From: Bremia lactucae
Taxonomy: Eukaryota; Oomycota; Peronosporomycetes; Peronosporales; Peronosporaceae
Length of the DNA: 64,000 bases
NCBI RefSeq assembly: GCF_004359215.1
Contig: NC_090619.1
Coordinates: forward strand, 5,177,736 to 5,241,735
Direction of reading: 5' to 3'
Position 1 is the first letter of the stretch. Each line of letters begins with the position of its first letter. Position numbers and translations under genes: made by a program. Below are positions 1 through 64,000 of this stretch, one piece after another. The notes under the pieces were generated by a model, which saw nothing but the letters and a program-made list of their open reading frames with translations, had not been told where the DNA came from and ran no database searches.

Positions 1-173
1 TCGTACTCCAACATGGAGTACGCACTCTTCGAACGGTCTTCCAACCGCTCGATATGGTGAGCCTGCACCGTCTGCTCCAACGAGCGACGCTTGCCGCGCT
101 CGTGGTCAAGTCCCTCCTCCAAATCATGGAGGAAGTGATCGATTTTGTCGATCCTCGACATTAGATCCGACAT
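1..173 (-). CDS. Partial coiled-coil ORF running off the window edge
   Basis: Reading the minus strand from ATG at 173 gives 57 codons without a stop before the window ends. The predicted peptide is rich in Leu, Glu, Arg and His in a heptad-like pattern, for example SRIDKIDHFLHDLEEGL, which suggests a coiled coil. It abuts the plus-strand gypsy chromodomain at about 190, where the strand of the coding sense changes, so it may be a fragment of another retroelement or a captured gene piece. I do not recognise the family. The 3' end is outside the window. Confidence 0.3.
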   Translation of the reverse strand, partial: MSDLMSRIDKIDHFLHDLEEGLDHERGKRRSLEQTVQAHHIERLEDRSKSAYSMLEY

Positions 174-192
174 ACGGTTCGGATCTAATTTT

Positions 193-451
193 CCCTCCTC
201 CACCACAACCATTGGTGGATTCCCACGGTGGTCAGCGTTTCCTTGTGGAACGTATCCAGGACCACCGTGATGTGAAGGGGCAGCGAACGAGTTATCTTGT
301 TCGCTGGCGTGGTTATCCACCTTCACATGACAGCTGTGAGACTAGTTCCCATCGGGTTGCTGACGTTGAGGGCCTCGTCCGTCAGTATGACGAGACCCGT
401 CCGATGGTTCAGAAGGCCCATCGGAAAACACGCGCCCCTGGCGCCTGTTGA
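193..451 (+). pseudogene. Ty3/gypsy integrase C-terminal chromodomain (family A)
   Basis: A proline-rich linker (PPPPQPLV) leads into a chromodomain with the signature QRFLVERIQDHR, then TSYLVRWRGYPP, then DSCE, the usual end of chromoviral Ty3/gypsy integrases. Chromodomains there are thought to bind modified histones and direct integration. Only this C-terminal piece of pol is present; the catalytic integrase, RNase H and reverse transcriptase are absent to the left. The same stretch recurs at 46586-46850. It is followed by the antisense ORF at 537-1484 and a 3' LTR, so this is the 3' end of a family A element. Confidence 0.8.
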
Positions 452-536
452 TCGATTGCAAAACGTCAATCACATCCCGCATCTCAATAGAGATGCGAGC
501 CCTCCCCAGGGCGAAGGAGGGAATAGACATCCCCTT

Positions 537-1484
537 TTACCTTCTTCGAGTTGTCAACACAACACGGACAGGGATCACCTCACGTGACAAACGATGCAAT
601 TTATACTTTGCACCGGTTGGAGTTCGTTTCACAAACTTAACGCGATTCGCGTTAAGTTTTTGAAGCCAGGCTTCGCGTCCAATGTGTTTGACATTGCGAA
701 TGAACGCGCTCCAGGCTTGCATAAGCGAGACTTTATCTCGCTTATTGTTGCCACTAAACCATCGATGCTTAAGAAAAGCATCGAGATAAAAATCTTTCTC
801 AGCGCGAAAGTTCTTCGCGCTGGGATCAAGGCCATGTAGCTTTGTCGCAATAAATAAGGGATATTCATTGTGAGGAGTAGTCTCTCCAGACAAGCTATTG
901 ATTAGCCGTTCATGCAAAAGCCACGGCTTCTTCTCAAAGGCGAGATGAGACATTTATTTGTCATCACTTCCCTGAGTGGTACTTACTGAAGCAGGGGTAC
1001 CACAAGAAGTTTTATAACGATGGCTTACGCCATCGTCATCACCTTGCACAGAAACAGGTGCAGGTGATCGTACGGGAGACGGAACGGGCGATGAGGGATC
1101 ATCCTCATCGTCGGAACCAAATAGACTATTAACTCGTCTTTCAGAATGAGCCTTCTCATTCGAAGGGCTCATAGTCAGTCGCCTGACGTTTATCAGGCGA
1201 CTGTTCTATTCTCCCGAGTCGGCCATTTCGTCCGACTCGCATTCGTAGTCGACCTCCAAAGAGGGGTCGTATTCACGTGGTGAACCACCACGTGCTCCCG
1301 CAACATCTAGTGTTGCGCGAGAAGAAGATACTACGGCAGACGTTCCGTCTGCCGCAAGAGATAACAGTGCGTCACCCGCGGCTGCACGAACCGCAGCCGA
1401 AGGCGCCGCACTATCAGCACCCCGCATGAATTTGTTTGTCATGCGACGGAATTTAAAATGATGGTTCTGACCAATCAACATCAT
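537..1484 (-). pseudogene. Antisense accessory ORF of family A gypsy (broken)
   Basis: The minus strand encodes three consecutive blocks that recur at 46956-48911. Block 1 starts MMLIGQNHHFKF and is Ala/Ser rich, then acidic. Block 2 has a Ser/Pro/Asp segment around SLFGSDDEDDPSSP. Block 3 has a basic, aromatic C-terminal domain (AEKDFYLDAFLKHRWFSGNN ... AWSAFIRN). Two stop codons (near 1206 and 954) separate the blocks here. The frame lies between the integrase chromodomain and the polypurine tract/3' LTR and is opposite in sense to gag-pol, so transcription would have to start from an antisense promoter in or near the 3' LTR. No known domain is recognised. It is not gag, because the family A gag at 60985-61890 is different and lies next to the primer binding site. 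Confidence 0.6.
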
Positions 1485-1548
1485 TTCTTAAATTAAGTGG
1501 TCACATAGTGACCACTCCATCCAATGATAGTCAGAGTGATTGTCGCTT

Positions 1549-1561
1549 AAGGGAGGGGTGA
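1549..1561 (+). other. Polypurine tract of family A
   Basis: AAGGGAGGGGTGA lies directly before the LTR start TGTAAC. A purine run in this position primes plus-strand DNA synthesis in LTR retroelements. It fixes the element orientation as plus and shows that the LTR at 1562-2004 is a 3' LTR. A matching tract precedes the LTR at 48991. Confidence 0.75.
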
Positions 1562-2004
1562 TGTAACGGGGTGTATCGTTACATGAAATTAACGCTTAAA
1601 GGTTGTTAATTAATATATTATCTAAAAAATAGATAATATTAGGAGGATATTACTTTATATAAGTAATGCTCAGAAATCTTAATCATAAATAGGTATAGGC
1701 CATTATATCTATTTATCCCGCAGACTAATCAGCTGTAAACGTAAACAAAGAGAGAGACATATAAGATTTCAATTGCATTTTTAGTATTAGTTCATAATTA
1801 AGTTAGCATTAACAGATAGAAAGAAGAGATACTTAATTATATAAATACAGTTTTTATTTAACCCATTTTAAGCTAGTTGCTTTAAAGAGAAGTCTTCCTT
1901 TGCACGTACTAGTGTACGTGAAGTGACGTAAGGCACCACTCGCAACTGAAGCAGTGCGAAGTGGACTTGTACTGAAGCAGTACAAGTCGTAGTGCCCCGT
2001 TACA
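1562..2004 (+). repeat. Family A 3' LTR (443 bp)
   Basis: The LTR starts TGTAACGGGG and ends CCCCGTTACA, a 10-bp terminal inverted repeat. The right part carries three stacked hairpins: CACGTACTAGTGTACGTG, an arm pair CCACTCGCA/TGCGAAGTGG, and ACTTGTACTG/CAGTACAAGT. Other copies lie at 15413, 48991 and 54550, with fragments at 26990, 35577, 39975, 42076 and 60466. Orientation is set by the upstream polypurine tract and by the 5' LTR-PBS-gag order at 60840. Confidence 0.9.
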
Positions 2005-2530
2005 ATTGTTCAATAGGTTATGAGCCCAAATCCGTTGGCTCCGCCGACTATCGAAGCTACGACTTCTGCATTTGCAGACCAAGATCACGAAAGAGCCGCT
2101 GCGATCGTCGACACTCATGCCCAAGAAAGGGGTGCGGGGACGGACAAAAAAATCTCACTATGCTGTCTGCACTTTCGGATCACATGCAAACTCTCGAGGC
2201 GTCGCAGATAATGATTGACGAGGGTAAGCGACTGCGTGGACAGAAGATTTTTCGCATCAGCTTTGGAATTTGGCATGGGCGGTGCACCATAGAATCGCGA
2301 TTCGTTGGATTCGAGGCGCCAGGATAGCCACGTAGACGTGTTCACGTGACACAACCAAGAGATTCGCTATTTCAGCAATTCGGGCCACAGGACACAGGCA
2401 TGCATCATCCAACGCGCGAAGCCAACGCACTATGCGCAAGTGTTCCCCTCCCTCCAGACGCCAAACACGCTCATGCGCTTGGGTCACCTACGCGACAAGC
2501 GTCAACACAGAATTTACCGATGCGCTTCCC
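2005..2530 (+). other. Flank between LTR and copia remnant; weak coding trace only
   Basis: A 111-codon plus-strand frame (1992-2327) begins inside the LTR. Its central part (LTMLSALSDHMQTLEASQIM) looks protein-like, but I cannot assign it. It may be the eroded N-terminal gag of the copia copy that follows. No other signal is seen. Confidence 0.3.
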
Positions 2531-4990
2531 AGACGCACGTCAGTGCAAGCTTGCAACCCGGATATCTGACGCTGCAGATGTCTACCAGGGTCTTGGGTCG
2601 GAATTTGCTGACTGTGGGCGCACGTTTCTACTCCATGTGACGATTACGCAGCAGGCCTGTGAATTCCCGTGGGCGGAGGTAATCAACGTTGATTTGTTTG
2701 GACATTACCTAAGTGGAACTGGTGAACGCTACTACCATAAAGAAGTGAACGTCTGATGGCTCGAGAAGCCTCTCTGGACCATGCAATGGGCAGGCTGCTA
2801 CACATATTAACGACAGCCATTCGGCTTCACAGAGCATGAAGCTGCTAATTGCGAAGAAGAGATCATGGCCCGACATGGTAGCTGTAGACGATGCGTGTGG
2901 CGGACGCGCAGAAGCTCAAGTACTTGACAATATCGTGTACTTCGCGTCAGCTGATTAAAGAACGGTGTTAATGGGTAAGTACAACAACCGCGACAGGATC
3001 ATATTTGATAAGTTGAGGAGCTTGCGTACTTTGCACAATCTGTTGAGCTCGAGAATAAGCCTAGCCAGACATTAGGGTGAGAGATCGCAGCAGCCGTCAC
3101 TGAAGGGGGATCATCGAAAAAAGGAACGCTCTTGCTATAATTGTGAGAAAGGGGTACTTGAAGATCGAATGCAGATTAAGAGGCAAGTTTAGCAACGTGG
3201 CCAAGAACGACGGCGAGATGGTACTTGCTGTTAGTGACAGCAGACAAGACAAGACTGATGACTGGATACTCAACAGCGGAGCCAGTGGACACCTTGTAAA
3301 ATACAAGCAAATGTTGATCGGCGCGAAAGATTACAACGACGAAGTGTCGCTTGCCGACATCAGAAAGCTAGATTATCCAAAGTTGGCAGTGTTTGACTTC
3401 TTGTGATCGCCAATGGACAAATGCAAACGAACGTCTACTACGCACCAATCCTAGCGCGTAACATTATCATCTCTGGAAAGCTAGATGAAAAGAGCTATGA
3501 CATCAAGTACCTAGACGGGATGCGAGCAGGAGCCCGACGCAATGATGATCAAGTAGTGTTTGATGTGGCGAGGAAGAAAAACGTTCTCATCGTTAAAATC
3601 GCGAAAACAGGTCCTTACAAGGAAGCCACAATAAATGCTATCGTGGCTACCTTCAGGCGGGATTAAGACTCAAGATCGTCCGGATATGCACGAGGGGTCC
3701 CTTATACACTTTCATCAACCGTTAGACATTTGGCGTATGATACAATTGAAGACGTCGCCAGAATTCCAAGCTCAAATATCGTCACAAGTGGGTGACATGC
3801 GTCGCGTGCGCACAGTTTATAAAAGACAAAGAACAGGAAGAGCCCGAAAAACTATGGAAGGAATGCGCCGATTGACCGGATTGGCGTGAATTTGTTCCGA
3901 TCTCAAGGGGCCCCGACTATTCGTTGTCGAGGTTTTATGCTTCAACGAGAAGCCAAGCTCGAGAAACGGTAGGTACAAACGAGTTTTATGTGTCGTACAT
4001 TTCTTAACGATCTTTGTTTTAGTCACAGGGGGGGGGTGAACCGTCAATACAAACGATTCTGTTTACCAAAGGAACCAGAAGGAACACTCTAGGGAATCGC
4101 TACATGATAAATTTCATTGATTACAAGTCAAATTTTTGTCGATTTTTTGGCACGCACGAAGGACGCTGCGGCAAAACGTTTAAACAATTCATGATATTTT
4201 TTCGAGCGTCAATACGAAATCGCGGTTCTTAGGACAGCTGGTGGATGTGAATATCAAAACGTTGATCTGCACTGCGAATCAACCGGAGTTGCAAGGCAAC
4301 TGAGTGAAGCGCGAAATCAAGCTTTAAATGGGAAAGCCGAGCGAATGCACAGGGTGATCCTGAACATGACGCGGGCGATGATTTTGCGTCTGGTTTGCCA
4401 CCTGCGTTCTGGGACGATGCGGCTGGGTACTCTACGTGCATACTGAATAAAAGCACTTTGAGCGCAACCCAAGGAAATTGTCGCCGCTGGAGTTTCTGAC
4501 GAAGAAGTCGCCCGACATGCGTAACATTGTGGTGTTTGGCCCGTCTGTCGTGATCCAAGCAAGGAATCGTTCGCGAGGAACACACGGTTGTAACAACACA
4601 GCATGTCAAAAATGCAACAAGAGGCTGTCTGAATCAGTTGCAATTAACTTTTGGAGACGGACATCAAGACGATGCTGCTAAAGACTCTGGATTTTCAGCA
4701 AAATGCGGTAGTACTGGGAAGAAGCAAATCGAGACAACATAAATGGCTACCGCAAAGTACATAAGGACTGGCCAAGCAGCAAGACAAGATACAGCAAGTA
4801 TCGACGTGGTCAGTCATATGTTTAAGCAAGACCCACGCAGCTACGTAGAAGCCATGACGAGTCAATATCTGTGTGAATATTTGCGGAGAGGTATTGTATC
4901 GCCCCAATAGTGCCGAGCGAAAAAATGCTCGCGGACGTGCTTGCCAAAAAGCACTCGACGCACCGAGGACGGTGGAGTTGCGCTCACTGC
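2530..4990 (+). pseudogene. Degenerate Ty1/copia element (gag, protease, integrase, RNase H tail)
   Basis: Plus-strand fragments in several frames follow copia order. At about 2690-2960 there is gag similarity (GHYLSGTGERYYHKEV, then a DDACGG-like stretch). At about 3130-3180 is the start of a zinc knuckle (CYNCEKG). At 3257-3310 is a protease core reading DDWILNSGASGHLV, with Asn in place of the catalytic Asp. Integrase pieces follow at 3700-4620 (FHQPLDIW; then a strand reading INFIDYKSNFCRFF and EFLTKKSPDMRNIVVFG). An RNase H tail (EKMLADVLAKKHSTHR) lies at about 4920-4965. Most of the reverse transcriptase is missing. Many frameshifts and stops show it is dead. It is the same copia lineage as the body at 42.4-46.6 kb. 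Confidence 0.7.
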
Positions 4991-5010
4991 TTCACATCGT
5001 GTGAGCGCGG

Positions 5011-6480
5011 TTAAAGATGCTGACAAAGAGGAGCATTAAAAATCAGGATGAAGGCCGACGGGTGATCTGGTATGCCAAGCCAGCCAAGTCGAAGCCCATC
5101 GTTGTAGTTTGCCACGAACATGGGCTTGACTTTATAGTATGGAGAAAACATGTAGACCAAGCTCTTATGGTCGCAAAATAGGTGAAACCCCGCCGAGCGG
5201 ACCAAGAGGTACGTCAACTGACGGCATGCCCAAATAAGCTGGTAGGCTTCTTTTTGAATGATTCTCAGCCGGTGGGAAGTATCTTCAAAACAACCACTTT
5301 ACCACTTTAGCATACTAATAGCTCATGTTGTTGTTCTTCGGGGCCAAAATTGTCAATCCGGTTCCGTACCTGAGTGGCAACCAGTCCCCATCCGCGGTCG
5401 GATGCATCCATGAAGATGCATAGAGCGACATCGCCTCTTGGAAATTACAGTAGTTGTGAGTGGGTAAGGTACTTCTTAGCCAAACCAAAGTCTGGCTGTC
5501 GTCGTTTGTTCAATCAAGTTAGATATCCCCGGCCAAAGCTTCGCTGACCGATTCCGTGGAGTGCGTTATCAAATTTGCGCTGGAGAGGTTCCATAATCTC
5601 GCAAAATCCACTAGAGACTCTCGCGACCATCCTGGAGATCACAAAATCTGCTAAAGATCGGCCGCTGTGATAGGTAGACGGAGGTTTGTCAGTGCACTTA
5701 ATCGTTCCGGGTCAAGTGGAATTACTCCCTGCTAAAGATGCGACCGCTTCATTTGGTTGCTGTCTTAAACAAACGGCACCGACCTCAGTAGCCGAGTGGT
5801 TAAGCATATGGAACTGGGACCGGGAGGTACGTGTATCGATACCCGCGGAGGGCAGTACGATGACACATCACCGGAGATAGGTTAAAAACCAGAAGAGCAA
5901 CCATACAATGGATGGCTGCCCTGCCAACACGCACCGAAGGTGTGTGATAGTTGGGTGGGAGGAGGCCCTGTAGCCGAAATTCCCCAAAGTGTAATGAATG
6001 GTGTGGTGTTCCAATAAGAGAACTTCGTCGAAATTGAGTCTCAAAATAACGGCTCTTGAGAACACCCAACGTCAATTGGTGTGCGCAAATTCGTTCAAAA
6101 AACCGTCCGAGTAGGTCAAAATATGCGGCCGGGTTTTTGCATGCATAAGGATATCATCAATCCAAACCAGGCACAGCTCCTTGTTGGTCATATCAGCAAA
6201 ATGGTTCGCATTTAGTTTTGATAATGAAGTGCTGAATCAGTTGCCCCTTGGAAGACCCATTTCGGCGTAACCACACCTTAATGTGTCACAAAATCCATTA
6301 TTTTTGACAGGCAGGTGTAAAGTAAGCTGCCAAAACCCTTTTGGAGAAAAAAATCTGCCAAACCACATGCACCTTCTACTTGGCTGCTTGCAGTTGACAG
6401 ATCGGGGTGGTTCCTGATATCGGAATCGTTATAGCATTAACAAGCCTATAGTCGATGGTGAGTCGAATAGATACGGACTG
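5011..6480 (-). pseudogene. Degenerate LTR-retrotransposon reverse transcriptase and RNase H
   Basis: On the minus strand the pieces come in the normal order. RLTIDYRLVNAITIPISG near 6470-6410 is a Ty3-type RT fingers motif. A palm motif VWIDDILMHAKT lies near 6170-6130. RNase H signatures follow: FMDASDRGWGLVATQV near 5425-5375 and FHLFCDHKSLVYMF near 5190-5140. Upstream, about 6600-6490, a stretch reading CEVCLRVNPSPSSRAPLLPLP resembles the tail of an integrase zinc-binding region, out of the usual order. Frameshifts and stops are frequent. The RT class is Ty3/gypsy-like; no LTRs were found for it. Confidence 0.6.
5784..5852 (+). repeat. tRNA-like (SINE-type) sequence
   Basis: TAGCCGAGTGG at 5789-5799 fits the pol III A box exactly, and GTATCGATACC at 5833-5843 is a B-box-like match (7 of 11). 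The acceptor-like arms CCTC and GAGG pair weakly, and the anticodon arm is not convincing, so it is not a functional tRNA. A tRNA-derived SINE head is the best reading. It lies within the degenerate retroelement at 5.0-6.5 kb. No poly-A tail or target duplication could be fixed. Confidence 0.45.
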
Positions 6481-6790
6481 ACAACATTCTGCCAGACGTG
6501 GTAGAGGTAAGAGAGGTGCACGGGATGAAGGGCTAGGATTCACCCGTAGACATACCTCGCAAGCACGAATGTACTTGCGCAACATCCGGCGGAACGGTAT
6601 GAATTGTAGGCTTGTGCCGCAATACCTGTAGCCGGACCGGGTACCACAAAGCAATTACCCAGTACATGACAATAAACTCCTTGTTGCCACGAAATGTGCA
6701 CTGGCTAAATTTAGGGTCAATCTCCTTGGAGATAGACCGCTTATCGTATATACGGGAGTGGTCACTATTTGACCACTTAACTTTTGAAAC

Positions 6791-7064
6791 GATGTTGATT
6801 GGTCCAAACCATCATTTTAAATTCTATCGCATGAAGAATCAACTCATGCGGGGTGTCGATAGTGCTGCGCCTTCAATGACTAAAGTTAACTTTGTGCTGA
6901 TTTTCGTCGCAAAAATACTCTCTTCTTCTTGGTTGTTATTTCTAAATGCAGTAGTGAAATCCTACGACTACCTGCATTTGCTTACCCTTCTAATGCCCGT
7001 AGCTCCTACTTTGCATATGGACAGACGTACGCTCTCTGACATACGTCTCTTTTACTCAGACTGA
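6791..7064 (+). pseudogene. 5' fragment of the family A antisense ORF joined to unrelated sequence
   Basis: Codons from ATG 6791 read MLIGPNHHFKFYRMKNQLMR, nearly identical to the N-terminus of the family A antisense ORF. The upstream bases (gtggtcac...gaccactta) also match that element. Homology stops after SAAPS at about 6877, and the frame continues about 60 codons into unrelated sequence (MTKVNFVLIFVAK ...) to a stop at 7064. This is a truncated element end, not a gene I can name. Confidence 0.55.
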
Positions 7065-9640
7065 TGTTGGTGGTTGCTATGTGTTCATCGTTTCGCATAA
7101 AATTGCAGTTGCGGAAATGCAAGAAGAGACTCATCGATGCGGTAACGAATAAGAAGTTAGGAAACAACAGCACAGGTTGAATATCAAATTTCTTTCTTCC
7201 TCACACAGTGCTAATTAACATTGTCAATACCGTCTCGTGTTAGTATAAGTCACATGAGAATAAAAACTTAAACAAGGGTGTAGCACGGCGATATGTTACA
7301 GTCTATGCGAAGCTAACGCTGTATTTTATCGATAGCAAGCCAAATAATTGCTTGGACAGTATTATATATTTATGTTCTATTTCTATATAATGGAAATGTT
7401 AATCTCCCCTCAGTTTTTCGTTATATCCCCTCATTTGATATGGTTGGTGCTAACGTGGGTTTGATTCATTTTGTTCACAATCTAGTGCATGTGACATATT
7501 TGCAAAGAGCAAAAGGAAACAACTCACGAAAATATGAAAGTGCAGCCACAGCACCCGCAGGACCAAGTGGACCCAATTTATAGAATAAAAAGTTCTTCTG
7601 TCATGAATGGCGTAAACAGCGAAATAGTAAGACTCAGCTTACAAAACAGATTTTTTTTTGTGTAGTGAACGTATCGTGAACCGCGAAATAGTCTAATAAG
7701 AAAGGGCACAAACAAACGAACGCGTACTAGACTTGACATATGCAGATTAGGCACAGAATAGTTGATGTAAAGGTAGCGAGCGGGTAATGCTATCATACCG
7801 TCCCCTACCTACCTCAGCACTATGCATGCATTTAATCAGCCAATCATACTAAGCTAAGAAGTTTGCAATAAATTGTGGGGGATTAACGATTCGAGTAATC
7901 CATCTTATATCCGTACAATTGGTCAGTGAAAGTCTCTCAATTTATACAAGCTTTAGGTTGTGTGCTTCCACAAAAAGAGTATTGTGAATGGTGTAACGCA
8001 TTGAAATCTACAGGAGTAATTAGGCATATTTTTTAAGGATAGAGACTCAGTGACAGCCATATTGGGACTGAGAAACTATTGAAAAACAATTTGAAAGAAA
8101 TACTGAAAAAATCGTTAATCATTTAAGATGATAAATTTTCAAAAATTTTAGCCGGTTTAAAAATAACGATCGCTGGGCGATCAATCTGGCCGTGACCAAA
8201 GCCTTTCCCTTCAAAGTTTTGGCAAGTTTTGGCAATTAGCTTTGTAGAATGTATTTGCATTACGATATGGCGTCGGAACTCGATTTGTAGAAGTTTAAAT
8301 GCTTCAGTACACCTTGATACATCGGATGACACGCGAGTCGTGCTTTTATCGTTGGAGCGACAACTAAGATAGATACTGAAACAACACGTAAATCTCTGCA
8401 TGTGTGAAGCAAGAGACAGCAGCAGCTCTGCGAGTGGCCGCGTGTATTTTAATAGAAATTGACGATGTAGGTGATGAACATAACAAATGGAGCTCTTTCG
8501 CTTGAATTTGCCTCTTCGAAGGAGCTGTAACTTGATTCATGAGCTTGATACTTACATGATAACGCCAGAGCAACCGTGAACGAACAGTGCTTTCGTACAG
8601 CACCTTCTTCTCGTCAATTCACCAAAGCGAAGCACGCCTGCTGTCGATAGGTGCGTTTTTAAATAAATGCTTAAGCTATGAAGTTACTTAACTCACAAGT
8701 GTCCTTTTGAAGATATTGCTATTGTGTGTAGAAGTCCTTTGTCTCATTAGATTCAATTACCTAGTATTGGTTTGCTAGGTTGATACAGTGACCTTAACGA
8801 CGTTGATGTCACCTTTCAATGAAAATACCAAGCTTTTTGTCCATGTAAGCTTTTCGCCGCGCACTGTGCATCCCACATAATATCATGGACAGCTCTTTCC
8901 CATGCTTTATCCGGTCAAAACGTGATGACAACCGAGTTAAAATGCTTCCTGTGATACTCAAGGAAATGGTCTTTGAGGTGGAAGCGAACAAATTGTGCGG
9001 TAGATGTTTCAGGGCTATTAGATGGGTAGTAGTGAATCATAATGATGCTATGGAACGCAATGTATTAGACTTGGATAGGAAATAGGATAGCTTTTATTGT
9101 CTTGATAAACACCGAATGCTGAACTCATTGAACCGCTTATAGGTGCAAGGCTTAACACAGCTGTGCATCCTTATCGCATTTCATCCAGTAGCTCACTTCA
9201 TGTTGATCTAATATAAATCTGGTCATAGCGATTCGTCTAGCAATTCCACTAGTTCAGCTCGATTGTTGAAAGGCGTATCGACAAACTAACAAACTTTGTA
9301 GCTAATTGATGAAGAAACGACTGTTTATAATAAAATGCTGCAATGCGTGACACATATTCATTTAAAAGCTGCTATTTTATATTAGTACTAACCTACGTGA
9401 GGCAGTCAGTCCCCTTTTCATGTCTTTAAAGCAATTGCAAAATGGATGTCGTTGAAGTGTTCATTGTTTCAAAAGCTACTTAAGTATCAAGATCTTTTTG
9501 ACGATCCCATTGGATGTGGCGCTGCAATAAGTAGCTACACTGACTAAGGAAGCGAGAAAAGAAAAAAAAACTTACGTAACCACTTACTCGTAAGAGGGGG
9601 GGGAGAAGAAAAGTATTGGCTGGCGAGCGGGTGGGCGAGC
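7065..9640. other. AT-rich intergenic stretch with no supported gene
   Basis: Only short open frames are present and none is recognised. The best coding traces are on the minus strand at about 9010-8810, where one frame reads FHLKDHFLEYHRKHFNSVV then, after one stop, DKAWERAVHDIMWDAQ, and at 8300-8123 (FEGKGFGHGQIDRPAIVIF). Either may be a decayed exon, but I could not build a gene from them. A C/G run (about 9595-9605) precedes the upstream region of the PHD gene. Confidence 0.4.
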
Positions 9641-9962
9641 GTATTTGCTATCAGGCGACGCATACCTGTCGTATTTAATACACATCTTTTCATTTTTCAT
9701 TACTTTCTCACACATACCATCACCTCTACAACCTAATATCAACCGCATAAAACGATTTTTTCACGCTTTCACGAGAATTGAAGGCTCAATTTCAATTCAG
9801 CGACCTACGACCTTTGTCCGAGCTATTTCAGACGAAAGTTGACGTCGGCGTGTGTCTCAAATTGAACCGCAAGCGTGCTTAAAGCACAAAGTCTCCTATC
9901 GTCGTCGTTTGCGCTTTTTTTCGGTAACTCTCACGCTTTTCAAACCAACGTAACCACGGTAG

Positions 9963-9976
9963 TCATTTCTCAACAA
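9963..9976 (+). promoter_or_regulatory. Putative oomycete Inr-type core promoter
   Basis: TCATTTCTCAAC resembles the oomycete initiator consensus (GCTCATTYYNCAWTTT) in its TCATTYYNCA core. It lies about 70 bp upstream of the ATG at 10034, a normal oomycete 5' UTR length. A pyrimidine-rich tract follows. Position and motif support it; no transcript data are available. Confidence 0.5.
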
Positions 9977-10021
9977 TCGTGTTTTTTTTTTCTATTCTTA
10001 ACGACGTCATCTTTTTAATAA

Positions 10022-14349
<4,328 letters not shown>

Positions 14350-14479
14350 AATGTAGCGGAAAATGACAAAATCATATTGATATATCAACACATAGATATC
14401 CTATCTATAAACGCTATTTTTTCTCGTCAAATTATTAATAATAATATCACGTTTAATACGTGACTTTACATAGGAAGTA

Positions 14480-15300
14480 TGCCACAACGTAGTTCGAGTA
14501 GGATCCACGAAGGTGAGCACATTCTTCGCGTCACCTTTCGACCTCGTCTTGATCGGTCCCGATGTTCGACTCATCCCGGCGGTGGGGACAGCGTCCTCAC
14601 CATACTTGGCAGGGATTTGCTAATCCGGTCGTTCTGCTTCATGTGATTGAACTTGTTGCATTTGAAGCACTTGCCGTTAGAGCCACTTCTCTTTCACGGG
14701 CCGTTGTCCTTGCGGCTGTTGTTTCTGCTGCCCTTGTTGAACATGCGTTATACGACTTGCCCTCGACACGCGTTCCGTAGCTTCTTAATTGTCTTGTCGC
14801 TCAAACTTTTCAAGCAGCCTTTACTTAAAAAGAAGGGGCGATAAGACAAACCGAGAAAGGTAGTGAATTGTTTGAAATTGCAGTAGTTCTAGTGTTATAA
14901 ATAAAAAAACAGCCAATCTCGAGGTCCTTGCGCAGCCTCTTCTTAAATAGTAGGAGAGATAAGACAAGAAAGAAGCTACGGACGCGCGTCGAGGGCTACT
15001 ATCCAGCGTTGCAGACCGAATCTTAATTTAGTGCTCTTTTGAAGAAAGCAGCTATTTTCCGCAATCAACACCGTAAAATACGGTCCGGAAGCTGGCTATA
15101 CAGGATCACGTTGCGAGAAGTTACTATCAAACGACAAAGCACAGCCGAGGGCGATCATCCGCCGCCTTCATGATTTCGAGATGGATGACGGCGTGAAGAT
15201 GGCAAGCTCCTGGCTAAGTTTGATGAGCACATTGTTAGTCTTCCATCTCTGCGGTGGCCATAATAATTATTGTTGTCAAGCCATTTATCCAACTTTTTTT
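14480..15300. pseudogene. Copia gag scraps around an inverted repeat
   Basis: Minus-strand sequence at about 14690-14630 reads KCFKCNKFNHMKQND, the first part of a CCHC zinc knuckle after an Asn/Arg-rich stretch, as in copia gag. Plus-strand sequence at about 15150-15240 reads HDFEMDDGVKMA, a gag-like helix. An inverted repeat lies between them: CCCTCGACACGCG...GTAGCTTCTT at about 14759-14787 against AAGAAGCTAC...CGTCGAGGG at 14970-14995. A direct repeat (GCAGCCT.TTCTTAAA ... GATAAGACAA) occurs at 14813 and 14933. No intact gene is present. Confidence 0.4.
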
Positions 15301-15412
15301 GACTTTATGGGCAACATTTTTCGTATTTTGATAATAGAATCTTTTTTGCAAATTGACGAGGCGCGGTAGCTCGGTCCCTGCTAAGCAGCCTACCTGCGCT
15401 GTGCAAGCTCAT

Positions 15413-15826
15413 TGTAACGGGGCACTGCCGACTTGTACTGCTTCAGCACAAGTGGTGCTCACGTCACTTCACGTACACTAGTGCGTGCAGAGGAAGACTC
15501 TATAAAAAATACTTGCTTTAAAGAGGGTACACTAAAAACTGTATTAGGATAATTAAGTTCTTCTTGTATTTCTACTTAATACTAACTTAATTATATACTA
15601 ATACAAAACATGTACTAAGAGTCTTATCTGTCTTTATCTTTGCGCGCGTCCAGCGCTGACTGGACCGCGGCGAAAGTAGATATAATGGTCTATATCTACC
15701 AATGGATAAGCTTTTAGAATATTACCATGTAAAGTAATATTCTCCAGAATATTATTTACCTTTTAGATAATATGTTAATTAACAACATTTAAGTGTTGAT
15801 TTCATGTAACGATACACCCCGTTACA
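15413..15826 (-). repeat. Family A solo LTR with 5-bp target duplication
   Basis: The sequence starts TGTAACGGGGCACTGCC and ends ATACACCCCGTTACA, which is the family A LTR in reverse orientation (414 bp). It is flanked by perfect CTCAT repeats at 15408-15412 and 15827-15831. No internal element sequence adjoins it. This is the standard product of LTR-LTR recombination after a full insertion. Confidence 0.92.
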
Positions 15827-15831
15827 CTCAT

Positions 15832-16286
15832 CGTGTCGATGGAAACCGCCAATGTCGTCTCACTCCAGCGCAATAGTTTGAGCAACAAGTCCAAGCGCCT
15901 TCATGTCGTTCAGCACCCACGCTTCGTTTTTTTCGTTTCAGACTTGACTACCTTCACGTGCACCAGCAGTCCATTCTTCGTTAGCGTCATTCGCATAACG
16001 TACTCATAGCTATTTGGCGAACACACAATTTAACAGATATACGCGAGGGGGAACAGTATATTAAGAAGTTAAGTCCTGGTCATCTAACGGCATCGAATCC
16101 ATATAATTGCATGACGACGCCGATAGAACGCCCCTGCAACATTCAACAGATGTGTAACAAATCTAATACAGCTGCTTAATGTCCCATACAAGATCCCGAT
16201 GACTATAGCAGTAAAAAGCTGCAATCCTCCGAATGGTTCATCTTCAGTGGAGGCTTTGTCGGCCCCACAAGGAGCAGCGCATTGCA
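15832..16286. other. Intergenic spacer, no gene seen
   Basis: There are no open frames with recognisable similarity. It separates the solo LTR from the tRNA gene. Confidence 0.4.
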
Positions 16287-16358
16287 AGGTCCTACCGGGA
16301 TTTGAATCCGGATTGCTGGATTCAGAGCCCAGAGTGCTAACCGTTACACCATAAGTCC
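16287..16358 (-). tRNA. tRNA-Gln (anticodon CTG), possibly degenerate
   Basis: The minus strand folds as a 72-nt tRNA with D arm GTGT...GCAC, anticodon stem CTGGG/TCCAG around loop CTCTGAA (anticodon CTG, codon CAG), and T loop TTCAAAT. B-box GGATTCAAATCC and A-box TGGTGTAACGG are present. The acceptor GGACTTA/TAGGACC has an A-A mismatch at pair 3 and one T-G wobble, and the T stem has an A-C mismatch at its loop end. It may therefore be a weakened copy or pseudogene of the usual GGTCCTA-type tRNA-Gln. Confidence 0.7.
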
Positions 16359-16876
16359 AATTGACTAGTCGAATGCTGTGCGTTTGCGAATATGCACGTG
16401 ATTAGGGGCGGTGGAATAGTCAGCCTAAGTGCAACTCAAAGTGAATTGTCACGCGATGAAATTCGTGAGAGTTCATTTGAAATTTAAAAATGACGACACG
16501 CATGCGAAGCACACCTCAACAGGTTAAAAGCTCGATTAATGTGCGAGATGCAGTCAACACGAGAAGAGTTATAAAATGACCTTGTTTTCAAAAACTGCTT
16601 TAATTATACGCCTCAATCGAATCAGAGTTTAAAGTCCTTTCATTTGATCAACCGCTGAATGGCATTGTGCAGATAGCGTGGAATGACAGCCAATAAAAGT
16701 TTAGACTCCAAGTAAATAGCATCGATGAATGATAGAAATGTTGTCTTTTGCTCCTTTTTTTGGTGTCTAAAACAAGTCAATCTTCTCACACGTTTCAGAA
16801 ATATGTAATTCAATCTAATCCCTTTTCAGAAAATTGTAATTGTTCGGATCATATTCCCCGCCGTTGTTCAGTGGTC
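16359..16876. other. Upstream region of the CBP80 gene
   Basis: No separate gene is seen. The open frame of the next gene extends upstream to ATG 16748, but that extension looks like 5' UTR rather than protein. No clear initiator motif was found. Confidence 0.4.
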
Positions 16877-19641
16877 ATGTACGGTCCAAGCCACAAACGT
16901 TCACTTGATGACAACGACCGTGACGGTGGTAATTACAAGCGCTCGCGTCTTGATGATCGTTATGGAGGTGGTAACCGACGCAATGATCGCCGTGGAGAAG
17001 GCGATGGCGAGTTTAGCAATGAAAGCGACCGTGCACGCGCTTGGCGTCTTGCTAAGAAAGCTATTGTCGAGCTTGGGGACGGCGCAGAGCACGATCAATT
17101 GACGCATACTAGCGAGTTACTGCTGCGCGAATTGGAACAGGACGAACAAGGTGTAAAACTAAGTCATTTAGCTTGTGTCGTCCTGCGTGGAGCGTCGCGT
17201 TTGGCCCACAAAACAGCGCTTTACGCCACGCTCATCGGACTCGTAAATGCCCGTAAACCTGCATTTGGACGGGAAATTGTCGCTAATGCTTTAAAATTAT
17301 TGCAAAAAGATGTCAATTTCTTTAGTCTCGAGAAAATTGAGGAAGCAGAGGATACGCCGGATACCGATGTGTATCGTCAGAGTGGCGACGTGAATGCTAT
17401 AGCTACACGTGTGCGACTTACAGTGAGGTTACTAGTAGAGTTAGTAGCTGCAAAAGTATGCAATGACGAAGATGTGCTGGTGATGCTTGATTCGATTCAA
17501 GGACTGTGTACACCCGACAATTGGGACGTTGATGACGAGACGCATGTCTTTCTTCGAGCGAAAGAAGACACTGCTGCGTGGAAGGATTTCTTTGCTTTGG
17601 TCGTGCTGGATGCGTTGCTACATAGTGGCAAAGCGCTTGTTGCATCTGAAAATCTATTTGATAGTTTGTTAAGTCGATGCCGAGAGTACGTGTCGAATCG
17701 AAAAGAAGCGAGTCATTTACGTGGCGAAAGCGTCCATTCATCGTCGTGGTGTACGAGACGTTTACAGTTGACTTTGCTCTGGGGTCCTGAAAAAGAAGAC
17801 GACGACATGTCGGTACTGTGTGCGTCAAGTGACGCGTTGTCGCTACTGTATGACGCGTTGCATGCGATTCGCAATGGAGACGACAAAGCGTGGATAGTGC
17901 CAGGGATGAGGCACCCTCAAGAGAGCTTTGCTTTGGAGTTCGAACATGCTACACCACATGCACTAACGTTGTCACTTTCAATTGACGTGACAAAGGTTGG
18001 TACCCGATTGTTGTTGATAAGATGAAGTATAGACATGCTGATTGTCGTGTCTTCTGTTAGCTTGACTCGCACAAGATGCCGTCGTATCCTTCGTGGTTTC
18101 GGATACTGTCGGAAGAATCCGGTATTGCTGGGGCAGCGATTGCAAAGCTGCCACTGGCTTCGTATGTTCTCGTGCGTAGCCACTTTCGTGATGCATTCGA
18201 GACTTTTTACCCAAAACCAGCAATTGCAGCAAAGTCACTGCTGGGTCTGTGCCGAGCCTCAAACGCTCGTTTTGTATCGACACAAGCTGAAGGCGAACCA
18301 CCTGTGAAGAGTGAATATTTGCTTGTTGAGACGCTATTGGTCGCGGCGTTAGAAGATGATGCGAAGGCCAAGCTGGCGTACTATTGCTCGGTACTCTACC
18401 ATCTCGTCAAGACAGACGCTCGCGTTGTGTCGCCAGCATTGGCGGTTGTAGTCGAGCTATTGTTTCGTGAGGTGCCAACCATGCGTGCAGCTGCCAGCAG
18501 GTCTTTTGTGCTGCTCTTGAGCCATTTCCTTTCGAATTTTGACTTCAAGTGGCGATGGGCAGCGTGGTCGTATGTGCTAGAAGCTAGCGAAGACGACCCC
18601 CAGCGTCTATTTGTCAGTGCGGTGATTGAACGCTGTGTGCGTCTCTCGTATCTCCAGCACATGCAGAGTGCATTACCTGCTGAATTCCACGTGCTTTTGC
18701 CTCCTGCTCCCAAGCCTCGCATCCGCTTGAAGTCTATGAAAGAGAACGATACTATTGACAATGACTCGAGTCCTGTGTCGGAGTTTTACGAGTCTGTTAC
18801 GACGAAGTTAAAGGGACACCCTCCAGCACTTGCTCTGCGGTCGTGGTTAAATGAAGTGCTTCCTCGTCTTGAGTTTTCGCGTGCCGAAGCCGTCGAAGTA
18901 GTATGGACTTGTATTCTCGAAGCTGGCGCAGCCACGTTCACACATATGCGATTGCTACTGGAGAAGTATGGCAAACGCAATGAGCTCTTTGGAAATGAGG
19001 ATCAGTCGACTCATGAGAAAGAATCCGATGAACTTGTTGTGGTCAAGACTGTGGCTTCGGTCTGGCTCAAGTCGCCGCAACATATTGGATTGATTCTGAA
19101 TGCGATGCTACGTCAAGGTCTCTTGTGTCCATCTACAATCGTAACGTGGGTCTTTACGCCGGATGCCGTACAGCAGTACAGTTGGCCGTACGTGTGGGAG
19201 ATTTTAAATGACACGCTCTTGTTTGTACAAGACGGTCTTCAAACGAAGACGCAGCAATTGAATAAAGCTTTAAAACCGCGTATATCGGATGGCCGGGATA
19301 ATGAGGACATGCCGGACGTTGCGGCGCTTGAGGATGCTTCCAAGCGACTGCAAGAGGAATTACGACAGTTGCTCGTGCTGTTATTCCGTGGTTTTAATCG
19401 TGTCATGATTCAGCATAAAGCCGAATGCGACTTGGAAGGTGCTAACCCGCATGATAATTGGTTTTGTAGTGTGCTTGCTCAAATGCAAGCCGTGGGGCAC
19501 CGATTTCGCGTGATAATGGAAGATGCTCTGGATGAGCTCCAACTCGATGTTTTTAGCTCGAATGCTTCAGCTGATTCAGACGCGACGAGAATCTTTCAAC
19601 TTGTACGCAACACGTACCGGAGCGCGGAAACCGAGGCGTAA
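16877..19641 (+). CDS. NCBP1: Nuclear cap-binding protein subunit 1 (CBP80/NCBP1)
   Basis: CDS 16877-17995 joined to 18061-19641, with a 65-nt GT-AG intron in phase 0; 899 residues (metazoan CBP80 is about 790). The N-terminus (MYGPSHKRSLDDNDR, then YKRSR) is the short basic nuclear-localisation tail expected of CBP80, which is why I prefer ATG 16877 to the in-frame ATG at 16748. Three helical MIF4G-type repeats follow. The most diagnostic stretch is LLLSHFLSNFDFKWRW.AWSYVL in exon 2, matching the conserved second-domain signature. CBP80 is the scaffold partner of CBP20 in the nuclear cap-binding complex, acting in pre-mRNA splicing, 3' processing and export. It is convergent with the NASP gene, with only 97 bp between the stops. 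Confidence 0.88.
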
Positions 19642-19738
19642 TACGAAAAAGATAACGAAAAAAAATGGCTTCGACGGATTAGTACGAAATTGTGCTCAAA
19701 TTGATGTGGTTTAGTGCCATGAATGTGTCTGCGTATGT

Positions 19739-20872
19739 TCATTTGTCGTTTGTCGCTGTTGCAGTCTCTTTATCTGGCGTTGATGCTCGTTTTTGTTTCT
19801 TGACGACTGGAACGACGTTCACGGCTGTATTCGCAGCAATCAAGTCGGTTTGATTGAAACCGCGTGTCGAGACGGACTGCTCTTCCTTGGTTTTTAATTC
19901 AGCGATCGTTTCATTAATGGTGTCAACCTTTTCTTTTAACTCGAGGTAGATTTCCATGTACTCCAATAGCGTCTTTGTATCCTTTTCGATCGGACCTTTG
20001 TCGTCCGTTATCTCAATGCATTGTAAGAACTCGCTTTTCATCGTCTCGGGATGTTTTCCGTCGTACAAGAGCGTCAACTCGGCTGTTTTTCTCTTTCGTT
20101 TTCCTTGACACTCGACGTCTTCATCTACTGAATACATCGGGACGTTCTTGACAAATTCCTGCAACTTGTCGTTGCATTTCTTGGCGAGGCGATGAATGTT
20201 TTCGGCCATCACCCGTCCAGCCATGACATAGTGTGAAAGCTCTTCATAGGGTGTCACGTTCTTGTCTTTATCCTCTGTTGAGTCTCGGTAGATGCATGCA
20301 ATTGCTAATTGACAGTACAAATCTGCCAATTGCGTCGTATCTTCGGCCTTTGTGGCCTTTAGCAGCTTCCGCCGTAGCAATAACGCCTTCTCAAAGTCTG
20401 ATTTGGCTTGTTCAAATTGATCGCTTTCAAGTCCTAAGTCACCAAGACGCGTGTACACTCGAACGAGTTGTGCCTCGACAGCCAAGTCTCCAGGGTAGCG
20501 CGAGTAGATGACACGTGCGAGTTCCATGACTTCCCACGCCGCCTCGAGGTCGTCTGCTGTCTCCCTAGCATCTTTTTCAACATCACCTTCATCACTTGTC
20601 TCGTTTCTTTCAACAGCGCCACCGAAAAGGCTCGCTGTCGCCTCCGTCAGACTCAAAAGTGCATGGCCATACTCGTAATATACGGGGGCCACAGCCAGTG
20701 TCTCGCCTTTTCCCTCCACGTCGCACATGACACGCAGTAGATCTGCAAAGATCACCACAGCCTCCTCCAGCCGCTTTTCCTTTAGTAGCAAAACGCCGCG
20801 GAGATAGCGAGGATCGGTCAGCGTCTTCTCCAACTCCTGTGCGGTTTCGGTGGTCGACATTTCCAAGGACAT
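19739..20872 (-). CDS. NASP: NASP/Sim3/Hif1-family histone chaperone (SHNi-TPR)
   Basis: A single-exon frame of 377 residues. A first TPR-like helical pair is at about 20-75 (RYLRGVLLLKEKRLEEAVVI). A second repeat is interrupted by an acidic loop (ERNETSDEGDVEKD), as in NASP TPR2. The SHNi-TPR region is at about 105-170 (AAWEVMELARVIYSRYPGD ... YTRLGDLGLESDQFEQA). Basic clusters KRKRKT (about 257) and KKQKR near the C-terminus are likely nuclear signals. NASP proteins bind H3-H4 and maintain the soluble histone pool, so a nuclear role is inferred. It lies tail to tail with the CBP80 gene and 117 bp from the R-SNARE gene on the same strand. ATG codons at positions 1 and 5 could both serve as the start. 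Confidence 0.85.
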   Translation of the reverse strand: MSLEMSTTETAQELEKTLTDPRYLRGVLLLKEKRLEEAVVIFADLLRVMCDVEGKGETLAVAPVYYEYGHALLSLTEATASLFGGAVERNETSDEGDVEKDARETADDLEAAWEVMELARVIYSRYPGDLAVEAQLVRVYTRLGDLGLESDQFEQAKSDFEKALLLRRKLLKATKAEDTTQLADLYCQLAIACIYRDSTEDKDKNVTPYEELSHYVMAGRVMAENIHRLAKKCNDKLQEFVKNVPMYSVDEDVECQGKRKRKTAELTLLYDGKHPETMKSEFLQCIEITDDKGPIEKDTKTLLEYMEIYLELKEKVDTINETIAELKTKEEQSVSTRGFNQTDLIAANTAVNVVPVVKKQKRASTPDKETATATNDK

Positions 20873-20989
20873 TTTTCCGTGTTCAAAATGCGCAATTGAG
20901 TGTTGAACCTATGTAAACGCATATGAAGAGCAAACTATGTAGACGCATATGAAAAAGATTCTTTATCAAGGTTTTGTCGCTATGGAGCT

Positions 20990-21837
20990 TTAATCAACTC
21001 GAAGGAATCGTGATGGGCTCTTGGAGGTCGAGTTCTGTTTAAACACGCCTAATGCAGTGAGCAGAATAAGGAGAACGAGGACGACACAGACGCCAATGAG
21101 AATGTTGAATTTGACGTTGTTCCACCACAATTTCCGGCGCAACTTGCGGCCAGTATTGCGAAAGACCTTGGCCTGTTCGTTCAAATCGTTGGTCTTTTGC
21201 TCCACGACTTCCATCTTTTCCGTGTTTGAGAGGACCACCTGAATACTATTGTGCATGACTGTCTTGACGACATCCACCTGATTCATAACATCCGACAGTT
21301 TGTCTACCTTGGTACGGTCATCATACTCAGCGGCAATAGCAGCGAAAATCTTTGCACAGTCCTTTTTTAATCCATTCTGCGGCACATCGACAAAGTTAGT
21401 TGCATGCATTCGACAGACCATGGTAATACACTATGAAGCCGCACCTCGGGACAACTGAGCGCTTTTGACCGAAATTTTGATACGATCTCCGTCTGCACGG
21501 CCGAAATCAATTGAAAAGCCAATCGAATCGGATAGTTGTCGGCTGTAATGGCGGCAATTACGAGCTTATCGTTGTTCATAGTGAAGTGAAACTTATTCTT
21601 GTCACAATCGAGAGAGTGACGGACGTTAGGAGTCACCTGCGCTTGCCACGTTGGTGCGCGAAGCACCTTATCTAGCATCGCTCGAAATGAATTTATCTCG
21701 ACTTCCGCACCACGGATTGGCTTGCCATTTGACGTGTGTAGGTAACTCGCTATAATGACTTTATCCGTCGCACGCGCAATGGCTAGAAATTTAATATTGT
21801 CGCGTGTCAGGGACGTAGCCACTGCAGTTGGAGTCAT
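20990..21837 (-). CDS. Longin-domain R-SNARE (VAMP7-like) with a non-canonical zero layer
   Basis: Exons 21837-21445 and 21376-20990 are separated by a 68-nt GT-AG intron in phase 0. They give 259 residues: longin domain (about 12-125, from FLAIARATDKVIIASY), SNARE motif (about 154-213) and one C-terminal membrane span (about 221-243, ILIGVCVVLVLLILLTALGV) with a short lumenal tail. This is the normal VAMP7-type layout for fusion at endosomes, vacuole or plasma membrane. Aligned with VAMP7-type helices, the position of the zero-layer Arg is Asn (about 182, within VVLSNTEKMEVV). I chose ATG 21837 because the longin fold starts soon after it; an in-frame ATG at 21918 would add 27 residues. Paralog identity within the longin R-SNAREs is not certain. 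Confidence 0.85.
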
Positions 21838-21918
21838 TAGGGCGGTATGGCTTCCTCTGTGTAGTGTCTCTATGTAGTTGACGCACGAGCAAATGCGATA
21901 AAGATCAATTCCGACCAC

Positions 21919-22241
21919 TGCAACTGAACTTGCCGATCAGGACAAGTGCCAATTCCGAAGAAAAAGCGGCAAACGACGGACCTTTCTCATGCAAAATTTT
22001 AAGAAAATGGCTACAAAAATCTAGCAATTAAAGAAAATGTATGCAATAGCGGAGGTGGGTACAAAGGTCTTTATTTTGTAGCCAAGACTTATTTAGTTTA
22101 ATTGTGCTGTCAAATGCTGGAGCTGATATGAAAAAAGTGTGTGAATAAATCGTCAAGAAGATGGATACAATAGCGCGGGAAATGAAGTGGTCATTAATAG
22201 CTCAACAAGGTAGCCAATTCATTTGACCACGATTCTTTTTT
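21919..22241. other. Intergenic spacer between the R-SNARE and AKR-like genes
   Basis: AT-rich sequence holding the 5' side of the R-SNARE gene and the 3' side of the AKR-like gene. No further feature is seen. Confidence 0.4.
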
Positions 22242-23789
22242 TCACTTTTTAACGTGGAGGTAAGGCTGCGCTAGAATCGAGATCTGCTGGAGCTGGCGAG
22301 AAGAAAATGTATGGGTAAATGGCAACGAGGATGTAGTTGGTAGCTGTTCCTCGAGTAAAGTAATATCAATGCCGGAACTAAGCGCTGCCATCACAGCTAC
22401 TTCTTCAATCGACATCTTGTCCGACGGCAAAAGTCCTTCGACTTCTTTCCAAGCATTCATGATGTCAGCCGCACGATCACCATCTATTAGCTATAACAAT
22501 CTAATTAGTCCGACGATTCTCCACCATGGGCAAGCTCATAAAACAAATTTTACCTCGACTGATCCGGTGAAGCACTTGAGCAATTGATTCATCGCCATTG
22601 AATACGCAAATCCCAATTTCTTTGTTTCTTCGTATTTGCTGAATGCTTTCACAGTTGCGTCTAAACGAGGATAAATTTGTGTTTCACGAACGTATTTCCA
22701 AACCTGAAGGTTGTCAAATTGACGGTGTTGATTGGCTAAAATGTGCGCCCAGGCTACGTCTTCCTCTGGCGGAAGATCCAATTGTTTCAACTCGGAACGA
22801 ATTTGCTCTCGGTACTTCTTTTCAATGGCAATGGCAAGATTAAAAGCCGACTTCAAGAGCCCCGCGATATCCTCGCCTTTTAAACTGGTGCACGTTGCGA
22901 AATGAAAGGGGTTGCCATTTGACAACAGTGCCTCCAATGGTCGGTCTCCAATGAGCAACATTTCACGCTCTTTTTGAAATTTAACCACTGCCTCGGGTAG
23001 CAAAAAGATGCCACTATTTGCATACTGTGGCAATTGCAACGACGCAAATTGTACCCATTTCTTGGACAATGGAGTGAAAGTTTTTTCCACCAATTCGGTC
23101 AATAAAAGCTGTGCCGAGTCCATACTTGGCAACGAAAAGCCATAACTCTGTATTTGTCCATCCTGGCATAGCGATTCGAGGACATCGCATGTCGTTTGTA
23201 ACTTTTCCATTAATTCACCGTGATTTTTGGATACACGAGCTAAATATTCAGGAATCTGACACACGACGTGGTCGAGCGTCTCAACATTTAACTCCTCCAT
23301 TGCCATTTGCACGCCTAATTTGACGTATTCGTTTGTAAGCCTTTCATCTGTTTCTGGATCGGTTGGATGCAAAACGTTGCTGCCAAGTAAAGTGGACACG
23401 ATGATGCACTCCCGGGGGATATCGAGGTCCTTTAAAGCCTCATTTAATACTAAAGCCTCCACATACGATTGCTTTTCGGTAGATTTCTTTGCCAATGCTG
23501 GGTTAATTGCCGCTTGGATAAAATTACTTTGATAGGATGATAGTAGGTTCTTGCAGGTGTCGACACGGGGCATATCTCTGGTCCACAGATCGGGGCTGCC
23601 GATCGCTCGTGGGGCAATGCTGATCCACTGCGCGTCGTTCACGCGAAGCTTTGGAACTTTGCTTGAATGATAAGGAGATCGATTCACAAAGTCTTCGGTT
23701 GCAGGACTGGTGGCGCGGCCACTGTGCAGATGAGCTCTGCGCAGCGGCGCGAGGCGTGCATGGTGGCGAGACTTGAAAGCCACACTCAT
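22242..23789 (-). CDS. Aldo-keto-reductase-like protein, probably mitochondrial
   Basis: Exons 23789-22554 and 22490-22242 with a 63-nt GT-AG intron give 494 residues. The N-terminus (MSVAFKSRHHARLAPLRRAH) is Arg/His rich without acids, like a mitochondrial presequence. The middle follows an AKR pattern: ALVLNEALKDLDIPRECIIVSTLLG, then a helix-strand LNVETLDHVVCQIPE, then LESLCQDGQIQSYGFSLPS, which matches the 'gene L.. G.I...G.S' segment of AKRs. The usual Asp-Tyr pair is not apparent before this, so activity is doubtful. The C-terminal 180 residues are helical and unassigned. The frame stays open upstream to 23870, but those codons come from the terminal repeat of the adjacent Mutator-like element, so I start at 23789. 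Confidence 0.65.
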
Positions 23790-23797
23790 TAATTTAA

Positions 23798-26752
23798 GGG
23801 AAAAGTACCAAAATACCCCTGACAAATGCAGAAAAGACGGAAATACCCTTATACTTTTATAAATGACCAAAATGCCCCTGGCTATAGCCTATATATATAT
23901 ATATAAACACGGAAAACCGTTGCGCACATCATAATCAACGAGTCTTCTCGTTCGAAAAAAGGACAATTATTTAATCTCCCGCTGTGTTTTTTTGAAGCAC
24001 AACGTCATACTGCCCTGCGAGCCGGAACGCGGCTACTACGCTCGCTGTAAAGACCGCGAAGGCAACTGGAAGGCCGTCCTTTCTGCTTCTACAACCCACG
24101 AGCTTATCAACGGTCTCCTTCTGAAGCAACTGGAAACCCCATTGGAACTAGACGGAATGCCAAACTACTCTTTCCAGATGCCTTTCAGTGGGAGCCATCT
24201 GGAGAGACAATGTAATGGTTGCTATTACCATCGTGGTGCTTGCGCAGAACCGGGAAGGTGAGCTCTATGCTGGGGTAACCTTCGCTCATTTTTAATTCTG
24301 TTTGTCAAACGTGATCTTGGCCATTGCACACGCCGACACTCCAAAAAATCCGAAATATACAAAATACCCAACAACCCATGGTGTAATCCTTAAATATGTT
24401 TACAAATTTGTGATCTATTAACGTCTCCGCATCTTTTGCACCCAGCCGCGTCCAGATCCGACCGTTCCTAATAAACGCGAAGCATACACTTTTTTCAAAC
24501 ATTGGCAATATTCCCAAAAGACACAAATGACCAAAATGCCCCAGGCTATATATCAGGCATCAAATACTGGCAAATCTCTTTTCCCAAAGCGTAGTAAGAT
24601 TCATATGCGCTCACGACAAGTAGAGCGATAATGCCCAGGTTGTTTGCATCTGCCGCAATGCACGGGACGCTTCTCCATGCCTTCCTCCTCTCTATGCATG
24701 CGCTTCTTCTTTGGGCGTCCCGATGGGCGTCGTGTACGCGGTGGGGATACACGTACTTTTTCCCCGTCCTCATCTAACACATCAGCCCAAATTCTTTCTT
24801 CGCCAACTGGGTGTACCGTTTCTGCGCACGTGCGCCGGTATGCAACTACCGTAAAGCATTCTTTTCCTTGCTGCCTCACATTCATTCGACACGATAGTAG
24901 CGCTGCTGCTGCATGGTGACAAGGAAATCCTGGTGATATAGATGTGCTATTGTTAATAGAACAAGTCATCAAGGATACGTTGCTTATTATATCTGAGCAA
25001 GCTCACCTTGTATCTACTACCGCTTGCACGAGCACTCATGTTGCCTAATATTGACAGTCAAATTCCGGTCCACTGATATCAACTCAAATTTATGACTACC
25101 GCATGTAGAACCCGGTAGTGCCTAGCGCGCTCGATGGCAGTGCCGACCTTTTTCTCAGCTGAAGGAACAAGTAGCGAAGGCCATTCAGATACCTTCCGTC
25201 GCCGCTCATCGAACCAGACCATCAACTGCTGGCGGATCCTTTTCTCAAAGTGTAAGAATATTCCAAAACGGTTAGAATCTGTAGTTCAAATCCATTCAAC
25301 AGACTTCATCAGCAACCTACCGCTGTATCATCATTTCGATTGGGAGCTCACGGGCTTCCAGAATCCAATTGTTAAGCGATTCCGCGATATTGGAGGTCAG
25401 ATGTCCAACTCTTTCTCACTCAAACGCGCTGTTGGCCCAAAGATTTTTGGATATGCCCGTAATCCACACTTAAGCTTCAATTGAAATTTCTTCAATCTCG
25501 CTCATCTTAGCGTCGAATTCCACGTCTGTTAATGCATAGGCGGCCTGCCACAAGAGCTTAACCAATGAGTCATTTTTGAACGCCTTCCGAAAGTTTTCAC
25601 TGAGGTGCCGCATGCAAAAGCCATGGTATGCATGAGGAAAGATTTCCTGAACTCCGTCGATCAGCCCTTTCTGACGATCGGAAAGGAAGGTCAGACGCTG
25701 CATAGTCGAAGCATTTGCTTCCAGAAGCGTTCGTAGCTCTGATGAAAACCAATGCCAGTTCTCGTCGTTTTCAGCGTCAACGATGGCCATTGCTAGCGGG
25801 AAGAGAGCGCCATTATCGTCCACAGCCGTCGCCGCTAGGAGCGTCCCCAAATACTTTGATCTAAGGTGCGTTCTATCAAGGCCCAGTAGTGGACGGTACC
25901 CAGAGCTAAATCCTGCAATCGACGCTTGGTAGGCAACAAAAAGGCGCCGAAAATCATGCTCGGGCCCAGTCGTGTTCACGGCCACAACGCTTCCTGTTGC
26001 GGCAGTCATTGCATCAGCAAAATATTGAGACTTTTTGGCAGGCGAATAAAGCGAACACCAGCCATCCACGGCCCTCACCTGGGTTTGTCAAGCAAATCTG
26101 CCTGCAATACGCCGAAAGATTTTCAGAAGCTTTTTCGTAGGAGCCATGAAAAGCTTCCATACTCCTTGCTTTTCCTCTCCAAGCTTGCTTGTATGAAATC
26201 GTGACCCCATGCTCGCGACGAACGTCTTGGATGATTTCCTTTGGTCTTTACTGGGGGTTGTCACGCAACCGGGCCTCGACATCGCTCGCAACCCAAGCCA
26301 CCCTGTTGATGGCCAAGGTGAGTCACACCTTGACAAGAGTGTTCGTCTCGCAGAGTCCTGATGGTGAACGTTGGTGCGTCGGCAAGTTTTGCAGCGTGCA
26401 ACCTCCAGGGGCAGCCTTCTTGCACGCAAGCCACTGTGAAGCGTCGTTTCTCACTCTTGATCACCGCGAGCTTGAACCGTTCAGCGATGGCAGTCGCCTT
26501 GACTGCCTCGCGGCAGCTTTTTCCATTTGCAAACTCTGTTCCAACGGTAAGCTGATGTTCCGCCATAATTGACGCGGAGAAGAAGTGAGGTAGAGGCGCG
26601 GCGGTGAGGTTAAGTGATGTGATTATGTTGTGCGCAACGGTTTCCGTATATATATATATAGGCTATAGCCAGGGGCATTTTGGTCATTTATAAAAGTACA
26701 GGGGTATTTACGTCTTTTCTGCATTTGCCAGGGGTATTTTGGTAGTTATCCC
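23798..26752 (-). mobile_element. Mutator-like (MULE) DNA transposon, 2955 bp
   Basis: Terminal inverted repeats of about 130 bp lie at 23798-23936 and 26621-26752, both reading TACCAAAATACCCCTG from GGGA inwards. The imperfect 9-bp target duplication is TTAATTTAA (23789-23797) and TTAATTTTT (26753-26761). The interior encodes a MULE transposase on the minus strand. A TIR-like piece (AAATGACCAAAATGCCCC) recurs internally at about 24525-24545. A plus-strand frame of 89 codons at 23992-24261 inside the left end is unassigned. Both ends are near-identical, suggesting recent movement, although the transposase is now broken. Confidence 0.85.
24601..26566 (-). pseudogene. MULE transposase (frameshifted)
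   Basis: The N-terminal MuDR-type domain is at 26566-26265 (FANGKSCREAVKATAIAERF). A linker with EIIQDVRREHGVTISYKQAW follows at about 26250-26180. The catalytic MULE domain is at about 26075-25475 (DRTHLRSKYLGTLLAAT, then DAENDENWHWFSSEL, then HAYHGFCMRHLSENFRK). SNIAESLNNWILEARELPIE follows in another frame at about 25405-25345. The C-terminus (24972-24601) has a SWIM-type GFPCHHAAAAL, an AT-hook-like RRPSGRPKKKR and a CCHC knuckle CGRCKQPGHYRSTC. At least two frameshifts and several stops interrupt it, so this copy cannot make a full transposase. Confidence 0.8.
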
Positions 26753-26989
26753 TTAATTTTTTTGATTAAAAACAAGAAACTTACATCTTGAAATGAAGTA
26801 TATTCTATAAGACGAGAGCATGCAAAATTACGTCATCGTGGTATTTCAATACCATTATTCAAGATGCAATAGAGTGCCCTTCTGAATTATGTAAATTTAA
26901 AAAAATGTTTAAAAAATATAAAGCAAATCTAAAGCTGTGGCCACGCATCTGATGCCCTTTCCACAATAGAATTAGTAGTGTACACGTCT

Positions 26990-27174
26990 TGTAACGGGGC
27001 ACTGCCGACTTGTACTGCTTCAGTACAAGTCCATTTCGCACTGCCTCAGTGCGAGTGGTGTCTCACGTCACTTCACGTACACTAGTACGTACAGAGGAAG
27101 TCTTTTCTTGAAAACACTAGCGTCAAAAAGAGGGTTAATTAAAAACTGTATTTATATACAGTTTAAGTTCTTCT
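26990..27174 (-). repeat. Family A LTR, fragment 1 (interrupted by family B)
   Basis: It starts TGTAACGGGGCACTGCCGAC, the reverse-oriented family A LTR, and is cut after CTTCT at 27174 by the family B element. The sequence resumes at 35577 with the duplicated CTTCT and is homologous to the solo LTR at 15413 across the break. Confidence 0.88.
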
Positions 27175-27667
27175 TGTAATGGGGCACACATCGGTTGGAG
27201 AACCGTTGTTGTGGTACATTTACTTTATTGAAAAATACCCTTTTATATATTTTTTTAAATAGTTAGTTACTTAAAATCTTATTTAGTATGGGTAACAGAT
27301 GTGGTCGCCGCCAGATATAAATCTGGCGGCCAGAATCTACTTTTAATTAGCTAGGGTAAGGTTGTTAGATTTAAATAATTTAATAAGCATAGTTCCCCTT
27401 TTGATCTTAAGGCGTTAAGTACCCTTCTAAGGCTTGCGCATTGATCTGTAAGAGATAAGAGATAGAAGCCTTTCTAAGGTATATCCTCTTGGGCACTAGT
27501 TGCCACTTGGTTCTGCGAACCCCTGAATCCCTTAAACTAGGATTCCTTAAGCTTCAATAGCTTGTACGACCCCCTGAGTTGTAAAACCAATTAGTTCAAT
27601 AGAACAAAGTGACTCTCTGAGACTGAAAGTCTTCCTCTGACTTTAGGAGCGAGGTAGCTCCGCTACA
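27175..27667 (+). repeat. Family B left outer LTR (493 bp)
   Basis: It starts TGTAATGGGGCACACATCGG and ends GCTCCGCTACA. It contains a hairpin CGGTTGGAGAACCG near the start and a near-perfect palindrome GCCGCCAGAT/ATCTGGCGGC at about 27309-27334. It is closer to the inverted LTR at 30242 than to the right outer LTR at 35103. Confidence 0.9.
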
Positions 27668-27669
27668 CC

Positions 27670-27679
27670 TGGTAGCACT
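27670..27679 (+). other. Primer binding site, family B
   Basis: TGGTAGCACT lies 2 nt after the LTR end. Its first eight bases are complementary to a tRNA 3' end UGCUACCA, as in many eukaryotic initiator Met tRNAs. The same decamer follows the family A and C 5' LTRs. Confidence 0.6.
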
Positions 27680-27727
27680 CGTAGTTAATCTACGCCTGAG
27701 TCTTTACAAGTTTAATTTCTCACGAAA

Positions 27728-29040
27728 ATGGAAGAGGTTCTAAAATTGTCAGAAGTGTAACGCGCCGCTTATGACAAGCTCAAAACCTTTTTTGGGCTTG
27801 AGCACGTGGAATTTATTATCTCCCAGGGGCCAGAGATCCTTCATGCAAGGCTTGAAGCCTTCATGCGGTACGAAGCCTCCCTGATCGGTCAGGTAGAGAA
27901 CCATTAAGCGGCATCTATGCCAACCCGGTACATCCCTGTATCTGACTCAGAGCCGAGGGCTCGCCCTCTAACTGTACATGTGAGAACATTTGAGGGAAAA
28001 AAGGGAGAAAATCTCCCTTTTTGGATTAAGCAGATGGAAATGTCCATTGATTCCGCCTTGTTCTTAACAGAACGGCAAAAGGTGGCTATAGGCATTTTCT
28101 AACATGGAAGTTGAGCCATGGAGTGGGCACTATCGTGCAGCACGTCCATAAACGACGCTTTTTCCTCATGGGATTCGCTGAAACAGCAAATGACCAGCAT
28201 GTTTGCACCGCCTGATCAGGCTTTTCGCATGCGAGCACGGCTCCTAGCGATTCGACAGGGTAAAAGAACCCTAGGAGACTTTGTCCAGGAGTTGAGAGCT
28301 ATCATTGCATCTATGCATCAAGACCCGGTGCAAGAAGGAATGAAGTGACCATCTTTATGGGGGGGTCTCAATGAGGGCGTTGCCCGGACGGAGTTGTTCC
28401 GATCTCATCCAGCTACGTTCGAAGAGGCAGTTGTCATAGCGCTACGCTCCGAGTTTGACTTTAAGTCTGCTCGCGTTAGCACGACTGTTTACCGAACAAG
28501 CTCTTCGAGCACATGGGATCCATCTAATAGAGCGGAACCTATGGATCTAAGCCGCGTTGAGGAAGGAGAAGAAGCTCTTCAAGCTGTGGAACAGCATAAG
28601 ACCATCCGTAGATATTATATGTGTGAATGCACGAGAACATTTACGCCCTGCCTGCCCTCTTCGAAATTCGCGTAAAGCTCGAAAGAGCTCCAACTCCGAC
28701 CTATACCAGAGATCTGGTACGGTGCGGGAAAACGTCGATACCCAGTAGGTGCGGGGCGCCCTACTGGGGGAGACCTAGGCTCTGTTGATCCTCAAGGAGG
28801 TGAGAATAAACAGAACCTAGCCTTAATTAGCTCGGTGCACAATGGCTCGGGGCGAGAGTACAAGCCTGGCTTGCTAGTCGCTCAAATGACTGTAAAGGGC
28901 TTTGATAAGCCGTGGTCAATTTTAATTGACTCAGGAGCGTCTTGCAATTATGCTCGACGACTTCCCTCGAAGGAAGTCTACAATACGTTTAGGCGCTTAG
29001 AGCGCATGGAGGTGATACAATCACTGTTCGCTTAGCGACT
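27728..29040 (+). pseudogene. Family B gag and protease (broken)
   Basis: From ATG 27728 the frames read MEEVLKLSEV, then RPLTVHVRTFEGKKGENLPF and FWIKQMEMSIDSALF, then QMTSMFAPPDQAFRMRARLL with QGKRTLGDFVQELRAI, then TFEEAVVIALRSEFDFKSAR and EPMDLSRVEEGE. This is Ty3-type gag. The zinc knuckle after it is destroyed (YYMCECTRTF). A protease core LIDSGASCNYAR lies at about 28920-28960 with its catalytic Asp intact. Stops near 27765, 27905, 28100 and 28346 break the gag frame. Confidence 0.7.
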
Positions 29041-30241
29041 GGGACTCGTGTCACTGTTTCCAAAGCTCCATTGAACTTAGGTATAAAGTTTCTGGACTTT
29101 GACAGTATGTAACGCTGTCTCGTCCTTGATTTGGATTCGAGATATGATCTCATCCTTGATATGGCCTGGTTAAAACACCATGAGCCATAGATCGATTAGA
29201 GGTCTAAGACCTTAGGCGCCAAGCGCAATGTTCCTAGCAAAGTTTTGGAGAGTCATGAACCCACTTTCGCTAGGCAACAAAAGCGCTACTGGCGCGGATC
29301 ATTGAATGAGTCTGTCAGTGTTTTAGACATTGGCATGTGTGAGTTATTCACTCTAATGCTCACCAGAGCCACCATTATTGATGACAGAAGCATACTGACG
29401 ATGTTGATTAGGATCAGTAATAATTGATATACGGACTCTCGGCCAAAGATGCCACCTAAAGGGGCCAAGCTGGTAGGTCGTCTGCGAAGACACCTACTCA
29501 AACCACGCACGAAGTGCACGCGCCGAAGATACGACAATCGAGGAGCTCGACGCGGTTTTTTTGCGGTCCGCCTCGCGGTTGCGATTTTGCAACAACGTTG
29601 GACCCGAGACCGTTGCCTTTTAGCATGTTAAGAACATTAATTCTGAGCCTGACTCAGCAGAAATTAGTGGAACGGCACGTACTCCGTTGAATGACGCTCG
29701 TAATAATAACGATTCACTAAATACTGAAAGCATTGTTGGCCTAAGGCCAAATCATCAAGGGTGCAATATCCCTGAGATACGTGGAGTGGCACGTCTAAGT
29801 CCACCGAGTATGGGCGGCCGAGGTGGCATGATACTAAGTGTCATTAGTGACACTGTTGGCGGTTCGCCAGGACCTCAAGGGTGCAATATCGGCACGTCTA
29901 AGTCCACCGAGTGTGGTCGGCCGAGGTGGCACCATACTAGTGACACTATTGGCGGTTCGCCAGGGCATTTTGGGTCAAACCCTCCTAATGCACGTGAAGC
30001 GACACGTAAACGTTCGCTGTATAAGGGAGTTGAGTTACCTTACTCCTTGTCGGATGTCAAATTAGACACCATGTCTTGTATAGGACCAATACAGGCTGGA
30101 AAACCCGGGGACGTGAATGTCCCGGCCTCTAAGAGGCGTATTGTCTCCACTCCAAGACAGGATGGACACGAAGCGTGTAATCCCTCACAAAGTGATACGA
30201 GAGACCAATTACATACGCTTATAAATTGTGTAACCGGTAAC
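29041..30241 (+). pseudogene. Family B protease-to-RT spacer, with tandem repeat
   Basis: Decayed protease C-terminal sequence (29041-29220) is followed by a 199-codon open frame (29687-30286) that runs into the inverted LTR. Its native part ends at GTAAC (30237-30241). Within it a unit of about 120 bp (TCAAGGGTGCAATATC ... GGCGGTTCGCCAGG) at 29755-29874 is repeated with an internal deletion at 29875-29968. The last native residues (INCVTGN) match the start of the inverted RT segment at 35097. Confidence 0.6.
29755..29968 (+). repeat. Two-copy tandem repeat inside family B
   Basis: Unit 1 is 29755-29874 and unit 2 is 29875-29968. Both contain GGCACGTCTAAGTCCACCGA and TTGGCGGTTCGCCAGG. Unit 2 lacks about 27 bp near its start. 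The repeat keeps the reading frame open. Confidence 0.7.
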
Positions 30242-30727
30242 TGTAGCGGAGCAATCTCGCTCCTAAAGCCAGAGGAAGGCTTTTAGACTCAGAGAGCCAC
30301 TTAGCTCTATTGAATTAATGCGCTTTACAACTCAGGAGTTGTTCAAGCTATTAAAGCTTAAGGAATCCTAGTTCATGGGATTTAGGGGCTCGTAGAACGA
30401 AGTGGCAACTAGTGCCCAAGAGGATATACCTTAGAAAGGCTTCTATCTTTTGCAGATCAATGCGCAAGCCTTAGGAAGGCACTTAACGCTTTAAGATCAA
30501 AAGGGGAACTGAACTTTATTTAATTATTTAAATCTAACAACCTTACCTTAGCTAATTAAAAATAGATTTTGGCAGCCAGATTTATATCTGGCGGCGACCA
30601 CATTTGTTACCCATACTGAATAAGATTTTAAGTAACTAACTATTTAAAAATATATATAAAAGGGTATTTTTCAATAAAGTAAATGTACCACAACAACGGT
30701 TCTCCAACCGATGTGTGTCCCATTACA
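30242..30727 (-). repeat. Family B inverted LTR (original 3' LTR)
   Basis: The reverse complement starts TGTAATGGGACACACATCGG and ends GCTCCGCTACA (486 bp). Its outer terminus is joined exactly to GTAAC at 30237-30241. On its other side, the minus strand reads GATGCGGAGGG directly before the LTR start, a short polypurine tract, so this is a true 3' LTR of the inverted segment. Confidence 0.9.
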
Positions 30728-30836
30728 CCCTCCGCATCAGTCTGTTGACACCGAGTAACAACTTTCGCTTCATTTCTCTTTGAGGTTGGAAACTAAACAG
30801 CTGAAAGTTTGGTTGTGTTTTTCATTCCTTTGTCTA

Positions 30837-31428
30837 ATGACAATCAAGCGTGAGTCACAGACTCTGAGCACCTTCCTCGACGATGAGGGAATGGTGGACT
30901 TTGAAAATCACTCTCAAGCAGATAAGGAGGAAAAATAGCGGCGTTCGCTCACGCCTTCTCCTCCGAGTGAACGTCGGTGAGCCCCGAATCCGTTCCCAGC
31001 ACGTGGTGCCGCTGATGTCTTAACTGCATTGAGCAGGACACGGGACCCTGAGTCCAGCATCATTACGAATTTGCTCGATAAAAAGAAGAGTAGATAATCC
31101 TCATAGAGAAAAGAGCTCGTCGTCGAGCTGCCAAGATAGCGAAAGCTAAAGCTCATAGTAAATATAGATTCACTCCGCTTAGTACGGACGAGCGTCTCAA
31201 AGAGATAGCGGGTCATAGCTTGGCCATCTGGATCTCTGGTGACCCGGCGAGGATACCGGAGGAGATCGCTGCCCGCGACGCTCTTCATGAGCAGTACCTT
31301 ACGCGAAAGGTAATGACGCGAAGCCAATACCTGACGCGTTTACGTGGTCAAGCCCGTGGGGCTTTCGGTGACTTCCATGAGGGAAATTCCGATCGCTTTG
31401 TTTCCAAACGAAACAAGGAGTGAAACCG
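30837..31428 (+). pseudogene. Antisense accessory ORF of family B (broken)
   Basis: This lies between the inverted chromodomain and the polypurine tract/LTR and is opposite in sense to the element's pol, the same place and polarity as the family A antisense ORF. It opens at ATG 30837 (MTIKRESQTLSTFLDDEGMV), stops at 30936, and is readable again at about 31105-31420 (KYRFTPLSTDERLKEIAG, DPARIPEEIAARDALHEQYL, QARGAFGDFHEG). The C-terminal part shares a DP....E...D...L..YL.R pattern with the family A protein (DPSAKNFRAE.DFYLDAFLKHR). Frameshifts and stops make it inactive. Confidence 0.5.
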
Positions 31429-31686
31429 ATGTCTCATTTGAGAACTGGGTTCGCCGGGCCCGCAAACTCCGCAATATCTGGAATATCAGATAATCTACGT
31501 ATAGAGGAGTTGTTCGTTTGGAAGGGAAGCTTCGCTTCGACTTCGCTAAGCTTAAGGCCAAAGGCCAGTTACGTTCGGCATTTATGCCACAAAATGAAGA
31601 GCCTAGCCGATATTTCAGTGCTTCGGTTGACCGTACAACCAAGGATCGAAGCCGCACTGAGGCTTTAGATCCATTTAATCCCACGT

Positions 31687-31953
31687 TTAGTGGTGGGAAG
31701 CGTTGTTGACGCGAGTTGACCTGAGCTTGGCGCTCAAAAACGTCAACGGCGTACGGGCAATCTTGCCGAAGAGGTACCTCGAACTCCCAAGAGTTTTAGA
31801 AGAGGGGTACCCTAGCCACTGAAGCAGACACTGGTATTGACCCTCATGACGACGTCGCTTTACAAGTTTCTCCACATGAAACTGAAGGTTCCTTCGCGCA
31901 TCAAGTAGCGCGGGAGGGGGCCGAAATTTCGGCGGAAGCATTTGATGCTCCAC
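31687..31953 (-). pseudogene. Family B chromodomain
   Basis: On the minus strand, LQFHVEKLVKRRRHEGQYQC followed by LLQWLGYP fits the chromodomain pattern (.VE.I...R...G...YLV.W.GYP). It follows integrase and precedes the antisense ORF, as in family A. Part of a proline-rich linker (PPKFRPPPALLD) precedes it. Confidence 0.65.
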
Positions 31954-32575
31954 GGCACGAGGTGCAACTTCTTCGTGAGGTCCTTGCTCGGGTTGAGGGC
32001 TCTTTTGAGGCGGTTCGGACAGTCTTTCGACGCTGGAGCGTCAGCAGCCTCGTTAAGAGGGCCAGTTGGATATCCTGGTGAGGATGCAACAATCTGCGGC
32101 ACGACCGCCTGTTTCGCCTTCAAGTCCACGTGGGAAGGGTTTCAATATGGCTTAAGCAAGCCAACTTAAAACACTGGGTGTGAACGGAGCTTGCTGAGAA
32201 GGTCTCTTCTTGGCCACGACCGTAAATGGTCCAATAAAGCGCGGGCGCAATTTGGTCTTGAAGACCGCGGAAACCAAGTTGGTAGGAAGGTTTTTAGCGT
32301 TTAGTAAAACTCGGTCTCCGACCATTTAAGAATTAATACAGCTTCTGCCTTTGGTATCTGCTTGTTCTTTTTGTTTGTCTTGGCTATCAGCCATCGTATC
32401 CCTTACATGTCTTAAGACACAAAATCGCGTCGCGAGAAACTCGCTTACTTGTTTCCGAACGGTAACAGGGCTGATATCAGCAAGCCTATCGGCCAATTCT
32501 CCCCCACCAAGCCCTGAACCATGCAGTGGTATCGTTAAATGGAACGCGCGGGCAGGTAAGACTGTTTATATAGAG

Positions 32576-33534
32576 CTAAGTATAGCCTGTTGAAGTATGA
32601 ACAGCGTTATTTAACGCAAACTCTACTACTGGGAGCATTGAGCTCCAGCGCTTTGGTGTCTGAGCACACACGCTGCGTAAAACGTCTTCAATGACGCGAT
32701 TGACACGTTCAGTTTGACCATCGGTCTGCGGATGGTCCGCAGTGGACATATCCAATCTGGTGCCAAGCACTCGGACAATTGATTTTCAGAATTTACCCGT
32801 GAAACGGGGGTCCCGAACAGAGACAATTGCCACTGGTTAACCATGTTGTCGAAACACGCGATCGATAAACAGCTTAGCTGTACCCTCTCCATCAACAAAA
32901 TCCGGCACGGCCGCTAAGTGAGCCATTTTGCTCAAACGGTCAACAAAGACACTATACCGGAGTTACCGGCTGTATCTTTCGTTAGCCCAAAAACAATATC
33001 CATACTAATGGACTCCCAGCAACCTATGGGGACGGAAAGACTCGCCAGTGGCGCAGCAGCATGTACCGAGGGTTTAACCCGTTGGCACGTTTCGCATGTG
33101 CGAACACATGTGCTGACCCATTTATAAAGTTTAGGCCACCAATAACTCTGGCTTATAGAGCCGTAGGTCTTTTCTCTACCGAGATGACCACCAAGGACAG
33201 TATCGTGTGCCTCATAGAGGATTCGGTACTTCAAATCCTTATCATGAGGAACAACGACACGCGGAGGGTCCGCGATGTCTGTGCAATAAAGCAACATGTT
33301 GTTATCGATAGAAAATCGATGTAGCCTTGCACGAAAACGTGCCGGTAATTTAATACCTGAATCCGAGTTCTTTAAAGCTCGTCGCAGAGCTACACACTGT
33401 TCATCCTTTGCGTAAGCCGAGCGAATTAATTCAGGAATAGGTGACGAGATAGTCGTTAAATGAGAAAGCTCATATTCCGGCCTGCGTGTTAATGCATCGG
33501 CCAAAGCATTTTGCTTGCCAGGTTTATACTTCAC
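32576..33534 (-). pseudogene. Family B RNase H tail and integrase
   Basis: The frame 33534-32932 starts in the RNase H/connection end (KPGKQNALADALTRRPEYE), continues through the His2-Cys2 zinc-binding region (HDTVLGGHLGREKTYGSI ... CVRTCETCQRVKP) and reaches the first catalytic Asp (ESISMDIVFGL). After a disrupted segment the frame 32770-32576 carries the Glu motif (TDGQTERVNRVIEDVLR). The middle catalytic Asp region at about 32900-32780 is frameshifted. It is the normal Ty3 integrase order on the minus strand. Confidence 0.8.
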
Positions 33535-33539
33535 CCCGA

Positions 33540-35102
33540 AGTTGTATTCCGCAAGAAAAGGATAGCCATCGGGCCATTCTCTGTGAGAGATTGGGCGACT
33601 TAGTCGCCGTGCGTAATGACGCGTGATCTGTATAAATCACAAACGGCTTAGAGCCGAGCAGATGAACTCTGAATTTGACGAGAGCATACTATAGAGCAAG
33701 TACTCTTTGTCATGAACTGGGTAGTTCTTTTCCGCAGCTTTAAGCTGTCTAGACTCGAACGCAATAACCCGTTCATGCCCCTCAACATTTGTTTGTAACA
33801 GAGCACTGCCACGGCAAAATCTGATGCGTCACAGAAGACACTGAAAGGTCAATTTGGGTTTGGCAGTGCCAGAATCGGGGCATGGATAAGACTATCCTTA
33901 ACTGCTCGAAAAGCATTATTTTCGGTGCTTGTCCACACCATTCTGTATCCTTTTTAAGGAGATTAGATAATTGCCAGGCCATACCAGCGTAATTTTCGCT
34001 CTATTTGTGTAAATAATTGGCGAAACCCAACCACTTACGCAAATTCTTTTGGTTTTTAGGAACCGGCCAATCGACTATGGCTTATACCTTAGCGGGATCC
34101 GCTCTAAGGCCTCGCTTTCCAATGAAGCATCCTAAAAAAGGAATTTCGTCTGCGCCAAAAATGCATTTAGATGCATTGGCATACAATTTGTTTGTGCGCA
34201 ACTCGAGCACTGCTCGCAAATGGTCTAAATGGTTTTCCATATCCGACCGACCCTACTCCGCACGACTATGGACAAAAATGTCATCGAAATAAGTCTGTGC
34301 ATAACCTCGATGAAGGCGAAACAGTTGCGTCACTAGACGATTGAATGTTGCCGGGGCGTTGGAATGCCCTTGTGGCATAACCAGCCACTCCCATAACATG
34401 CCGCCTGGGTACTGACCGCTGTAAGCGGGATATCACTAGCTTGCATGAGCAATTGGTAGTAACCACCGACTAAGTCCAATGCACTGTACATTGTACATCC
34501 CACCATATTATTCTGAAGAACATCCTTTCAAGGAATGGGGGTTTGTGCTGGTATAGTGGCAGCATTAAGCTTATTATTAGCATGTACAATGCGTTATTTA
34601 CCATTTGGCTTTATGACACAAATTGTCGGTGTCGAATGAGGAGATTTCTCTCACGTAACATTCCAGCCTCGTGCTTAGCACGGAAGATATCGTCAACGAC
34701 GTCACACTGCTCCTTTGGTAAAGGCCATTGTCTTGTGACACAGTATTTGGTTCCCGGAACTAAGTCAATTTCATGACGAACACCTCTATCCGGAGGTAAA
34801 ACAGATGGTGGGTTATTACATACCGCATCTTGGAATTCCTAATTAAGGAATGAAAGGGATCCGTAGGATCTTAAGGATCGATGACCCATTTCGCGCACTG
34901 AGTGCAGCTTTTGTGTCATCCAGGACAGCTTCGTCTAGAAGTGACGATGAGTTTAACTGAACCCTACGTCAAATGACATCCATTTCAGATAACTCACCAG
35001 CCTTTAAGACTCGACCGCACTCATCGATAGATATTTCGTCTAGCTCTAAAAGAGCATGTAATAAAGGGATTACCGCAAGGCTAACTTCCCCCTCAATGTT
35101 AC
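33540..35102 (-). pseudogene. Family B reverse transcriptase (broken)
   Basis: Reading leftward from 35097: the pre-RT spacer (IEGEVSLAVIP, then [20 protein letters not shown]), then disrupted fingers, then the palm with GMLWEWLVMPQGHSNAPATF (about 34415-34350) and catalytic YFDDIFVHS (about 34290-34260), followed by a stop, then NHLDHLRAVLECMRTNKLYA and FLGCFIGKRGLRADPAKV (about 34235-34085). Several stops and frameshifts are present. Part of this region (34083-35102) is repeated at 38478-39500. Confidence 0.75.
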
Positions 35103-35576
35103 TGTAAGGAGGCACACATCGGTTGGAGAACCGTTGTTGTGGAACATTTACTTTATGGGTTAAATACCCTTATATCTATTTTTTAAATAGTTAGTTACTT
35201 AAATCCTATTTATTATAAGTCACCGCCAGATATAAATCTGGCGGCCAAAATCTATTTTTAATTAGCTAGGGTAAGGTTGTTAGATTTAAATACTTAAATA
35301 AAGTTCAGTTCCCCTTTTGATCTTAAAGCGTTAAGTGCCTTCCTAAGGCTTGCGCATTGATCTGTAAGAGATAGAAGCCTTTCTAAGGTATATCCTCTTG
35401 GGCACTAGTTGCCACTTGGTTCTACGAACCCCATAATACCTTGAACTAGGATTTCTTAAGCTTTAATAGCTTGTACGACTCCCTGAGTTGTTGAACTCAT
35501 TAATTCAATAGAACGAAGTGACTCACTGAGTCTGAAAGTCTTCCTCTGACTTTAGGAGGGAGGGAGCTTCGCTACA
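35103..35576 (+). repeat. Family B right outer LTR (474 bp)
   Basis: It starts TGTAAGGAGGCACACATCGG and ends GAGCTTCGCTACA. It directly follows GTTAC, the inverted copy of the GTAAC at 30237. After it comes CTTCT, which matches the 5 bp before the left outer LTR. It lacks several segments shared by the other two LTRs, so it is the most divergent of the three. Confidence 0.9.
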
Positions 35577-35756
35577 CTTCTTGTCTATCTACTTAATACT
35601 AACTTAATTATAAACTAATACATAATGTGCACTTAAAGTCTTATCTGTATTTTTCTTTGCGCGCTTCCAGCGCTGACTGGACCGCGGAGAAAGTAGATAT
35701 AATGGTCTATATCTACCAATGGATAAGCCTTTAGTATATAACCATTCCGAATATTA
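35577..35756 (-). repeat. Family A LTR, fragment 2 (left duplicate)
   Basis: Continues the LTR broken at 27174, aligning with the solo LTR at 15413 (ACTTAATACTAACTTAATTA, GCGCTGACTGGACCGCGG, TATATCTACCAATGGATAAG). The pogo element interrupts it at the TA 35755-35756. Confidence 0.85.
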
Positions 35757-37672
35757 CAGTAGAACCCCTCTAAAGTAATACTCTTAGGACCGAAAAGTAA
35801 TATTACTTTATGCGTTTTATTACTTAAGATGCCAACCTCTTCTCTCCAGAAAATTTTCGTTTAGGAGACGCATTACCTAACCCTAACCCTCGACGTGAAG
35901 CTTCAACTTTGACACTTTAACTAAACTAAAATATTTATAAGAAGTACAGAACGGGAACGGCAAATCTAAACGTCTAAGCAAGAACTGCAAACTTAACACA
36001 AAAAATGGCGAAAGCACACCTGAAGGTTGCTCATGCTCCTATCACTAATGAAATCCGCATAGCTATCAGTGAAAGGAAGCGTGATACCAGTGGAACACAA
36101 GAAAAGGGGAGGATTTTTTTGGAGAGACTGTACCCCGATCAAGACACAAATACGTTTCAATTCTCCAATGGCTGGTTGAACAGGTTCAAAGCTCGATATG
36201 GAATCAAAGAGCGAGTGAGACATAGAGAGAGCGGTTCGGTTAACATGGAGATACTCGAGCAATCCTTACCCGCAATTCGAGAAGTTTTGGATCAGTATGA
36301 ATGGAAGGATATCTACAATATGGATGAAACGGGTTTGTTTTACCGACTTCAGGTATGTCGGGGCCAGTTGAAATCACTTTGGAAGCAACTTCAAATACTA
36401 AAATTTATTGCCTCCTCACTTTAGGCTGATCGTTCACTTGCAACGAAGCAACTGGAGGGCCGCAAGCAGCACAAGGAACGGCTAACTTTTGTTGTTTGTG
36501 CCAACGGAGATGGCTCAGATCGTGTCCCACTTTGGGTGATTGGGAAATACTTGAATCCCCGTTGTCTCAAAAATATCAATCGTCAGAACCTTGGCTGCCA
36601 CTACAGGGCAAACCCGAAGGCTTGGATGAACAGTGTATTGTTTTTGGAATGGCTACAATGGTTTAATCGGAGGATGGGGAGAAGACAGGTGCTGCTGATT
36701 ATGGACAATTGTCCTGCTCATGTTCCAATTGACAGCTTGCCGGAGCTGGCCAATGTTAAAATCCTTTACCTGCCGCCCAACACAACTTCCCGAATTCAGC
36801 CTTGTGATGCAGGCATTATTCGAACTTTGAAGGCCTTTTACAGGAAAATTTTCAATCGCAACTTGCTAAGAGCATTGGAGCTGGATGAAACACTTGACAA
36901 TGTGGAAGCGCATAAAAAAGTGGATGTTTTGAAGGCGATGGTGTGGGCTGTGGAGGCCTGGAATATGGTGACCAAGGAAACTATTCGTAATTGTTTTAAT
37001 CACTGCAAAATTCGGACATCAAGCTTGAACATCCAAGTTCCTGCTAGGGCGACCGAACCCCCCGCACATGTTGCAGATGACCTGATGTTACAGAATGATC
37101 AACTGTACCGCAATCCAATGGACATCAACGCCATCCTCAACAACCCCTTGGAGAGAGAGGTCGCCTATAGTCCTGACGTAGAAGACATTGTGGCAGTAAC
37201 AATGGAAGAACATGGATTGTCTTTGCCTGTAGAAGTGGAAGGAGGGATTCCCGATGCGGATGATAGCGAAGTGCCAGCCCCCGTGAAAGCCAAGGACGTC
37301 CTTGATGCAATAAGGTTGTGTGTACTTCATGCAGAGGGAGTGTGATACTTCCACGACTCACAGGAAACTGAATGAAGTTTTGGACGATTTTGAAAGGATA
37401 CAGATTACTGGAAAGAAGCAAGTCACTCTCCATCGATTTCTCTCAAAAGCGGCAAAAGAAGTATAGTTATTTGAAAAAAAAATTTTTTTAGATACAACTT
37501 AATATATTACTTTTGGGGTATGTGTCTACTAATAGTGGGACTTTAAAAAATATTACTTTAATACTTTGGCAAAATATTACTTTAACCTTAAGTCCCAACT
37601 CGGGACCACGAAATTTTATTACTTAGGACGTATTATTACTTTAGAGCGTATTACTTTAGAGGGGTTCTACTG
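35757..37672 (+). mobile_element. pogo/Tigger-like DNA transposon, copy 1 (1916 bp)
   Basis: Terminal inverted repeats are CAGTAGAACCCCTCTAAAGT and ACTTTAGAGGGGTTCTACTG, flanked by TA at 35755-35756 and 37673-37674, the target duplication of Tc1/mariner-pogo elements. Subterminal ATTACTTTA motifs are repeated at both ends (at least four copies on the right), likely transposase-binding sites. The left flank is a family A LTR; the right flank (CCGGTTTTTT) is unrelated, unlike copy 2. Confidence 0.88.
36005..37345 (+). pseudogene. pogo-like DDE transposase, copy 1 (frameshifted C-terminus)
   Basis: Exons 36005-36352 and 36425-37345 with a 72-nt GT-AG intron (phase 0) give 422 residues. A CENP-B/Tc5-type helix-turn-helix is at about 20-75 (FSNGWLNRFKARYGIKERV). 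The DDE_1 catalytic Asp residues are D107 (YNMDETGLFYRL), D210 (LLIMDNCPAH) and D244 (RIQPCDAGIIRTLK). Compared with copy 2, a 5-bp deletion near 37318 shifts the frame and ends the protein about 42 residues early, so only the extreme C-terminus is lost. It probably acts on the terminal repeats in the nucleus, but activity of this copy is uncertain. Confidence 0.85.
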
Positions 37673-37674
37673 TA

Positions 37675-38377
37675 CCGGTTTTTTAATAATATCACCTGCC
37701 TTTGAATGTAGACATTAAAATGTAATTACAAAGAGCGAGAGAGCAACGCAATCATCTGTTTTCTTAAAAATCATCGGGTGGGAATAGGACGAATCATGGG
37801 CGTTGCTCTGCCTTAGAGAATATAAACTTGTCGCAAAATTTATCATTCTGATGTTAGCACTAGGCAGCAAAGTCGACTGAATCTGTTTTCTTTTACAAAA
37901 CTTTGATGAAATTGAAGTATTTATGACATATTTCATTTTAAGGTCAGGTAGATTGTGATAAATAAAGGCTATTTTCAAACTCAATGTATTTCCGAGTAGG
38001 AATTTCCGATTTTGGTACTCATGCGGATATCAACTTTCATATCAGCATATATTGCAAGAAGAGCCTTGAGCTATCAGGCACTACGTCGTCAATTCGACAG
38101 TGTTACAATTACGTTTGAAGCGTACCTTGTCTATTCTACGTTTTACTGGCTTTCACTTTACTGTGCCTCGGCCGCAATCAAATATTGCTTATACATAATG
38201 CTTTCAAAAGCCCAAAGCTTCTAAGTCATCCGACTCTCGTAAAAAAGCATAGTTCGGAAGCAGAATAGTAAAGCAACAAAGCACAAGCGCTCAATGCACA
38301 AAGCACAATGCACAATGCACAATGCTCAAGTTTATCAGGACAATATTGCATGTGCTGCTCATACGATACGATTTAAC
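37675..38377. other. Unassigned spacer between the duplicated blocks
   Basis: 703 bp of AT-rich sequence with no supported gene. Near its right end (38293-38333) is a short 7-8-bp tandem repeat of CACAATG units. Confidence 0.5.
38293..38333 (+). repeat. Short tandem repeat (CACAATG-type)
   Basis: Units such as CACAAAG, CACAATG, CACAATG, CACAATG run for about five copies with small variation. Confidence 0.7.
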
Positions 38378-38477
38378 NNNNNNNNNNNNNNNNNNNNNNN
38401 NNNNNNNNNNNNNNNNNNNNNNNNNNNNNNNNNNNNNNNNNNNNNNNNNNNNNNNNNNNNNNNNNNNNNNNNNNNNN
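38378..38477. other. Scaffold gap (100 N)
   Basis: A run of exactly 100 N, the usual placeholder for a gap of unknown size. It sits at the left edge of the second duplicated block. Confidence 0.99.
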
Positions 38478-39500
38478 ATACCTTAGCGGGATCCGCTCTA
38501 AGGCCTCGCTTTCCAATGAAGCATCCTAAAAAAGGAATTTCGTCTGCGCCAAAAATGCATTTAGATGCATTGGCATACAATTTGTTTGTGCGCATGCACT
38601 CGAGCACTGCTCGCAAATGGTCTAAATGGTTTTCCATATCCGACCGACCCTACTCCGCACGACTATGGACAAAAATGTCATCGAAATAAGTCTGTGCATA
38701 ACCTCGATGAAGGCGAAACAGTTGCGTCACTAGACGATTGAATGTTGCCGGGGCGTTGGAATGCCCTTGTGGCATAACCAGCCACTCCCATAACATGCCG
38801 CCTGGGTACTGACCGCTGTAAGCGGGATATCACTAGCTTGCATGAGCAATTGGTAGTAACCACCGACTAAGTCCAATGCACTGTACATTGTACATCCCAC
38901 CATATTATTCTGAAGAACATCCTTTCAAGGAATGGGGGTTTGTGCTGGTATAGTGGCAGCATTAAGCTTATTATTAGCATGTACAATGCGTTATTTACCA
39001 TTTGGCTTTATGACACAAATTGTCGGTGTCGAATGAGGAGATTTCTCTCACGTAACATTCCAGCCTCGTGCTTAGCACGGAAGATATCGTCAACGACGTC
39101 ACACTGCTCCTTTGGTAAAGGCCATTGTCTTGTGACACAGTATTTGGTTCCCGGAACTAAGTCAATTTCATGACGAACACCTCTATCCGGAGGTAAAACA
39201 GATGGTGGGTTATTACATACCGCATCTTGGAATTCCTTAATTAAGGAATGAAAGGGATCCGTAGGATCTTAAGGATCGATGACCCATTTCGCGCACTGAG
39301 TGCAGCTTTTGTGTCATCCAGGACAGCTTCGTCTAGAAGTGACGATGAGTTTAACTGAACCCTACGTCAAATGACATCCATTTCAGATAACTCACCAGCC
39401 TTTAAGACTCGACCGCACTCATCGATAGATATTTCGTCTAGCTCTAAAAGAGCATGTAATAAAGGGATTACCGCAAGGCTAACTTCCCCCTCAATGTTAC
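38478..39500 (-). pseudogene. Family B reverse transcriptase fragment (duplicate)
   Basis: Near-identical copy of 34083-35102. On the minus strand it carries the pre-RT spacer, the PQGHSNAPATF and YFDDIFVHS motifs, the same stop after the palm, and FLGCFIGKRGLRADPAKV. The rest of the family B element is absent because the block starts at the scaffold gap. Confidence 0.8.
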
Positions 39501-39974
39501 TGTAAGGAGGCACACATCGGTTGGAGAACCGTTGTTGTGGAACATTTACTTTATGGGTTAAATACCCTTATATCTATTTTTTAAATAGTTAGTTACTTAA
39601 ATCCTATTTATTATAAGTCACCGCCAGATATAAATCTGGCGGCCAAAATCTATTTTTAATTAGCTAGGGTAAGGTTGTTAGATTTAAATACTTAAATAAA
39701 GTTCAGTTCCCCTTTTGATCTTAAAGCGTTAAGTGCCTTCCTAAGGCTTGCGCATTGATCTGTAAGAGATAGAAGCCTTTCTAAGGTATATCCTCTTGGG
39801 CACTAGTTGCCACTTGGTTCTACGAACCCCTTAATACCTTGAACTAGGATTTCTTAAGCTTTAATAGCTTGTACGACTCCCTGAGTTGTTGAACTCATTA
39901 ATTCAATAGAACGAAGTGACTCACTGAGTCTGAAAGTCTTCCTCTGACTTTAGGAGGGAGGGAGCTTCGCTACA
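39501..39974 (+). repeat. Family B LTR (duplicate of 35103-35576)
   Basis: Starts TGTAAGGAGGCACACATCGG and ends CTTCGCTACA, followed by CTTCT. Differs from 35103-35576 by very few bases. Confidence 0.9.
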
Positions 39975-40154
39975 CTTCTTGTCTATCTACTTAATACTAA
40001 CTTAATTATAAACTAATACATAATGTGCACTTAAAGTCTTATCTGTATTTTTCTTTGCGCGCTTCCAGCGCTGACTGGACCGCGGAGAAAGTAGATATAA
40101 TGGTCTATATCTACCAATGGATAAGCCTTTAGTATATAACCATTCCGAATATTA
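39975..40154 (-). repeat. Family A LTR, fragment 2 (right duplicate)
   Basis: Copy of 35577-35756, interrupted by pogo copy 2 at the TA 40153-40154. The remainder of the LTR follows at 42076. Confidence 0.85.
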
Positions 40155-42075
40155 CAGTAGAACCCCTCTAAAGTAATACTCTTAGGACCGAAAAGTAATA
40201 TTACTTTATGCGTTTTATTACTTAAGATGCCAACCTCTTCTCTCCAGAAAATTTTCGTTTAGGAGACGCATTACCTAACCCTAACCCTCGACGTGAAGCT
40301 TCAACTTTGACACTTTAACTAAACTAAAATATTTATAAGAAGTACAGAACGGGAACGGCAAATCTAAACGTCTAAGCAAGAACTGCAAACTTAACACAAA
40401 AAATGGCGAAAGCACACCTGAAGGTTGCTCATGCTCCTATCACTAATGAAATCCGCATAGCTATCAGTGAAAGGAAGCGTGATACCAGTGGAACACAAGA
40501 AAAGGGGAGGATTTTTTTGGAGAGACTGTACCCCGATCAAGACACAAATACGTTTCAATTCTCCAATGGCTGGTTGAACAGGTTCAAAGCTCGATATGGA
40601 ATCAAAGAGCGAGTGAGACATAGAGAGAGCGGTTCGGTTAACATGGAGATACTCGAGCAATCCTTACCCGCAATTCGAGAAGTTTTGAATCAGTATGAAT
40701 GGAAGGATATCTACAATATGGATGAAACGGGTATGTTTTACCGACTTCAGGTATGTCGGGGCCAGTTGAAATCACTTTGGAAGCAACTTCAAATACTAAA
40801 ATTTATTGCCTCCTCACTTTAGGCTGATCGTTCACTTGCAACGAAGCAACTGGAGGGCCGCAAGCAGCACAAGGAACGGCTAACTTTTGTTGTTTGTGCC
40901 AACGGAGATGGCTCAGATCGTGTCCCACTTTGGGTGATTGGGAAATACTTGAATCCTCGTTGTCTCAAAAATATCAATCGTCAGAACCTTGGCTGCCACT
41001 ACAGGGCAAACCCGAAGGCTTGGATGAACAGTGTATTGTTTTTGGAATGGCTACAATGGTTTAATCGGAGGATGGGGAGAAGACAGGTGCTGCTGATTAT
41101 GGACAATTGTCCTGCTCATGTTCCAATTGGCAGCTTGCCGGAGCTGGCCAATGTTAAAATCCTTTACCTGCCGCCCAACACAACTTCCCGAATTCAGCCT
41201 TGTGATGCAGGCATTATTCGAACTTTGAAGGCCTTTTACAGGAAATTTTTTAATCGCAACTTGCTAAGAGCATTGGATCTGGATGAAACACTTGACAATG
41301 TGGAAGCGCATAAAAAAGTGGATGTTTTGAAGGCGATGGTGTGGGCTGTGGAGGCCTGGAATATGGTGACCAAGGAAACTATTCGTAATTGTTTTAATCA
41401 CTGCAAAATTCGGACATCAAGCTTGAACATCCAAGTTCCTGCTAGGGCGACCGAACCCCCCGCAAATGTTGCAGATGACCTGATGTTACAGAATGATCAA
41501 CTGTACCGCAATCCAATGGACATCAACGCCATCCTCAACAACCCCTTGGAGAGAGAGGTCGCCTATAGTCCTGACGTAGAAGACATTGTGGCAGTAACAA
41601 TGGAAGAACATGGATTGTCTTTGCCTGTAGAAGTGGAAGGAGAGATTCCCGATCCGGATGATAGCGAAGTGCCAGCCCCCGTGAAAGCCAAGGACGTCCT
41701 TGATGCAATAAGGTTGTGTAAACTGTACTTCATGCAGAGGGAGTGTGATACTTCCACGACTCACAGGAAACTGAATGAAGTTTTGGACGATTTTGAAAGG
41801 ATACAGATTACTGGAAAGAAGCAAGTCACTCTCCATCGATTTCTCTCAAAAGCGGCAAAAGAAGTATAGTTATTTGAAATTTTTTTTTTTTTAGATACAA
41901 CTTAATATATTACTTTTGGGGTATGTGTCTACTAATAGTGGGACTTTAAAAAATATTACTTTATTACTTTGGCAAAATATTACTTTAACCTTAAGTCCCA
42001 ACTCGGGACCACGAAATTTTATTACTTAGGACGTATTATTACTTTAGAGCGTATTACTTTAGAGGGGTTCTACTG
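40155..42075 (+). mobile_element. pogo/Tigger-like DNA transposon, copy 2 (1921 bp)
   Basis: Same terminal inverted repeats as copy 1 and TA on both sides (40153-40154, 42076-42077). Here the right flank (TCTACCTTTAAGATAAT) is the continuation of the interrupted family A LTR, so this copy shows the original insertion. Subterminal ATTACTTTA repeats are present at both ends. Confidence 0.9.
40403..41869 (+). CDS. pogo-like DDE transposase, copy 2 (intact)
   Basis: Exons 40403-40750 and 40823-41869 with a 72-nt GT-AG intron encode 464 residues, the normal size for Tigger/pogo transposases. The helix-turn-helix (about 20-75) and catalytic D107, D210 and D244 are all present, in DETG, MDNCPAH and PCDAG contexts. 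The C-terminus that copy 1 has lost (RLCKLYFMQRECDTSTTHRK ... HRFLSKAAKEV) is intact. The frame, splice sites and terminal repeats are all preserved, so this copy could be active. The intron contains an in-frame stop, so an unspliced transcript would give only a short DNA-binding peptide of 139 residues. Confidence 0.88.
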
Positions 42076-42148
42076 TATCTACCTTTAAGATAATTTCTTA
42101 ATTAACACTCTTTAGTGTTAATTTCATGTAACGATACACCCCGTTACA
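42076..42148 (-). repeat. Family A LTR, fragment 3 (terminal part)
   Basis: Ends with GTAACGATACACCCCGTTACA, the terminus of the reverse-oriented family A LTR. It is followed by TCACCCCTCCCTTAA, the reverse complement of the family A polypurine tract. Confidence 0.88.
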
Positions 42149-42279
42149 TCACCCCTCCCTTAAACGACAATCACTCTGACTGTCATTGGGTAGAGTGGTC
42201 ACAATAAGACCACTTTATTAAAAACGATCTTGATTGGTCAAATTCATCATTTTAAATCTATCGCATCGTAAACAAGTCT

Positions 42280-44160
42280 ATGCGGTATGCGAATAGTGCG
42301 GAGCCTTCAGCTGCGGTTCATGCAGCCGCCGGCGACGCATTATTGTCTCTTGCGGCAGACGTTCCGTCTGCCGTAGTGTCATCATCTCCCGCAACTCTAA
42401 ATGTTGCGGGTGCACGTGGTGATACACCACGTAAATGCGACCCCTCTTTGGAGGAGGCGCAAACGTATTACCGCCGGCAAGTCGAGACTTGGTGGTCCGA
42501 GAACCAAACCTTGGAGCATGCGATGCAAAGGTTGCTGCAAACATTTACGGTGAAGATTACACCGGCCCAGAGCATAAAGCTCTTCACCGGACCAAAGGCA
42601 TCACACAGGAATTGGACGGATCATTTTTTATATTTGATAGCCGTTAGCGATGCCTGCGGAGGAGCTGACAGTCTCGTTCTGGACAACATCGTCCACTACA
42701 CTGACCCCAGCATGAGAACGGCGATGTTGTCCAGACAAAACATACATCGGACTGATTTCTTGCGTCAAGCAGAAGAACTGGCACAGTTTGCGCAATCGAC
42801 AGAGGTCGACAATCGCGTGAAACATTTCGGCCGCGACGTGGTCAACAGCGTGCCACCTCGCAAGGAACAGCGGAACAAGGTCAACACTCGTACCGTCAGT
42901 TCTGACAGTGACACACGAACGTGTTACAAGTGTGGACAAACCGGACACATCAAGTCGATGTGCCCATCTTTGAAGAAGGCCAAACCCAGCACCAGCTTAA
43001 AGTTTGCAGCCGGTACAAGCGCGGGGATTCAACCAAATCATTGGATTTTGGACAGTGGATCGAGCAGACACCTGGTTAACGACCTTAGTCTGCTCAATGA
43101 TCCTGTTGATTGTGAACACGAGTGTCTTACTGCGGCCACAAATGAAGTGCTTCGGGTGACAAAACAAGGAAGCGTTGACATCAAGGTTGTTGCACTTGGC
43201 GCAGAAATTTTAATTCGACTCCTCGATGTTCAGTACGCCGAAAACCTCGAGCACAACATCATTTCGTATGGTAAGCTCGAGGCTAAGGGGTGTGTGCTCG
43301 AATATCGCGAAGGGAGACGCGTGCTGTCCGCTGGCGCCGGAGGAACACCGGTCATGGATGTAGATCTTTATAACAATGTTCTAGTTGTTGAGGCCAAGGG
43401 TTTTCACTCCAAGGTATCGAAGTGTTCACGGGCGATGATGACGGCTGTGCTCAATTCACCTGAATATGATACCGACTCGGATGTTCAGAGTGACACCTTG
43501 ATGCACTTCCATCATCGTTTTGGACATCTTTGTTTCGATACAATAATCAAGATGTCCGAGGACCCGGCTTCAGGCATTAGTCTCACAGACACCAAGCGTG
43601 AAACCTGCCTGGCCTGTGCCCGAGGTAAACAGTCCAAGAAGAACCAATCTAAAAAAAACTTTGGTCTGAACTCTCCAATCGACGTGGTGGGTGGTGTGAT
43701 TTGTTCTGACCTTAAAGGTCCGGTCACCCCACGCGACCGATTGGGAAACGGATACATGGTCAATTTTATTGACCATCGTTCAAGTTATTGCCGTGTATTT
43801 TTGGCAAGAACCAAGGATGTAGCTGCCCTGAAGTTCAAGGAATTTCTGGCGAACTTTGAGCGTGAATTCAATTGCAAGATCCACGTGCTGCGGACCGACG
43901 GCGGTGGTGAATACAAGACACTGGACGTTTTCTGCAAAACGACTGGCGTTAAGCGCCAAATCAGTGATGCACGCAACCAAGTCAGTAATGGGAAGGCTGA
44001 ACGGATGCATTGTACCATTATGAATATGGTACGAAGCATGATTTCGCCTCAAACCTGCCCTTGGTATTTTGGGGCGATGCCGCAGAGTATGCATCACACA
44101 TCCTTAGCCGGAGCAGTACTAAGTCCAACCCTGACGACATATCGCCCATGGAGTTTCTGA
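42280..44160 (+). CDS. Chimeric ORF: family A antisense-ORF N-terminus fused to copia gag-protease-integrase
   Basis: 626 residues. The first 58 or so (SAEPSAAVHAAAGDALLSLA ... ARGDTPRKCDPSLE) match the N-terminus of the family A antisense ORF. From about residue 59 the frame is copia: gag (TYYRRQVETWWSE, KLFTGPKASHRNW), a CCHC knuckle (CYKCGQTGHIKSMC, about 212-225), protease (HWILDSGSSRHLV), the integrase HHCC region (HHRFGHL ... CLACARGK) and the DDE core SDLKGP, RTDGGGEY, GKAERMH. The junction lies at a shared TTGGAGG near 42452. A frameshift near 44070 ends the frame inside integrase. The copia 5' LTR is missing; a family A LTR end lies 130 bp upstream instead. Protease and integrase catalytic residues are intact. 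Confidence 0.8.
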   Translation: MRYANSAEPSAAVHAAAGDALLSLAADVPSAVVSSSPATLNVAGARGDTPRKCDPSLEEAQTYYRRQVETWWSENQTLEHAMQRLLQTFTVKITPAQSIKLFTGPKASHRNWTDHFLYLIAVSDACGGADSLVLDNIVHYTDPSMRTAMLSRQNIHRTDFLRQAEELAQFAQSTEVDNRVKHFGRDVVNSVPPRKEQRNKVNTRTVSSDSDTRTCYKCGQTGHIKSMCPSLKKAKPSTSLKFAAGTSAGIQPNHWILDSGSSRHLVNDLSLLNDPVDCEHECLTAATNEVLRVTKQGSVDIKVVALGAEILIRLLDVQYAENLEHNIISYGKLEAKGCVLEYREGRRVLSAGAGGTPVMDVDLYNNVLVVEAKGFHSKVSKCSRAMMTAVLNSPEYDTDSDVQSDTLMHFHHRFGHLCFDTIIKMSEDPASGISLTDTKRETCLACARGKQSKKNQSKKNFGLNSPIDVVGGVICSDLKGPVTPRDRLGNGYMVNFIDHRSSYCRVFLARTKDVAALKFKEFLANFEREFNCKIHVLRTDGGGEYKTLDVFCKTTGVKRQISDARNQVSNGKAERMHCTIMNMVRSMISPQTCPWYFGAMPQSMHHTSLAGAVLSPTLTTYRPWSF

Positions 44161-44167
44161 CGAAAAC

Positions 44168-45076
44168 GTGCCCACCCTGAAGGACATCGTGGCTTTTGGT
44201 TCCACTTGTACCGTGCATAGTGATGCAAGAAACAAATCGCTCGGTGAACGCGGGAAGGCCGCCACCATCATTGGGTGCAGCACCGAGACGAAGAGATACA
44301 AGGTCTACATCCTATGTGACAAGGTGGTTGTTGTTAGTCAACACATCCACAACATCGAAGAACTACCTAATGGGAACGACGGAGAGTTTGTAACAATCCT
44401 CGAAACGATAAAACATCAAGAGGAGCATGGCCGATTGAAGATCCCGGTGGATTTTAACATCAAGGCCACGAAGGGACGCAAACAAAAATGGACTAGGGAG
44501 GGATACGTTACAAGGTCGACCAAAAGGAAGGACACAACCAAACACAAGGCTAAACACGAAGCTAGTCGCCAAGATGTCGTCAACGCCGTACTGACACAAG
44601 ATCTTAGACACTATGGGGAAGCGGTCAAAAGTGACTATCGTCAAGAATGGGTGCAGGCGATGAATGAAGAACTGGATGCGTTGAAGTCAAACGACGTTTG
44701 GAATGTCGTGGTGCCACCAAAGGATGCTCACGTACTACACAACAAGTGGGTGTACAAAACCAAAACGGAAGCAAACGGCGCCATCGAGCGGTACAAGGCT
44801 CGGCTAGTTGTCTGCGGGAACGAACAAGTTTTTGGGGTCGACTACACTCTGACGTTCGCTGCCGTCATGGACTTCGGCACGGTAAAGCTGATCCTGGTGC
44901 TCTCGAGGCGATGGAACGTACCGGCGCGTCATGGGGATGTGCCAAATGCGTACGTTAAAGCCGAAAAGGAGGAGCACCTGGACATCTACATGAAGGTTCC
45001 TAAGGGCATGACAGTAAACGAAAAGGATCTAAAAATCCTTGGCGTAAATAATTCAAGTCAACCAGCATTGCTTTGA
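44168..45076 (+). pseudogene. Copia integrase C-terminus and RT N-terminus
   Basis: 302 codons in a frame shifted from the gag-integrase frame. It begins with PTLKDIVAFGSTCTVHSD, the end of the copia integrase/linker. A basic linker follows (TKGRKQKWTREGYVTRSTKR), then the RT fingers: EWVQAMNEELDALKSNDVWN, NKWVYKTKTEANGAIERYKA and RLVVCGNEQVFGVDYTLTFA. It ends early at 45076 through a frameshift before the RT palm. Confidence 0.8.
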
Positions 45077-45175
45077 AGAAGTCACTTTATGGACTGAAAC
45101 AAGCAGGACGACTATGGGAGCAAGCTACTACACTCCAAACTACGCCAAAACGGTTTTCAACAGTGCGCCACAGAT

Positions 45176-45730
45176 ATGTGCTTATACTACAAGTATGATG
45201 GAGAAACATGCACCGTGGTGGGAGTTTATGTCGACGACTTACTGGTCACAGGCAATAAGCGGAGTGCAGTGGATGATTTTTTCACGGACATGAAGACATT
45301 GTCGATTAAGGACTTGGGTATTGTAAGCAAGTTTTTGGGCCTTCGAATTTCACTGGACGACTCTAAAGGCTATATTTTAGGCCAAGAGGTAGCGATTGAC
45401 TCGCTGTTGAAAGAGTTTGGGCTGGAGTCAGCAAATGGGGTGCGTACGCCGATCGGAGACGAATGCAACAACGAAAACAAGAACAAGGTCGATTTTCTAC
45501 CTGTCGCAAGCGTAAATAACGGACCAAGTGTGAAGTCATTTCAATCCCTAGTAGGGAGTCTATTATGGGTGGGCAGATGCACGCGACCAGACATATGTTT
45601 CGCGGTGCACAAGGTGGCAAGACAAACCGACTACCCAGGACTGGACAATGGCCAAGCGTATCGTAAGATACCTAAAGATGTCAAAGACTCTGAAGCTGCA
45701 CCTCAATGGCGCGGGTCCGACAACACGTGA
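45176..45730 (+). pseudogene. Copia reverse transcriptase palm
   Basis: 184 codons. The catalytic motif VVGVYVDDLLVTGNK is near the start, followed by FFTDMKTLSIKDLGIVSKFL and LRISLDDSKGYILGQ, and later FQSLVGSLLWVGRCTRPDIC, all typical copia RT/connection motifs. The frame shifts near 45640 (ARQTDYPG...), and the sequence continues in the frame at 45648. Confidence 0.82.
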
Positions 45731-46229
45731 CATCCAACTCGAATGTTGGAGCGACGCCGATTTCGCCGCCGATAAGACTGATCGGAAGTCTGTATCAGGA
45801 TGCGTAGTGACTATGGACGGTGCTGCGGTGATGTGGATGTGAAAAAAACAGTCCGGTGTGTCACTTAGCACAATGGAGGCGGAGTTCATCTCTGCATCAC
45901 AAGCCGCACGAAAACTTTTGGGGCTTAAAGAACTATTTGGTGAATTAAAGCTGCGTGTGCGCCAGCCCATGCCAATGTGGGTAGACAACCAGGCAGCGAT
46001 CAAGCAGCTGGAATCTGGGAAAAGTACTTCAAGCGCGAAGCACGTGGACGTACGCTATAAGTTCATCTACCACCACGTTCAAGAAGGAGTGGTGCAGCCG
46101 AAGTTTATCAAGTCGGACGACATGATGGCAGACATTTTGACGAAGTCATTGCCGGCACCAAGGATGGAGGCGCTGCGGGTGCTGTTCAAGTTGAAGGCCA
46201 CGCAGGATGGCGTCGAGGAGGAGTGTTAG
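45648..46229 (+). pseudogene. Copia RNase H (one stop codon)
   Basis: Two plus-strand frames in register with an in-frame TGA near 45841: AKRIVRYLKMSKTLKLHL, LECWSDADFAADKTDRKSVS, then SLSTMEAEFISASQAARKLL, VDNQAAIKQLESGK and AKHVDVRYKFIYHHV. The catalytic Asp and Glu residues are present. It ends at 46229 just inside the 3' LTR. Confidence 0.82.
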
Positions 46230-46585
46230 AAGATATTAGTTCCGACAGGTCATGGCGGTTTCGAGGTCCAAGCGCAAGACCAGTCACAGGTAAGATGCGA
46301 CGTTACCTGATGGCTGATTTGTGATCCCGTAACAGATGGGACAAGGAGGTACGGAAGCCCTATGACAAGATGACAGATGGGATGAAAAGAGACGGGCGCC
46401 AAGTGACAAGGTGACACATGGGACTGGGAAAGACGGACACCATGTGCGACTTGACCTGGTCAACTTGCAGTGCCGTTGGAAATGCATGTTGTACTGTTGA
46501 CAAAGGAGAGTAGTTAACATTAATATATTCACTTTTACTTCCTACATCTTCTGCACAAGTGCGAACATAACACCAACTTCTTACA
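46224..46585 (+). repeat. Copia 3' LTR (about 362 bp)
   Basis: A purine run GAGGAGGAG precedes TGTTAGAAGATATTAG, and the right end reads CAACTTCTTACA, giving imperfect terminal inverted repeats TGTTAGAAG/CTTCTTACA. The right flank enters a family A chromodomain region. The exact right end could be 46585 or 46587. Confidence 0.75.
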
Positions 46586-46850
46586 CAACCTTTGGTGCAT
46601 TCCCACGGTGGTCAGCGTTTCCTTGTGGAACGTATCCAGAACCACCGTGATGTGAAGGGGCTTTGAACGAGTTATCTTTTTCGCTGGCGTGGTTATCCAC
46701 CTTCAAATGACAGCTGGGAACGAGGTTCCCAGCTGGTTGCTGACGTTGAGGGCCTCGTCCGCCAGTATGACGAGACCCATCCGATGGTTCAGAAGGCCCA
46801 TAAAAAACACGCGCCCTTGGCGCCTGTAAATCGATTGCAAAACGTCAATC
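46586..46850 (+). pseudogene. Family A chromodomain, second copy
   Basis: Near-identical to 205-451: HSHGGQRFLVERIQ-type sequence, RWRGYPPSN and LVRQYDETHP equivalents, with an early stop (ggctttgaacg reading through to TGA) and a few substitutions. It is the 3' end of another family A element whose upstream pol is replaced by the copia LTR. Confidence 0.75.
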
Positions 46851-46955
46851 GCGTCACGCATCTCAGTAGAGATGCGAGCCCTTCCCCAGGGCGAAGAAAA
46901 GAAATAGACATCCCCTTTTACCCGCTTCGAGTTGTCAAGGCAACACGGACAGGGA

Positions 46956-47435
46956 TCACGCCTCACGTGACAACCGATGCAATTTATACTTTGCATTTGT
47001 TGGGGTTCTTTTCTCAAATATAACGCGATTTGCGTAAAGTTTTTGAAGCCAGGCGTCGCGTCCAATGTCTTTGACATTGCGAATGAACGCGCTCCAGGCT
47101 TGCATAAGCGAGACTTTATCTCGCTTATTATTGCCACTAAACCATCGATGCTTAAGAAAAGCATCGAGATAGAAATCTTCCTCAGCGCGAAAGTTCTTCG
47201 CGCTGGGATCAACGCCATGTAGCTTTGTCGCAATAAATAAGGGATATTTATTGTGAGGAGTAGTTTCTCCAGACAAGCTATTGATAAGCCGTTCTGGCAA
47301 AAGCCACGGCTTCTTTTCAGGGGCGAGATGAGACATTTTACTGTCTTCACTCCCCTGAGTGGTACCCACTGAAGCAGGGGTACCACAAGAACTTTTCTTA
47401 CGATGGCTTACGCCATCGTCGTCACCTTGCACAGA
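46956..47435 (-). pseudogene. Family A antisense ORF, copy with C-terminal domain (cut by gap)
   Basis: Minus-strand C-terminal block repeated from 537-953 (LPERLINSLSGETTPHNKYP, KHRWFSGNNKRDKVS, AWSAFIRNVKDIGRD), entering the run of N at 47436. A second frame runs on through the chromodomain in antisense, which is likely a shadow. The same block appears again at 48004-48417 on the other side of the gap. Confidence 0.55.
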
Positions 47436-47872
47436 NNNNNNNNNNNNNNNNNNNNNNNNNNNNNNNNNNNNNNNNNNNNNNNNNNNNNNNNNNNNNNNNN
47501 NNNNNNNNNNNNNNNNNNNNNNNNNNNNNNNNNNNNNNNNNNNNNNNNNNNNNNNNNNNNNNNNNNNNNNNNNNNNNNNNNNNNNNNNNNNNNNNNNNNN
47601 NNNNNNNNNNNNNNNNNNNNNNNNNNNNNNNNNNNNNNNNNNNNNNNNNNNNNNNNNNNNNNNNNNNNNNNNNNNNNNNNNNNNNNNNNNNNNNNNNNNN
47701 NNNNNNNNNNNNNNNNNNNNNNNNNNNNNNNNNNNNNNNNNNNNNNNNNNNNNNNNNNNNNNNNNNNNNNNNNNNNNNNNNNNNNNNNNNNNNNNNNNNN
47801 NNNNNNNNNNNNNNNNNNNNNNNNNNNNNNNNNNNNNNNNNNNNNNNNNNNNNNNNNNNNNNNNNNNNNNNN
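47436..47872. other. Scaffold gap (437 N)
   Basis: A run of 437 N inside a tandem duplication of the family A 3' end. Sequence on its right (from 47873) repeats that from about 46826. Confidence 0.99.
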
Positions 47873-48003
47873 TGTAAATCGATTGCAAAACGTCAATCGC
47901 GTCACGCATCTCAGTAGAGATGCGAGCCCTTCCCCAGGGCGAAGAAAGGGAATAGACATCCCCTTTTACCCGCTTCGAGTTGTCTACACAACACGGACAG
48001 GGA

Positions 48004-48911
48004 TCACGCCTCACGTGACAACCGATGCAATTTATACTTTGCATTTGTTGGGGTTCTTTTCTCAAATATAACGCGATTTGCGTAAAGTTTTTGAAGCCAG
48101 GCGTCGCGTCCAATGTCTTTGACATTGCGAATGAACGCGCTCCAGGCTTGCATAAGCGAGACTTTATCTCGCTTATTATTGCCACTAAACCATCGATGCT
48201 TAAGAAAAGCATCGAGATAGAAATCTTCCTCAGCGCGAAAGTTCTTCGCGCTGGGATCAACGCCATGTAGCTTTGTCGCAATAAATAAGGGATATTTATT
48301 GTAAGGAGTAGTTTCTCCAGACAAGCTATTGATTAGCCGTTCTGGAAAAAGCCACGGCTTCTTTTCAGGGGCGAGATGAGACATTTTATTGTCTTCAAAC
48401 CCCTGAGTGGTACCCACTGAAGCAGGGGTACCAAAGAACTTTTCTTACGATGGCTTACGCCATCGTCGTCACCTTGCACAGAGACACGTGCAGGTGACCG
48501 TATGGGAGACCGAACGGGCGATGAGGGATCATCCTCATCGTCGGATCCAAATAGACTATTTACTCGTCTATCAGAATGGGCTCTCTCATACGAAGGCTCA
48601 TAGTCAGCCGCCTGACGTCTATCAGGCGACTGTTCTATTCTCCCCGAGTCGGCCATTTCGTCCGACTCGCATTCGTAGTCGACCTCCAAAGAGGGGTCGT
48701 GTTTACGTGATGAATCACCACGTGCACTCGCAACATCTAGTGTTGTGTGAGTGGAAGATACTACGGCACACGTTTCGTCTGCCGCAAGAGATAACAGTGC
48801 GTCACCCGTGGCTGCACGAGCCGCAGCCGAAGGTGCAGCACTATTGACACCCCGCATGAGTTGATTCTTCATGCGATGGAATTTAGAATGATGGTTCTGA
48901 CCAATCAACAT
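48004..48911 (-). pseudogene. Family A antisense ORF, longest copy
   Basis: 48911-48333 encodes the N-terminal Ala/Ser-rich segment (MLIGQNHHSKFHRMKNQLM), an acidic stretch (SLEVDYECESDEMADSGR) and a Ser/Pro/Asp segment (SLFGSDDEDDPSSPVRSP). A frameshift near 48435 separates it from the C-terminal block 48417-48004. Together they would give a protein of roughly 300 residues with low-complexity acidic N-terminus and basic C-terminus. It ends beside the chromodomain tail and starts 80 bp from the polypurine tract, opposite in sense to pol. Confidence 0.6.
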
Positions 48912-48990
48912 AATTTTTGAGTTAAGTGATCACATAGCGACCACTCCATCTAATGAGATTCAGGGTGATTGTCGTTTAAGGGAGGGGCGA

Positions 48991-49440
48991 TGTAACGGGG
49001 TGTATCGTTGAATGAAATTAAACTTAAAGGTTATTAATTAATATATTATCTAAAAGGTAGATAATATTTGAAATATTACTTTATATAGTAATGTTCAGAA
49101 TTCTTACCCATCAATAGGTTAGGACCATTATATCTATTTATTCCGCAGACTAATCAGCTGTAGAGGTAATCAAAGAGAGTACAGATAAAATAATGTAAAG
49201 AATTCTATTACATGTTTAGTATTAGATTATAATTAAGTTAGCATTTATAAAGATAGAAAGAGAGACACTTAATTATATTAATACAGTTTTCATTTAACCC
49301 TCTTTAAGCTTGTTACCTTAAACAGAAGTCTACCTCCGCACGTTTTAGTGTACGTGAAATAACGTGAGGCACCACTTGCAAATGAAGCAGTGCAAAGTGG
49401 ACTTGTACTGAAACAGTACAAGTCGTAGTGCCCCGTTACA
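48991..49440 (+). repeat. Family A 3' LTR (450 bp)
   Basis: Starts TGTAACGGGGTGTATCG after the polypurine tract AAGGGAGGGGCGA (48978-48990) and ends AGTGCCCCGTTACA. The terminal hairpin ACTTGTACTG/CAGTACAAGT is kept. The right flank is CCTCG; the matching left flank of the element is not present. Confidence 0.9.
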
Positions 49441-49926
49441 CCTCGGGATAATGCAATTCGGCACTACTACTCCACCGATATAGATTTTTTCTTCAAAGAT
49501 ATTTTATAATACATTTATTTTCGGCGTTTTTCTCATAACAATTAATATCCTTACGTAAATTCCGTGAATAACAATTTAGTTTTGGAACTGTATTGTTCTA
49601 TTTATTTTTAGGAAAAGGTGGTCATGTAGGAGTAATTATTGAAGTACTAGTTGTTAAATTAATTTAAAAAAATAGATGTGGGATATTAATTTTAGTTGTG
49701 CGGTCATCAATCCCTAAAAAAATAAATAATTTCATACAATCGCTATTTAGTAACATCATTTTCTGTGGCGATTAATTCAATTTTTATTATTTTTCGTACA
49801 GTTTGCTGAATCGTTCATTACCCAATCAACAAAAATGTTAAACCAAACTTCATTGCCTCTCTACTCGAGTACATTTATTAATTTAAGTACACGAGAATCA
49901 TCAAATTCGCACCAGTACTATCGCAT
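49441..49926. other. AT-rich 3' flank of the copine-like gene
   Basis: No gene seen. Very AT-rich, with poly-T tracts. Confidence 0.5.
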
Positions 49927-51269
49927 TCATATCTGATACTTGGCACGTGAAATATGCTGTTTCTTAATCAAGCCAAGCTCGAGGATTTTGTTGTATTGTT
50001 CTACAATATATTGTCCATTAGCAAGACAATGCGTATAAAGGGTCTTCAGATGCTTGTACATCCGACTTAAGAAATTAACAAACCTGGTATTTCCATAAGC
50101 GCCTGCATCGCAAACCCACCGTCTGGGTTGTCTAAATTGCCTCTCGGAATCGTATTGTAATTTACAAACTGAAAATTGTCAAATCGACGCTCAGGAAGCT
50201 GATCGTCAAATTCTCGCATTGTAGTCCAAGGACCGTCACCGACGCCAATCATAACAATTGCTAGTATTGTTGTACCACGTTAGCTCGAGAGAATCTTGAT
50301 CATCAAATCACTTATATTCACGTACAAATTGGGTACTCGGAGGCTTGTACAATCGCTCGTCGAGCCATATTGGGGTCGTCAATGTGACCATTGGTAATAA
50401 TGATCAAAATATGATACCTGCCCGTATTCGTAGCCATTTTAATGGCTTCGTCAATCACGGGTACAAAGCTCGCTGTCGCATTCAGTTCCATCGTCGAGGC
50501 AATGGCAAAATACTGCTGCAAGACCTCATCCAATTCGCATCCTCGGCCTTTCACAAACGGAAAATATCGCTCGGCTAACGGTCGCTCCGGATACCCCCCA
50601 AAACCAAAGGCCGGAATGCAATCGTCATCGTCAAACAGCTCAAATACGCGCGTAATTGCTGAAATGACAGTCTTAAAAAATAGAAGAAATCGCATAGGAA
50701 GCTGGATGCATGAAGGCGCAAAGTTGACGCAATACTACCTGGTACGGATTAATCACTCGCCCTGTCATATCAACATAATGTAACGAGCGTCCTCCAAATG
50801 TACGGGCTCCCTTGCGCTACCACAAAAACACATATTTCTTGTCAGGACGAATGGTATTCATTACTACAGCTTCTTGTAATTAAAAATGTAGGTACACGAT
50901 TCGATTCCGTAAAATCCACCTAAAAAAAAATTCACACAAACCGCAAAAGTAGGGAGATTAGAGCGGAAACGATCAAAAGGAGTAGAAAGCACTAGTTCCA
51001 AACGGCAATAATTAAATCCGAGGACTGAAGCCTCACTTTTCTATACCGATCGATCAAAGCAAAACACAGCACTTCATGGTTAAAACAGCAAAAGCATGGA
51101 ACGAAGAGAATACCTACCGCAACGCTTTCTGTACTTCCTCTGGTTCCGCATACGTATCATTCTTTTAACTAGAGCTCAAGCAATAACAGAGAATGTATCG
51201 CCACGCACCAGCGGAGTTAAAAGTGTCCGGAATGGCCTGGAAGACCTCGCTACTCGACGTGCAGCCCAT
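49927..51269 (-). CDS. Copine/RGLG-type VWA domain protein without RING finger
   Basis: Eight exons are inferred on the minus strand: 51269-51209 (tentative), 51161-51118, 51040-51004, 50919-50896 (24 nt), 50816-50739, 50671-50326, 50260-50084 and 50000-49927. Introns are GT-AG and mostly 65-84 nt. Exons 2-8 join in frame to 259 residues: EPEEVQKALR|KVRLQSSDLIIA|VDFTESNR|RKGARTFGGRSLHYVDM ... NPYQ|TVISAITRVFELFDDDDCIP ... SEYPISIVMIGVGDGPW ... LMEIPEQYNKILELGLI. VDFTESN is the metal-binding MIDAS motif of copine-type VWA domains. The N-terminal MGCTSSSEVFQ looks myristoylated/palmitoylated, as in plant RGLG ligases, but the splice joining it to exon 2 is not in phase by my reading, so exon 1 is uncertain. 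RGLG proteins carry a C-terminal RING; this ends before one. Confidence 0.8.
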
Positions 51270-51816
51270 GTCTGTGCCATATATTGGAGTTGCGACTGTC
51301 TACTTGTAGACCAGATGGTACAATTATTGCGGACAAGCGACGTACGTAGCCAATCACGTCTCTTTGAGATGCAGGGGTAGAGAACGGGAACTGGATTTAC
51401 AGAGAGAACGAAGAAACTGCAACTTGGCAATAATGGTTGATTACTAAATTTTAGTGTGACATGTGTTTTGGCTTCTACAATGTTGACTCAAGAATGGTAT
51501 CGAGAAACCATTTTTCAATACTTGAAAGAAAGGGATCTTTTAAGTTCATCATTACATTTTGAAAATGACATAATTGCGAATTCTAAATTTGAGTTCTGTT
51601 GTCGCCAATTCGATGGAAAAAGAATCGTTTTTTTTTGAGCAAGAGAACGCCGTCTAAACCATAAAGCGTAAGACAACGTGCGACTTTACTAGGGAAGGCA
51701 CCAGTATATTCTACTCATCAATTTTAATCTGAACATTCGTCGCTTCTGCCAACAATTATCTTGATTTAAATTTTCTTAAAGATTCTACGTTATGATATTG
51801 TTGTGCAATGTTAAAT
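51270..51816. other. Spacer between the copine-like and YIPF6-like genes
   Basis: A small plus-strand open frame at 51456-51638 has no recognisable similarity. The 3' side of the YIPF6-like gene lies at the right end. Confidence 0.4.
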
Positions 51817-52691
51817 TTATTGAATAAGCACCATCCAGCTAATGAAAAAGTAGAAGAGCAGCACTGGATATACCGTCAATGCCTTGCGCTTCGGAGGCAC
51901 GAGCTTTGACATGAACACGACCGATGCTACGCAGTAACAAAAGCGTGTCAATAGTATACAAATAGCCTTTCAGCAAAAACTGACAATGATGACAGACCTC
52001 GTGTCGACCAAAGAAATCCCATACTGACGACGAAACTTCGCAATAAAAAATGCGAAATCACCACTCTCATTAGCATGCATACAAACGTGGCAATATTGAG
52101 TGGAAAGACACAGTATCCCAATACACAAACACTCTGAAAGAAAGATCTGTACCATAACGACACGTTCACGATAGTATACGAAATCGTATGGAATATGTGC
52201 ACTTGCGCGTACATGGTACTGCCCAGTAATTGCGCATTTATTGTGATAATGGCAGCGCCCACCCAAATCACAATAAAGACGCCAGTGAATACCATCGCTG
52301 ATTGCGCAGCAGGAGCCGTGATACTCAACATGATAGAAAGCGTCAGACACAGCAGTAGCGGACCCCACAGGTCCCCTATAAGACATGCGACAGTGAGTAT
52401 GATAGCTTTACACCGTAACGGTACCAATCGTACAGTCTCGTAGCGCTTTTAAAGTCTCCTCTGACGTATTACTAGGCATTAGGACGACGCGTAGCTTGCT
52501 ACCGACGAGCCGCAAATCCCGAAGCTATGTATCATGCGTCAATTAATTAGAATGAGATTGTACCATATAGAACGACTGCAGCGTACGATAGTAGTCGATA
52601 CGGGCTCATCTAGAGTGTTCTCTTCAGCCGACGGAAGGCTGATACTGCCTGAGACTAGCTCTACATCCGGCGCGTCACTTTCCTTTAACAT
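51817..52691 (-). CDS. YIPF6/Yip4-like Yip1-domain membrane protein
   Basis: Five exons: 52691-52587, 52524-52434, 52375-52213, 52146-51998 and 51926-51817, with GT-AG introns of 58-71 nt; 205 residues. An acidic cytosolic N-terminus (MLKESDAPDVELVSGSISLP) leads to LRDWDLWGPLLLC, the signature before the first membrane span. QSAMVFTGVFIVIWVGAAIIT, then TINAQLLGSTISFFQSVCVL and GYCVFPLNIATFV follow, and the tail is PPKRKALTVYPVLLFYFFIS. All junctions restore conserved residues (LRD-W and GST-I-SFFQ), which supports the model. Yip1-family proteins work in ER-Golgi vesicle transport with Rab GTPases; residence in the Golgi is inferred. The gene is about 550 bp from the copine-like gene, on the same strand. 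Confidence 0.88.
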
Positions 52692-53662
52692 TGCAGCGCG
52701 AATATTAAGAATTGAAACACGTTATTGCCATATTTAATAAGAAATTAATGCCATATTTGGTATCAAATCAATTTGACTCGCAATTTTAAGATTAAATTAG
52801 AATTGAAATTATCAATTCCATATAAAACATCTGGTAAATTATATTTGTATAAAGGATCTAAGAATTAGATGATGAAGCCGCTAATTAACACTTGTTCGAT
52901 GCTGCGGGGTTGAACACAAAGCTCACATCATGACCGAGGCGGTTTAAAAACAAAGGCTTAGCCCTGAAGATTTCGGAGCTCCACGAAATGGACCGGCTTC
53001 AAACAATGTACGGCATTCCGTTAATGGCAACGAATATAAAGGCTCATGGAAAGTGTTGCGGGCTCTCGTTGATTCATTCTTGCAATTAATAATTATGGCA
53101 TGTACTCGGTCACACAGCATTAGTACGGAGGAAGCGTGCCATACAATTTTAACTTTATGGCTTGTCTAGAAATCTTAGTCAATGAGATTTCGCGTATGGA
53201 TTGGTCTGGAAACGGCTGTAAAAGTCTCGGGGTTTGCAATCCATGCACCGCACACTTTCTTCTCATAATCACCATTTCTTCATATTCTGTCTCGTGAAAT
53301 AATTATTCGACTCGTGAAATAATGGTGACGCTGTTCTGTGCGATCGTAAATGCCGCAAAGGCCGCAAAGTCCGCGTCTTCTGTGCGACGTGGGCTTTCAG
53401 GGGATGCAGTCTTGTCTCCGACATTTAAAGGGTTACCTTGAACAACGCCGGCTTCTTATAACTTGCATTTCTATGCACTGGACGGGTGTGTCATCTTCTT
53501 CAGGTGTTTATTACTTCAATGCGAACGAGAGCTCCTCACAAGGTCAGCGCAGCCCCCTTAAAGACATTACGATCGACAGACACACCTACGCCGCTTCACC
53601 ATATTGTACCGAGTGCTCACGAAAGCGACTCACCAGGATCTGTTCTTACACGATACGACTCC
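52692..53662. other. Upstream flank of the YIPF6-like gene, no gene seen
   Basis: AT-rich sequence followed by a region with a 114-codon plus-strand frame (53350-53694) that runs into the family C LTR and has no recognised similarity. Confidence 0.4.
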
Positions 53663-53911
53663 GTTCAGGACCAGTCAACTCGCTGAGCCCTTGACCACTC
53701 ATTTTGGTTGATCTTTTGAGCCAATCATATTCTTTAATTCAAATTGACAAGGCGCCATTATAAAAAAATAAAAAAACAGTTGCGCAATTAATAGAGATTA
53801 TACTTAGTAAGTGGTAGATTTAGGATAAGCAACACATTAAGGAATGAACCAGAAGTATCGGTTAGGAAAACTAAATCTTAATTCAGTCATAATTTACCCT
53901 CATTCCTCACA
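53663..53911 (+). repeat. Family C 5' LTR (249 bp)
   Basis: Aligns along its length with the 3' LTR at 58469-58718. The TG start has mutated to GT. It ends CATTCCTCACA and is followed, after 2 nt, by TGGTAGCACT (PBS, 53914-53923). Confidence 0.82.
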
Positions 53912-54549
53912 AGTGGTAGCACTAGTTGGTCTTATGCTCACTTCGTCGCCGTCCGCTCGCTTCTTCGCCGACCAGAGCATACAATTCACATGCACCCACG
54001 TCTCGGATTCGGTATAAACCAAACGTTCGCACGCTTCTTCGCCATCCGCTTGCTTCATGGTCGTTCGCGTCGGTCTACGTTGGATTGCGCTGTGTTGAAT
54101 TGCTCTGCGTTGAATCGCGCTATATTGGATTGCCTGGCACTGCTTGTAGCGTGAGGGATTCTGCTCACAGCCGAAAATGTACTACTGGTAGCGTGGGAAT
54201 GTTCACTCGCAGTTAACTGCTCCATTCCCTTCGACGCGTTGCGTGGCAGTTTTGAGTGTGTAGCTTCAGTATCCACTGCAAAATCAAAGCGTCTGCCTGG
54301 CAGATAGAGTTGTTTTTTCTGTGTGAAGTCGGGGGTCGGCTAACTCTGTGAACGATTATTCCATCTGGGATAAGGTTGAACCTTTAACGCACTACGCCTA
54401 AGGGCAAAATTAACTCGTTGAGTTCTATATGCAAGAAGCGAAAGGCCGATACTCAAATTCCATCAGACTGCAGTAAAACTCTCCTCTATGAGTACGGTGA
54501 GAAATTTGCAAAGACTGCGAACGATCTGCTTGAATCTTTACAAAAGACC

Positions 54550-55068
54550 TGTAACGGGGTGTATCGTTACATGAAATTAACACTAAAAGGTTGTTAATTA
54601 GTATAATCTAAAAGGTAGATAATATTTGAAGGAATTACTTTATATAGTAATTTCCTGAATTCTTATCTATAGATAGGTATAGACCATTATGTCTATTTAT
54701 TCCGCAGACTAATCAGCTGTAGAAGTAATCAAAGAGAGTTACAAGATAAGATAGATAAGAATTCATTTACATGTTTAGTATTAATTTATAGTCAAGTCAG
54801 CATTTACAAAGATAGATTAACAAGACACTTAACTATATTAATACAGTTTTCATTTTACACTCTTAAGCTAACTTGCCTTAAGAGAAGTCTTCCTCTANNN
54901 NNNNNNNNNNNNNNNNNNNNNNNNNNNNNNNNNNNNNNNNNNNNNNNNNNNNNNNNNNNNNNNNNNNNNNNNNNNNNNNNNNNNNNNNNNNNNNNNNCAC
55001 CACTCACATCTGAAACAGTGTGAAGTGGACTTGTACTGAAACAGTACAAGTCGCAGTGCCCCGTTACA
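54550..55068 (+). repeat. Family A solo LTR nested in family C (with gap)
   Basis: Starts TGTAACGGGGTGTATCG and ends CAGTGCCCCGTTACA, with 100 N inside (54898-54997). The flanks AGACC (54545-54549) and AGACT (55069-55073) are a near-perfect 5-bp target duplication. It interrupts the leader between the family C PBS and gag. Confidence 0.88.
54898..54997. other. Scaffold gap (100 N)
   Basis: Exactly 100 N, inside a family A LTR, so the true missing length is probably short (roughly tens of bases of LTR). Confidence 0.99.
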
Positions 55069-55199
55069 AGACTCGGCGCGCTTTTGCAAAGATCTTCGCA
55101 AAAAAACTCACCAAGGGAAAAGCCTGCATGTTCTAACGAGGGTTCATCTTATCATCCGCTACACGAAGTAAACGTGTTCTTAGAAAAAGCTAAGCGCAC

Positions 55200-58100
55200 T
55201 ATTTTAAAGGATCTTCGATTTAACTTTAAAGATTTAAGCAACAACAAGAGCTAACCAGCACATTGGCTAATTCACCAAAGAAAGGTGGACGGGCCAAAGA
55301 TACCAACGTATAGTGGAATAAGCGAAGAGTCGGTTCTACTTTCTTTTATTGCGCGCGGTACGAAGTGAAAAAGGACGCATTGATTAATTAAGTACGTCAT
55401 TTCGAAGACCAGCAGCACAATGGTTCTTGCAACATCAATGAGAAGCTCACTCAGTCGATGAGTTTCTTAGCAGTTTAGAAGTGATTCGTCCCTGCGGATC
55501 TGCAACAACGTCTTTGAACGATCTGCATCGGGTAAAACAAGCCAATTGCAAAGGCTTCAAGAGCTACAATGCAAAATTTCGACAAATTATTTCGCAAGTT
55601 AAGGAAATCATCGAAATAGCACAAAGCATCTATTTTGCGAGGGTTCAAACAAGAACTCAAGAGGAAGTTCATTACCGACGGGAAATCACGCTGTCGGAGG
55701 CTATTAATGTGGCGCTCGACTTTGAACGCGCACATTCAGGTGAGTGTCATCACTACGCCGCTTCAACCTCTTGTCCTGGTCCACAATTTGTGGATTGAGA
55801 ATTGAAACGAGCCAGAACCAAGGGAAATCGACAGTGCTTGGCCATTCCATAGGTTATTCCGCGTCCTTAATCGATGTCCAGATAAATCAGAGTGTGTATA
55901 CTTCAAATCACTGGGGTACACGATTTAGCAGTGTTACAAATGCAGGAGCTAGAAGAATAAGCACGGCAACGGATATTGTTGCGACGTGCAAACGTCAACT
56001 ATCTCGATAATGAGGTCAGTCGAAGAAGATTCCATCGCGACTTCGTCAAATTAAGCTATCACCACACTAAGCGAGAATGGCTTTGCTTCCTTTACGGAAG
56101 AGGAGTTGGTCGTCAAAAAGAGTCATCTTGACGATCGTGCTGTTATTATGATGCTCAATTCTGGCGCCACATGCAATGTATAAAGCCGGAGTTCCTGCAA
56201 TGCTTCATGTCTGAAGTGGCGATTCAAGTCACTCCTTTTGACGGCACTAATACCACCAAAAGGAAGATGAAGAAAGGAGTCGCAAATATCTCTTTTGATC
56301 GTGATTAATTTCGGACGTTCCTGTCATTGAGTTTCCATTGAGCAATTCCCATGATGTAATTCTGGGTAAGCCTTGGTTTTCAGGACAAAAGTCAATCATA
56401 AATTGGCGCACTCATCAAGCTTCGTTCAAAACTGAGGACATACCAGCTGATGAGGTTTTTGTACCGCCCGCTATTTTCTCCACCGATTTTTCAAAAAAAT
56501 TAAAAAAATCACTATACGAAGAAGTCTATCGTGTGTAAATTTATCATGTGTCGGAATCTACAGTACCTCGTGAAAAACGATTAATGGCTTTACTCTATTT
56601 CTATAACAATCTATTTCCGGAAAGTTTACCGAATTCATTGCCTCCTCATCGGTCAGTTGAGTTCGAAATTAACAGGCATCCCGGTGCGCATCCGAGTAAT
56701 CGTCCGCCATTTTGACTTTCACAAGTTGACTGGAAGGCTTTACAGAAGCTCGTCGATGATTACCTTTCACGCGGTTGGATCGAGCTTTCAGAACTCGCCT
56801 TGGGTATCTAACACCTTAAGCATTCCTTAAAACAAAACCGGTACGAGTTCTACTCGTTCGGAATGGATTCGATCCGGAATCGCGAGCATTCTGCTCCGTT
56901 GGATGATTTACTACCGTTACGTCAACTCGAAGTCATGTCGTACCACAAATACCTCTGACGCGAATCGATGAGTTATTCCATAAAATGCAAGGTATGAGCT
57001 ACCTCACACTCATTAACTTAGCTAAAGGGTTCTATCAGGTGCGTATCCATCCGGAAAGCAAAACAATCGCTGAGTTTCGTACATCAAAGAAACATATCAG
57101 TGGTTCGATGCTTCGATGGGCTTTGCAGGAATACCTGGTATTCGATCGCGCTTGATGCGTGGAGGTTCGCATTCGCTGTGATGCATTTGAATAACATATG
57201 CATCTTTTTCGTCTCTTGTGACGAGCATCTAGGACGTCTTGCTATCGTGTTCGACGTCATGCTCAAGGAGAAACTTTTCGCTCACATCGGCAAGTGCAAG
57301 TAGAGGTCAGCTTTCTCGGAGCACACTGTTTCTAGCAAAAAGTTGTCCGTTGATAATAAAAATACAAAAGCAATCGCTAAGTGGCCACCACATACCTCTC
57401 AAAAGAAATTGCAAAGATTTCTTGGTCTTGCTGATTACTATCGCCGCTTTATTCATCCGTTTGCGCAGATAGTTCTGCCGTTAAGCCATCTCGTTAAGTA
57501 AGATTCTCCATGGGTATGGAATGCAGAACAAGAGGATTCTTTCGTGAGGCTATAGTTGCCTTACAAGCCGCAACTGTGCTGACTTTACCCAGCTTTTCCC
57601 ACCCGTATGCTCTCAATACGGATGCATCCGAGTCGTGCGTTGGTGGTGTTCTATCGCAATTTATCAATAGACATGACGATTTAGCAGCATTTATTGAAAG
57701 AAGCTCGGAATCAACGATATTTATTAATGGCCTGTTCATGATAAGGAGCCATTATCAATCAAAGCTGGGTTAGGCGAATGGCGTGATGACCTTCATGGCC
57801 TTCAGTTTGAGATCTTCAAGGACAGTAGCGCCTGCTCTTGGCTGGTTCATCATCCGAAAGTCTCGCCAAAGTTGGCTTGACACTTGACCACCTTCGCTCA
57901 ATATACGCTTACTATACACCAGATTTATGCTGCTTTAAACGTCGTAGGTTATGCGCTTTCGCGCCAGCCTGTTAACATTGTCGTGGACAATATCCACTTT
58001 TGCAAGTGCGATTCTAGTTGCCAACAACGAGGTGCATGTTTACTCTGTTCGCCCTCGGTGCCAACTCTTCCCCGGGAGAAGCTGAGACTCTGCAAGTTGC

Positions 58101-58440
58101 CGCGTTAACGATATCGTCGTATTTCGGGTTGTCACAAGAAGTTCGAAACAAGAAAACGCCAACGATACAGAATTTGAAGAAGCATTAATCCTACTTTTAA
58201 CGTTGATGTTTTATCAAAGTATGAGCCGACACCGGAAAGTAATCAAACGTTGTCCGATACCGAAAGCATCAAATTTGTGGATTATAGCACAGCGGATCAT
58301 CTACAAATTATTGAAGCCTCTTTAAAGGAAATTCGATTCAGTCGTCAACCATACTGCCTCGTTCAATAACATGGCGAAACTAAGGTAGAAGCAAGCTGGG
58401 AAAAAGAGAGAAATATTCGCCATGGTTCCCACTGGATCAG
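55200..58440 (+). pseudogene. Family C gag, protease, RT and RNase H remnants
   Basis: Gag: 55481-55798 (AKFRQIISQVKEIIEIAQSI, EITLSEAINVALDFERAH). Protease: near 56150 reads MMLNSGATCNV, with Asn in place of the catalytic Asp, then VILGKPWFSGQKSIINWR. RT: 56650-57300 (VEFEINRHPGAHPSNRPPF, LVDDYLSRGWIE, YLTLINLAKGFYQVRIHPES); the palm is altered (CIFFVSCDEHLGRL). RNase H: about 57340-57960 (LQRFLGLADYYRRFIHPFA, LNTDASESCVGGVLSQF). Many stops and frameshifts; not functional. Confidence 0.75.
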
Positions 58441-58468
58441 CGTCAACGAGAGATCGAATTGGGGAGAA

Positions 58469-58718
58469 TGTCAGGACTAGTCAACTCGCTGAGCCCTTGG
58501 CCACTCATTTCGGTCTATCTTTTGAACCATTCATTTTCTTTGATTCAAATTTACATATGCGCTATTATAGATAAAAGTAAAAGCGTTTGTGCAATTAAGA
58601 GAGATGGTACCTAGTCAGAATTTTACTTAGGATAGGCAATACCTCAAGGAGTGAACCAAAATTATCGGTTAGGAAAACGATATCTTAATTCGGTCGAAAT
58701 TTACCCTCATTCCTTACA
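58469..58718 (+). repeat. Family C 3' LTR (250 bp)
   Basis: Starts TGTCAGGACTAGTCAACTCG directly after GGGGAGAA and ends CATTCCTTACA. Confidence 0.85.
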
Positions 58719-60465
58719 ACCTCTTAATGCAGCATGAAACAATAATTTCTCGAAATGTTATGCTCAGGTATCTAATGAGCGCGACCGCTATCGCAAAATT
58801 AACCGGTGAGTTTTTCGCCCTTCAATAAAGTTCGAGAGGCTAAAGAATCGATTGTATTATGTGCAGGGTCACCTACCTTTATCACATATAGATACCGCTG
58901 CCGGACTACCATCGCATCCGACTACTCACAGTAAAGGAGCACTCCATTGGATCCCATTTATCGAAAGGATAGGGTGGGTCGCAAGGTCTTATAGAGACCT
59001 ACGGTGCATACCAGGGATGAAGGCGGTGTCAAGCTCCATATTCGCTTTTAGGTGGCTTACATCATTATCTGCTTTCAGAGTCTCTGACCATCACTCTTCG
59101 GGTCAGTCCTTCAAACGGAAATTTGTATTATGTCCATAGAATAGCCCTTCTCAATCCCAGAAATCGCAGCCTTCTGAGGGACATGATAAAGCTTGCGGAT
59201 ACCTACGTGAAACACCGAATGATCTTAAACTCGAGTCTGCAGATTAAGCTAATATCTGTAACCATGACCGAAGCAAATACTCAGCTTTATTAACGTGACA
59301 GCAGTGACAACATAAGTTGGTAATTATTGTCCTTTAGCATAGTTAAGTCACCAACAATAATTAGGCGGATGCTTTACATCCATTTTGTCAATTTATTACA
59401 AGTTGGAGCGCTATCGCGTCGCATATGTGTCTGATGAAGTCACGGCGGCTTAGTGGCTGCGGGTTGGGAGGCAAACTCCTCGGCAAAAACTAGACCAAAC
59501 TTAGAGTCTTCGGTGAATCTGAAATCATCCAGTGGTAATTTACAGCGCCGCGAAACGTTATGCCACCCACGTATTCAAATTTGCATAGGATACGGAAAAC
59601 ACTTTTTGGATCATGAAATTTGACGTATCCGCTCACGAATAAAAATCCCTGCTTTTCCGTAGGTAATAAAATCACCAATATAATGCTTTCTATGTTGCAA
59701 GCTTTAGCGCATGATTAACTATATCAAGATATTGCAAGCTGGGTGACAAGAGAAAAACTACTGGACTTAAATTGACGCAACTTTGTTGAAATAAGTATAT
59801 AAATGAGCCAGCATACTCTTAATCAAATGTGATTTAGTTTCGTACCCAGTAATCCGATACACTTAAGCCTAACAAAAGCAAAACCGTCGTTTGCTGAATA
59901 TAATTTTGAAGATTTATCTCATACTTTATTGTATTATTACCAATCACAAATATTAGCGAGAAGCCTGTGGAAGTATGCACAGCGTTTCTTATCGATTTCT
60001 CTTTTTATATAAGATTAGACCTCCACAGTTTTGGGAGTGAAGGCATTAATGTTGCAAGTATATGCTCAAAATAAACTGGTAATAGTCCTTTCTGACCATC
60101 CGAAATATCGATGGATGGATGTTGATTTGTGGACACGGCTTTCTAGCAGCCTAAACAGCTGTCGTCAGAAGGCGGATGCAACCTTTGCCTCTCTCTTTTC
60201 GATAGTTAAGCTAGTAACCCGCGAGCGTGCTTAAATAAAATATGTGGTTCGTGCCATGATTGGTGACAGTGCAAGTTGCCAAATGCATCATCTTGCAGTT
60301 ACTACTACATTTGATATAAAAGTAATGCGCCCCAGTTAAGTTACCCCTTTTGGTTACAAAGAATTATTTTAGACCATTGTAGACTGTGCTGAGCGCACTT
60401 AGTACCCAAGCTAGTTTCACTCCCTCGCTTACCGATTCCTACTTGGAACGTATACATGCATAGCG
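58719..60465. other. Unassigned region
   Basis: No supported gene. A minus-strand frame at 59678-59490 (FVSGYVKFHDPKSVFRILCK) and a shifted continuation (LPLDDFRFTEDSKFGLVFAE) look faintly protein-like and could be a decayed gene, but I cannot name them. Confidence 0.35.
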
Positions 60466-60840
60466 AGGGAATATTATTTTACATCGTAACATTCAAAAAG
60501 CTTATTCATTGGTAGTATAGGCCTTTATATCGACTTGCTTCGCGGTCCAGTCAGCACTGGACGCGCGTAAAGAGAGAGACATATAAGACTTTATTACCTG
60601 TTTTGTATTAGTATATAATTAAGTTAGTAGAAAATAATTAGAAACAGAAGAACTTAATTATGTTAAATAGAGTTTACTTTTGACCCTCTTAAAAGCAAGT
60701 GTTTCAAAGAGGGTCTTTCTCTGCACGTACTAGTGTACGTGTGCGCACCACTTGCACTGAAGCTGCAAAGTGAACTTGTACTGAAGCAGTGCAAAGTGGA
60801 CTTGTACTGAAGCAGTACAAGTCGGCAGTATCCCGTTACA
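60466..60840 (+). repeat. Family A 5' LTR, 5'-truncated
   Basis: From AATATTATTTTACATCG onward it aligns with the family A LTR (CGCGGTCCAGTCAGCACTGG, ACGTACTAGTGTACGT, ACTTGTACTGAAGCAGTACA) and ends CAGTATCCCGTTACA. The first part of the LTR is missing. One hairpin unit is duplicated near 60774-60800. Confidence 0.8.
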
Positions 60841-60842
60841 CC

Positions 60843-60852
60843 TGGTAGCACT
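60843..60852 (+). other. Primer binding site, family A
   Basis: TGGTAGCACT lies 2 nt after the LTR, identical to the family B and C sites. Confidence 0.6.
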
Positions 60853-60984
60853 TTGTAGTCTGTCCAAGGACCACAGTTCTATCATCTAACATGGACATGT
60901 CAGATAATAACGGAAACACGCATCACGTTTCGCGTAAAAATTACTCCATTATAAGTTACATAGAAAGGAGTGTGGTCGAACGAA

Positions 60985-61890
60985 TGAGTTCTATCGTACG
61001 GAATGATGCCATCCTGAGCATGCTGTCCGGTTTGGACAGAGATGCCCTCCATTGAGCCATCGCCGTGTTCATACAACATGAACTTGACGTGGCGAGGGAG
61101 AAACAGCCTTGCTTATCAGCAAGGCTCTCAACAGGCAGAACTGTTGAGGTTGCAACAGGTACCGACCCCTGCGCCTCAGATGACGCACACGCGTCGTCCG
61201 AAAACCTTTAAGATAGACATCTCTAACTATAGGCGAGTCGAAGAGGACTCCCTTTCAAGGTGGTTCGTCGAATTAAACGATACCATATAAAGGCTCGTCA
61301 CATTGTCGACGAGCAAATGCAAGTCGCATTTGCGCAATCAAATTTAATAGGTCGAGCCAAAATTGGGCACTAGGCCTCAAGTTGCGCGACCCATATGTAT
61401 TTGGCTCGCTAGAGGCTTTTAAAGCCCGGCTCAAACAGACGTTTGAACCGCCTAGGGCTGAGTCCAGAGCTCGATCAGAGCTGAAACTCAAGCAAAGCAA
61501 GCATGATGCTTACGCGTATGTCCAGCATATACGACTCTTAGCGAGTTGTACCACAAACAATCTAGTTCATGAACACACGTAGATTACGGTGTTTATGCAA
61601 GGTCTTACGGATGGTCCCGTGAACCATCTGTTCCGCTTGGAACTGGATACGCTGAAGAAGCAATATCCGTTGTGGAACAGGAGGAATTTAGTTTGAAACA
61701 GGCTTAAGCTAGTTCGTCATCGTATCGTCCGCCGAGACGCCAAGAGCTTGGAGGTCCAGAACCTAAGGACCTCTCTTACGCCGAAAGCGAGAGATCTCGC
61801 TTTTCGATCAATAAGCGATTGAAGAGATGCAACCGCTGTCAAAAGCTCGGTCACTACGTTCATGAGTGTAGTGCCCCACGCTCAGTACCG
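60985..61890 (+). pseudogene. Family A gag (broken)
   Basis: From ATG 60985 the plus-strand pieces read MSSIVRNDAILSMLSGLDRD, TFKIDISNYRRVEEDSLSRW, DEQMQVAFAQSNLIGRAK, LRDPYVFGSLEAFKARLKQT and KHDAYAYVQHIRLLASCTT, ending in a CCHC knuckle (CNRCQKLGHYVHEC, about 61829-61870). This is Ty3-type gag. At least five stops or frameshifts interrupt it. It shows that family A gag lies after the 5' LTR and is unrelated to the antisense ORF. Confidence 0.75.
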
Positions 61891-62079
61891 AGGAATACTG
61901 GACGTAATTATGGACCGAATTTTAAAAAAGGGCAACGGTCGCGGGTCCGACGTTGTTGCGAAATCGCAACAGCGAGGCGGACCGCCAAAAAACGGTCGGG
62001 GTCAGTATGGGCGCAACTACCTACTGATCCAGCAACCTCAAGAGAATTTACAAATTCCTTGACAAAAGTTGCACCAGAC

Positions 62080-63240
62080 ACACAATCATTATGTCTCTTT
62101 GCACCTGACGATGAGGTATGCCTCATCACCTTGATGTTAAAGTGACAAACGATTTGTCACTTGGAGCCGTAGGGGGCGTCGAATAACTTTATTCGTCGCC
62201 AGTCGCTAGAGGGTCGTACGCTCAAATATGATGAGTGCGACATCCCCCAACGAGGATGACGCTGCGTCCAGCGACAGGCGCATCGATAACAGTGATGAAA
62301 CGCGTAGTGAAATTTCACTACAAGTTAAGAGATTTACAGTATAATGATGCTTTCATCATGCCGGATTTGGATGACAAATTTGATGTCATCCTAGGTCTAC
62401 ATTGGCTCAGAAAGTTTGAGCCAAGAATCAGCTGCAGCATCGATCCCTAAAGATGCCTGCTACTTGTTATTGAGATGGCCATCTGATGAACGTCTTGGAG
62501 CTTTTGCAAGCGTATGAATGTCCTACGAGTGAGTGCGATGGCCTCACTTGTGGTACGGTCGCTAGTACGACTGCACAAGATCACAGTGGGATGACTAATC
62601 ATCAGCTGCCGGTGGCTGTGCGAATGCACAGGCAGCGCCGAAGGTCCACCACTCGACTAAGTCGAGTGGATTGAGACATGAATGTACGCCTAGCGGGCGA
62701 CATCCTTGGAAGATACCGGTTGCCCAAAAGGAGCAGCACGATGACCCTTGGTCGTGTAGATAGTAGACCGTAGAGGACCCGACTATGATAGCGCAATCAC
62801 AGTTGGAAGACGTTGAGGAAATAAGTCTCCACGTACTTGAGGAGGAAGCTCCTCAAACAGTTAATGCTAAAGTGATTAAAACTTCAGCACCACGAGCGAT
62901 TAAATCCTCGGCAGCCTTTGGATAAGGAGGTCCCAGGAAGAAACCGAGACATTGAATGTCGTGGTTAATGACGGATCAAGGGTAGGCGCTTATACTCTTG
63001 ATCTGTATGCACCTCCTAAGTTAACTTCGGAGATAACTGAATCACCAACCCTAGAACCTAAACGCTTCTTGAGAGATCTGCACTGTGGCAGAATGAAGCA
63101 GATCTGCTTACTCGTCACAGAGGACGAATACGTAGCCGATATTTAGTCAGCGATAATTTTGCAGAGAACGAACGGGTTCTCAGCAGCTCATCGATGGACG
63201 AGAGTGTCCTCGATGTGAAGACTCGGTTTGAGAGATATCA
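62080..63240 (+). pseudogene. Family A protease and pre-RT spacer (broken)
   Basis: ASNNFIRRQSLEGRTLKYDE (about 62180-62240) is a gypsy protease segment whose DSG motif is lost to a stop. The C-terminal protease motif follows (DLDDKFDVILGLHWLRKFEP, about 62365-62425). The spacer before RT is readable at about 63050-63240 (EPKRFLRDLHCGRMKQI, VLSSSSMDESVLDVKTRFER). Stops and frameshifts are frequent. Confidence 0.65.
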
Positions 63241-64000
63241 AAATAGCTCGGTGCGAATTCTCGCACCGGTCTCAACAGATCCGTTACATATCTGTTAAAT
63301 GTTGCTGGGGCGTTACTAAGCCAGCCTCTGTGGCATTACTAGCCATTCCCAGAGCATCCCACTGGGAGTGCTCACTGCTGTGTACGGGATGTCCCGTTCA
63401 CGCATAAGGATCTGATAAAATCCATCCATCAGGTCCATAGACGAAAGGTGGTTCTCTTAGACATACCATCTATGATTACGTCCTTGTAGGTATCGGCGAT
63501 TGAGCCGGTACTGTTGCAGCATTCTGTTTATTGAATGCGTGCCACTATCCGCCATCCTCCTGTGGCCTTTCACACACAGAAGATCGGAGAGCTATGTGGG
63601 GAGGTTCACTCTCTTACATGACCCGCTTTAAATCGATCGATAAAGAATTTATCGATGACAAGTACTTGTTCACGAGGCAGTGGCCACTGCTTCATGACAC
63701 AGTACTTCAAGCCCGGTTTGAGCTCCATCTCATGTTGAGTGCCTTTATCCTTAGGCAACTCGCATGGAGCAACTTCAGCGAATACATCCCTAAATTCAAT
63801 CAAACCTTTGTATAAAGAATTTGTCTTAAGTGAATCCCAGGATTGAGTAGTACGATGTATTTGTTCATAGCCGGACTACGGACGGAAAGACGGACGTAAA
63901 GCTCATAAAAACTCACGTTCGTCAGGTTCTTACGCAAATCTCAAGAAGTAAATATTCGCTGCAAGCGAAATATCACTTCTTGGGTGCATCGTCGGAAAGC
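63240..64000 (-). pseudogene. Gypsy RT in inverted orientation
   Basis: On the minus strand, from 63850 leftward: SWDSLKTNSLYKGLIEFRDV, FAEVAPCELPKDKGTQHEME, then KYCVMKQWPLPREQVLVI, AFNKQNAATVPAQSPIADTY, then NAPATFNRYVTDLLRP and PSYFD near 63240. This is the N-terminal half of a Ty3 RT opposite in strand to the gag-protease pieces just to its left. Frameshifts are present. Confidence 0.7.

Follow-up and report, generated by a model that had tools for sequence, protein, structure and literature searches.

Nested insertion and LTR-LTR recombination explain an inverted pol half in a Bremia lactucae gypsy element at least as well as autointegration

The gypsy copy studied here, located in a window of 64,000 nucleotides from B. 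lactucae, is an old, dead retrotransposon with one half flipped beside an extra reversed LTR. We regard a reverse nested LTR followed by an inversion between LTRs as its best explanation, with a probability of roughly 0.6. Nested insertion combined with recombination accounts for the structure at least as well as autointegration, the attack of a cDNA on itself that a preliminary description of this DNA had proposed. Of that proposal, integrase-type joining at GTAAC stands, while self-attack is not required, as the nested route arrives at the same order of blocks.

This order is LTR(+), gag/protease, GTAAC, LTR(-), inverted pol, GTTAC, LTR(+), all within a CTTCT duplication. The preliminary description had given the same order, and with coordinates re-derived it holds to the base:

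27170-27174, no strand: outer target-site duplication CTTCT, left copy; the uninterrupted paralog of the target LTR (15412-15728) has a single CTTCT
27175-27667, plus strand: LTR1 (L1), 493 bp, with TGTA...TACA ends
27668-30241, plus strand: block A, the gag/protease side, with broken frames and GTAAC at its end; co-linear with family copies
30237-30241, plus strand: 5-bp inner target GTAAC, read from the sequence
30242-30727, minus strand: LTR2 (L2), 486 bp, reversed
30728-35102, minus strand: block B, the inverted pol side (RT, RNase H, integrase, 3' tail); co-linear with family copies
35098-35102, minus strand: inverted 5-bp inner target (GTTAC on the plus strand), read from the sequence
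35103-35576, plus strand: LTR3 (L3), 474 bp
35577-35581, no strand: outer target-site duplication CTTCT, right copy, from the paralogous target comparison
38478-42077, no strand: duplicate of 34084-37674 (99.25%), starting directly after a gap of 100 N

The element shows the features of the Ty3/gypsy group: LTRs with a 5-bp target duplication, gag and, inversion allowed for, RNase H ahead of integrase in pol (order PF03732, PF17917, PF17921). A Pfam search of its pieces identified Retrotrans_gag (PF03732) in 28115-28345 (E 1.5e-9), RT_RNaseH (PF17917) in 33640-33828(-) (E 1.8e-9) and Integrase_H2C2 (PF17921) in 32935-33636(-) (E 4.2e-22), and returned no match for the protease piece or the two RT-side pieces. 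At E <= 0.001, the integrase piece yields 225 relatives. Of the 120 listed, nearly all that carry an organism name come from Phytophthora; an example among the matches listed is P0005 (65% over 95% of the piece).

Both inner joins fall exactly on LTR termini (TGTA...TACA), and the 5-bp sequences found there are perfect reverse complements of each other, which any given pair would be by chance about once in 1024. The frames containing CVTGN (29624-30286(+)) and IEGEVSL (34969-35169(-)) are both open. To this extent the preliminary description was accurate. Other family copies run through the same place unbroken: at 22 loci, the gag/protease-pol junction contains GTAAC in 20 of 23 cases, including L010, where 48 extra bases lead to the site being present twice. 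The site is altered in the other three (L009, L016, L020). We consider it near certain that same-family LTR ends were joined at GTAAC by integrase. A search for further internal inverted-LTR joins, as suggested earlier, revealed the join of gag/protease to LTR(-) at this locus only within the 40 top-scoring places out of 2194 first-look candidates; the pol(-)-GTTAC-LTR(+) join occurs, among the 40 scored, at this locus and in the 99.25% duplicate behind the scaffold gap.

The outer CTTCT duplication noted previously is supported by an uninterrupted related target. When joined, the outer flanks align along the paralogous LTR of another family (15412-15728), which carries a single CTTCT, and from this alignment the outer ends look like one insertion at CTTCT. 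A query with the left flank gave, among the 40 best-scored matches, no second match covering it as an alternate allele.

Such an arrangement might in principle be a product of assembly: the true locus might, e.g., contain pol in normal orientation and a reversed solo LTR at GTAAC, with the contig that separates the inverted LTRs placed backwards, or some other join might be false. Scaffolding has left N runs in the window (38378-38477, 47436-47872, 54898-54997), and the B. lactucae SF5 assembly, as characterized in the consulted part of PMC6570648, combines Moleculo reads, mate pairs, PacBio and gap filling with a contig N50 of 30.6 kb, which counts toward an artefact, as does the single occurrence of the left inner join. 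Furthermore, 6 of 20 fetched copies contain internal inversions in place, two of which read as blunt to the base, and these may signal a systematic assembly problem. Against this, 27170-35581 contains no N, and a random false join would not be expected to leave an inverted GTAAC footprint precisely at LTR ends. Moreover, the arrangement pol(-)-GTTAC-LTR3-CTTCT is found twice, in 34084-37674 and, repeated as pol(-)-GTTAC-LTR(+)-CTTCT, in the duplicate after the gap. The duplicate probably represents the second haplotype or a contig end that was not merged; its 99.25% is compatible with two haplotypes, given the SF5 heterozygosity of 1.17% in the same part of PMC6570648. We hold an artefact to be quite improbable.

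For the course of events that we favor, an ordinary full-length gypsy element would first have entered, at CTTCT, an LTR belonging to another family. A second element of the same family would have inserted into the first in reverse orientation at GTAAC, duplicating 5 bp, and would then have been reduced to a solo LTR, a common fate of LTR elements. This reversed solo LTR and the host element's own 3' LTR would have formed inverted repeats about 4.4 kb apart, and homologous recombination between them would have flipped the pol half, with LTR(+)-gag/pr-GTAAC-LTR(-)-pol(-)-GTTAC-LTR(+) inside one CTTCT duplication as the outcome. Gene conversion between LTRs at the locus would subsequently have patched their sequences. 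What is directly observed is the anatomy, the intact GTAAC junction of other copies, the outer insertion site and the patchwork among the three LTRs; the succession of events, the reduction to a solo LTR, the crossover and the conversion are inferred.

In a symbolic check, one reverse insertion and one LTR-LTR inversion gave the observed block order, and both target duplications, the outer direct and the inner inverted, are placed as this route predicts. The single steps are standard events. A 26-base LTR pattern has 1531 genome matches at up to 2 mismatches, so that nesting within the family is to be expected. A direct-orientation nested insertion was rejected, since no single flip yields the structure in the symbolic check. 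Retrotransposition of an already inverted element was rejected likewise: LTR3 is preceded by the start of the pol block and not by the tract found ahead of LTR2 in element orientation, and thus normal plus-strand priming there appears unlikely. Among 20 element loci and 5 further loci, neither the un-inverted intermediate of the nested route nor a resolved case of gag or pol carrying a complete LTR of the same family inserted in reverse was found. At two loci (L074, L075), oppositely oriented copies lie side by side; a gap or the limit of the sequence covered cuts these arrangements short. C1:12064271, a candidate for a nested reversed LTR, reads instead as a deleted element with an inverted middle.

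Over the whole length of the three LTRs, pairwise distances are similar (L1-L2 8.5%, L1-L3 9.3%, L2-L3 9.5%), and the right LTR is not the most divergent from the family majority overall (L3 26, L1 27, L2 33 of 471 sites, three regions summed); its greater divergence, claimed in the preliminary description, is clear only in LTR positions 1-140. Here, L1 and L2 differ by 1.6%, compared to 10.3% for L1-L3 and 11.9% for L2-L3, and a quartet analysis groups L1 with L2 at a bootstrap of 0.99. This pairing is what an inversion between nested LTRs predicts for the U3 side, and it argues against autointegration with a resident LTR.

A 26-base piece of the haplotype shared by L1 and L2 has no other exact place in the genome and three further places with 3 mismatches, and a subfamily origin of this U3 haplotype was rejected for want of another exact place. 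In a similarity search, L2 reaches 97% and the next of 40 scored places 91%. L1 and L2, which form an inverted pair, thus share their history in this tract, either from their original pairing or through exchange between inverted LTRs.

The remainder of the LTR does not fit a simple inversion, which predicts L1 with L3 there. In positions 141-275, L2 and L3 are closest (2.2%), both being simply near the family majority. In positions 276-486, L1 and L3 are closest, but only by distance (9.0% versus 11.8% and 12.8%). No quartet site supports L1+L3 against the family state, and runs favoring L1-L3 are unremarkable, being matched by 85% and 77% of shuffles. Of the reciprocal hybrid LTRs that the nested route predicts, L1 with L2 is seen on the U3 side; on the U5 side, L1-L3 is nearest only by distance rank in 276-486. 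The differences of L1-L2 on the left (2/126) and L1-L3 on the right (30/345) do not suit a single LTR pair of uniform age (Fisher p = 0.006), and later conversion must therefore be added, under the inversion route and autointegration alike. The suggested alignment of the three LTRs for crossover points found a patchwork, but no mosaic of a circle plus a resident LTR.

Three alleles that are rare elsewhere are common to all three LTRs; of 394 random triples, 390 share none, three share one and one shares two. Under the nested route, which this counts against, the two inserting elements must then have been close relatives, or the LTRs have been homogenized. That one three-LTR haplotype is unique to the locus was not fully upheld. 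Among the first 100 of 188 places listed, only L3 and its duplicate match the L3 pattern exactly, while C2:12489 has both of its changed letters plus two other mismatches, and C4:7334376 has one changed letter.

According to the earlier proposal, both ends of a cDNA would have attacked GTAAC in the same molecule, and the resulting inversion circle would have been taken up, through homologous recombination, by a solo LTR already present at CTTCT. The symbolic check yields the identical block order, autointegration would leave the inverted 5-bp duplication precisely at LTR ends, and the three shared rare alleles fit it too, most of the LTR sequence stemming from one cDNA; a resident LTR, however, would need the same rare alleles. 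Autointegration leading to deletion and inversion circles is described for retroviruses and retrotransposons in the portions consulted of PMC2644782 and PMC4751563, and several Magnaporthe LTR elements are inferred in the corresponding portion of PMC9694575 to form circles mainly by this process. In contrast, the yeast circle reads reported in that part of PMC4751563 included none matching the inverted form, with one mosaic read fitting autointegration, and the excerpt of PMC10462705 deems TE circles generally a dead end. Our 25 longer loci contain no second autointegration-like example.

If a circle had entered a resident LTR, L2 should pair with L3 on the U3 side and with L1 on the U5 side. 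The LTRs do not show this mosaic. A crossover in the first 55 LTR bases would rescue the proposal, but L1-L2 would then be closest throughout, which is not so in 141-275 and 276-486. As such a crossover or later gene conversion could hide the mosaic, we rate autointegration as possible, although rather unlikely.

The shared rare alleles in all three LTRs would also be accounted for by two sister cDNAs, one integrating into the other in the same particle or cell, with the composite entering at CTTCT and a later LTR-LTR deletion and inversion. No resident LTR would be necessary. This history takes more steps than nested insertion, has no direct evidence in its favor and meets the same difficulty with the LTR mosaic; we consider it highly improbable.

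On the most likely reading, reverse nesting and LTR-LTR recombination, the locus is a clean example of element rearrangement, and it cautions against taking an inverted target duplication at precise LTR termini, by itself, as proof of autointegration. If autointegration were true, suicide circles could re-enter chromosomes and reshape retroelement copies. Return of TE circles to chromosomes is generally not expected, but suggested in some systems, as the consulted sections of an Arabidopsis eccDNA paper put it (PMC10462705). The locus would then be a chromosomal fossil of intramolecular autointegration, an oomycete gypsy cDNA inversion circle rescued via a resident LTR and a dead-end product made heritable, which we doubt. 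Among the open-licence papers listed on autointegration, nested insertion, Ty1 inversion and oomycetes, no title or abstract describes a chromosomal autointegration inversion.

Compared to known systems, the Bremia copy resembles the Ty3/gypsy elements of Phytophthora and relatives in its integrase piece, but differs from them by broken frames and the inverted pol half. With the autointegration inversion circles of retroviruses and Ty1, as far as the sections consulted of PMC2644782 and PMC4751563 describe them, it shares the order LTR(+)-A-t-LTR(-)-B(-)-t' and the inverted target duplication; the order was worked out by our symbolic check, while the inverted two-LTR circle is named in that part of PMC4751563. 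Those circles are extrachromosomal, whereas the Bremia copy lies in a chromosome and has, in addition, a third LTR and an outer target duplication. Nested LTR insertions with solo-LTR formation and LTR-LTR inversion have in common with it exact LTR ends, 5-bp target duplications and, putatively, hybrid LTRs at the inversion ends. In contrast to such cases, the Bremia locus keeps both target duplications to the base, so that the steps can be read.

The element at 27170-35581 belongs to the Ty3/gypsy LTR retrotransposons; its frames are broken, and two forward LTRs enclose a reversed third one. Its coordinates, re-derived from the sequence, agree with those of the preliminary description:

27170-27174, outer target duplication CTTCT, left copy
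27175-27667, forward strand, LTR1
27668-30241, gag/protease block with GTAAC as its 3' end
30242-30727, reverse strand, LTR2
30728-35102, inverted pol block with GTTAC at its end
35103-35576, forward strand, LTR3
35577-35581, outer target duplication CTTCT, right copy

A Pfam search with ten pieces of this composite placed a gag domain (PF03732, E 1.5e-9), RNase H (PF17917, E 1.8e-9) and an integrase zinc-binding domain (PF17921, E 4.2e-22) on open pieces. A second gag-side piece matched at chance level only, and no Pfam match was obtained for the protease piece, two RT-side pieces, the second integrase-side piece and two antisense-frame pieces. Among the 120 of 225 matches listed for the integrase piece, the nearest named relatives are Phytophthora proteins.

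In other family copies, the gag/protease block continues into the pol block, and the overlap at the junction is one GTAAC. We read 23 such junctions, 21 in 20 loci and one in each of the further loci L074 and L075. The inner joins of the composite lie precisely at LTR termini and carry a 5-mer in exact inverted form, which is the footprint an integrase leaves. GTAAC is unbroken at 20 of the 23 junctions, the site being altered in L009, L016 and L020. At one of the 20 (L010:4000-4057), two GTAAC copies are separated by 48 additional bases that duplicate sequence from either side of the junction. When the genome (115,934,607 bases, 220 contigs) was searched, the join of gag/protease to a reversed LTR was present at the composite only, among the 40 best-scored places.

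The outer flanks, fused through one CTTCT, align with LTRs of another family inside the window, and the nearest target paralogue (15412-15728) carries one CTTCT at the corresponding place. Thus, the composite occupies one ordinary insertion site. The host LTR (26989-27174 and 35577-35745) has relatives at 1690-2005, 15412-15728, 49123-49440 and 60483-60840.

On present evidence, the composite structure is real. There is no N inside 27170-35581. Directly after a 100-N gap (38378-38477), the stretch 38478-42077 repeats 34084-37674 at 99.25% identity, right inner join included; the natural reading is that these are two haplotypes, and hence the right inner join is supported. The left inner join was observed once only. 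The two stretches diverge precisely where a DNA transposon ends, as would a haplotype left unmerged or contigs joined within a repeat. This transposon of about 1.9 kb (35755-37674) adjoins the composite, has 30-bp inverted ends (96.7%) and contains an open piece (36005-36421) matching HTH_Tnp_Tc5 (E 1.1e-8).

Internal segments are inverted in place in six of the 20 fetched family copies (L005, L007, L009, L015, L019, L020), with breakpoints printed for five of them. These are blunt to the base, with zero bases lost, in L020:5926-6873 and L007:5856-7179, and less clean in L009, L015 and L019. Such inversions may be unusual biology or assembly artefacts, and an assembly artefact therefore stays an option, if an improbable one, for the composite. 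In another copy (L006:8364-9055), the 3' LTR is interrupted near an internal palindrome (LTR position 138-146) by about 200 other bases, by eye resembling the LTR start of another family, followed by the remainder in reverse.

In a symbolic check, two histories yielded the observed block order. Most likely, with a probability of roughly 0.6, a same-family LTR would have inserted in reverse at GTAAC of an ordinary element, and an inversion would then have occurred between the reversed LTR and the element's 3' LTR. Both events are commonplace in LTR-rich genomes. Autointegration, as proposed in the preliminary description, would instead make an inversion circle, which homologous recombination puts into a resident LTR at CTTCT; this route is rather unlikely and, if true, of interest. 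Nested insertion predicts that LTR1 groups with LTR2 on the U3 side and with LTR3 on the U5 side, autointegration that LTR2 groups with LTR3 on the U3 side and with LTR1 on the U5 side.

The three LTRs were compared with 77 LTR rows from 73 loci, leaving out matches that span at most 420 bases of the query LTR. At LTR positions 1-140, LTR1 and LTR2 differ by 1.6% (LTR1-LTR3 10.3%, LTR2-LTR3 11.9%; bootstrap 0.99 for LTR1 with LTR2). This is the direction predicted by nested insertion and not by autointegration; of the latter proposal, the integrase footprint stood, but the U3-side pairing was not observed. Alleles common to LTR1 and LTR2 in this part have frequencies of 0 to 0.06 among the other rows. 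A 26-base piece of their haplotype has no further exact place genome-wide, and a similarity search gave LTR2 at 97% and the next place at 91% (40 scored places). The LTR1-LTR2 run at positions 6-133 was matched in none of 5000 site-order shuffles. The comparison does show that the two inverted LTRs of this locus have a recent tract in common.

At positions 141-275, LTR2 and LTR3 are the closest pair (2.2%), both near the family majority, and LTR1 has an excess of private changes; the LTR2-LTR3 run at 207-275 was likewise matched in 0/5000 shuffles. At positions 276-486, LTR1 and LTR3 are closest (9.0%) without any supporting site, and LTR1 with LTR2 and LTR2 with LTR3 are each backed by one site. 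The best LTR1-LTR3 run was matched in 85% or 77% of shuffles. The simple form of nested insertion does not fit either, since a single LTR pair would differ at 2/126 sites in its left part versus 30/345 in its right part (p = 0.006). Both routes need gene conversion at a later time in addition, which weakens the LTR test.

Across the 20 element loci and 5 further loci, we resolved no complete same-family LTR nested in reverse within gag or pol, and saw no second element built like the composite. Consequently, neither history gains support from these loci. At L074:4609-6501 and L075:5954-6751, adjoining family copies lie in opposite orientation, and an N run or the end of the fetched sequence hides any nesting.

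LTR1, LTR2 and LTR3 have three alleles in common, each found in <5% of the other LTR rows; when 394 triples were drawn at random from other copies, 390 shared no such allele, three shared one and one shared two. Thus, either the elements that inserted were closely related or the LTRs were homogenised by conversion. Some of the rare alleles occur elsewhere too: two changed letters are found together at C2:12489 (contig:position). Distances within the trio are 8.5-9.5%, versus 0 to 12.4% in six same-orientation LTR pairs of other loci, a range that leaves out a seventh pair (L003, 14.7%) of opposite orientation, not belonging to one element. The composite is therefore old but not unusual.
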